A stretch of 35,479 bases of DNA, from positions 1 to 35,479 of the forward strand of contig JAFGAV010000033.1 of the NCBI GenBank assembly GCA_016933515.1, read 5' to 3'. Positions 1 through 35,479 of this stretch are shown piece by piece; the stretch's first letter is position 1, and each line of letters begins with the position of its first letter. The notes beneath the pieces are model-generated. The model saw nothing but the letters and a program-made list of their open reading frames with translations, was not told the origin of the DNA and did no database searches. The DNA comes from Candidatus Aminicenantota bacterium (GTDB lineage: Bacteria; Acidobacteriota; Aminicenantia; Aminicenantales; JAFGAV01). Position numbers and translations under genes: made by a program.

Positions 1-147
1 GCGAAGATCGTCCATCCTGGGGCATCCTCGCGCGATTTATACTGCAAGGATGAATCGACAAAGACTATTAAGAAAAGTCCGGCGCTCCCAATGGCGAGCA
101 ACCACGAAAAGGAACGCTAAAATGTCAAATCCGATATTATTTTGTTG

Positions 148-528
148 CTATGGCTGCTGTTTTTTCAACATAGCGTCAACAGTTTTCTGGTCAAAGGTAT
201 ACCAAGCCCCAGTAGCAGCGTCTACAATTACAGGGACCAAGCCGGCTACCACGTCAAGAACGATCCAGCCGGCGCCGACATGGTTTGTTAGATTCCTGAT
301 TTCAGTTTTGAATCCCTCTTTCCTGAATTCAATTGTGTACCTTTGCTTTGTTTCAAGATTAAGCGTGCAAGGGGTTACGCCTAATTTTGCGCCGTTAACC
401 CAGACTTCAGCAGGATCTGGATTAGAGGAAAATATTACATCCTCAGTTGTGCCTTTAAAAAGTGTGGCACAACTCCAGGTAGCTAAGAGAAGGGCAGCAA
501 TGAGAACGGCATTTAAAGATTTATTCAT
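148..528 (-). CDS. PEGA-like domain lipoprotein
   Basis: A 126-residue exported protein. The N-terminus has a short positive start and a hydrophobic stretch (about residues 7-17), then Cys20 in the context TWSC, an imperfect lipobox, so a lipoprotein is likely but not certain. Residues about 30-80 look like a PEGA domain: 'SNPDPAEVWVNGAKLGVTP' followed by alternating beta strands, a surface carbohydrate- or peptidoglycan-associated fold. A second hydrophobic stretch (about 86-106) with glycines follows and may sit in or on the membrane. The ATG at 528 is preceded by GGGAGG at good spacing. The gene and its flanks are visibly more AT-rich than the rest of the window, suggesting it was acquired. 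The precise role is unknown. Confidence 0.75.
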   Translation of the reverse strand: MNKSLNAVLIAALLLATWSCATLFKGTTEDVIFSSNPDPAEVWVNGAKLGVTPCTLNLETKQRYTIEFRKEGFKTEIRNLTNHVGAGWIVLDVVAGLVPVIVDAATGAWYTFDQKTVDAMLKKQQP

Positions 529-555
529 TTTAACCTCCCTCTTGAAACTAAGAAA

Positions 556-584
556 TATTTATCAAAGCAATATATCAAAGTCAA
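556..584 (-). promoter_or_regulatory. Candidate promoter of the PEGA lipoprotein gene
   Basis: On the minus strand TTGACT (584-579) is followed after 17 bp by TAAATA (561-556), upstream of the ATG at 528. The -35 is good and the -10 weak. The stretch is AT-rich, which raises the chance of a spurious match. Confidence 0.4.
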
Positions 585-618
585 GATGTTATTTGATGAG
601 TCAATTTGAGCCGGTTCC

Positions 619-834
619 ATGAATATCATTGAAGCGATTGATGACAGGGCACTCTTCGGGCGCGCATTCAAAAACAAGACGACATGGCGCGCCTGGACGG
701 TGTATCTGCGCGTTCTTTTCGGCTTGCCGATCGAAGATGCCTAAGACAAGTTTCTATTCCAAAAATGTACGGGTTTGGAAGAACCTCCCAACGAACCGAT
801 CCGGGAGTCGTTCGTCATCGCCGCCCGGCGACAC
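619..834 (+). pseudogene. Phage terminase large-subunit-like relic (N-terminal part)
   Basis: From the ATG at 619 the frame reads MNIIEAIDDRALFG then a Trp-rich segment 'TTWRAWTVYLRVLFGLPIED', which resembles the start of phage terminase large-subunit-like proteins (D-LxG-F--W-W--FLK--FGLPL). A TAA at 742-744 interrupts it, yet the same frame resumes at once with 'KFLFQKCTGLEEPP' and 'RESFVIAARR', as in the FVIxGRRxGKS stretch just before the Walker A motif of these ATPases. After about 834 the similarity fades and the Walker lysine is not visible. This is seen as a degenerate N-terminal fragment with an in-frame stop; family assignment rests on motif memory, not a search. No other phage genes lie nearby. 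Confidence 0.5.
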
Positions 835-927
835 AGGATCGGCGACCTGAAAGGCGATTCGAAGGACGGGCCCGGGATGTTGAACGTTGAAGCAGATGTC
901 CTCAAGCCGCCGCTGCCAGGGCGGCGA

Positions 928-1455
928 TCAGAGCACCGACCAGTGCTGGATTTTCACCCCATGAAGCCTGAGATAGGAACGGGGGATGTAAAACCGGACA
1001 AGGACGGAATAGGTGTAAGTGTCGTTGTCCACGACGGCGTTGGAGATGGAGGTGTCGGTGAGCGTTTGTCGGGAGGCCAAGGCGAAACTCGAGGAGGTGT
1101 AAACGGAGGCCAGGATTTCGGACATGCCGGTTTGTATGTTTTGCCTGCGCAGGGACACGTGGATCTCATCATCCGGCCCGGTCCCGTTGTCCGTCACTAC
1201 GGCCACGAATCCGGTCACGGTCGCCAAGTTCGGCAGGAATACCGGGGCTTCCATGTAGCCGCTATTGGGGTATCCGCTGTCAAAATACGCTTGGTTTGCG
1301 TAGGCGTACCAGTTCAGAGAGGCCATGTAATGATCGTTCGGTTTGAATGCGGCCGAAGAAACGGAGATCACTCCGGCTCCATAACCCGAGGCCAGACCCA
1401 TGGTCATCCCCAGAAAGAGGATGCCCATCACAATCCCTTTCGATGGCTTTTTCAT
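928..1455 (-). CDS. Secreted hypothetical protein
   Basis: A 175-residue protein with a clear Sec signal peptide: MKKPSKG, a hydrophobic core rich in Met, Gly and Leu (about residues 8-22), then AxA-like sites near residues 22-28. The mature part is rich in Ser, Thr, Tyr, Val and Asn with alternating hydrophobic positions, as in an all-beta extracellular protein, and has no Cys. The ATG at 1455 follows AAGGAG at ideal spacing. I do not recognise the family; the sequence 'VTDNGTGPDDEIHVSLRRQN' resembles beta-sandwich proteins seen as repeated paralogues in environmental genomes. It lies in the same direction as the barrel protein upstream (1504-2382), 48 bp away, so co-transcription is plausible. 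Confidence 0.7.
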   Translation of the reverse strand: MKKPSKGIVMGILFLGMTMGLASGYGAGVISVSSAAFKPNDHYMASLNWYAYANQAYFDSGYPNSGYMEAPVFLPNLATVTGFVAVVTDNGTGPDDEIHVSLRRQNIQTGMSEILASVYTSSSFALASRQTLTDTSISNAVVDNDTYTYSVLVRFYIPRSYLRLHGVKIQHWSVL

Positions 1456-1503
1456 TTTTCAATCTCCTTAAATGCGGCTTGATGACAAGTTCGACCCCGG
1501 CCG

Positions 1504-2382
1504 CTAGAGCCGGATCATGAGGCCGACCGCCGCGCCGAATCCGCCGAAATCCACCTGAGCCGGGCGGACATCCGTCAACCCCCCGCCCGCGGGCGCTGTT
1601 TCAAAGATATAAAGCAAGTTCACGCCTGATTCCGAATAGCCTGGGGGCAGGTTGACCCGGAAATGGTATAAAGTCCCCGAACGGTTGTCCTCCGCCCCCA
1701 AGCTGTTGGAGGCGCTGAGATCGCCCTCGAAACCGTCGATCCTGGCCAGCCGTCCTTGGGCCTCGATCAGGAAGAAAAGGCCGCGGGATATGCGGATTTC
1801 AAGGCCCACTCCGCCGTACCAGCCGATTCCCCGGGCGGTCGTATCCTGGGTTTCCTGGCTCCACTGCCCGGTCGCTTCGCTCTCCAGCCGGAACGATGTT
1901 TTCGCGGAAGCGAGAAAGTACGCCGCTCCGCCGTGGGCGGACAAAGACAGTCCGGAGCCGAGGGGCACGAGGAGAGTGAGCCCGGCCCGTACCGGGAATG
2001 CCGCGGCCGTTGGCTTGATCGTCCATTGCCCCGCATCCGGCGCGCCATTGTACCGGACGACGGACTCTCGTGAAGCCTGGCAATACCCGCCGCCTATCTC
2101 CAGGCCGAGCCAGGGCGTGAATTGCAGAATGAGATCCAAGCCGCCGGTCAAGCTCCAGCTGACGTCTTGAAAAGACCCGTCCACGCTCATCCCGGCCTGA
2201 CCGGCTTGGATTTCAAGCAGTCTGCTCAGGCCCGACAGGCCTGAATTCAGATCTCCTCCGGCTATGGAGTGCAGACCGCCGTAAAGCCGGAAACCAAGCG
2301 ACATCCCCGACGGATAGGCGGCCGTGGGGATGAATAGAAAAAGAAAGCAGGAAAACAGCAAAAACCGACTCATAGGCTTCAT
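1504..2382 (-). CDS. Outer-membrane beta-barrel-like protein
   Basis: A 292-residue protein with a signal peptide (hydrophobic residues 6-22, ending near TAAYPSG). The mature chain alternates Gly/aromatic-rich amphipathic strands (such as 'SLGFRLYGGLHS', 'GLDLILQFTPWLGLEIGGGY', 'GIGWYGGVGLEIRISRGLFF') with short polar turns, and ends in 'FGAAVGLMIRL', typical of OmpW/opacity-like eight-stranded barrels. The start at 2382 has an AGGAGGGG ribosome site; a second Met at residue 4 is possible but worse spaced. It likely sits in the outer membrane. Specific function is not recognisable. Confidence 0.65.
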   Translation of the reverse strand: MKPMSRFLLFSCFLFLFIPTAAYPSGMSLGFRLYGGLHSIAGGDLNSGLSGLSRLLEIQAGQAGMSVDGSFQDVSWSLTGGLDLILQFTPWLGLEIGGGYCQASRESVVRYNGAPDAGQWTIKPTAAAFPVRAGLTLLVPLGSGLSLSAHGGAAYFLASAKTSFRLESEATGQWSQETQDTTARGIGWYGGVGLEIRISRGLFFLIEAQGRLARIDGFEGDLSASNSLGAEDNRSGTLYHFRVNLPPGYSESGVNLLYIFETAPAGGGLTDVRPAQVDFGGFGAAVGLMIRL

Positions 2383-2486
2383 GTCCCCCTCCTATTTTAC
2401 AAACTTTTCTCTTGTACAAAGCCTAATTTTAAGTTCTCCGAAAGTCAAGAGTCGAAACAAAGCTCCGGCCGTTCCCGGAAAAAATG

Positions 2487-2790
2487 CCATAATGCGCGCC
2501 TGGTGACGGCATAACGCTCCTGCCCCACGCCGCGGTCGGGATGGCCGCCTGGAAGATCGCCTCGCGACGCGAAGACGTGAGGGCGACCTTTATCTTCATG
2601 CTCGTTATAATATTTTTTTGCTTTGTTTTCGGTTGTTGTCTTTTTCCCTTTTCTCAAGACAAAATGTGAAAGAACGGCCCCGGCGCTCGTCGCCCTCTCC
2701 CACCTCGTCATGGATATTTTCGTCGTGTTGAAGTTTTCTTCCTGGCGCTGACCGACGCCGTTTTGGCCCTGACCCTCGCTTCCAGGAACT
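2487..2790 (+). pseudogene. Degenerate duplicate of the DUF457 membrane hydrolase gene
   Basis: This stretch aligns by eye with the intact gene at 10218-10754 and with its flanks on both sides. Shared blocks include the leader around CATAATGCGC (intact copy: TATAATGCGC), the first codons (here ATA at 2511 in place of the ATG), 'HAAVGMxAWK', 'FIFMLV', and the 'ALSHLVMDxFVV' block near 2690-2730. Roughly 85 bp encoding the DID metal motif region are missing after about 2604, and about 240 bp are missing after about 2730. The match then resumes past the parental stop codon (CTGACCGxCGCCGTT). Start loss, stops and two deletions make it a pseudogene. It explains the 450-bp stretch without an intact gene. 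Confidence 0.75.
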
Positions 2791-2837
2791 GCTGCGCAAG
2801 CTGAAGTTGCCGGCGGGCGGTTGAAAAGGACTTACAG

Positions 2838-4625
2838 TTAATCGTAGAGGGCGTCAATGAAGGCGGCGTACTTCTTTTCGACGATGTTCCGCCGGATCTT
2901 GAGGGTGGGCGTCACTTCGCCCATCCCGATGTCGAAATCGCGGTCCAGGACGGCGATCTTTTTGACTCTTTCGTAGGCGGCCAGGCCGGGGGTCATCCGG
3001 TTGACCTCATCGAGGAGGAACGACGCAACCTCGGGCCGCCGGCAGAGATCAGCCCGGTCCCGGAATTCCCAGCCCCTCTCGCGGGCCAGGAGTTCGAGCT
3101 TCTCGAATTCGGGGACGATCAAGGCCGAGATGAATTTGCGGCTGCTCCCGACGACGACCGCGCCGGAGATGTAGGGGCTGGCCTGGACGAGGCTTTCGAT
3201 CGGCTGGGGAGCGATGTTCTTGCCGCCGGACGTGACGATGATGTCCTTTTTGCGGTCGGTGATGTGGAGGAATCCGTCCTCGTCGAGCCGGCCGATGTCG
3301 CCGGTGTGAAGCCATCCGTCCTTCAGGACCTCCCGCGTGTCGGCCTCGTTCTTGTAGTAGCCCATCATGACGTTCGGGCCGCGGGCCAGAATCTCTCCGT
3401 CCTCGGCGATGCGCAGCTCGACCCCGGGAATGGGCACGCCCGCAGAGCCGAACCGGACCCGCGACGGAGTGCTCCCGGTGAGGACGGGCGAGGTTTCCGT
3501 CAGACCGTATCCCGGCATGATCCGGAGTCCCAGGGCGTAGAAGAACTCCATGATGTCTTTGGAAAGGTGCGCCCCGCCGCAGATGAAATACCGGATCCGG
3601 CCCCCTGTCCGGGCCGAGATTTTCGCAAAGACTATCTTTTTGGCCAGGGCATTTCTGAGGGCGAGAAGCGGGGGAACCGATTCGCCGGCGACCGTCCTCG
3701 CCGCGCGTTTCTTCCCCGTGGCCAGGGCCCAGACGAAGATCATCCTTTTGAGGCGCGATCCGGCCATGACCTGGTCCATGATCCGCGCGTAGATCTTCTC
3801 GAAGAGCCTTGGCACGCTGACGACGATCGTCGGCCGGATTTCGGCCATGTTCAAGGCGACGGCCTCGATGCTCTCGGCGTAAGCCATGGACGCGCCGACG
3901 TGAAAGAGGAGGAAGGTGGCGGTCCTCTCGAGAACGTGAGACAGAGGAAGAAAGGACAGCCCCGTATCGGTGTCGCGAAAATCGATGAAATCGGCCAGGG
4001 ATCGGACGTTGCTCGTGAAGTTGGCGTGGCTGAGCATGACGCCCTTGGGCAGGCCGGTCGTCCCCGAGGTGTAGATGATCGAGGCCAGGTCCGCGGGACG
4101 GACCGACTCCACGGCCTTTTCGAAGCCGCCGGGTTGCTGGGTCTCGATGCGTCGGCCCATGTCCTCGACGTCCGAGAGGGCGTGCGTCCCGGCCGGGGGA
4201 TCGCCCTCGATGACGAAGACGCGCTCGAGCTCCGGGAGCGCGCTCCGAACGGCCTCGACCTTCCGCCACATTTCAAGGTCCGAACAGACGATGAATTTCG
4301 CGCCGGAGTCGGCGACGATGTGGCGGACCTGGTCGGGAAGGAGAGAAGTGTAGACGGGAACGGTGACGGCGCCGGCGCAGAGCGCCGCGAAATCGACCAT
4401 GACCCATTCCGGCCTGTTCTCGGAGAGAATGGCCAGCCGGTCACCCGCCTTCAGGCCGAGGGCCTGGAATCCGAGCGAAAGGCGCCGGGTCGCCGCCTCG
4501 ACTTCGTCCGTGGACATCTTTGTCCAGGTCCCGATTTTTTTGAAAATCATCCGGTCGGGTTTCTTATGGGCCCGGCAGGAATCGAGAAAAAGACGGCTCA
4601 GGGTGTTCGCGGCTGTTCCGGCCAT
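2838..4625 (-). CDS. Long-chain acyl-CoA synthetase (AMP-forming, FAA1-like)
   Basis: A 595-residue ANL-superfamily enzyme that activates fatty acids to acyl-AMP and then acyl-CoA. The P-loop-like motif 'YTSGTTGLPKGVMLSH' is at about residues 185-200. Further signatures are 'GYGLTETSP', 'GWLHTGDIGRLDEDGFLHITDR' split over the A8 hinge, and 'KKDIIVTSGGKNIAPQPIE' carrying the C-terminal region. The length fits bacterial FAA1/FadD15-type enzymes. I chose the ATG at 4625 because GGAGG lies 5 nt upstream; longer reading is open to 4736 but a TATAAT-like -10 (4653-4648 on this strand) falls within that extension. Divergent from the aminotransferase. Substrate chain length cannot be read from sequence. 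Confidence 0.93.
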   Translation of the reverse strand: MAGTAANTLSRLFLDSCRAHKKPDRMIFKKIGTWTKMSTDEVEAATRRLSLGFQALGLKAGDRLAILSENRPEWVMVDFAALCAGAVTVPVYTSLLPDQVRHIVADSGAKFIVCSDLEMWRKVEAVRSALPELERVFVIEGDPPAGTHALSDVEDMGRRIETQQPGGFEKAVESVRPADLASIIYTSGTTGLPKGVMLSHANFTSNVRSLADFIDFRDTDTGLSFLPLSHVLERTATFLLFHVGASMAYAESIEAVALNMAEIRPTIVVSVPRLFEKIYARIMDQVMAGSRLKRMIFVWALATGKKRAARTVAGESVPPLLALRNALAKKIVFAKISARTGGRIRYFICGGAHLSKDIMEFFYALGLRIMPGYGLTETSPVLTGSTPSRVRFGSAGVPIPGVELRIAEDGEILARGPNVMMGYYKNEADTREVLKDGWLHTGDIGRLDEDGFLHITDRKKDIIVTSGGKNIAPQPIESLVQASPYISGAVVVGSSRKFISALIVPEFEKLELLARERGWEFRDRADLCRRPEVASFLLDEVNRMTPGLAAYERVKKIAVLDRDFDIGMGEVTPTLKIRRNIVEKKYAAFIDALYD

Positions 4626-4726
4626 AATGTCCTCCATGACGCCTTTCATTATACACTCAAATGCGGCCCGACAGGGGAGAGGGCGCCCTTCGCGGGCCGG
4701 CCGCATCTTGTTCCCGATGGCCGGCC

Positions 4727-4755
4727 TTGACAGCACCGGAACGCCGATTTATGTT
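4727..4755 (+). promoter_or_regulatory. Candidate sigma70-type promoter of the aminotransferase gene
   Basis: TTGACA (4727-4732), a 17-bp spacer and TATGTT (4750-4755). The start codon at 4886 would then have a leader of about 120 nt. It lies in the divergent gap between the acyl-CoA synthetase and the aminotransferase. Confidence 0.5.
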
Positions 4756-4885
4756 TGTCTGTGAGCGCAGGGTCGGATTTCCTTCGATACCGGGCTCGTC
4801 GCCGGCGCCGAGCGGAAAAACACATTTCTTGTCCTCAAAGAAAGAAATCTGGCCGTTCTCTCATTTCGCCTCGGAGGACCGCATC

Positions 4886-6139
4886 ATGGAAAAGCAGGAA
4901 TTGACCTCTCCGCTTCTGAAAAAAATATGGTCTCTCATGCCCGAAGGCATCCGTCAGACCGTGGCCTCGGAGCCCGTGATTCCGGCCATCGCCGCGCGGG
5001 CCAAGAAGATCGCCGCGTCCCGTCCGGATTTCGTCCGCAGCGATCAGGGGCAGGTCGTGGGGATTTTCCCGGAGAAGGAGATTTTCTACGGGCCGTCCTC
5101 CGGCCTGGAAGAGCTCAGGGACCTCGTCGCGCGTTTCTGGACGTACGCCTACAAACTTAAAGGCAAGCCCGGGCTTTCTCCTTTCGGCCTGGACAAAAGA
5201 CACGTGGCCATCGTCTCCGGGGCGACGGAAGGCCTGTCGATCATCATGCATCTCATCGCTTTCCGACGGAATGTCGGGTTGATGTCTCTCTATTGGAGCA
5301 ACTATAAGGGCATCATAAGAAATGCAGGGGGAAATCCCCTGGTCGTCGAATTGTTCGACAGGGATTACAGGATCGATTTCAAAAAACTCGAGCGCACGAT
5401 CAAAGAAAAAGAGATCAGCTCCCTGTTGATCAACTTTCCCAACAATCCCTCGGGCGACGTCTTGACCGAACAGGAAATGTCCGATCTGGCCGATCTGGCC
5501 GAGAGGAGAGATGTGATCATCGTTTCCGACGAAGTCTACAATTTCATCCGTTATCAGGGCGAGCCACAGTCCATGCTGGCGTTCGCTCCGGAGAGGACCG
5601 TGGTGGTCAGCTCGGCCTCGAAGGAATACCTCATCCCCGGGGCGAGGGTGGGCTATGTGATCTCGGCCGATGAAACGTTCGCCGGTTCCTGGATGCCCAA
5701 GATGATCCGGTCGTTCTCGTCCTCCCCCAACGTCCTGGGGCAGCGGGTGCTGGCGGACATTTTGAGGAAGGAGGTCGGGGATTTTGAGGAGGGCCGCCCG
5801 CCCCGGATCCTGACCGAGGTCAAAAAGGAGCTCCGTGAGCGCTGCCGCCTCATGCTCTCCGTTCTCAAGGACAAGGGATTTGTTCTGGCCGGCCGGGACC
5901 CGGATTTTCCCTCCGGCGCCATCAGCATCCTGGCCCGGCTGCCCGCCGGGATCGAAGCGGATGATCGGGCTTTTGTCGAGAAGGCCATAGAGCTTGAAAA
6001 ATTCAGCGCCATCCCGGGCTCTGTGTTTGGGGCGCCCGGGTGTCTTCGGTTCGGCTACGCGGGAATGCCCAGGGGGGACATCGAGAGGCTTTCCGGCCAC
6101 CTTCAGGTTGTTTTGGATCACTTCAGGAAAAATTCTTGA
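4886..6139 (+). CDS. PLP-dependent aminotransferase, class I/II
   Basis: A 417-residue fold-type I aminotransferase. The signatures are in order: 'VSGATEGLSIIMHLIA' for the phosphate-binding loop, 'NFPNNPSGDVLTEQE' with the conserved Asn-Pro-x-Gly, 'VSDEVYNFIRY' with the Asp and Tyr that contact the PLP ring, and 'SSASKEYLIPGARVGY' where Lys246 forms the Schiff base. The C-terminal 'FGAPGCLRFGYAG' holds the substrate carboxylate-binding Arg. The start at 4886 follows GGAGG with 9-nt spacing; the open frame upstream has no better site. The amino-acid substrate is not clear from sequence; an alanine/aspartate-type or broad-range enzyme is likely. Confidence 0.92.
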   Translation: MEKQELTSPLLKKIWSLMPEGIRQTVASEPVIPAIAARAKKIAASRPDFVRSDQGQVVGIFPEKEIFYGPSSGLEELRDLVARFWTYAYKLKGKPGLSPFGLDKRHVAIVSGATEGLSIIMHLIAFRRNVGLMSLYWSNYKGIIRNAGGNPLVVELFDRDYRIDFKKLERTIKEKEISSLLINFPNNPSGDVLTEQEMSDLADLAERRDVIIVSDEVYNFIRYQGEPQSMLAFAPERTVVVSSASKEYLIPGARVGYVISADETFAGSWMPKMIRSFSSSPNVLGQRVLADILRKEVGDFEEGRPPRILTEVKKELRERCRLMLSVLKDKGFVLAGRDPDFPSGAISILARLPAGIEADDRAFVEKAIELEKFSAIPGSVFGAPGCLRFGYAGMPRGDIERLSGHLQVVLDHFRKNS

Positions 6140-6326
6140 TTCCGGGCGGGGAAGGAAGCCGACGTGTTCTTTCGGCGTCTATCCCGTGATTGCCGCCACG
6201 GTCGAGGCCGCCAAGAAGCGGCATCAATACAAGCCCAAGCCGTCGCCGGGTCGTTCTTGATGTGTCATCCCGCGGCTTAGGGTTCTGGAATCGATAGGGC
6301 CGGCGGCGGGCTTTCCCGAAGGAGCT

Positions 6327-7127
6327 TTATGCCGGGAGACCGCATTCTCGAAGCAGGCGGCGCATCGCCCCGTCGAAGATCGCCCCGATCCCGTCTGTTT
6401 CGGGCAGAACGCCGCGGATCGTCTCCAGGTACCGTCGCTCCCGGACGCGGCGAAAGGTGGGAGGGAAATTGATATCGAATATCCATCCGATCTGAAGAAG
6501 CTTGAAGTCGTTCAGATTCCTCACGTGGGCGATATCGACGATCCGTTCGTTCACCAGGTCGGCGCGAACTTCCTCCGAGAACCCCGGGGTATCGGGCAGA
6601 TCGAGTTCGACGGCGCTGTTGCGCGCGCCGTTTTTCAGGCGATAATAGTCGGTGACGACTCTCCAGATATCCAGCTTGTCCGCGTCGCGCAGCAGTTTGA
6701 TGAAAAAGAGGGCCGGCTCCTTTTCTCCCGGCGGAAGCGAAGCCCGGTTGTGGCATTCGATGGCTCGGAAAATCAGCGTCTTGTCCGGGTCGCTGAATCC
6801 CCGGAGGACATCGTGGCGCCGGAGCGTTTCGACGCTGAGCCGGGCGTGATCCTCCGATTTTTCGTCCGCGAAGGTTTTGTATCGGGCATACTGCTCGAAT
6901 CGTCCGACATCATGGAGAAGGGCCGCGGCCGCCGCCAGCCGGAGCGCGCTCGACGTCAGGCCGAGCTCCCCGCCCAACTCCAGGATTTCCTCGCAGACCC
7001 GGAACGTGTGCTCTTCTTTGAGAACGACGTTGCGCCGGTCGCTTTCTCGGACGTTTTTATACGAACGGACGTATCCGGTGAACCAGCCCGTGATTTCCTC
7101 CAGGCCTTGAAGCGCGTGTGTTTTCAC
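6327..7127 (-). CDS. HD-domain phosphohydrolase
   Basis: A 266-residue cytosolic HD-superfamily protein. Candidate metal ligands are His40 ('KEEHTFRV'), the His72-Asp73 pair in 'ALLHDVGRFEQY', His94 ('SEDHARLSVE'), His126 ('AIECHNRA') and Asp148/Asp150 ('LRDADKLD'). Such proteins hydrolyse nucleotides or cyclic dinucleotides; the substrate here is not evident. I chose the GTG at 7127 because it overlaps the TGA of the upstream membrane-protein gene (GTGA), pointing to translational coupling; longer reading in this frame only runs antisense-like through the neighbour. It is the last gene of the 9886-6327 operon. Confidence 0.85.
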   Translation of the reverse strand: MKTHALQGLEEITGWFTGYVRSYKNVRESDRRNVVLKEEHTFRVCEEILELGGELGLTSSALRLAAAAALLHDVGRFEQYARYKTFADEKSEDHARLSVETLRRHDVLRGFSDPDKTLIFRAIECHNRASLPPGEKEPALFFIKLLRDADKLDIWRVVTDYYRLKNGARNSAVELDLPDTPGFSEEVRADLVNERIVDIAHVRNLNDFKLLQIGWIFDINFPPTFRRVRERRYLETIRGVLPETDGIGAIFDGAMRRLLRECGLPA

Positions 7128-7768
7128 GGCGATGGGACCCGCGCCGGCCTTCTTTTCACGAACAGGAGCGGAAACACAATGTCGCTCAAACAGCAGGGGA
7201 GCCAGACCGAGATGAAAAGGAAGAGGAAGATGATGGCGTAAGACCAGCCGCTGAGCGCTCCCCCGACGGCGATCAGAATATGAAAAAGCGACGCCCAGGT
7301 GCTGAACAGCACGTGGCCCGCATGCGGAAATTTGGTCCCCGGCCTGAGGAGAGCGAAGGCGACGCCGGCGACGGCCAGCGGATTCACCAGCCACCATTTT
7401 TCGATGAAACCGATATGAATCCCCCGGTTGGGCAGGCCCAGCAGGGTTTCGCCCAAGAAGGGGATGACCGAGTCGCTGAGGGTGGCGATGCCGACCGAGC
7501 CCGCATATCCGATGAGGAGAAGCTTCCACAGATTGCATCGTCCCAACAGGCACCTTTTGCTGAGGCAGTCACATTCATGAATTCCGTAAATGGAGGCGGT
7601 CACCATCGCGCTGAGCACGACGTGAAGCGGATGGAGGATGTAGAAAATCCGGTAGGATAGCTCTTTCGGCAGCCTTTGGCAAAACACCATCAGCAGAATT
7701 CCCGTGAGCGCTCCGAAGACGGTGAACGGCGCATGATTCCTCAGTTCTTTCACGATCAGTATGAACAA
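7124..7768 (-). CDS. Polytopic inner-membrane protein of unknown function
   Basis: A 214-residue protein with about six membrane segments (near residues 13-30, 40-62, 82-105, 125-142, 150-172 and 175-203). Conserved-looking polar residues sit inside or beside the helices: 'HPLHVVLS', 'SDSVIPFLGE', 'HAGHVLFSTWASLFH' and 'WLPCCLSDIVFP'. These His, Cys and Asp residues would suit metal or ion handling, but I do not recognise the family. The TTG at 7768 is a real start: GGGAGG lies 6 nt upstream and no ATG fits. It overlaps the HD-domain gene by 4 nt (GTGA), so the two products probably work together. Confidence 0.75.
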   Translation of the reverse strand: MFILIVKELRNHAPFTVFGALTGILLMVFCQRLPKELSYRIFYILHPLHVVLSAMVTASIYGIHECDCLSKRCLLGRCNLWKLLLIGYAGSVGIATLSDSVIPFLGETLLGLPNRGIHIGFIEKWWLVNPLAVAGVAFALLRPGTKFPHAGHVLFSTWASLFHILIAVGGALSGWSYAIIFLFLFISVWLPCCLSDIVFPLLFVKRRPARVPSP

Positions 7769-7865
7769 CGCACACCTCCCTCATCATTTCGGCGGCGACC
7801 GAGCGACCGGGATCCGTCCTCACGGCCCGCCTCCGATTCCGCCTTCCGTCCGGACTCCGGCCGCA

Positions 7866-8876
7866 TCATCCGCTCCGGGGGTGAAGGGCCCACAGGCGGG
7901 CCAGCTCATCCTCTTCGCAGCGGATCTCGGTGAAACGGGCGGCCGTGCCGTCCCGGACGAGCCGCACGCCCTGTCCCTCCACGACCCGCCCTACGTAGGC
8001 GGAGGGCGTGCCTAAACGCTTCAGGGCTCGGCTCGCGCCGTCCGCCCGATCGGGCGGCACGGTGACGGCCAGGGTTCCGGAGGAGATCATGCGGAGCGGG
8101 TCGAACGGGAACGCCTCGGCAAACCGCGTCACAACGGGGGGAATCGGAAGCCGGTTCCCGTCCACCTCGATTCCCACCTTTGAGAGGTGGGCGATCTCAA
8201 GCAGTGCCTCCAGAAGCCCGCCTCTTGTCACGTCATGCATCGCCGTCACGCCCTGCTCCGAGAGAGCCAGCGCTTCCGGAACGACGCTCACGGCCGCCAT
8301 CACGGCGCGGCCTTCCGCCAGGTCTTTTTCGCTCAAGCCTTTCTCCCGCGCGACGTCGGCGAAGTCCTGCGCGAGAATGGCCGTTCCTTCGAGCGCGATG
8401 CCCTTGGTGACCAGCACGAGGTCGCCGATTTCGGCACCGCCGGTGAGCACGGGTTTTCGGCCCGAGGCGGTGCCCAGCGCCGTGACGGCGACCAGCGGCC
8501 GCGTCAGTCCGGCCGAATATCCCGTGTGCCCGCCGATGATGCCCGCGCCGACCTCCCGGGCCGCGCCGGCGGCGTCGCGCATGATCTGTTCGAGAAGCTC
8601 CTCGTCTTCGATCCGGGGCACCAGCACAAGGAGCAAAAGCCAACGCGGCGCGATGCCGGCCGTCGCGATGTCGTTGCAGGCCACGTGCACGGCCAGCCGG
8701 CCGATGTCGCCGATCGCACCCACGATCGGATCCACATGGGAAGCGAGAATCTCATCGCCGATGCGTGTCAGCGCCGCGTCTTCGCCGAAGGTCGCGCCCA
8801 GCACGATGTCGGGATCGTCGGATCCGACAAAGGGGAAAACACGCCGCTGCAAAACACTCAGCGAGAACTTTGACAT
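7866..8876 (-). CDS. HypE-like AIR synthase-related protein
   Basis: A 336-residue protein of the PurM/HypE/SelD ATP-binding superfamily. It shows 'GATFGEDAALTRIGDEIL', 'HVACNDIATAGIAPRWLL', 'GGHTGYSAGLTRPLVAVTALG', and the HypE-like 'VLVTKGIALEGTAILAQDF' and 'AMHDVTRGGLLEALLEIA'. True HypE ends in a Cys (PRxC) that carries the cyanide group; this protein ends in HPRSG with no Cys, and no hydrogenase or other hyp gene is in the window. It is therefore a HypE paralogue with a different job, perhaps ATP-dependent dehydration or thiolation of a small substrate. The start at 8876 has a GGAGG site. It lies 44 nt after the radical-SAM gene in the same operon. Confidence 0.88.
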   Translation of the reverse strand: MSKFSLSVLQRRVFPFVGSDDPDIVLGATFGEDAALTRIGDEILASHVDPIVGAIGDIGRLAVHVACNDIATAGIAPRWLLLLVLVPRIEDEELLEQIMRDAAGAAREVGAGIIGGHTGYSAGLTRPLVAVTALGTASGRKPVLTGGAEIGDLVLVTKGIALEGTAILAQDFADVAREKGLSEKDLAEGRAVMAAVSVVPEALALSEQGVTAMHDVTRGGLLEALLEIAHLSKVGIEVDGNRLPIPPVVTRFAEAFPFDPLRMISSGTLAVTVPPDRADGASRALKRLGTPSAYVGRVVEGQGVRLVRDGTAARFTEIRCEEDELARLWALHPRSG

Positions 8877-8920
8877 GGCCCCCTCCTTGTCTTCGGCTCG
8901 ACCCTCCGGCCGACGTCCCT

Positions 8921-9886
8921 CTAGGCGCCGCCCGGTTTGAGTGTTCTCAGGAAGAACCGGCGGCCTCCGTATTCCGCTTCGACAAGCGTTCCCTCCGAAA
9001 CCAGACGGCGGATCACTTCCCAGTCCGAGCCCGCCCGATCGAGAAATTCGCTCACCGCGTCTTCCCGCATGGGATGAACGGCGGTGATGCTCAGCAAATC
9101 CTGCTCGACGTCTCCCGTGAAGGCGAAGGCATTGCCTTCGTAACCGATCAGAAACTCCGCCGCCGGACTCCCGTCGTCGTTTTTGACTTTGCCGCCGATG
9201 ATGTGGAACGCCCGGTTCAACGTCTCCTCTTTGGGCGGCCGCACCCAGGCCTCGGCGGGCGGGCGCGTCGGAACGGCGAGATACGCGACGGACGGGCTCA
9301 GTTGAGCGATCATCTCGGCCGTTTCCTCGAGATCCGTCGCTCCGTCATTGACGCCCGCGACCAGCATCGTTTCGGTCACGAGGCGCCCCGCATAGGCGTC
9401 GGCGAATCGGCGCATCCCGTCCCGGATGGCGGAGAGGCGGAGCGACCCGTGGGGGCGGTCGATTTTTCGCCAGATCTCCTCACGTGCGGCATCCGCTTTC
9501 AGGGACACCCAATCCGTCTTCAACAGCGCCGCTCTCACCTCCTCGTCCCAAAGCAGGGAGCTGTTGGTGATGACGGCGATCGGAATTCCCAACGGCCGGA
9601 GGAGATCGATCGTTCGTTCGAGACCGAGATCCAAGGTCGGCTCGCCGTCGGGAACGAATGTGAGATAGTCTATGGATTCGCCCGCTCTCCGCGACTTTTC
9701 GACCTTGTCCCGGACATCATGAAGGATTTCCTCCGGCCTGAAAAAAGACCGGCGATGCGCCTGCATTTTGATGGTGCGTCCCAACTGGCAGTAGACGCAG
9801 GCATAGGAGCAGATCTTGGGCGGGATGTTGTTGATGCCCAGGCTGCGGCCCAGGCGCCTTGAAGGGACCGGTCCGAAGGCGATCAT
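8921..9886 (-). CDS. Radical SAM protein, COG0731-like
   Basis: A 321-residue radical-SAM enzyme. The N-terminus 'FGPVPSRRLGRSLGIN' and the cluster motif C26-x3-C30-x2-C33 ('CSYACVYCQLG') are typical of the COG0731 group related to wyosine-base enzymes. 'VPDGEPTLD' supplies the GE motif for SAM binding, and 'ITNSSLL' follows as the next strand. The C-terminal 60 residues ('MREDAVSEFLDRAG...') look like a small winged-helix domain. The start at 9886 is set by AAGGAGGAG. It is the first gene of a four-gene operon with the HypE-like, membrane and HD proteins. The reaction is unknown. Confidence 0.9.
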   Translation of the reverse strand: MIAFGPVPSRRLGRSLGINNIPPKICSYACVYCQLGRTIKMQAHRRSFFRPEEILHDVRDKVEKSRRAGESIDYLTFVPDGEPTLDLGLERTIDLLRPLGIPIAVITNSSLLWDEEVRAALLKTDWVSLKADAAREEIWRKIDRPHGSLRLSAIRDGMRRFADAYAGRLVTETMLVAGVNDGATDLEETAEMIAQLSPSVAYLAVPTRPPAEAWVRPPKEETLNRAFHIIGGKVKNDDGSPAAEFLIGYEGNAFAFTGDVEQDLLSITAVHPMREDAVSEFLDRAGSDWEVIRRLVSEGTLVEAEYGGRRFFLRTLKPGGA

Positions 9887-10071
9887 GCCTCACTCCTCCT
9901 TGATCGATCGTCCCCTGCTCGGCGTGAGGGCTTCCGGCGCGACCGAAAGCTCCGAAGAGCGCCGTTCAGCCTTGCCGTCCGATCGTTGAAGCGCCCCCGG
10001 CGCCGATGCCCGAAAGAGATCAACCTCGAGGTTCTTTCGATCCGTCGAGAACGTTCCGATCTTAACAAAAT

Positions 10072-10100
10072 ATTATGCATCCAAAATGCTTTGATGTCAA
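10072..10100 (-). promoter_or_regulatory. Promoter of the radical SAM - HypE-like - membrane - HD operon
   Basis: On the minus strand a perfect TTGACA (10100-10095) and CATAAT (10077-10072, 5 of 6) are separated by 17 bp. The leader to the ATG at 9886 would be about 180 nt. This is the main content of the 330-bp gap 9887-10217; I see no gene there. On the plus strand TATAAT at 10195-10200 may serve the DUF457 gene. Confidence 0.6.
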
Positions 10101-10217
10101 AGGAAATGGACGGCCTTTCCGGACGGCTGCATTCGCTTTCGTCCAAGCCGGAGGAAGACCGTTCCTCCCGCCCCGCGGGATCGCGAATCTCTGCTATAAT
10201 GCGCCTCTGGTGGCAAG

Positions 10218-10754
10218 ATGACGCCCCTGGCTCATGCCGCGGTCGGGATGACCGCCTGGAAGCTTTCTTCGCGCCGCGGGGAGGCGAAGGCGCTTTTCAT
10301 TTTCATGCTCGTCTCCTGCCTCCCCGACATCGATCTCCTCTTTTACCATCTTTTCGGGCGCCCCGAAGTTTTCAAGCATCAGCTCTATTCCCACAACATT
10401 TTTTTCGCCCTGCTTTCGGCGGCGGTCTTTTTCCCGCTGTTGAAAACGAAGAGGGAAAAAGCGGCCCTGACGCTCGTGGCCCTCTCCCATCTCGTCATGG
10501 ATGTTTTCGTCGTGGACGACGTGGCGCCCGTAGGATTCCGTCCGTTTTGGCCGCTGTCGAACCTCCTTTTGAGCTTCGGGTTTTTTCCCTATGTCCGGCG
10601 CGGGACGCCGGCCCAGGTCTTGACCGTTGAAAACCTTTTCGCTTTGGGTTTGGAAACGGCCCTGTTCGCCGTCCCCGCCCTGATTTTCTGCCGCCGGGAG
10701 TTGGGGTATTTGTGGAAAACTCGAGTTCTCAAGAAAGATGCCAATTCCGCTTGA
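10218..10754 (+). CDS. DUF457 / YdjM-type membrane-bound metal-dependent hydrolase
   Basis: A 178-residue integral membrane protein. It has the family's His and Asp pattern: His6 in 'PLAHAAVG', 'CLPDIDLLF' (Asp37, Asp39), 'YSHNIFFALL' (His59) and 'LSHLVMDVF' (His91, Asp95). About four hydrophobic segments hold these residues. DUF457/YdjM proteins are thought to be metal-dependent hydrolases of the inner membrane, with substrates unknown. A TATAAT box lies 18 nt before the start codon, and no strong Shine-Dalgarno is present, so the transcript leader may be very short. A broken copy of the same gene and flanks is at 2487-2790. Confidence 0.85.
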   Translation: MTPLAHAAVGMTAWKLSSRRGEAKALFIFMLVSCLPDIDLLFYHLFGRPEVFKHQLYSHNIFFALLSAAVFFPLLKTKREKAALTLVALSHLVMDVFVVDDVAPVGFRPFWPLSNLLLSFGFFPYVRRGTPAQVLTVENLFALGLETALFAVPALIFCRRELGYLWKTRVLKKDANSA

Positions 10755-10949
10755 TGCTCTCTTCCGGCTCTGACCGGCGCCGTTCTGGCCCCGGCCATCG
10801 TCTCTTCCCCGGCGGAGAAGGAAAGGCGCGCGTAGCTCGCGGCCGCTTCCGCTTTTTCGGGATTCGCTCTCCGTCCGACTCTCAGAATGACATTTGCCTC
10901 CCGGAAGGAGCCGCCGGCATCAGCGGTGCGGCATGGACAAGACGATCGT

Positions 10950-10979
10950 TTGCATTCGTCAAAGCCTTTGGTTTATGGT
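10950..10979 (+). promoter_or_regulatory. Candidate promoter of the M1 peptidase gene
   Basis: TTGCAT (10950-10955), an 18-bp spacer and TATGGT (10974-10979) lie about 60 nt before the chosen start at 11041. A small inverted repeat (CGTTC / GAACG) follows near 10985-10998. The match is moderate. The rest of the 286-bp gap 10755-11040 holds no gene I can support. Confidence 0.35.
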
Positions 10980-11040
10980 AGGGCCGTTCGCAAGAACGCC
11001 GTTTCGGCGATTCCGCCTTCGGAGACGGCGAGGAGTTGTC

Positions 11041-12972
11041 ATGAATCGCTTTTTGGGGAAAACGTTCACTCTCTTTCTTCTGGGGGCCGTCGCCTTCCGG
11101 TTCGCACCGGCCCAGCCCGTGGTGGCCTATGACATCAAGGCCCGTCTCGACCCGGCGTCGAAAACGGTCGCCGGCGAGGAGCGGCTCGTCTGGTTCAACG
11201 CTTCGAGCTCGGCCGTGACGACCGTTCCCTTTCATTTGTATCTCAACGCCTTCCGAAACAACCGTTCGACGTTCATGAAGGAAAGCGGCCGCGCGGGGGA
11301 AGGCCGACAGGCCGAAGATTGGGGGCATTGCCGGGTGAAGGGCATCCGGCTCGAGAGCGGGGAAGACCTGCTGCCCTCGATGCGCTTTCTTCAGCCGGAT
11401 GACGGAAACCCGGACGACAGGACGGTCATGGAGGTCGCTCTCCCCAAGCCGGTGGAGCCCGGCGGGTCCGCCGTCTTTCTCATCACCTTCGAATCCAAGC
11501 TTCCCCGGGTCGTCGCCCGCTCAGGCTGGCATCGGAATTTCTTTATGGTCGCCCAGTGGTTTCCCAAGGTGGGCGTGCTGCTCGACGGCGGCTGGAACTG
11601 CCATCAGTATCATGCCCGTTCGGAATTTTTCGCCGATTTCGGGAGCTACCGCGTGGAAATCACGACTCCGTCCGATTTCGTCGTCGGCGCCACGGGCCGG
11701 CGCATCGACAGGAGGGAAAACAAGGACGGATCGGTCACGGTCGTCCACGAGCAGGACCGCATTCACGACTTCGCCTGGGCGGCCTGCCCGGATTTCCTCG
11801 AGTATCGAAAGAGATTTCGCCTTGAGGAGCCGCGGGTGGAAACCGACATGATTTTCCTCATCCACAAGGACCATCAGAAGCTCATGCCCAGGCACCTGAA
11901 AGCTCTCACCCATGCTCTGGAGTTCTACAGCCGGAGCTTCGGTCCCTATCCCTACCCGACGATCACGCTCGTCGATCCGGCGCCGGGAGCCCAAGCCGCG
12001 GGCGGCATGGAATATCCCACCTTGTTCACCACGATGTCCCTGGCCTGGCTCCCGTCATGGATCCGTCTCCCGGAGATGGTCACCATTCATGAATTCGGAC
12101 ACAACTACTGGTACGGCATGATCGGCTCGAACGAGTTCGAGGAGGCCTGGCTCGACGAGGGAATCAACACCTACTCCGAGATCAAAGCCCTCGCCGCCTA
12201 TCCGGGAGGAGGAGATCTGATTTCGCTCTGCGGGCTCGACATCAGCGACCTGGAGCAGCATCAGCTTTCCGTCTTTCTCTCGGGCAAATTCGATCCCGTC
12301 GTCCGGAACAGCTGGGAATTCGTCAGCGGCGGGAGCTACAGTCTCAACGTCTACGCCAAGGCCGGCCTGGCCCTCCTGATGCTTGAAAGGATGCTCGGCC
12401 CGGACGTCATGGACCGGATCATGAAGGCCTTTTTCGGACGTTGGCGGTTCGGGCATCCGACGACGACGGATTTCGTCGCCGCGGCCGAGGAAGAGAGCGG
12501 CCGGGATCTGGGCTGGTTTTTCGATCAGTTCTTTTACAGCCCCGACGCGCTCGACTACGCCGTGGGCAGCCTGAGCTCCGAGCCGGTCCCCGATTTCGCC
12601 GGGATCGACGACGAGGGGGAGATCGCGGGCGCTTCTCCGGCGTCCCGGACTACGAAACCGGACGTCTACCGAAACGAAGCGGTCATCGTCCGCCTGGGCG
12701 AGCATGTTTTTCCCCAGGAGATCGAAGCGGTTTTCGAGGGCGGACGGACGATCCTCGAGCGCTGGGACGGCCGGGAGAGGTGGAAACGGTTCGTCTGGAC
12801 GAGTCCCGACCGGGTGCGGTCCGTCCGGCTCGATCCCCGCGGCGTCATGGTCTTGGACGCGAACACGGCCAACAATTCGCGGACGCGGGAACGGGACGAG
12901 AGGCTTCCTCGAAAAATCGGATTGAGGCTCATGGGGGCGCTGCAGCGGATTTGGGCCCTCATGGCCTTCTAG
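11041..12972 (+). CDS. Secreted M1-family zinc metallopeptidase
   Basis: A 643-residue aminopeptidase-type enzyme with a signal peptide (residues about 1-24, ending FAPAQP). The zinc site is H350-EFG-H354 with Glu373 in 'AWLDEG' as third ligand, the M1 spacing HExxH-x18-E. The exopeptidase loop is 'GGMEYP' (321-326), the counterpart of GAMEN, with Glu324 binding the substrate N-terminus. A Tyr for transition-state binding is likely in 'GGSYSLNVYAKAG'. The start is the ATG at 11041, which has GAGGAG 5 nt upstream and begins the signal peptide; upstream codons are spurious. It is followed after 9 nt by the membrane-protein gene, so the two are probably co-transcribed. Confidence 0.92.
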   Translation: MNRFLGKTFTLFLLGAVAFRFAPAQPVVAYDIKARLDPASKTVAGEERLVWFNASSSAVTTVPFHLYLNAFRNNRSTFMKESGRAGEGRQAEDWGHCRVKGIRLESGEDLLPSMRFLQPDDGNPDDRTVMEVALPKPVEPGGSAVFLITFESKLPRVVARSGWHRNFFMVAQWFPKVGVLLDGGWNCHQYHARSEFFADFGSYRVEITTPSDFVVGATGRRIDRRENKDGSVTVVHEQDRIHDFAWAACPDFLEYRKRFRLEEPRVETDMIFLIHKDHQKLMPRHLKALTHALEFYSRSFGPYPYPTITLVDPAPGAQAAGGMEYPTLFTTMSLAWLPSWIRLPEMVTIHEFGHNYWYGMIGSNEFEEAWLDEGINTYSEIKALAAYPGGGDLISLCGLDISDLEQHQLSVFLSGKFDPVVRNSWEFVSGGSYSLNVYAKAGLALLMLERMLGPDVMDRIMKAFFGRWRFGHPTTTDFVAAAEEESGRDLGWFFDQFFYSPDALDYAVGSLSSEPVPDFAGIDDEGEIAGASPASRTTKPDVYRNEAVIVRLGEHVFPQEIEAVFEGGRTILERWDGRERWKRFVWTSPDRVRSVRLDPRGVMVLDANTANNSRTRERDERLPRKIGLRLMGALQRIWALMAF

Positions 12973-12981
12973 GAGACTGAG

Positions 12982-13965
12982 ATGAGCATCAGCCGTTACT
13001 ATCTCCTGGGTTGGGGCGACGCCGTCCGGCAGCCGAAAATGGCTTTTCTTCTCTGGGTCCTGAACGCCCTCAGCGGCCTGGTTGTCTATTTCGGAGCGTG
13101 CGGACTCATGCGGCGCGCGTTCGGTCACTCGCTTCTCGGCTCGGAGCTCAGCGAACGGTTCGCTTTCCGGGGCGTCATGGAGCTTCTCCAGCGCCACGGC
13201 CGCGACGTCGCGGCGCTCGCCGGCACCGTTTTGATCCTGACGGCGGCGACGTATCTTCTGTCGCTTTTTCTTTCGGGAGGGGTCCTGCACGTCCTCAAGA
13301 CCGCCCGCAATCCGAAGAGCGGGGAAAAGGAAAGCCGGGTCGCCGCGCTGTTTTTTGAGGGAGCGGGCCGGTATTTCGGCCGGTTCCTGCGGCTGGAAAT
13401 CGTCGCGTTGCCCATGTGGATCGTCTTCGGCATCCTGCTCTTTGTTTTCTCCGGCATCGCCGGAAACGCGAGCGACGGCTGGGAAAAAGAACGCTTGGGA
13501 TTCGCCCTCGTTCTCGCCCTGGTCGGCGCGGCCGTCCTTTTCGTCTTCCTGGGGATGATGATCGTCGATTACGCCCGCATTCAACTCGTGGCCACAGACG
13601 GCCGGCGCGTCTTCAAGGTCTTCCTTGGGACCTTGAAGTTCGCCGCCCGGCGGTTCTTCAAACTGTTGGGGCTGGCCGTGTTTTTTCTAATCACCATGGG
13701 GATCGTCCTGGCTTTGGGCGAGGCGGTGGCCCGGCTTCTGGGCGGAAAAGGGGCGGTCGTGACGGCGCTGGGATTCGGCGTCCAGCAGGTCTTGGTTCTC
13801 GCCCTGCTCGGCGCGCGGATCGCCTTTCTTGGGGCGCAAGCCCGGCTCAGCGAGAGGGAGAGGGTTTCGGCGCTGGATTTACCGCCCGCCGCCCAGGACG
13901 CGGGCGGGGAGCAGAAAGAGCGCCCTGACAAAGCCCAGAGCCCCTTCGACGGCGATGCCCAATAG
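12982..13965 (+). CDS. Six-helix membrane protein of unknown function
   Basis: A 327-residue integral membrane protein with about six hydrophobic segments (near residues 20-41, 79-103, 137-160, 172-197, 226-250 and 260-285). The segment 'DYARIQLVATDGRRVFKVFLGTLKF' between helices 4 and 5 resembles the conserved loop of DUF4013-like or glycerophosphodiesterase-membrane-domain-like proteins, without catalytic residues I can name. It begins 9 nt after the M1 peptidase stop. Its last 29 codons run over the 3' end of an opposing gene (13879-14073), and this tail ('LDLPPAAQDAGGEQKERPD') is hydrophilic and low-complexity. Confidence 0.75.
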   Translation: MSISRYYLLGWGDAVRQPKMAFLLWVLNALSGLVVYFGACGLMRRAFGHSLLGSELSERFAFRGVMELLQRHGRDVAALAGTVLILTAATYLLSLFLSGGVLHVLKTARNPKSGEKESRVAALFFEGAGRYFGRFLRLEIVALPMWIVFGILLFVFSGIAGNASDGWEKERLGFALVLALVGAAVLFVFLGMMIVDYARIQLVATDGRRVFKVFLGTLKFAARRFFKLLGLAVFFLITMGIVLALGEAVARLLGGKGAVVTALGFGVQQVLVLALLGARIAFLGAQARLSERERVSALDLPPAAQDAGGEQKERPDKAQSPFDGDAQ

Positions 13966-14073
13966 CCGAAAGGGAAGAAGGAACAGCCAGACGATCGGAT
14001 ATAAAATCAAGGCCAACAGGGCCACGGGCCAGCAGAAAATCAGCACCAGGAGCCAGAGCACGAATTTCGTCAT
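13879..14073 (-). CDS. Small (64 aa) conserved-looking membrane protein
   Basis: A 64-residue, almost wholly hydrophobic protein: 'MTKFVLWLLVLIFCWPVALL' begins it, then a 'YPIVWLFLLPFRLLGIAVEG' segment and an 'RALFLLPARVLGGGR' end. This pattern matches a small bacterial membrane protein I have seen in several phyla, of unknown role. The ATG at 14073 has GGAGG 7 nt upstream. Two membrane segments or one re-entrant hairpin are likely. Its last 87 nt overlap the 3' end of the convergent membrane-protein gene. The strong ribosome site and the non-random hydrophobic design argue that it is real rather than an antisense shadow. Confidence 0.72.
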   Translation of the reverse strand: MTKFVLWLLVLIFCWPVALLALILYPIVWLFLLPFRLLGIAVEGALGFVRALFLLPARVLGGGR

Positions 14074-14203
14074 CCCGAATCCTCCATAGATATCTACGCA
14101 TGGGGATGCCTCGAGGTTCATGTTGAATCGATATTTTTTAAAGCGCGGCCTGAGGATTGCGCTATGATGGGGACAAATCGCAGGCTGGTCGGCATTATCC
14201 GCC

Positions 14204-14692
14204 ATGGAGCGTGAAAAAAAGGTCCTGGAAACGCTGGAAGGGTTGGGGATCGCTTTCACCCGGCACGAGCACCCGCCCGTCTTCACCGCTGAAGAGGCCG
14301 CGGTCCACTGGCGGGGCGTCGCCGGGGCCCATTGCAAGAACCTTTTCGTCCGAAACCAGAAAGGGAATCGTCATTACCTCATCATCCTGCCGATCGCCAA
14401 AAAAGCCGACCTCCGATGGCTGGCCCGCGCCCTGGGCGAGGACCGCTTCAGCTTCGCCTCGGCCCAGAGGCTCGAGCGCTTCCTGGGGCTCGAGCCCGGA
14501 TCGGTCTCGCCGTTCGGCCTCGTCAACGACGTGAAAAAAGAAGTCGTGGTGGTCCTCGACGAAGACCTGAGAGCGGCCTCCCCGCTGAATTTTCACCCCA
14601 ACGTCAACACGGCCACGCTGAGCATCGCCTCAGGGGATTTCGAGAAGTTTCTGTCCTGGTGCGGGAACAAGGTGTTGTGGATCCGAGTCTGA
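14204..14692 (+). CDS. prdX: Prolyl-tRNA editing protein (YbaK/ProX/PrdX family)
   Basis: A 162-residue trans-editing deacylase that removes a mischarged amino acid, usually Ala, from tRNA-Pro. The family signatures are visible: 'YEL/HEHPPVFTAEEA'-like start ('FTRHEHPPVFTAEEAA'), 'GAHCKNLFVRNQKGNRHYL', 'GLEPGSVSPFGLVND' and 'FHPNVNTATLSIAS'. The 'KNLFVRN' block with its Lys is the conserved catalytic region. The length is normal for a stand-alone ProX/PrdX. A TATGAT at 14163-14168 lies about 35 nt upstream. There is no obvious strong Shine-Dalgarno before the ATG at 14204. Confidence 0.93.
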   Translation: MEREKKVLETLEGLGIAFTRHEHPPVFTAEEAAVHWRGVAGAHCKNLFVRNQKGNRHYLIILPIAKKADLRWLARALGEDRFSFASAQRLERFLGLEPGSVSPFGLVNDVKKEVVVVLDEDLRAASPLNFHPNVNTATLSIASGDFEKFLSWCGNKVLWIRV

Positions 14693-14742
14693 CGCCCCGC
14701 TCTCCGGCGGTTGGGTATCTCTTCCCCGTGGATCTGACGGCC

Positions 14743-15678
14743 TCAAGGAACTTGTGAGATGCGCGGAGGATCTCCGGCCGCTTTAAGGCGGGCGAGCTCG
14801 GCCTCGGCGGCGATGAACCCGAAGGCCGGCCAGTAGTCGAGGCTCAAGATTTTTTCCATGATCTCCAGGGCTTCGGCCCGGCGGCCGTTGACCAGTCGCC
14901 AGACGGCGAGACCGTTGCCCAGGGTCGCGGCGTCGAGAGGAGAGGTTGCCGCCAAATCCAGGATGTCCTGCTCCGATTTCAGCCCTTTGTAGAGCAGGAG
15001 AAGGTTGAGGTAGGAGATGTTCTCGCCGACCGGCATGTCCGGGGTGATGCCTTCCAACAGTGCGGCCGCCTCGGCGTCCTGTCCCAGGCGACGGAGAGTC
15101 AGATAGAGCCAGTGGCTCACGGCCGCGACGCCGCCCTCGTCGGCGGCGGCGGCGAGACAGGCCTCATAGACGGGCCGGGCCATCTTGTAACTCCCCTCGA
15201 GGTAGAAAGCCAGCCCTAAGTGGTAAAGGATGTCGAAATCACCGGCCTTAAGGGTCCGAGCCTTGACCAGGTCCAGGATCGCTTTTTCGAATTCACGGAT
15301 CGAGATGAAGCGGTGGCCCCGGTGACGGAAGAGCGCGGCGTTGTCCGACCAGCGCATGATGCCTTCGGTATAAATCTCGATGGCTTCGTTGTATCGCCAA
15401 AGGGCGGCCAGCCGGCGGCCGTGGAGAATCAAAGATTCCGGGTCGTTCGGACGGGCCTTGCGCCGGGCCAGGGCGTCGGCCAGATCTTTTTCAAGTTTGG
15501 CCAGTTCCTCGCCCGCGGCGGGGGTTGCGTATAGGGGTCGGCCGAGAAGGGAGGTGACCTCGGGTTCGGCCGGTGTTTCCTGCCCGTCCGCCGCCGAAGC
15601 GAGCTCGGGAACAAGCGAAGAGATTCCCAGCGCCAGAAAAGCGATGCCGAGGCCGATCGCGGATTTGAGTGTTTTCAT
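14743..15678 (-). CDS. Exported TPR-repeat protein
   Basis: A 311-residue protein with a signal peptide (MKTLKSAIGLGIAFLALG..., cleavage near ELASAAD). The mature part is helical with TPR-like pairs: 'SLILHGRRLAALWRYNEAIE', 'ALFRHRGHRFISIREFEKAI', 'DILYHLGLAFYLEGSYKMAR' and later helices to about residue 260. TPR units usually scaffold protein contacts, here in the periplasm. The start at 15678 has GGGAG at good spacing; the frame stays open further upstream only through the dodecin gene region. It lies 53 nt after dodecin on the same strand and may share its promoter. Confidence 0.82.
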   Translation of the reverse strand: MKTLKSAIGLGIAFLALGISSLVPELASAADGQETPAEPEVTSLLGRPLYATPAAGEELAKLEKDLADALARRKARPNDPESLILHGRRLAALWRYNEAIEIYTEGIMRWSDNAALFRHRGHRFISIREFEKAILDLVKARTLKAGDFDILYHLGLAFYLEGSYKMARPVYEACLAAAADEGGVAAVSHWLYLTLRRLGQDAEAAALLEGITPDMPVGENISYLNLLLLYKGLKSEQDILDLAATSPLDAATLGNGLAVWRLVNGRRAEALEIMEKILSLDYWPAFGFIAAEAELARLKAAGDPPRISQVP

Positions 15679-15731
15679 GAAAGTCTCCCTAGAATGGAGG
15701 TCGCTCTTTTTTTCCTGGGTCGGTGCCTTCC

Positions 15732-15923
15732 TCATGCTTCGAAGGCGATCTTGAGCACGACCTGAAATTCCCGGATCTTGTCTTCGCGAACCGCGCCGCG
15801 CTGTTCGACGACCTGAAAAAAATGGATTTTATTCCCTTCCGCCGACACTCTGTCCACAGCGTCGCGGACGGCCTCCGAAAAACCCGAGGACGACGTTCCG
15901 ACGACTTCGATCATCTTCAGCAT
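15732..15923 (-). CDS. Dodecin (flavin-binding)
   Basis: A 63-residue dodecin: 'MLKMIEVVGTSSSGFSEAV' and 'AVDRVSAEGNKIHFFQVVEQ' followed by 'DKIREFQVVLKIAFEA', which is the beta-alpha-beta-beta fold of these dodecameric riboflavin/FMN-storing proteins. The conserved 'EVVGTS' and 'VVEQRG' motifs are intact; the usual flavin-stacking Trp is absent here, with Phe55-type aromatics instead. Archaeal and bacterial dodecins are 65-70 residues, so the length is right. GAGAGG precedes the ATG at 15923. Its promoter (15997-15969) is next to a mobile element. Confidence 0.92.
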   Translation of the reverse strand: MLKMIEVVGTSSSGFSEAVRDAVDRVSAEGNKIHFFQVVEQRGAVREDKIREFQVVLKIAFEA

Positions 15924-15968
15924 GAGGGCACCTCTCTTCGTTACAGAGTCTGCATTTTCAAGCCACCA

Positions 15969-15997
15969 GTATGAGGGGCGTCCCGCAGCCTGTCAAG
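15969..15997 (-). promoter_or_regulatory. Promoter of dodecin, abutting a mobile-element target duplication
   Basis: On the minus strand TTGACA (15997-15992), 17 bp, then CATACT (15974-15969). The leader to the dodecin ATG is about 40 nt. The -35 directly follows the 9-bp target duplication (15998-16006) of the 82-bp element. Confidence 0.55.
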
Positions 15998-16006
15998 GCG
16001 CGAGAG

Positions 16007-16088
16007 GCTCTATGACGCCTTGTGTGGTGAATTCTAGTCTGAGGCCCAATGCTCACGCTAATGGATCGCACAAAACGTCATGGAGCCG
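16007..16088. mobile_element. MITE-like 82-bp palindromic element, copy 1, with 9-bp target duplication
   Basis: An 82-bp imperfect palindrome. The ends are GGCTCTATGACG and CGTCATGGAGCC; 16 of the outer 19 positions pair. It is flanked by perfect 9-bp direct repeats GGCGCGAGA at 15998-16006 and 16089-16097, which is the mark of a transposition event. In reverse complement it matches copy 2 (24888-24969) at 74 of 82 positions. It has no coding capacity, so it must be moved in trans. A 9-bp duplication suits IS256-, IS4- or IS1-type transposases; an IS256-type relic is at 22.5-22.8 kb. It sits in the 416-bp gap between dodecin and the Cys-rich peptide gene. Confidence 0.85.
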
Positions 16089-16261
16089 GCGCGAGATCCC
16101 GGGAGCGCGCACGGCAGGGGGCGGGGAAAGAACGACCGGTAAAAGACTGAAAAAACAGCATAAAAAAACATCGACCGAAAGTCTTTTTTGATATCGGTTA
16201 CATATTCCGCGTCGATGAAAAATCTTTAAGCTAAGCGCGCATTTCTTTCCCCAGTTATTGC

Positions 16262-16289
16262 TTGACATCTTGTTGAAAATAATTATTCT
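16262..16289 (+). promoter_or_regulatory. Consensus promoter of the Cys-rich peptide gene
   Basis: A perfect TTGACA (16262-16267) and TATTCT (16284-16289) with 16-bp spacing in an AT-rich stretch. The start GTG at 16340 is about 45 nt from the expected transcription start. Confidence 0.55.
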
Positions 16290-16339
16290 ATTTTTTGTAA
16301 ACATTATGACATATGATGCTAAAAGAGGGAGGGGGTAGG

Positions 16340-16636
16340 GTGATAAAATATGAAAAGCCTTTTTGCAGACGAATGAGTTCTTTAGAGAATAATGCATCAT
16401 GCATTTGTTCCAGCGGCAGTATCGCTGATTCGACAAATTTTCCCGAAAATTGTCTCGCGGGATTGTCTGCCAGCGGAGCTGGTTGTGGGTTCGGTTACAC
16501 TCCCGCCCAAGAGGCCTGCCTGCAAGGAGGCAAACCTCAGTATTTTGGTTGTATCGAAGGATTATATGCTGCTCAGTCATGCGGTACCGGAACCACTCCC
16601 ACCGAGAGTTGTTCCATTGGCAATTCCCACACTTAA
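16340..16636 (+). CDS. Candidate RiPP precursor peptide with seven CxxG repeats
   Basis: A 98-residue peptide. The leader-like start reads MIKYEKPF, a form common in radical-SAM RiPP precursors. Cys are at 9, 21, 23, 38, 49, 60, 71, 81 and 91; the last seven each start a CxxG motif (CSSG, CLAG, CGFG, CLQG, CIEG, CGTG, CSIG). From Cys38 the spacing is 11, 11, 11, 10, 10, and Pro or Ala follows three residues after each Gly, giving a regular C-x2-G-x2-[P/A] unit. There is no signal peptide. The GTG at 16340 has GGAGG 7 nt upstream; ATGs at 16313/16316 lie before that site and are not favoured. No maturase is adjacent. If modified, thioether (ranthipeptide/sactipeptide-like) cross-links are the natural guess. 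The gene could also be a Cys-rich metal-binding or structural peptide. Confidence 0.65.
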   Translation: MIKYEKPFCRRMSSLENNASCICSSGSIADSTNFPENCLAGLSASGAGCGFGYTPAQEACLQGGKPQYFGCIEGLYAAQSCGTGTTPTESCSIGNSHT

Positions 16637-16660
16637 TATCTGAATTTTTTATATGAGGAC

Positions 16661-16690
16661 CCGAGACAAGGAGGGTTCCTCTTCTCTCGG
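16661..16690 (+). terminator. Stem-loop between the Cys-rich peptide and S46 peptidase genes
   Basis: CCGAGAC-AAGGAGG-GTT-CCTCTT-CTCTCGG folds as a long hairpin with one bulged G. No T-tract follows, so it may be a transcript-end stabiliser or processing site, not a classical Rho-independent terminator. Confidence 0.35.
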
Positions 16691-16739
16691 CGGATAGTGC
16701 TGTCAAGGGAATCTCTTTCTTGTGTTGAGGAGGGTTTCT

Positions 16740-18902
16740 GTGAAAAAGCAAGTCCTCTGCCTGCTCGTCTGTGGATCATTTCTTTTTTTCGCCCCCGCCG
16801 CGCCTCGCGCCGAGGAGGGCATGTGGCCCATTACCGAGGTCGGGAAGCTCGACCTTGCTGCCCGGGGGATCGAGGTCGCCGCCGGGGACATCTTCAGCCC
16901 CGAGGGACTGAGCCTGGTGAACGGAGTGGTGCAGCTCTCGGGCTGCACGGGGTCGTTCGTGTCCCCGCAGGGATTGATCCTGACCAACCATCACTGCGCC
17001 TTCGGAGCCATCCGGGAGGCGAGCACGAAGGAGCGGGATTATCTTGCCGCCGGATTCCTGGCCCCCTCGCTCAAGGAGGAGATCCCGGCTCGGGGATACA
17101 CCGCCCGGATCACCGAGTCCTACCGAGACGTCTCGGCGGAAATCCTGTCCTCCGTCGCTCCCGGCATGACACCGGCCGAGCGGACGAAGGCCGTGGAAAA
17201 GAAATCCAAGGAGATCGTGGCTGATGCGGAATCCCGGAATCCGGGCCTGCGGGCCGAGGTGGCGGAGATGTTCATCGGACGCACGTATCTTCTCTTTCTC
17301 TACACATACCTTCGGGATATCCGGCTGGTCTACGCGCCCCCGCAGGGCATCGGCAATTTCGGAGGCGAGACGGACAATTGGATGTGGCCGCGGCACACGG
17401 GGGATTTTTCCTTCATGAGGGCCTATGTCGGTCCGGACGGCAAACCGGCCGATTATTCGGACAAGAACGTCCCCTACAAGCCGCGGGTCGTTCTCAAGGT
17501 GGCGACGGAAGGCGTCAGGGAAGGCGACGCTGTCATGATCCCCGGCTATCCGGGACGGACGTTCCGGCACATGAGCTCTCATTACTTGGCCTTCGAACAG
17601 GACATCCGTATGCCGTATATCGTCGATTGGTACGGTCACCAGATCAAGCTCATGGAGAAGATGAGCGAAACCGACCGTGAAACGGCCTTGACTCTCTCGG
17701 GCCGGATCAAGGGATTGGCCAACACGATGAAAAACTACCAGGGCAAGCTTCTGGGACTGAAGCGGCTGGGACTCTTGGCCAAAAAGCGTGCTGAGGAAGC
17801 CGATTTGGAACGGTTCATTGCCTCGAATCCCCAACGGCAAAAGAAGTTCGGAGGCCTGTTGACCGCGATCGCCGAAGTCTATGAAGAGCAGGCCGTCTCG
17901 GCCCGGCGCGAGCTTCTGCTCTCCGGACTGAGAACCCATATCATCCCCCTGGCGACGGCTCACGCCGTCTATGAGGCTTCCGTGGAGAGAGAAAAGCCCG
18001 ACCTGGAGAGAGAATCGGCCTATATGGACAGGAACTTCGACCGGACCAGGGACAGGCTTGTCCGACGGCTCAAGGAATTCCATAAATCCACTGACTGGTT
18101 CTTGTTGTACCATCTGTGCTTCCAGGCCGGAGAGCTGCCCGCCGGTCTCAGGCTCGAGGTCCTGGACAAGATTTTCGTCGAAGGCTATGAGCAGGAGGGC
18201 GTCGAGGCCACTCTCGACCTGCTTTTTCACAGGGCGACTCTCTTGGATGAAAAGAGCGTCCGCGCCGCATTGGCCATGAATCCCGATGAGCTCAGGAAAC
18301 TCGACGACCCGTTTTTGAAGCTGGCGGCCTCGCTCTACCCTGAGCATCTTCGGGTCAGGGAGGAGGAGAAAAAAAGAAAAGGAGCCCTGGACAGGCTTCT
18401 GCCTCTTCTCCTTGAGGTGAAGCGGCTTTATCTGGCCAGAAATTACATCCCCGACGCCAACCGCACGCTCCGTCTGACGTTCGGCCGCATCAAGGGTTAT
18501 TCTCCGCGGGACGGCGTTTTCTATAAGCCCATCACGTCCCTCGCCGGAGTGGCGGAGAAATCGACCGGGCGAGAGCCGTTCCACACCCCGGCCGGGCTCC
18601 TTGAGCTTTACCGTCAGAGGGATTTCGGGCGATTTGCGCCCGAGGGATTCGAAAGCGTTCCGGTCTGCATTCTCTACGATGCGGACACGACGGGCGGGAA
18701 TTCCGGAAGTCCCGTCCTGAACGGCCGGGGGGAACTCGTGGGCGTGAACTTCGACCGGACTTTCGAAGCGACGATCAACGATTTCGCCTGGAGCCGGGAC
18801 TACAGCCGCTCGATCGCCGTCGATGTCCGCTACGTCCTATGGGTGACGCAGAAGATCGGGAGGGGGGAGCGCCTTCTCAAGGAAATGGGCGTCGCCTTTT
18901 AA
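16740..18902 (+). CDS. dpp11: S46-family dipeptidyl-peptidase, DPP11-like (acidic P1 specificity)
   Basis: A 720-residue exported serine dipeptidyl-peptidase. The signal peptide covers residues 1-24. The catalytic triad is readable: His85 in 'LTNHHCAFG', Asp212 in 'GETDNWMWPRHTGDFSFMR', and Ser655 in 'TGGNSGSPVLNGRGELVGVNF'. Residue 673, 18 after the serine, is Arg (NFD-R-TFEA). In the characterised Porphyromonas enzymes Arg673 marks DPP11 (Asp/Glu at P1) and Gly marks DPP7 (hydrophobic P1), so acidic specificity is inferred. The length equals that of known DPP11. The GTG at 16740 has GAGGAGGG upstream; the TTG at 16722 does not. It probably acts in the periplasm on oligopeptides. Confidence 0.93.
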   Translation: MKKQVLCLLVCGSFLFFAPAAPRAEEGMWPITEVGKLDLAARGIEVAAGDIFSPEGLSLVNGVVQLSGCTGSFVSPQGLILTNHHCAFGAIREASTKERDYLAAGFLAPSLKEEIPARGYTARITESYRDVSAEILSSVAPGMTPAERTKAVEKKSKEIVADAESRNPGLRAEVAEMFIGRTYLLFLYTYLRDIRLVYAPPQGIGNFGGETDNWMWPRHTGDFSFMRAYVGPDGKPADYSDKNVPYKPRVVLKVATEGVREGDAVMIPGYPGRTFRHMSSHYLAFEQDIRMPYIVDWYGHQIKLMEKMSETDRETALTLSGRIKGLANTMKNYQGKLLGLKRLGLLAKKRAEEADLERFIASNPQRQKKFGGLLTAIAEVYEEQAVSARRELLLSGLRTHIIPLATAHAVYEASVEREKPDLERESAYMDRNFDRTRDRLVRRLKEFHKSTDWFLLYHLCFQAGELPAGLRLEVLDKIFVEGYEQEGVEATLDLLFHRATLLDEKSVRAALAMNPDELRKLDDPFLKLAASLYPEHLRVREEEKKRKGALDRLLPLLLEVKRLYLARNYIPDANRTLRLTFGRIKGYSPRDGVFYKPITSLAGVAEKSTGREPFHTPAGLLELYRQRDFGRFAPEGFESVPVCILYDADTTGGNSGSPVLNGRGELVGVNFDRTFEATINDFAWSRDYSRSIAVDVRYVLWVTQKIGRGERLLKEMGVAF

Positions 18903-19158
18903 GCCGGCCGCCGGCCCTCTTCGGGTCAGAGATGCCCATCGGCTCCAGGAGAAGCTTTGAAGATCGAGGGGCTCAGGAAAGACGAAGGAAAACCGCGTGA
19001 ACCTTTTTTTCCCCGCGGCCGTCTATAGAATGAAGGACATCGGGCCTTCTCTGGGCCTCCCGGCCCCTCTGAGCGGGCGGGAATGTGCTCTCCCGTAGGA
19101 GGTGAGCGGGAAGTGTTCTTCGTTTCCGCGGATCTTGCGCGGCGCAGGAGATAAGGGC

Positions 19159-19857
19159 ATGATGAAAAAAGCGTTGATTTCGATCGGACTTCTTCTGGGC
19201 GTCCTCGGAAGCCCGCTGTTCGGCCAGGACTGGGGATCCGGCGTGGCCGCGCCTGAGCCGGGAAGGCTGATGTTCACGGCCGCCTGCGAAAGTCTGAGCC
19301 AGGCCTTCGATTGCGAAGGTATTGAAGAAAGGCTGAGGCGCCGGGAGTTGCGGGCCCGGGTCGACTTCCGCCCGGGAGACGTCCTTTCGGTCTACGGATT
19401 CCTCGGCTCCGCGGATTTCAAGGGCAGCCTGGACAGCTTTAACTCTCCGGTTTACGGAGGAGGATTCCGGCTGCTTTTCCTTGGCGAAGTCGTCGTTGAA
19501 GAAAAAGACGCCCGTCCCCTGGAAGTCAAGCTGGGGGCCGCCCTGGACTTTCGGGCATCACGGTTCAAGCCGGATGTCGACGGCCCCGGCTCGTCCGCGG
19601 GACTCACACAATTTCAGGTCGGACTGGACTTGGGACTGAGCGTCATGGGGATCGGCGGATATCTCGGTTTGGCCTTCACCCGCAATCAGGGAGAGCTGCC
19701 CTATGCGGGCGTCCTGAACGCCGTTCCCGCATCCGGATTGAATTTCTCGTCGGCTCTCGGGCTTCATTATAAATTTTCCAGGCATTTGGGCCTGGCGGCG
19801 GAATGGTCGTTCTTCGGGCTGCGCTCGATCGGCGTCGGCCTGAGGGTATATCCCTGA
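19159..19857 (+). CDS. Outer-membrane beta-barrel-like protein
   Basis: A 232-residue exported protein with a signal peptide (MMKKALISIGLLLGVLGSPLFGQ). The mature chain has alternating strands such as 'RARVDFRPGDVLSVYGFLG', 'GGGFRLLFLGEVVVEE', 'VKLGAALDFRAS', 'QVGLDLGLSVMGIGGYLGLAF' and 'HYKFSRHLGLAAEWSFFGLR', ending '...SIGVGLRVYP', a pattern of small outer-membrane barrels. GGAG lies before the ATG at 19159; the ATG at 19162 is an equal choice. The 256-bp gap before it holds only a weak TATAGAAT box (19024-19031). Function is unknown. Confidence 0.65.
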   Translation: MMKKALISIGLLLGVLGSPLFGQDWGSGVAAPEPGRLMFTAACESLSQAFDCEGIEERLRRRELRARVDFRPGDVLSVYGFLGSADFKGSLDSFNSPVYGGGFRLLFLGEVVVEEKDARPLEVKLGAALDFRASRFKPDVDGPGSSAGLTQFQVGLDLGLSVMGIGGYLGLAFTRNQGELPYAGVLNAVPASGLNFSSALGLHYKFSRHLGLAAEWSFFGLRSIGVGLRVYP

Positions 19858-19969
19858 CTCCAAAGATAAAGCGCGCCGGCGCCCCCCATGGTCTCGATAC
19901 GGCAAGGGTAATCTCCCCGGCGGCATCCCCTGGACGTTCGGGCCGGCTCCCGGAAGAGCCGAGATCGGG

Positions 19970-19999
19970 TTGACTTCAAAGATTCGGGGGGGCTATTAA
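19970..19999 (+). promoter_or_regulatory. Promoter of amrB that decides its start codon
   Basis: TTGACT (19970-19975), 18 bp, TATTAA (19994-19999). The ATG at 19999 overlaps the -10 box, so transcription would begin after it; the ATG at 20020, with GGGGAG upstream, is then the true start. Confidence 0.5.
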
Positions 20000-20019
20000 T
20001 GAGAGGGGAGACAAACCGC

Positions 20020-20856
20020 ATGAAAGTCAGGAAAAGGATTCTGCCGCCGGGCTGGTATCCGGGGACGGCCAGGGAGTGCGAAAGAGACATTCAGGCCATG
20101 GTCGGGGGCTTCACCCCGCCGCCGGGTCGCTGGACGGCGGGCGTGGCGCCGCACGCGGGCTGGTTTTTTTCGGGACGGCTCGCGGCCAGGGTCGTACGCA
20201 GCCTTGCCGCTTCGGGCGGGGCAGAAGTCGTTGTCGTTTTCGGCGGGCATCTGCCTTCCGGAGAAAGCCCTGTCGTCTATGTTGAGAACGCATGGGAAAC
20301 GCCGCTCGGCAACCTGCCCCTGGATGCGGATTTGGCCCATGATCTGGCGCGGACGGCCGGGGCCGTTGAAGCGGCCGCGTCGTTCGCCGACAATACGGTC
20401 GAAGTCCAGCTTCCGTTCGTCAAATGGTTTTTTCCCGAAGCCGTTCTCCTGGCGGCGCACGCCCCCGCTTCCCTGGAGGCGCAGACATTCGCCTCGGCTG
20501 TCTGTGATCTCCTTCAGAAACGCGGCCGTTCCGCCGTTTTCCTGGGATCGGCGGATTTGACCCACTACGGACCGGATTACGGATTCGCGCCGAAGGGAAC
20601 GGGTCCGGCGGCCCTCAAATGGGTCAAAGAGGTCAACGACAGATCTGTGGTGGATAAGGCTTTGGCCATGGATGCTGAGGGGGTCCTTGAAGATGCGCGG
20701 ATCCGCCACAACACCTGCTCGGCCGGACCGATCGTCTCGGCCTTGACCTGCGCCGCGCGCAACGGAGCCAAACGGGGTGTTCTCCTCGAATACGCCACGA
20801 GCCACGACATCCGTCCCGCCTCGAGTTTCGTCGGCTACGCCGCGATCGTGTTCTGA
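20020..20856 (+). CDS. amrB: AmmeMemoRadiSam system protein B (MEMO1 family)
   Basis: A 278-residue Memo-like protein. The family marks are 'LPPGWYPG', 'APHAGWFFSG' (His), 'VVVFGGHLP' (His), 'DNTVEVQLPFVKWFFP', 'LGSADLTHYGP' (His) and 'NTCSAGPIVSAL' (Cys), matching the metal/redox-site residues of MEMO1 homologues. Family members are non-haem iron dioxygenase-like proteins of unclear role, often encoded with an AMMECR1 protein (A) and a radical-SAM protein. Neither partner is next to it here; the radical-SAM genes at 8.9 and 25.1 kb are not of the expected AmmeMemoRadiSam type on inspection. Start chosen at 20020 from the promoter position. Confidence 0.9.
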   Translation: MKVRKRILPPGWYPGTARECERDIQAMVGGFTPPPGRWTAGVAPHAGWFFSGRLAARVVRSLAASGGAEVVVVFGGHLPSGESPVVYVENAWETPLGNLPLDADLAHDLARTAGAVEAAASFADNTVEVQLPFVKWFFPEAVLLAAHAPASLEAQTFASAVCDLLQKRGRSAVFLGSADLTHYGPDYGFAPKGTGPAALKWVKEVNDRSVVDKALAMDAEGVLEDARIRHNTCSAGPIVSALTCAARNGAKRGVLLEYATSHDIRPASSFVGYAAIVF

Positions 20857-21043
20857 TTCAGGGGACTCGGCCAGGTTTTTTTGGAGGAGTGCATTGCGGA
20901 TGTCCGGTCACGGAACATGAACGGGGCGGCCATGGTCACGAGCGAAGAGACATGGCTAGCGAAAAAGGCGTTGTGGGTTCGCAACGGATTCGAGTGCGTC
21001 GATACCGCACCGCCGGCCTTTTCGCTTATGGTCAAAAGAATTC
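20857..21043 (+). pseudogene. GNAT acetyltransferase C-terminal fragment
   Basis: Directly after the amrB stop, one frame reads FRGLGQVFLEECIADVRSRN, then 'GAAMVTSEETWLAKKALWV' and 'NGFECVDTAPPAFSLMVKR'. This matches the C-terminal part of a GNAT N-acetyltransferase subfamily (GVAMVTSExxWxAGKxLFLKNGFExVDxAPPxFELLVKK). The N-terminal half with the first acetyl-CoA strands is missing, as is everything after about 21043. No proper start is present. The remainder of the gap to 21221 shows no gene. Confidence 0.55.
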
Positions 21044-21221
21044 GGCAGGCATCCGTCGCCGGCTTCTGCGGGCGACTGGTCCGGGCATCGGTTGCATGCC
21101 GATGCCAAGCGCGGATTGCCGCGGCCAAGGCGCCTCTTGACGATCGCCTTGACGATCAACCGCCGCCGTGTGGGAAAAATTCCGTGGTCGCGACGCTTAA
21201 GACTTGAGGGAGGAGAAACCG

Positions 21222-22562
21222 ATGACCACGAAAAAACCCCAGGGGTTCCGCACGTTGGCTTCGGCCGTCCTGGCCGTTTTCCTGTTGGCGGCCCCGGACG
21301 TTCAGCCAGCCGGAGCGAAGGACTTTCTCCTGACGACTCAGAGAGGCTGCCCCGGCCGGTTCACGGAAGGCGAATCGGTCGAGCTCAAGATGACCTTCAA
21401 TCGCAAGATGGACCACGACAAGGACCATGCCTTGCTCCTCATCAGGGCTCCCGGACAAGACGATTTCGTCGAAATCGGCCATTACATTCATCTCGATGTC
21501 GACCCGACCATCATTCATAAATATTACCCGGTCATGAACACTTACGGGAAGTTCACGGCGCGCCTGGCCGTCATTTTAGCCAACGATGTCAAAGAGGTCG
21601 ATTGCGACTTTTCCGTCTTTCCCAAGCTCGAGTACTATTTCAAGACGGAGCGGGGCTGCGGCCTGGACGCTCTCTATTTTGTCGGGGAGAAAGTGAAAAT
21701 TGTCGGCAAAGCGTCGCACTCCGCGGAGAAGGTCGAGGTCTGGCTGACGGAGCCTTCCTCAAACGCCCCATTTGTCGTATACACCTGGAAGGACGTCCGG
21801 CCCAGCCAGGACCTGATCTACTACCGGAACATCGATTTGCCTGGCTCGAGAAAGATGACCGCCCGCATTTTTCTTCCGGGGACGTCCTACGATGTCCAAT
21901 GCGAGTGGAGGGCGGACGACGTCCGTGCCCCCGAGGTGGGCACGCTGAGCTCCAAGGAGATCGGACCGACGTCGGCCGTCTTGGAGGCTTCGGTGAATTC
22001 CCACGGCCTAGAGACCAAGGTTTATTTCATCCCGGTGGAGAATCCCGAGCAGCCTGAGTATTTTGACGTTACGGCTCCCGAGATTGTCCCGCCCTCAAGT
22101 GAGTTCCGTCGCGTGGCCATCAAAGTTGAGGGATTGAAGGCAGCGAAGAAGTACAAATATCGGGCCGTGGCCCAAAACAGCAAGGGACGCGCCGAAGGAA
22201 CCGTCCGAAATTTCACCACAACGTTAGCCAAACCGGAGGCCGTGACGATGGACGTTTCCTATGTGACGACGGACAGCGCCACATTCCGCGGCATGGTCGA
22301 TCCCATGGGCTCGGCGACCGAATACTGTTTCTCCTGTTGCGCCGCATCCTCCGCGGATGCCGACTATTTTTCTTCGACGCCGTGGACGCCTCTCCCGAAG
22401 CTGGAAAAGCTAATCGTTATCGTCAAAGTCCTCAATCTCCGGCCGGGACAGGCCTATTCCTTTGCGGTCAGAGCCCGGAACGCCCAGGGTCAGTCGAACG
22501 GCAAATGCGTCTCATTTAAAACGGGGCATACGAAGGCATCAAGTAAGCGGCCGCCCGCTTAG
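21222..22562 (+). CDS. Exported protein with duplicated N-terminal domain and two Fn3 domains
   Basis: A 446-residue protein with a signal peptide (hydrophobic residues about 11-24, ending near PAGAKD). Residues about 38-225 are an internal duplication: 'TTQRGCPGRFTEGESVELKM' and 'KTERGC' plus 'LYFVGEKVKIVG' carry the same RGC-x(5-9)-GE-xV pattern at 41-56 and 144-160. Two fibronectin type III domains follow (about 232-330 and 335-440) with typical 'PTSAVLEASV', 'LKAAKKYKYRAVAQNSKG' and 'LRPGQAYSFAVRARNAQG' strands. It is probably a cell-surface or secreted adhesion or scaffold protein. GGAGG lies before the ATG at 21222. The last few residues are read through the edge of an IS relic (22520-22815), so the C-terminus may not be original. 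Confidence 0.8.
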   Translation: MTTKKPQGFRTLASAVLAVFLLAAPDVQPAGAKDFLLTTQRGCPGRFTEGESVELKMTFNRKMDHDKDHALLLIRAPGQDDFVEIGHYIHLDVDPTIIHKYYPVMNTYGKFTARLAVILANDVKEVDCDFSVFPKLEYYFKTERGCGLDALYFVGEKVKIVGKASHSAEKVEVWLTEPSSNAPFVVYTWKDVRPSQDLIYYRNIDLPGSRKMTARIFLPGTSYDVQCEWRADDVRAPEVGTLSSKEIGPTSAVLEASVNSHGLETKVYFIPVENPEQPEYFDVTAPEIVPPSSEFRRVAIKVEGLKAAKKYKYRAVAQNSKGRAEGTVRNFTTTLAKPEAVTMDVSYVTTDSATFRGMVDPMGSATEYCFSCCAASSADADYFSSTPWTPLPKLEKLIVIVKVLNLRPGQAYSFAVRARNAQGQSNGKCVSFKTGHTKASSKRPPA

Positions 22563-22815
22563 CGCTCTTCTTATCCGGATAAAGCCAGAGCTGCTTCCGA
22601 TGAGACGCGAAGCGGCCTTTCTCCCTATCCCGCCCCTTGAACGGGATGTTGCGCATGAAACGGATTTTGCACCGCTCCCAGGATGCGCCCAGCCATTCCT
22701 TCCACATCGCGCGGCCTGGAGGCCGGCTTGGGCGTCTGAGATGCAAAGCGACATCCTCTTCATGCCCGGGCGCTTGAGTTTCTTGAGGAACGCCAGTCAG
22801 GAGTCCTCGGATTGG
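22520..22815 (-). pseudogene. IS256-family transposase relic
   Basis: On the minus strand the pieces of an IS256-type (mutator) transposase core follow in order. First 'LAFLKKLKRPGMKR' and 'SLCISDAQAGLQAA' (family: FLRxLKxRGLKGVxLVISDAHxGLxAA) after a TGA where the family usually has Trp. Then, in another frame, 'WLGASWERCKIRFMRNI' (family: LGAxWQRCxVHFMRN) and 'KQLWLYPDKKSAKRAAAYLM'. One in-frame stop, one frameshift near 22708, and missing ends show that it is dead. The DDE residue Asp of 'SDA' is visible. No terminal repeats of a full IS were found around it. Confidence 0.72.
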
Positions 22816-22881
22816 AGAAAATCGGCTCTTCAGAGCCTGCTCGGATCTTCTTCTTTCCGACGTGTCTCGCCTGCCGGATCA

Positions 22882-23073
22882 TCATTGGGGCCGCCGGACG
22901 ACATCGGCGACCCAAATGTCTCTGCGCGGCTCTTCCCATGTGAAGAATACATTCCGACCGTCCGTCTCCAGTCCTTGCCATCCCAGCGTGCCTTGTTTGC
23001 CTGTCAAGGCGGCGACCGGAGATAGAGATCCCGGTTTCCCTCCCTCCGCCGAGATGTTCCACGATGAGGTCAT
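22882..23073 (-). pseudogene. C-terminal fragment of a TolB/WD40-like propeller protein
   Basis: A 63-codon frame ending in 'GWQGLETDGRNVFFTWEE' and 'DIWVADVV' resembles the last blade of TolB-like propeller domains attached to protein kinases or peptidases (GLxTDGxxxYFTWxEDxGDIWVMDV). There is no signal peptide, no Shine-Dalgarno and no upstream domain in this frame. It lies next to the transposase relic. It fills much of the 22563-23198 gap, where I see no intact gene. Confidence 0.4.
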
Positions 23074-23198
23074 GGGAGACGGTCCTGCCGACTATTGCTT
23101 GACTCTGTCCGGACTCCATGTCTCTACGTCCGAACGGAAAAAATGCGCCTCATGAAGATGTCGCAATTCTCGGCGCGGCGCCGCGGGAGGGTGTGTTC

Positions 23199-24476
23199 TC
23201 AAATGGCCGTGCCGTCGGCAATGACTGCGTTTTTGTGTACGACCAGAATGCCGTCCACAATCTCGTAATTCTCGGCGCTTTCCTCGGCGACGTTCCGGGC
23301 GTTGACCAGCCGGACGCCTTTTCCGATGCGGGCGTTCTTGTCGATGATGGCGTCGCGGATCTCGCAGTCCTCGCCCAGGCCGATGGGGGGGAGGCCGGCC
23401 TCCCGGACTCTCTCGAGCTGTTCCCGGGATTCGAAATAATCGGCGCCCATGAGGACGGTGCGCTCGAGGGTGCAGCGCTCGCCGATCCGCGAGCGGACGC
23501 CCACGATGGAGTTGCGGATCGAGGAGCTGTTGATGATGCTTCCTTCGCACAGAATGGAGTGGCTGACCTGGGAGTCGAGGATTTTCGACCCGGGCAGGAA
23601 GCGGGCGTGGGTGAAGATGGGTTTGTCCTCGTCGTAAAAGTTGAAACGGGGCAGGGGCTGGGTCAAGTCGATGTTGGCCCGGAAGAACGAAGGGATCGTC
23701 CCGATGTCCTCCCAGTAGCCATCGAAGAAATAGGCGTAGACTTTGCGTTTGGCGATCGAATGAGGGATGACCTGGCGTCCGAAATCCTCGCCCGAGTCCT
23801 CGCGCAGGACATCCTCCAGGGCTTTCATGTTGAAAACATAGATGCCCATTGAGGCCATGTGCGTCCGGCCCTGGGGCTCGATTTGGAATTCGCGGAGATT
23901 CTCCTCGTCCACGGCCAGGCGCCGAATTTCGGGCTCCTCCTTGGGCTTCTCCACGAACTCGGTGATGCGACCGTCCCGTCCGACCTTCATGACGCCGAAG
24001 TCCGGCGCCCGATCGGCCGGGACGGGCATGACGGACACGGTCAGGTCGGCCTTTTTGGAGAGGTGGAAATCGATGAACTTCCTGTAATCCATCCGGTAGA
24101 GATGGTCGCCGGAAAGGACGAGGGCCAGGTCGCCCTGGTCGTGGAAATGCCCGAGGTTCTGCCGAACGGCGTCGGCCGTGCCCTGATACCACTCCCGGCC
24201 GCGGAGAGTCTGCTGGGCGGAGAGAATCGTGACGAAATCCTTGGTGAAGTTGTCGAAGCGGTAGGTGAGGAAGATGTGACGGTGGAGGGAGACCGTGGCG
24301 AACTGGGTCAGGACATAGATTTTCTTCAGGCCGGAGTGGAGACAGTTGCTGATGGGGATGTCGATCAGCCGGAACCGTCCGGCGATGGGAACGGCCGGCT
24401 TGCTGCGCACCTTGGTCAGGGGATAGAGCCGGGCGCCCTGGCCCCCGGCCAGGATCAGAGAGACGACTTTGGGCAT
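23199..24476 (-). CDS. glgC: Glucose-1-phosphate adenylyltransferase
   Basis: A 425-residue ADP-glucose pyrophosphorylase, the committed step of glycogen synthesis (ATP + glucose-1-P to ADP-glucose + PPi). Motifs: 'LILAGGQGARLYPLTKVRSK' at 8-26 (nucleotide binding), 'KPAVPIAGRFRLIDIPISNC' next, 'WYQGTADAVRQN', and 'LSGDHLYRMDYRKFI' with the metal-binding Asp. The C-terminal 150 residues form the left-handed beta-helix ('SILCEGSIINSSSIRNSIVG', 'CEIRDAIIDKNARIGKGVRL'), which carries allosteric sites. The ATG at 24476 has GGAGGG about 10 nt upstream. A 52-codon ORF with a stronger ribosome site precedes and overlaps it by 22 nt. No other glg gene is in the window. Confidence 0.95.
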   Translation of the reverse strand: MPKVVSLILAGGQGARLYPLTKVRSKPAVPIAGRFRLIDIPISNCLHSGLKKIYVLTQFATVSLHRHIFLTYRFDNFTKDFVTILSAQQTLRGREWYQGTADAVRQNLGHFHDQGDLALVLSGDHLYRMDYRKFIDFHLSKKADLTVSVMPVPADRAPDFGVMKVGRDGRITEFVEKPKEEPEIRRLAVDEENLREFQIEPQGRTHMASMGIYVFNMKALEDVLREDSGEDFGRQVIPHSIAKRKVYAYFFDGYWEDIGTIPSFFRANIDLTQPLPRFNFYDEDKPIFTHARFLPGSKILDSQVSHSILCEGSIINSSSIRNSIVGVRSRIGERCTLERTVLMGADYFESREQLERVREAGLPPIGLGEDCEIRDAIIDKNARIGKGVRLVNARNVAEESAENYEIVDGILVVHKNAVIADGTAI

Positions 24477-24613
24477 GGGTTTTTGCCCTCCATTTTGCGG
24501 AAGAGACGGACGGATTCGGCATCCGGCAAGTCGGAACGAGAAGCCGGAGCCGGTCGGAAAAGACAGAACAACAGCACCGGGATCGGCTGCCAAGAATGAC
24601 GAAGCGGCCTCAT
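24455..24613 (-). CDS. Candidate 52-aa leader ORF upstream of glgC
   Basis: The ATG at 24613 has a near-perfect GGGAGG 5 nt upstream, better than that of glgC. The product begins MRPLRHSWQPIPVLLFCLF and continues with a polar tail; the hydrophobic core resembles a short signal or membrane segment. It ends 22 nt inside glgC in another frame, so its translation would run through the glgC ribosome site. It could be a regulatory leader peptide, a small membrane protein, or a chance frame behind a chance site. No family is recognised. Confidence 0.4.
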   Translation of the reverse strand: MRPLRHSWQPIPVLLFCLFRPAPASRSDLPDAESVRLFRKMEGKNPCPKSSL

Positions 24614-24662
24614 GAAAACCTCCCTTTCCCTCGCCGGACGGCTCCGGAGCCGAGCCGCTTTT

Positions 24663-24691
24663 ATCTTATGTAAAGGGCGGAGACAATTCAA
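24663..24691 (-). promoter_or_regulatory. Candidate promoter for the leader ORF and glgC
   Basis: On the minus strand TTGAAT (24691-24686), 17 bp, TAAGAT (24668-24663). The transcript would start near 24655 and include the 52-codon ORF. Confidence 0.45.
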
Positions 24692-24887
24692 CTTGCGTGT
24701 CGCTTCACGGCTGAACCGCTCATGGCGCCTCAACCCTCCCTCCCGGCCTGAAGCAGAATCATGCGGCGTTCATTTTGGAGCGCGGCGACGCGTGCCCCTT
24801 TGAAAGCGACCTCGTGAGGCCGTACCCCAAAAGAAGATCGACCTGGCGGGAGGAAGAAAGACGGAAATGTTCATCCGTTCGAAGGAA

Positions 24888-24969
24888 GGCTCCATGACGT
24901 TTTGTGCGGTCGTTTAGCGTGAGCCTTGGCCCTCAGACTAAATTTCACCACACAATGCGTCATAGAGCC
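24888..24969. mobile_element. MITE-like 82-bp palindromic element, copy 2, with target duplication
   Basis: The second copy of the 82-bp imperfect palindrome, in the opposite map orientation to copy 1. Ends are GGCTCCATGACG and CGTCATAGAGCC, and an inner palindrome centres on the TTGG near 24927. Flanks are TCGAAGGAA (24879-24887) and CCGAAGGAA (24970-24978): 8 of 9 positions identical, an aged target-site duplication. The right duplication is followed at once by TTGACT, as in copy 1. It lies in the 473-bp gap between the glgC leader ORF and the radical-SAM gene, where no other gene is seen. Confidence 0.85.
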
Positions 24970-24978
24970 CCGAAGGAA

Positions 24979-25007
24979 TTGACTTGCCGGGTGAGTTCGG
25001 ATAGTCT
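24979..25007 (+). promoter_or_regulatory. Promoter of the SPASM/twitch-like radical SAM gene
   Basis: TTGACT (24979-24984), 17 bp, TAGTCT (25002-25007). The -35 abuts the target duplication of the mobile element. The -10 is weak (3 of 6). Confidence 0.4.
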
Positions 25008-25086
25008 CAGCGATGTTCACAGAACCGGCCCCGGCGATGCGGAGCGCGGGAAGGGTTCCATCCCGGGGATGAGAAGAGGACAGATC

Positions 25087-26115
25087 ATGACGCCACCAAA
25101 GAATGCGTCGATGAAGAAGAAGCCCGGGAAGCTCTCCTTGCTGACGAGGTATGTCTCTCACAGGCTGTCGAGCGTTCATCCCGTAGAGGTCCAGGCCTGC
25201 ATCACCAACGATTGCAACATGAAATGCCGGTACTGCGCCTGTCCCGACTTGCCTAAGGACAGCTTGCCCACCGCCGAGTGGAAAGAGGTGTTCCGTGGTT
25301 TGAGGCGCCTGGGGACGATCCGGCTCAAGCTTCAGGGGGGAGAGCCGACGCTCCGTCCGGATTTCGGAGAGCTGGCCGCCCTGGGCCGGGAACTGGGAAT
25401 GATCGTCGCCCTGGCTTCCAACGGGACGTTCATCGCCAAGAAACCCGAGCTCCTTGATGATGTCCATGAGCTCATTCTGACCCTGAATTCTCTGGACAAG
25501 GACGTCCAGGACGACCTGCGCGGACAGGGAAGTTTCGAGGCGGTCATGAAATCGATGGATCTCGCTCAGGAGAGGGGAGTGAGGGTCTTCAACAACATGG
25601 TCGTCAACAAGAAGAACTACGCCGAGGTTGAGCGCATGCTCGACTACTGCGAGAACCGGGGTGTGACTTTGAACGCCCAGCCCGTTGTTTTCGGCCGGCA
25701 GCATTTCGACTCGGGAGCCAAAAACATCCAGCTGTCCACGGAGGAGACGCGGGATCTTCACCGTCGCCTGGCGGAATGGAAATCCCGAGGGCGCGACGTG
25801 CTCTTTTCGACGGCCACGTACGCCCGGGCCGCGCTCTGGCCGGATTACGATGATTTGTGCCGTGAAGGCGACCGGCCGTCCTCATGCTTCGCCGGCCGAG
25901 ATTATTTTCACATCGAACCGATGGGAGAAGTCTATCCCTGCAACCTGCACATCGGCACGTTTCAGGCCAAGAGCGCCGTCAAGGACGGACTGCGCGAAGC
26001 GCTCCTCCATGCCCGGGACCACCGGTGCGAGGATTGCTGGCACCCTTACTTCAACGAGCGCAAAGCCCTGTTCGGGCTGAAAGGGAAATCCCTCAAGTCG
26101 GCGATCTTCGGCTGA
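25087..26115 (+). CDS. Radical SAM protein with SPASM/twitch-like C-terminus
   Basis: A 342-residue radical-SAM enzyme. The cluster motif is C43-NMK-C47-RY-C50; the SAM-binding 'LKLQGGEPTLRPDF' follows and 'LASNGTFI' is the next strand. The C-terminus has C-x12-G-x4-C ('CFAGRDYFHIEPMGEVYPC') and then 'CEDCW', which fits one auxiliary Fe-S cluster of the twitch/SPASM kind. Such enzymes modify peptides, proteins or small molecules. No RRE-like peptide-binding domain is visible at the N-terminus. The ATG at 25087 has AGAGGA upstream. A link to the Cys-rich peptide at 16.3 kb is possible but not shown. Confidence 0.88.
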   Translation: MTPPKNASMKKKPGKLSLLTRYVSHRLSSVHPVEVQACITNDCNMKCRYCACPDLPKDSLPTAEWKEVFRGLRRLGTIRLKLQGGEPTLRPDFGELAALGRELGMIVALASNGTFIAKKPELLDDVHELILTLNSLDKDVQDDLRGQGSFEAVMKSMDLAQERGVRVFNNMVVNKKNYAEVERMLDYCENRGVTLNAQPVVFGRQHFDSGAKNIQLSTEETRDLHRRLAEWKSRGRDVLFSTATYARAALWPDYDDLCREGDRPSSCFAGRDYFHIEPMGEVYPCNLHIGTFQAKSAVKDGLREALLHARDHRCEDCWHPYFNERKALFGLKGKSLKSAIFG

Positions 26116-26226
26116 GCGGCGCTCGGCCGGCTCGGATAAAGAAAACCTCATTCCGCGGCGGGAACAAGGCTTTCCTCGGCCGCCGCCGGATTTTATGGCT
26201 CCTACTGTGTTCCTGACGGAGCCGCC

Positions 26227-26796
26227 TCAGGAGTCCGGGAGGCTGCGGCTGTGGCGAAGAAGGCCCGGCGTGTACGGCTTCAGGTACTGATCCACCAGGC
26301 GCAAAAAGGACGAGATGTCCAGAAGCTGGGCGCCGCTCAGGCGGCCGGCGGATAATTCTTCTTTTCGATTTTTCCAGACTTCGAGCGCCTGCTTGACTAC
26401 GGGCATGGAGCCGTCCGGCGGCATGAAGCGCGCGATGCGCTCATAAAGACGCGTGATCTCCGCAACAATGTCCTTGGCGGATTCGAGCGTCACGGCGTTT
26501 CTTAGAAGCTGTTTGAGCAAATGGCACTGCCAGTCGCTGCAGAAGACAGGCTTGCGGGGATCGTCGTAGATCAGGCATTTGTTGTCAACGTGGAGCAGAC
26601 AGCGCGGCGGAGCCGGAGTTCCGGGCGGCAGTGTCCTTCTCGAGGGGGAAAGGCCGTAGTCTTCCGGATCGATCGTATTGACGAAAAAAACGCCTCGGCA
26701 GCAAAGGCCGCAGGCCAAGCACAGTTCGGAACCTTGGGCCTTCAGATCATTTTCGGTCCGACCGGCAACTCCGCGTGATTCGGTCATAACGCCCAT
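26227..26796 (-). CDS. YkgJ-type zinc/iron-chelating cysteine-cluster protein
   Basis: A 189-residue protein with the YkgJ/UPF0153 Cys pattern: C26-x2-C29-x2-C32-C33 ('CLACGLCCRG'), then C66, C74 ('NKCLIYDDPRKP'), C86 and C91 ('CSDWQC'). These Cys probably hold a metal or Fe-S cluster. The C-terminal half is helical. No Shine-Dalgarno precedes the ATG at 26796; a TAGAAT -10-like box ends only 3 nt before it. The second ATG (26787) would suit a leaderless transcript, so the start is uncertain by three codons. Confidence 0.82.
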   Translation of the reverse strand: MGVMTESRGVAGRTENDLKAQGSELCLACGLCCRGVFFVNTIDPEDYGLSPSRRTLPPGTPAPPRCLLHVDNKCLIYDDPRKPVFCSDWQCHLLKQLLRNAVTLESAKDIVAEITRLYERIARFMPPDGSMPVVKQALEVWKNRKEELSAGRLSGAQLLDISSFLRLVDQYLKPYTPGLLRHSRSLPDS

Positions 26797-26965
26797 TTTA
26801 TTCTATCACACCTTAAACGATCGGGTGGCTTGGGGCGGATCTCCAACGGCCTTCCTGTTCCCGGCCTGCCTGTGTCATCGATGTTATTGTCGTCAGGGTC
26901 GGTGAACGATGCTTCGGCAAAGCGAATGGTTCAGTGCCGCGATGACGGCCGGAGTCAATGAAATC

Positions 26966-29788
26966 TCATTCGGTTCCCGGAGCGATAGTCTCCTCGGACG
27001 CCGTCGACAGAAAGACGGCGTTGAACAGGAACTTGAACGTTCCGTGCGGCTGGGCGCGGAAGGTGATTTCCGGGCCGAAGAGGAACAGGCGTCCCCGTCC
27101 GTAGGGCGCCTCGATCACGGCCGCTCCGCCATCAAGATACGCTTGTCCCCAAGCCCAGCCGGAGCGGAGGTGTTCCTTTCCCTCGAACCAGGCGATGGTT
27201 TTGATCCCTTGAAGTGCTGCGCCCGGGGAAACGCGGAACACGGGGCTGTTGCTGAAAACGACATCGGTCCTTTCCTGCAGGCCGAAGCCCAGGGGCTCGG
27301 ACGGGTCGACCCGCACGCGGAGGATCGAGCCGGGAATGTAATATTTTTCGCGGCCCAGAGGCTTTTCCGAGCCGTCCGGAGAGATGTCCACAAGGGCGTC
27401 TTTCAGGGGAAGGCCGGCATGAGAAGCCAGGGACGTCGATCTCCCGATGGCCAGCACCGTGCCTCCTTCTTCCATGAACTTCAGGATCTGGGGAATGGTT
27501 TTGTCTTCGGTCACCGAGCCGAGCATGAATCGGTATTCTTCGGGCACGCGCGCCGGATCGATGCGCGCCATCTCCCTCCAGTACCGCTCCCCCTCGTCCT
27601 CGACCTCGCCGCGCGGTCGAGGGATGGCTCCGCCGACGAAGATGATGACGTCGAATTTCTCCCTCAAGCCGCTCGCGTCGAGCTCGCGGGCGAAGATGAG
27701 CCTGTAGGGGAAACCGTACTGCTCCAGGATCCATCGCACCCACCCGGACGGCATGGAACCGCCGTAAGTGTCCCACAGCCCGATGCGCGGCCGGTTGATC
27801 CGAAAGGCCTTCCCCGGAGGAGGGGAGGATAAAGTGAGAATTTCCAGGCCCCGTTCACGGGCCAGGGCTTCCATGGCCATCCGCGTCGTCGGTTTGGCGG
27901 GGACATACACGGCTCCGGGTTCGAAGAGCCGTCCGCCCACCGTCAGGGAGTCTTTCAGCCAGTAGACGTCCTCACCGGAGGCCAGAAGAGAATTCGCGGC
28001 GGCGACGGCGTCGTTCACCCGGTGGCTGAGCAGATAACCGGCCGCCGGGACTCGGGCATTATCCGGCTCGATGATCTTTCCTGGACCGGGTTGGATCAGG
28101 CCGGACACTTTTTTGAAAGGGCCATCGAAGCCTTCCAAGATGCGGTCGAACCGAATTCCCATCTGGAACGCCAGCGTCCACCCGGCGCTGTCATAGGGGG
28201 CGATGGGAGGCCCGCCGGGATATTGGAAATCGTGGGGATAATTCTGCGGCTCGAACTGGGAAAGGACATGAGGGCGGAAGGCCTGGCTGCATTTGACGAT
28301 TAGGGAGCCGGTCGGGTATTCCTTTCCTCCGACCGAAAAATCCTTTGTCGCCCTCAGGACGGCGACGCCGTTCTTGATCAGCGTGTTCACGAATTTTTGG
28401 GCTGTCGGGAAATCCGCTTGATCCGAAGGGATGATGAACCCGCGCGGGTCGCGCTTGGCCGGATCGGAAAAGGACTCGTAGTGCTTGAGAGGGAAGCCGC
28501 GGAAGCGGCCCATCCCCGCGAGGGGGATCTTGTCGGCAGCCAGGGCTTTCTCGGCCTGTTCGACGTCCCGGGGATGGACGGTCCAGTGGTCGCGGCTGCC
28601 GCGCTCTATGGAATTGCGGCCCATGCGGTAGATGCGGTAAAGAAAATCTTCCCGGTGCTTGGAGGCCGCATCCAGAATGGCCAGGTCGGCGGTGATCATG
28701 TAGTCGACCGACTGGCGGAAGCGCCACGTCCGGGGAGTGACGGGATAGGGAAGATCGGCCGAGGCGAGAAGTCTGCGGGGGAGGAAGGGAATGTCCATGG
28801 GCGTGGGATTGCCGATCGTCTCGGTCAGGATGCCGATCATGTTGTGGTAGTAGGCGGTTGTGCGGAGCCCGCCACTGTACCAGGTCGAATAATTGGCGCC
28901 GGAACGCATGGTCGCTCCGGGCTTGTTCTCGGTGATGAACCGGTTGTGCATGGCCGAGGAGACGAGTTCGATGCCCGGCGCGATGAGAGGATCGAAGTCG
29001 TAATGGATCGGATCGCGGAAAGGAGGGGCGAAGAGCACCGTGCCTGCCGGCCCGCTCTGGTGCTGGTTGAAGACGATCTGAGGGAACCATTCCCGGTAGA
29101 GGATTCGGGCCACAGCCTCTGTTTCGGGCTGGGTGACCATGTAAAAATCCCGGTTGTTGTCGTGGCCCACGTATTTCTGGTAAAGACGGGGAAGCCCGCT
29201 GAGAGACCGCTGTTGGAGATCAGGCTCTCTCATGTACCACTCGGCCACGAGATCCAAGCCGTCCGGGTTGGGACAGTTGGCGAGAAGGATGACATCGTCC
29301 AGGATGCGGAGCGTTTCGGCGTCGTTTCCCGCGGCCAAGCGGTAGACGAGCTCGATGAGCTGCTGCGAGCCCAGTGTTTCCGAGGCGTGCAGGCCGCCGT
29401 CGATCCAAACCACGGCCCGTCCCTCGGCGGCCAAACGACGGGCGGCCGCGTCGGTCAGGTTCTCGGCAAGGGCCAGCCTCCGGGAGATTTCCTTGTAGCG
29501 CTCGAGACGGGCGTGGTTGCGGGGCGAGGTGACGACGGCCATGAGAATCGTCTGTCCCTCGGCGCTTTTACCGATGTCGAACAGCCTGACGCGGTCGGAT
29601 TCGGCCTCGAGTTTTTTCCAGTAGGAGGCGAGCTGGGCGTAATTTGCCAGGCGATAATCCTCGCCGATGTCGAATCCGAATTCCTGTTTGGGCGTGGTGA
29701 CGGCGGCGGATGACTCAAGCGCCGGAGCCAGAAAGGCGATCAGGAGAAGAAAAAGACAGGCGGCCGGGAAGGGTCTGGGTTTGTCCAT
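26966..29788 (-). CDS. Secreted M14-family zinc carboxypeptidase, large form
   Basis: A 940-residue exported peptidase. After the signal peptide (1-29), the M14 domain has His134-x2-Glu137 ('GGLHASE'), 'NPDG' (174-177), 'NNRD' (211-214), His243 ('FNQHQSG') as third zinc ligand and catalytic Glu323 ('ILTETIGNP'). About 600 further residues follow, including a Rossmann-like block near 'RIGLWDTYGGSMPSGW' and 'FDVIIFVGGAIPRP', reminiscent of a glutamine-amidotransferase-like domain, and a C-terminal beta-rich part. Large M14 proteins of this layout are frequent in Acidobacteriota/Aminicenantes-type genomes. The ATG at 29788 has GGAGG 6 nt upstream. Confidence 0.9.
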   Translation of the reverse strand: MDKPRPFPAACLFLLLIAFLAPALESSAAVTTPKQEFGFDIGEDYRLANYAQLASYWKKLEAESDRVRLFDIGKSAEGQTILMAVVTSPRNHARLERYKEISRRLALAENLTDAAARRLAAEGRAVVWIDGGLHASETLGSQQLIELVYRLAAGNDAETLRILDDVILLANCPNPDGLDLVAEWYMREPDLQQRSLSGLPRLYQKYVGHDNNRDFYMVTQPETEAVARILYREWFPQIVFNQHQSGPAGTVLFAPPFRDPIHYDFDPLIAPGIELVSSAMHNRFITENKPGATMRSGANYSTWYSGGLRTTAYYHNMIGILTETIGNPTPMDIPFLPRRLLASADLPYPVTPRTWRFRQSVDYMITADLAILDAASKHREDFLYRIYRMGRNSIERGSRDHWTVHPRDVEQAEKALAADKIPLAGMGRFRGFPLKHYESFSDPAKRDPRGFIIPSDQADFPTAQKFVNTLIKNGVAVLRATKDFSVGGKEYPTGSLIVKCSQAFRPHVLSQFEPQNYPHDFQYPGGPPIAPYDSAGWTLAFQMGIRFDRILEGFDGPFKKVSGLIQPGPGKIIEPDNARVPAAGYLLSHRVNDAVAAANSLLASGEDVYWLKDSLTVGGRLFEPGAVYVPAKPTTRMAMEALARERGLEILTLSSPPPGKAFRINRPRIGLWDTYGGSMPSGWVRWILEQYGFPYRLIFARELDASGLREKFDVIIFVGGAIPRPRGEVEDEGERYWREMARIDPARVPEEYRFMLGSVTEDKTIPQILKFMEEGGTVLAIGRSTSLASHAGLPLKDALVDISPDGSEKPLGREKYYIPGSILRVRVDPSEPLGFGLQERTDVVFSNSPVFRVSPGAALQGIKTIAWFEGKEHLRSGWAWGQAYLDGGAAVIEAPYGRGRLFLFGPEITFRAQPHGTFKFLFNAVFLSTASEETIAPGTE

Positions 29789-29859
29789 GGGATGCCTCCG
29801 AGGGCGGATTGACTTCAGGCCTTGGAAACCGGATGTTTCCGATTCGGACATGAGAGAAT

Positions 29860-29888
29860 TTTATAGCACGGAACGTTCAGGGACACAA
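29860..29888 (-). promoter_or_regulatory. Promoter of the M14 peptidase gene
   Basis: On the minus strand TTGTGT (29888-29883), 17 bp, TATAAA (29865-29860), about 70 nt before the start codon at 29788. Confidence 0.5.
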
Positions 29889-30003
29889 TTCTTTTTCGGG
29901 AAAAGGAGAGAACGGCGCTCGAAACGGCGGGCATGACCGGGGACCGGGCGGAGTGACGCCGGCGAAAGACCCGCCTCTCAGCCGGAACTTGGGACGCTCC
30001 CGG

Positions 30004-30666
30004 TCAGGATTGGAATAGATTTTTCACGAGCTCCACCATGTCCAGCGCGGCCTCAATTTCCGTCAGGGGGATGTTCTTGGCTTTGGCGATGGCGGAGAAG
30101 CGGCCGTCGGCGTTGCTCTCTTTGGTGACAATGAGATAATCGGCCGAAGGGGCCACGGCATCGATCATCCGTTCATGGTCGCTGCCCTTGGCGCCCCGAG
30201 TGGATTTGCCTCCGACGTGAACGGCGATGACGGCGATCTTGTTTTTTTTGCAGTAGTCAATGAGCTTTTTCAGCCGCGATTCCTCGGAATCCACGGTCAG
30301 TCCCGAGGCGCCCATGCCCTTCATGCTGGCGCCGATGGCGAAGATCATGGTTTTGTAGGGCGTGCCCCGGGGAAATACGTTCGTGTCGGTATACACCTCG
30401 GCGTGAAAACCCTCGCTCGATTCCCGGCCTCCGAGTCCGACGCCGGCGGCGACGATCTCAGGCGTGGGAACGTCGCAGTAGTCGTAGGTCAGCCCGGCTT
30501 CCTCAAGAACGATGTTGACCGTGGTCGCGTCCTGGCTCTGGCCCGCCGAGGTCGTCAGGATGGGGAGCTTGGCTTTGGGAGGGGCGGCCGCCGAAACGGG
30601 GAGAACGGTCGTTGCCGTCCAAGCCGCAAGAGCCAGAAAGGACAGGCCATAAAGGTATTTTTTCAT
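30004..30666 (-). CDS. Exported DUF6305-like protein
   Basis: A 220-residue protein with a signal peptide (MKKYLYGLSFLALAAWT..., cleavage near VSAAA). The mature part has a Rossmann-like alternation: 'LPILTTSAGQSQDATTVNIV', 'YKTMIFAIGASMKGMGASG', 'KKNKIAVIAVHVGGKSTRG', 'SADYLIVTKESNADGRFSAI'. The 'TSAGQSxDA' start and overall layout resemble DUF6305, a family without known function; this assignment is from memory. AAGGAG lies 7 nt before the ATG at 30666. It follows the C69 peptidase by 35 nt and may be co-expressed with it. Confidence 0.72.
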   Translation of the reverse strand: MKKYLYGLSFLALAAWTATTVLPVSAAAPPKAKLPILTTSAGQSQDATTVNIVLEEAGLTYDYCDVPTPEIVAAGVGLGGRESSEGFHAEVYTDTNVFPRGTPYKTMIFAIGASMKGMGASGLTVDSEESRLKKLIDYCKKNKIAVIAVHVGGKSTRGAKGSDHERMIDAVAPSADYLIVTKESNADGRFSAIAKAKNIPLTEIEAALDMVELVKNLFQS

Positions 30667-30683
30667 GATCAGGCTCCTTATCG

Positions 30684-30700
30684 ATATGATTCTATCATAT
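30684..30700. promoter_or_regulatory. Perfect 7-3-7 palindrome between C69 peptidase and DUF6305-like genes
   Basis: ATATGAT-TCT-ATCATAT fills most of the 35-nt gap just before the ribosome site of the DUF6305-like gene. It could be an operator, a -10 region (TATGAT), or a small RNA hairpin. Confidence 0.35.
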
Positions 30701-30701
30701 T

Positions 30702-32435
30702 TCACCTTGCCGGCGGCTTCTCGGTGAAGATGTCGATCATCTCCACGGCCTTGCGCCAGAGTTCGACGGGGCGGGGTTTGGTGCGGTCGCGGCCGCGGCG
30801 GGCGGCGTCGTAATAGCCGTGGTGGTTGTATTTGACCAGCAGATCGTCGCCCAATGTCCACCAGGCGTTGACCACGTTCTCGGCGTTGCTCAGGCAGAAG
30901 CCGGTCATATAACCGGCGGCCTCAAGAGGGGAACGTTCAAAGCGGGTCAGGATCTCTCTGTCGATTTCGGGGATGCGGGCCACGACCGATTGTTCGTGTT
31001 TTTCCTGGGCTTCCCGGATGTCCTGGACGGCGTAGGAGTAGACGGGCTGAGCGTGGAAGTCTGTATAATCGAAGGCCCAACGGGCCGAGTTGCGGTCGAA
31101 CTCCCAGTGGTCGCCGATCTTGAACGATTGAGGGATGTCGGTGACGCCGGCGTAGAAGGGAATGTAGCAGGAGGTGTCCTGAGCACCCAGGGCGATCCAA
31201 ACGATTCCGCCCACGGGTGCGGGAAGCCAGCCCCGGGTTTGGGTGACGGTCGTGTACTCCGCGTTGGCCACGCTGATGAGCCGGGTGTCGCGGTAGAGAT
31301 TCGGGTTGGCGAAGGGGCCGCCTCGGATGCCGCGCGCCGGGTCGTAGGGCGTGCCCTGGCACTTATCCCGGGTGAGGGCCATGACGTCCGAAACAGAGAG
31401 TTTCTTGTCCGGCTTGACCGAAAAGGGATAATCCATGTTGGGGAGATCCGGAGCGAAGGTCTTCGAGGGGGCCACGAGGCTGTGGAAGCGCCACATCCGC
31501 GCCCGGCGTCCGCTCTTGGCGACCGAGCCTTCCGAGGGCGAATAGGCGCGCTTCCAGGAGAAGGGCTTGCCGGAGGCCGGGTCGTAGAGCTTGTTCTCGA
31601 CGGCGCAGTCCATAAAGTTCGAAGAAGCCATGAAGAAGTCTGGCCGGGAGAGGTCGATCTCGCCGATGCGGCTCTCGTTGGGGCAAACGGCCACTTCGTC
31701 GTCGGGCACGCGCTGGGCGGCCCAGACCGCGCCGGGTTTGCCGCTCTCGGGCGTCCACAGCGGCCCGACGGGCATGATCTCGAAAACCCAGACCTCTTCG
31801 GCGTCGGCAACGGCCAGCATCTCGCCCCTGTCGGTGTGGCCGTAGCCGTGCTCCTCGGCCAGGGAGCCCATGAGCGTTATCGCTTCCCGGGCCGTACGGC
31901 AGCGCTCCATGGCCAGCAGGGTCAGCATAGTGATGTCGAACTTGGCCGTGGGGGTGGGGTTGTTGAGCTTGCGGACGTTGCCCAGAGTCGACTCGCCGAT
32001 GGCGAGCTGCTGATCGTTCATGTAGCCGAACATGGCGTGGATGTAGCCGAAGGTGTGCTCGACCTGGGGGATTTCCAGGCCGGTGAAGTCGTTGACATAG
32101 ACGTCCCATTTGAGGCCTTCGGAGGGCGGCCAGGTCTTGAACTGGTTGATGTGGTAAATCTTCCGGGTCGCGCCGGGTTCGTGGTCGGCGGGCGGGACGA
32201 CCCGGAACGTCCAGTCGCACGTTCCGCAGTCGGCGGTGTGGGTGGTGAAGATCGAGCCGTCGGTCGAGGCCTCCCGGCCGACCATGATCACCGTGCAGGC
32301 CTCCGGACATTCCGAAACGGCTTCCTCGGGAACGGAATCCGGTGAAGAATCCTGGGAGCGCAGAAGGAAAATGCCGGCCGTCAGGACGGCGGCCAGCCCG
32401 AGCGCAAGAGCGAAACCTGTTCTTTTTTTGTTCAC
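30702..32435 (-). CDS. C69-family dipeptidase (PepD-type Ntn hydrolase)
   Basis: A 577-residue exported or membrane-anchored peptidase. Residues 8-26 are a signal or anchor helix. Cys47 in 'ACTVIMVGREASTDGS' corresponds to the N-terminal nucleophile of C69 dipeptidases (family CTTxxVGxxASxDGS), which would be released by processing. Further signatures are 'GYIHAMFGYMNDQQLAIGEST', 'WVFEIMPVGPLWTPESG' and 'VWAAQRVPDDEVAVCPNESR', which are standard for the family. The GTG at 32435 is chosen for its AAAGGAG site. The leader upstream (32464-32485) holds a GC hairpin. Length is typical. It likely cleaves dipeptides in the periplasm. Confidence 0.92.
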   Translation of the reverse strand: MNKKRTGFALALGLAAVLTAGIFLLRSQDSSPDSVPEEAVSECPEACTVIMVGREASTDGSIFTTHTADCGTCDWTFRVVPPADHEPGATRKIYHINQFKTWPPSEGLKWDVYVNDFTGLEIPQVEHTFGYIHAMFGYMNDQQLAIGESTLGNVRKLNNPTPTAKFDITMLTLLAMERCRTAREAITLMGSLAEEHGYGHTDRGEMLAVADAEEVWVFEIMPVGPLWTPESGKPGAVWAAQRVPDDEVAVCPNESRIGEIDLSRPDFFMASSNFMDCAVENKLYDPASGKPFSWKRAYSPSEGSVAKSGRRARMWRFHSLVAPSKTFAPDLPNMDYPFSVKPDKKLSVSDVMALTRDKCQGTPYDPARGIRGGPFANPNLYRDTRLISVANAEYTTVTQTRGWLPAPVGGIVWIALGAQDTSCYIPFYAGVTDIPQSFKIGDHWEFDRNSARWAFDYTDFHAQPVYSYAVQDIREAQEKHEQSVVARIPEIDREILTRFERSPLEAAGYMTGFCLSNAENVVNAWWTLGDDLLVKYNHHGYYDAARRGRDRTKPRPVELWRKAVEMIDIFTEKPPAR

Positions 32436-32558
32436 GATGATCTTCTCCTTTCTTATCTCTCCCCGGCGGCTCGGTCGAACCGCCGATCACATTTTTAGCC
32501 TAGAGCCGGAGACCGTCCGGACGGAATGCTTTGCGCCCGATGGAAACAAACGGCAATC

Positions 32559-33746
32559 TTATTCGAAATAAATGCGGGTCGTGTCCGCTGTTTTCGGGTC
32601 GTGAAAATAGCGGCCCGTTCCGTTCCTGACGATGTCGGCATAACGGGGCACCCCGCTCAGCGCGAGGGCGCGGCCGGGATTCTGCCGGGAGTATTGCGAA
32701 AAGATTTCGAGCATCACCGAGACGTGCTGCCCCACGCGCTTGTCCATGGGCCAGCCGGTTTCGTCGTAGGGGACGAACAGTTTGTCCTGGGCGGCCAGCT
32801 TAAGAAGAAAAGGGTCCTTTCCGTCAAGAAGAAGTTTTTCCGTCTTGGGGCCCGTCGGCTGGTCGAGGAAGGGGATGGGCGCCTCGAGGAGGAACGGCAG
32901 CGTGTCGGAATAATCTCCGATCTCTCTGTGGGACAGGCCGCGGAAGCCGTAGGGCGAGGGCTCGACGTGACTGTCGAACTTTTCGCGGGCTTTGACATAA
33001 AGGGAGACGCGCGTCGCCAGGCGGGAGGCGGAGTCGGGGGCGACGATGCAGTTGGTCACGGGGAACATCGTTTCCGCGCCGTGAAGGTCGATGGCCACGT
33101 CCACGTTTTCCCCGCGCAAAAGCTCCATGGCGGCGAACGTCACCCGCTCCATGAGCAGGCCGTTCGGCCGGCCGGGCCAAGTGCGGTTGGTGTTGCGGGC
33201 GTCGATATACGACAGGAGCTGGCGGTCGGGATAGTGGATGAAGACATCCGGATCCGGCCACTGGTCGAGGGGCGAGGCGTCCCGGCTCCCGAAGCGGAAT
33301 TTTTTTCGCCCCCAGGGCGTTTCGATGTGATAGAAGAGGGGATAGGCGTCGCCGGGCTTGGTGTCCAAGCTGGCGCTGCGGTTGAAATTGGGAATGACGT
33401 ACAGCGTCCCTTTTTCGACGACGGCGTTCTCGATGAAAATCAAGGCCGCCAGGATGGCGCAGGGCTCGCTGGGGTGCGTGTTGGCGATCATCAGCGCTTT
33501 CCCGCCCGGCTCCCGTCCTTCGAGAATGTAGACGTTCGTGTCGGCCCGCGTGCCCTTGAGGCCCGGGCCGAAATCGCTCAGCCTCGCGACGCGGGAGACT
33601 CCCGGCCCGGCGACGACCTCCATTCGGTGACGCTTGTGCCCGATGATGGGTGCGGCGGCGGCGACGGCCAGCAGCACGACGAAGGCCGAAAAGAGAGTTT
33701 TCCAAATGAGAGTCTTCCTCATGGCATCCTTCCTTCCGGTCGTCAT
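32559..33746 (-). CDS. AstE/AspA-type zinc hydrolase (succinylglutamate desuccinylase/aspartoacylase family)
   Basis: A 395-residue exported protein of the M14-like AstE/AspA group. The zinc site is His91-x2-Glu94 ('NTHPSEP') and His221 in 'IDLHGAE'; 'ARNTNRTWPG' has the substrate-binding Asn and Arg. Residues about 10-33 form a signal or anchor helix. Two starts compete: ATG at 33746 overlaps the TGA of the preceding 55-codon gene (ATGA) and has GAGG 5 nt upstream; ATG at 33722 has AAGGA and a more usual signal peptide. An extracytoplasmic deacylase or carboxypeptidase acting on acylated amino acids is likely, but the substrate is unknown. Confidence 0.87.
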   Translation of the reverse strand: MTTGRKDAMRKTLIWKTLFSAFVVLLAVAAAAPIIGHKRHRMEVVAGPGVSRVARLSDFGPGLKGTRADTNVYILEGREPGGKALMIANTHPSEPCAILAALIFIENAVVEKGTLYVIPNFNRSASLDTKPGDAYPLFYHIETPWGRKKFRFGSRDASPLDQWPDPDVFIHYPDRQLLSYIDARNTNRTWPGRPNGLLMERVTFAAMELLRGENVDVAIDLHGAETMFPVTNCIVAPDSASRLATRVSLYVKAREKFDSHVEPSPYGFRGLSHREIGDYSDTLPFLLEAPIPFLDQPTGPKTEKLLLDGKDPFLLKLAAQDKLFVPYDETGWPMDKRVGQHVSVMLEIFSQYSRQNPGRALALSGVPRYADIVRNGTGRYFHDPKTADTTRIYFE

Positions 33747-33910
33747 TTGATCCTCAGCAGGCGCAGAAACAGCGGGAGGAGGACGATGAGGTTCATGAGC
33801 ATCTCATCGACATTCTTTTTTTCCTTGAGGAAGTTTCTCAAGAGGAGAAATCCCAGGAAGGCGCTTATGAGGTAATAGAAGACCATGACCACGGTGTTGA
33901 TGACGATCAT
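33743..33910 (-). CDS. 55-aa two-helix membrane protein in the transporter operon
   Basis: The frame from the ATG at 33910 encodes 55 residues: MIVINTVVMVFYYLISAFLG begins helix 1, the charged loop 'KEKKNVDE' follows, and helix 2 is 'MNLIVLLPLFLRLLRIK'. GAGAGAGGG lies upstream of the start. It begins 15 nt after the transporter stop, and its TGA overlaps the ATG of the AstE/AspA-like gene (ATGA). Tight packing, membrane design and a ribosome site support a real gene that length cut-offs would miss. It is probably a small accessory subunit of the transporter; no family recognised. Confidence 0.7.
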   Translation of the reverse strand: MIVINTVVMVFYYLISAFLGFLLLRNFLKEKKNVDEMLMNLIVLLPLFLRLLRIK

Positions 33911-33925
33911 CTCTGTTTCCCTCTC

Positions 33926-35227
33926 TCACATGCTCCAGCGCACGAGAAACGCGAGCTTGGCGCTGAAGACGACCATCAGGATGCCGGTGATCGTGATGAC
34001 GATCCAGGGCAGCCAGGTCGCCCTCAGGAAGCTCCAATAGGATCCCTTGTATTGCGTGACCAGGACGCTCAGGCGGCCGATGATGGCCACCGGCGGCAGG
34101 CCGTCGCCCAGGGGCCAGAGCATGCTCAGCCCGGCGATGGCCACCGTGGCGTGCAGTCCGATCGAATCCAGGAACCAGATGAGCGGGATGCCGATGATGG
34201 CCGCCGCGCCGTAGGCCAGGACGCCTTCGGAGAAGGGGATGACGACGGCGAAGCTGATGAAGAGCAGCACGAGCGGCGTCATGAGCACGGCATAGGAGAT
34301 CAGTCCCCGCACGCCCGTGACGGTCATGACCTGCTGGAGCATGCCGACGATGACCATGGAGGCCAGAAGCGGCAGCAAGCGCTTCATTGTCTCGGACGAC
34401 AAATCCAGGATTTTGATCTTTTTCGGGCTCAAGGCCCAGGCCGTCAGTCCGGCGATGACGAACATGAGGGGCAGCCCCAGGATGGGGGTTTGGAACGGCC
34501 AGATCTTGTAGGCCATGATCAGGCCGAAGAAGACGAGGAAGGGAATGGCGATACGCCACCAGCTCATGCCCTTCGGGGCTTCCGGCAGGGCGACTTGGCC
34601 CATGCTCTTTTCCCGCTTCAATCCCAGGACGAGGACGGTGAACGATCCAAGAAGCAGAACGGGGATGCCGAGCGGCAGGTCGAACCCCACGTAAGGGATG
34701 GCCGTCCCGGCGCAGAGGACCATGGCCCAGATGTTGACCGGCGGCGCGGCCGCGCTCAACCCGGCGACGATGAAAAGAAGGGCCGCCGCGCGGCGGGGGG
34801 CGATGCCCAGGTACGACAGGGCCAAGGCCACCGGCGCGCCGACGACAAGAAGCGACACGCTGCCCGCGCCGGTCAGGGCCCCCGGAATGAGAACGATGAT
34901 CATGAGCACGAGCAAAGCCGGCGCACGCCGGCGGCCGAGGGCGCGCATCGTTCCTCGGACGACGTAATCGACTCCGCCAGACTCGCTGATGACGGCCATG
35001 AAAATGGTCGCCGTGGAAAAGACGAGGATGACGTCCAGGTAGGTGAAGGCGCCTTCGACGAGATGCCGCGGAAGCTCGGCCAGGCGGGGCGTCTGAAAGA
35101 GGACGCCGGTCAGGCCGCCGAGGACGGCCGCGGCGAGCATGCTGGTCTCCACGGGACGCTTCAGGATCTTGACCACCGCGTAAGAAACAACCATGACCGC
35201 GAAGATGATGAGAATCTGTGTCGTCAT
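33926..35227 (-). CDS. Ion-transporter-superfamily permease, DctM-like
   Basis: A 433-residue integral membrane protein with about 12 hydrophobic segments. The block 'IVLIPGALTGAGSVSLLVVG' followed by 'APRRAAALLFIVAGLSAAAPP' and 'VNIWAM' resembles the duplicated hairpin regions of the ion-transporter superfamily (TRAP DctM, CitMHS, GntP). No TRAP binding protein or DctQ is adjacent, so it may work as a secondary carrier with the 55-aa partner. The start at 35227 has AAGG upstream and a good promoter (35275-35247). Co-transcription with an AstE/AspA-like hydrolase and proximity to peptidases suggest import of amino acids, peptides or acyl-amino acids; this is inference. Confidence 0.82.
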   Translation of the reverse strand: MTTQILIIFAVMVVSYAVVKILKRPVETSMLAAAVLGGLTGVLFQTPRLAELPRHLVEGAFTYLDVILVFSTATIFMAVISESGGVDYVVRGTMRALGRRRAPALLVLMIIVLIPGALTGAGSVSLLVVGAPVALALSYLGIAPRRAAALLFIVAGLSAAAPPVNIWAMVLCAGTAIPYVGFDLPLGIPVLLLGSFTVLVLGLKREKSMGQVALPEAPKGMSWWRIAIPFLVFFGLIMAYKIWPFQTPILGLPLMFVIAGLTAWALSPKKIKILDLSSETMKRLLPLLASMVIVGMLQQVMTVTGVRGLISYAVLMTPLVLLFISFAVVIPFSEGVLAYGAAAIIGIPLIWFLDSIGLHATVAIAGLSMLWPLGDGLPPVAIIGRLSVLVTQYKGSYWSFLRATWLPWIVITITGILMVVFSAKLAFLVRWSM

Positions 35228-35246
35228 GCTGTTGACCTTTCGGCCC

Positions 35247-35275
35247 ATTGTACTCGGCCGCATTGCGATTTGCAA
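35247..35275 (-). promoter_or_regulatory. Promoter of the transporter operon
   Basis: On the minus strand TTGCAA (35275-35270), 17 bp, TACAAT (35252-35247, 5 of 6). The start codon at 35227 is about 20 nt downstream of the -10. Confidence 0.6.
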
Positions 35276-35364
35276 CCGGCGGAGCGCGTCGGCACGTCGG
35301 CCGCTTCATGTGGGAATAGGGCCAAGGGGATGGTCTCGGCGCCGGGCGGGATTCGAATCGCTGC

Positions 35365-35472
35365 GGAAGCTCCGGGTTTCTCAGTCGGCTTTGCGATACG
35401 CTCCCCTTCGGGGAGCTGTGCTCAGCCGGCCGGCAAGGATATGCCGGAAGCCCTTCGAAACCCGTCGCTTCC
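35365..35472. other. Three-way-junction-like inverted-repeat element
   Basis: About 108 bp able to fold as a branched structure. The outer stem is GGAAGC/GCTTCC (35365-35370 with 35467-35472), then a TC/TC internal loop, and CGGGTTTC/GAAACCCG (35373-35380 with 35457-35464). Inside are CGGCT/AGCCG (35386-35390 with 35424-35428) capped by GCTCCCC-TTC-GGGGAGC (35400-35416), and CCGGCA/TGCCGG (35430-35447). It may be a structured RNA or a palindromic mobile repeat. It lies at the window edge, so its full context is unseen. Confidence 0.45.
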
Positions 35473-35479
35473 TTGCTGA

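Follow-up and report, generated by a model that had tools for sequence, protein, structure and literature searches.

The window, i.e., the whole 35,479-nucleotide stretch analysed here, is one contig of an Aminicenantes MAG (assembly of 2.37 Mb in 123 contigs, about 90% complete). We found that it carries two copies of an 82-bp palindromic element, one upstream of a dodecin gene and the other upstream of a gene encoding a radical SAM protein, and that a promoter lies between each copy and its gene (Table 1). The palindrome with identical flanking 9-mers recognized in the initial annotation is real, but had been placed one base too high (16006–16087, not 16007–16088), while the second copy described there at 24888–24969, in reverse orientation, about 90% identical and with flanks agreeing at 8/9 positions, was borne out by direct reading and BLAST. 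Folding of the copy 1 palindrome gave a z of −3.9 relative to shuffled sequences (0/200 shuffles as good), and an Rfam search of the window returned no match. Elsewhere in the window, positions 2485–2727 and 10192–10514 hold two diverged (77–78%) copies of a stretch of more than 200 bp.

Table 1. Elements, duplications, promoters and genes in the window, and loci in host and sister genomes (L numbers)
Feature	Position	Strand	Description	Basis
MITE copy 1	16006..16087	+	82-bp palindrome, ends GGCTCTATGACGCCTTGTGTGG / GGCTCCATGACGTTTTGTGCGA	read directly, BLAST, folding
Target-site duplication, copy 1, promoter-proximal	15997..16005		9 bp, GGCGCGAGA	read directly
Target-site duplication, copy 1, distal	16088..16096		9 bp, GGCGCGAGA, perfect repeat	read directly
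−35 hexamer, copy 1 promoter	15991..15996	-	TTGACA, directly abuts duplication	consensus
−10 hexamer, copy 1 promoter	15968..15973	-	CATACT, 17-bp spacer	consensus
Dodecin gene, downstream of copy 1	15732..15923	-	63 aa	ORF; Pfam PF07311, E=2e-19
MITE copy 2	24888..24969	-	82 bp, reverse orientation, 90% identical to copy 1	
Target-site duplication, copy 2, distal	24879..24887		9 bp, TCGAAGGAA	read directly
Target-site duplication, copy 2, promoter-proximal	24970..24978		9 bp, CCGAAGGAA; 8/9 to TCGAAGGAA	read directly
−35 hexamer, copy 2 promoter	24979..24984	+	TTGACT	consensus
Weak −10 hexamer, copy 2	25002..25007	+	TAGTCT, 17-bp spacer; 3/6 to TATAAT	consensus
Radical SAM protein gene, downstream of copy 2	25090..26115	+		Pfam PF04055, E=3e-24
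Long forms and remnants with inner repeat	L071:1879-2116, L072:1418-1696, L073:1324-1602, L074:1460-1783; L061-L070			
Element-free orthologous promoters in sister	L006, L007, L008, L009, L014, L018, L061, L066, L069, L070, L072			

Copies and forms of the element

BLAST with copy 1 gave 42 matches in the 2.37-Mb host genome, most of them full-length and 82–93% identical, and a scan of the same genome with the end pattern revealed further short, long and one-ended forms. The host total amounts to 42 two-ended copies, which range from 42 to 324 bp with most at 82 bp, plus about 10 one-ended remnants. The 35 copies close to 82 bp in length have a mean pairwise identity of 85%; truncated or internally deleted copies are represented by forms of 42–55 bp and by the one-ended remnants. 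The element is short, palindromic over its 82 bp, ends in inverted repeats and contains no transposase gene, in agreement with the initial annotation, which had called it non-autonomous for want of an ORF. With about 50 copies in the host, it constitutes a real MITE family of the non-autonomous, inverted-repeat kind.

The long forms (238–324 bp) have the same ends but enclose another repeat, which starts with CTGGGGGAGGG and ends with CCCTCCCCCAG. The one-ended remnants mostly belong to this long type, so the 82-bp form may have arisen from the long form by deletion and then burst. In the sister genome the inner repeat also occurs by itself, at about ten places, and it is matched by positions 24699–24802 of the window, just before copy 2. 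A third, nested palindrome (CCGGAGACAGCT...AGCTGTCTCCGG) of REP-like look lies within the long forms L062, L068 and L074; in two of the three its position is that of a contig end.

Duplications, empty sites and promoter register

The flanking 9-mers of the 42 two-ended copies agree at 9/9 positions in 14 cases, at 8/9 in 13 and at 7/9 in 5. Agreement of at least 7/9 is thus seen in 32/42 copies, compared with 0.23% expected from random pairing of left with right 9-mers, and the left 9-mers are all distinct (42/42). As the sister species we used the Candidatus Aminicenantes MAG 'M_DeepCast_400m_m2_293' (L104), congeneric with the host, through contigs covering 0.68 Mb. At about ten loci, e.g., that of tRNA-Phe, it has the orthologous promoter without the element; the alignments of these empty sites are uneven in quality, the best being those for L014, L008, L018, L061, L069 and L072. 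The promoters are therefore older than the insertions. One insertion, upstream of secA, is common to both species, with 82 bp in the sister and 55 bp in the host. The 9-bp duplications, the dozens of independent insertions and the empty orthologous sites together establish transposition. The initial annotation had already argued for real transposition from the independent duplications of two copies, and the 42 two-ended copies with distinct 9-mers and the empty sister sites uphold this. Searches of the genome and its relatives, alignment of flanks and comparison of sister sites, all of which it had proposed, revealed other copies, flanking duplications and no deep conservation, with one insertion shown to be shared.

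What the initial annotation did not contain is a fixed register with a promoter at nearly every insertion. We found TTGAC (at least 4/5) exactly 9 bp from one element end in 43/52 copies and at 8–11 bp in 47/52, compared with just 2/42 copies having it at 9 bp on the opposite flank. Of 94 flanks, 32 have exact TTGAC at offset 9, compared with at most three at any other offset between 0 and 59. Four of the remaining five copies, those with no TTGAC at 8–11 bp, still match the −10 consensus at 4 to 6 letters. The logo of the 43 sites reads TTGACa, a 17-bp spacer and TATAaT, which is a textbook sigma70 promoter; the duplication adjoins the −35 box, and the −10 box follows about 17 bp further downstream (boxes were assigned by consensus, and the genomes are draft MAGs). 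The element itself is indifferent to orientation, its two ends facing the promoter equally often (21:21). The next gene is oriented with the promoter in 47/52 copies, mostly 30–90 bp off, and the downstream genes include secA and those for AdoMet decarboxylase, H+-pyrophosphatase, a MoxR-type ATPase and phosphoglycerate mutase, as well as tRNA-Phe and tRNA-Leu.

The −10 box is part of the pattern. A −10 match of at least 4/6 accompanies 81% of the perfect-TTGAC sites; in the sister genome the corresponding figures are 38% for TTGAC in non-coding DNA (p=2e-7) and 5% for TTGAC inside coding sequence. Among one-letter-off TTGAC sites the proportion is 92%, against a background of 12% (p=3e-8), and the −10 of the imperfect −35 sites averages 4.58/6, with 11/12 scoring at least 4. 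Gene calls for these controls came from a simple codon model, and the −10 was scored at spacers of 16–18 bp in sites and controls alike. Since imperfect −35 sites have equally good −10 boxes, the whole promoter, beyond the −35 box alone, seems to be recognized. The insertions are thus in register with −35 and −10 boxes beyond the level of intergenic TTGAC, at promoters that were there before the element. At L015:1502-1583, TTGACA lies exactly 9 bp away on both sides and the duplication agrees at just 4/9 positions; this copy is perhaps an insertion between divergent promoters.

We determined that the 82-bp form is confined to the host and its sister, with 0/57 further members of the order possessing it. 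The ends GGCTCTATRACGNNTNGTGTGG, within 2 mismatches, are present in 12/94 genomes of the order, and the element interiors vary between its lineages. Two-ended elements outside the host also have 9-bp repeats (9/9 at L114 and L136, 8/9 at L310). Among 31 non-host elements examined, which belong to five families of the order (f1, f2, f4, f6 and f7), TTGAC (at least 4/5) lies at 8–10 bp in 22, and 18 of those 22 have a −10 of at least 4/6. The promoter register is hence a rule common to several families of the order. Some single ends outside the host have no promoter, and could represent false matches or the distal end of an element that has broken. In 396 phylum-wide genomes, a stricter end pattern gave three single matches beyond the host, of which one (G004) is a relative and the other two look like chance.

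ISL3-like ends and the search for an autonomous partner

End A of the MITE shares 22/27 bp with the terminal repeat of an IS of 1298 bp situated at the end of IMG/VR contig IMGVR_UViG_3300013414_000057 (L257:10165-11462; ends GGCTCTATAACGAATTGTATGG), which encodes an intact ISL3 transposase of 409 aa (PF01610, E=4e-69). The initial annotation knew of no described family with these ends; the ISL3 terminal repeat does match them, yet we do not assign the MITE to ISL3. ISL3 elements of Aminicenantales have the ends GGTTCTCTTCCATATTGTGTGG, 8-bp AT-rich duplications and a transposase 38% identical to that of the L257 IS. In turn, MITEs of Bacteroidota (Mucilaginibacter and another) are mostly 320–360 bp long and have nearly the same ends; their 8-bp duplications are perfect, their targets AT-rich, and TTGAC is not in register with them. 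L143–L161 represent the Mucilaginibacter family, whose members measure about 320–360 bp, have ISL3-like ends and are flanked by 8-bp duplications without mismatch. The MITEs of Aminicenantales duplicate 9 bp, and since neither this length nor the promoter register is ISL3-like, we did not class them within the family. Judged by its terminal repeat, the MITE has ISL3-like ends.

No autonomous element with the MITE ends was found in the host assembly (about 90% complete, 123 contigs) or in the related genomes searched. The full-length IS with the same ends that the initial annotation proposed to look for was therefore not recovered from either, the L257 IS being one with similar ends. The ISL3 transposase domain PF01610 gave no match in the host genome and relatives, nor did DDE_Tnp_1 (PF01609) or HTH_ISL3 (PF13542) in the host genome; relatives did yield PF01609 matches. 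One Bacteroidota match to PF01610 (L163) lies at a contig edge, with no MITE-type end found nearby. Among the frames listed inside unpaired ends of Mucilaginibacter and Aminicenantales no transposase was recognized by eye, and the viral contigs scanned contained no ends of the Aminicenantes form. Since no autonomous element was found, we can only infer to which family the transposase belongs and how it targets promoters.

Target recognition and comparison with known systems

We consider it likely that the MITE is moved in trans by an ISL3-type transposase into sigma70 promoters at a fixed register, with the promoter kept. The enzyme would be a DDE transposase absent from the assembly, its kinship being suggested by the terminal repeats, and its target an occupied or recognizable sigma70 promoter on which strand transfer takes place at a set distance. 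With a 17-bp spacer, the 9-bp duplication would span about −44 to −36, centred at −40 and running up to where the −35 hexamer starts. Everything from the duplication downstream would stay intact, so the element could multiply next to genes without costing the host much. Around −40, class II activators make contact with sigma region 4 and the alpha CTD, and it is at this position that the transposase might dock on promoter-bound RNA polymerase, through the same two surfaces. Given the rest of the model, we lean towards recruitment by docking over a reading of DNA letters alone; docking is best supported because imperfect −35 sites have good −10 boxes. Two points weigh against the model: an autonomous element with the MITE ends did not turn up in the host or in the related genomes searched, and the duplication measures 9 bp, where Bacteroidota MITEs with the same ends and the ISL3 elements of Aminicenantales make 8 bp.

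A similar picture could arise if the transposase read N9-TTGAC in the DNA, with no part played by RNA polymerase, non-coding TTGAC being mostly promoter and in-gene insertions being purged. TTGAC is indeed by far the strongest signal of the target logo, short sequence preferences are common among IS, and a one-sided half-site is possible. Yet a TTGAC reader would be indifferent to the −10, and the −10 enrichment, both at struck TTGAC sites over non-coding TTGAC of the sister (81% vs 38%) and at imperfect −35 sites, where the −10 is at least as good, speaks against it. On balance, we find the reading of N9-TTGAC rather doubtful. A transposase that read the letters of both −35 and −10 directly would yield much the same pattern as we observe.

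Very improbable, in our judgement, is that insertion is roughly random and that selection makes the register by keeping copies whose end at −45 helps as a regulatory or UP-like element or as an insulator. The surviving copies occupy the class II activator position and at least one insertion (secA) is retained in both species, but both ends face the promoter equally often, copies occur freely in truncated or internally deleted form, tRNA and other genes have orthologous promoters that manage without the element, and a 1-bp register in 43/52 copies is tighter than known helical-phase needs. As for an immobile sequence formed at each promoter, whether a conserved operator palindrome or a REP-like repeat, it would fit an element that is palindromic, present in high copy number, at a fixed promoter distance and without an ORF. 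The distinct 9-bp direct repeats at 42 sites (32 at 7/9 or better, against a null of 0.23%) and the empty orthologous sites in the sister nevertheless rule out a non-mobile operator palindrome, which we rejected; this reading retains next to no probability.

Returning to transposition in trans into promoters, we see an even chance that it reflects a bacterial transposase lineage which docks on sigma70 RNA polymerase and inserts base-precisely upstream of the −35 with the promoter intact, as a counterpart of Ty3-type elements. The yeast retrotransposons Ty3 and Ty1 integrate at a fixed place beside the promoter via the Pol III transcription machinery; the likeness to the MITE lies in the way of working only, Ty elements being eukaryotic retroelements with no kinship to it. 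To our knowledge, few bacterial transposons have a fixed kind of target (attTn7, dif, REP and res sites). Our search of the open literature, with few subscription papers covered, turned up no report of a bacterial element that targets sigma70 promoters, nor of one aimed at them as a class with a 1-bp register. The model, if true, explains how about 50 harmless MITE copies can exist in a small genome, offers a natural promoter map for uncultured bacteria, with every element marking a −35 box, and indicates a transposase that would put DNA just upstream of promoters.

Among known systems, the ISL3 family resembles the MITE in its GGYTCT...TTGTGTGG-type ends, with the L257 repeat as noted, and has a PF01610/PF13542 transposase, but it duplicates 8 bp at AT-rich sites, whereas the MITE duplicates 9 bp at promoters. 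MITEAba12 is likewise a short, non-autonomous inverted-repeat element with 9-bp duplications, yet its ends are of the ISAba12 type (GGCTTTGTTGCA), and its targets revealed AT-richness but no motif (PMC6382973). Correia elements are also short and non-autonomous with inverted repeats; they carry promoters, however, and do not aim at them, and in the same review of prokaryotic MITEs promoters figure as something carried by MITEs, none as targets (PMC10969869). Elements of the ISAjo2 group (IS1202 family) duplicate 5 bp of target at a distance of 5 bp from the XerC site of dif/pdif, and the authors suggested that the transposase may touch bound XerC (PMC10132070). They share with the MITE, if it is moved as proposed, the DDE type and a duplication that takes up precisely the distance to a protein-binding site (PMC10132070), but differ in having another transposase family, one orientation and a dif target, as opposed to the promoters, 9-bp duplications, both orientations and non-autonomous nature of the MITE.
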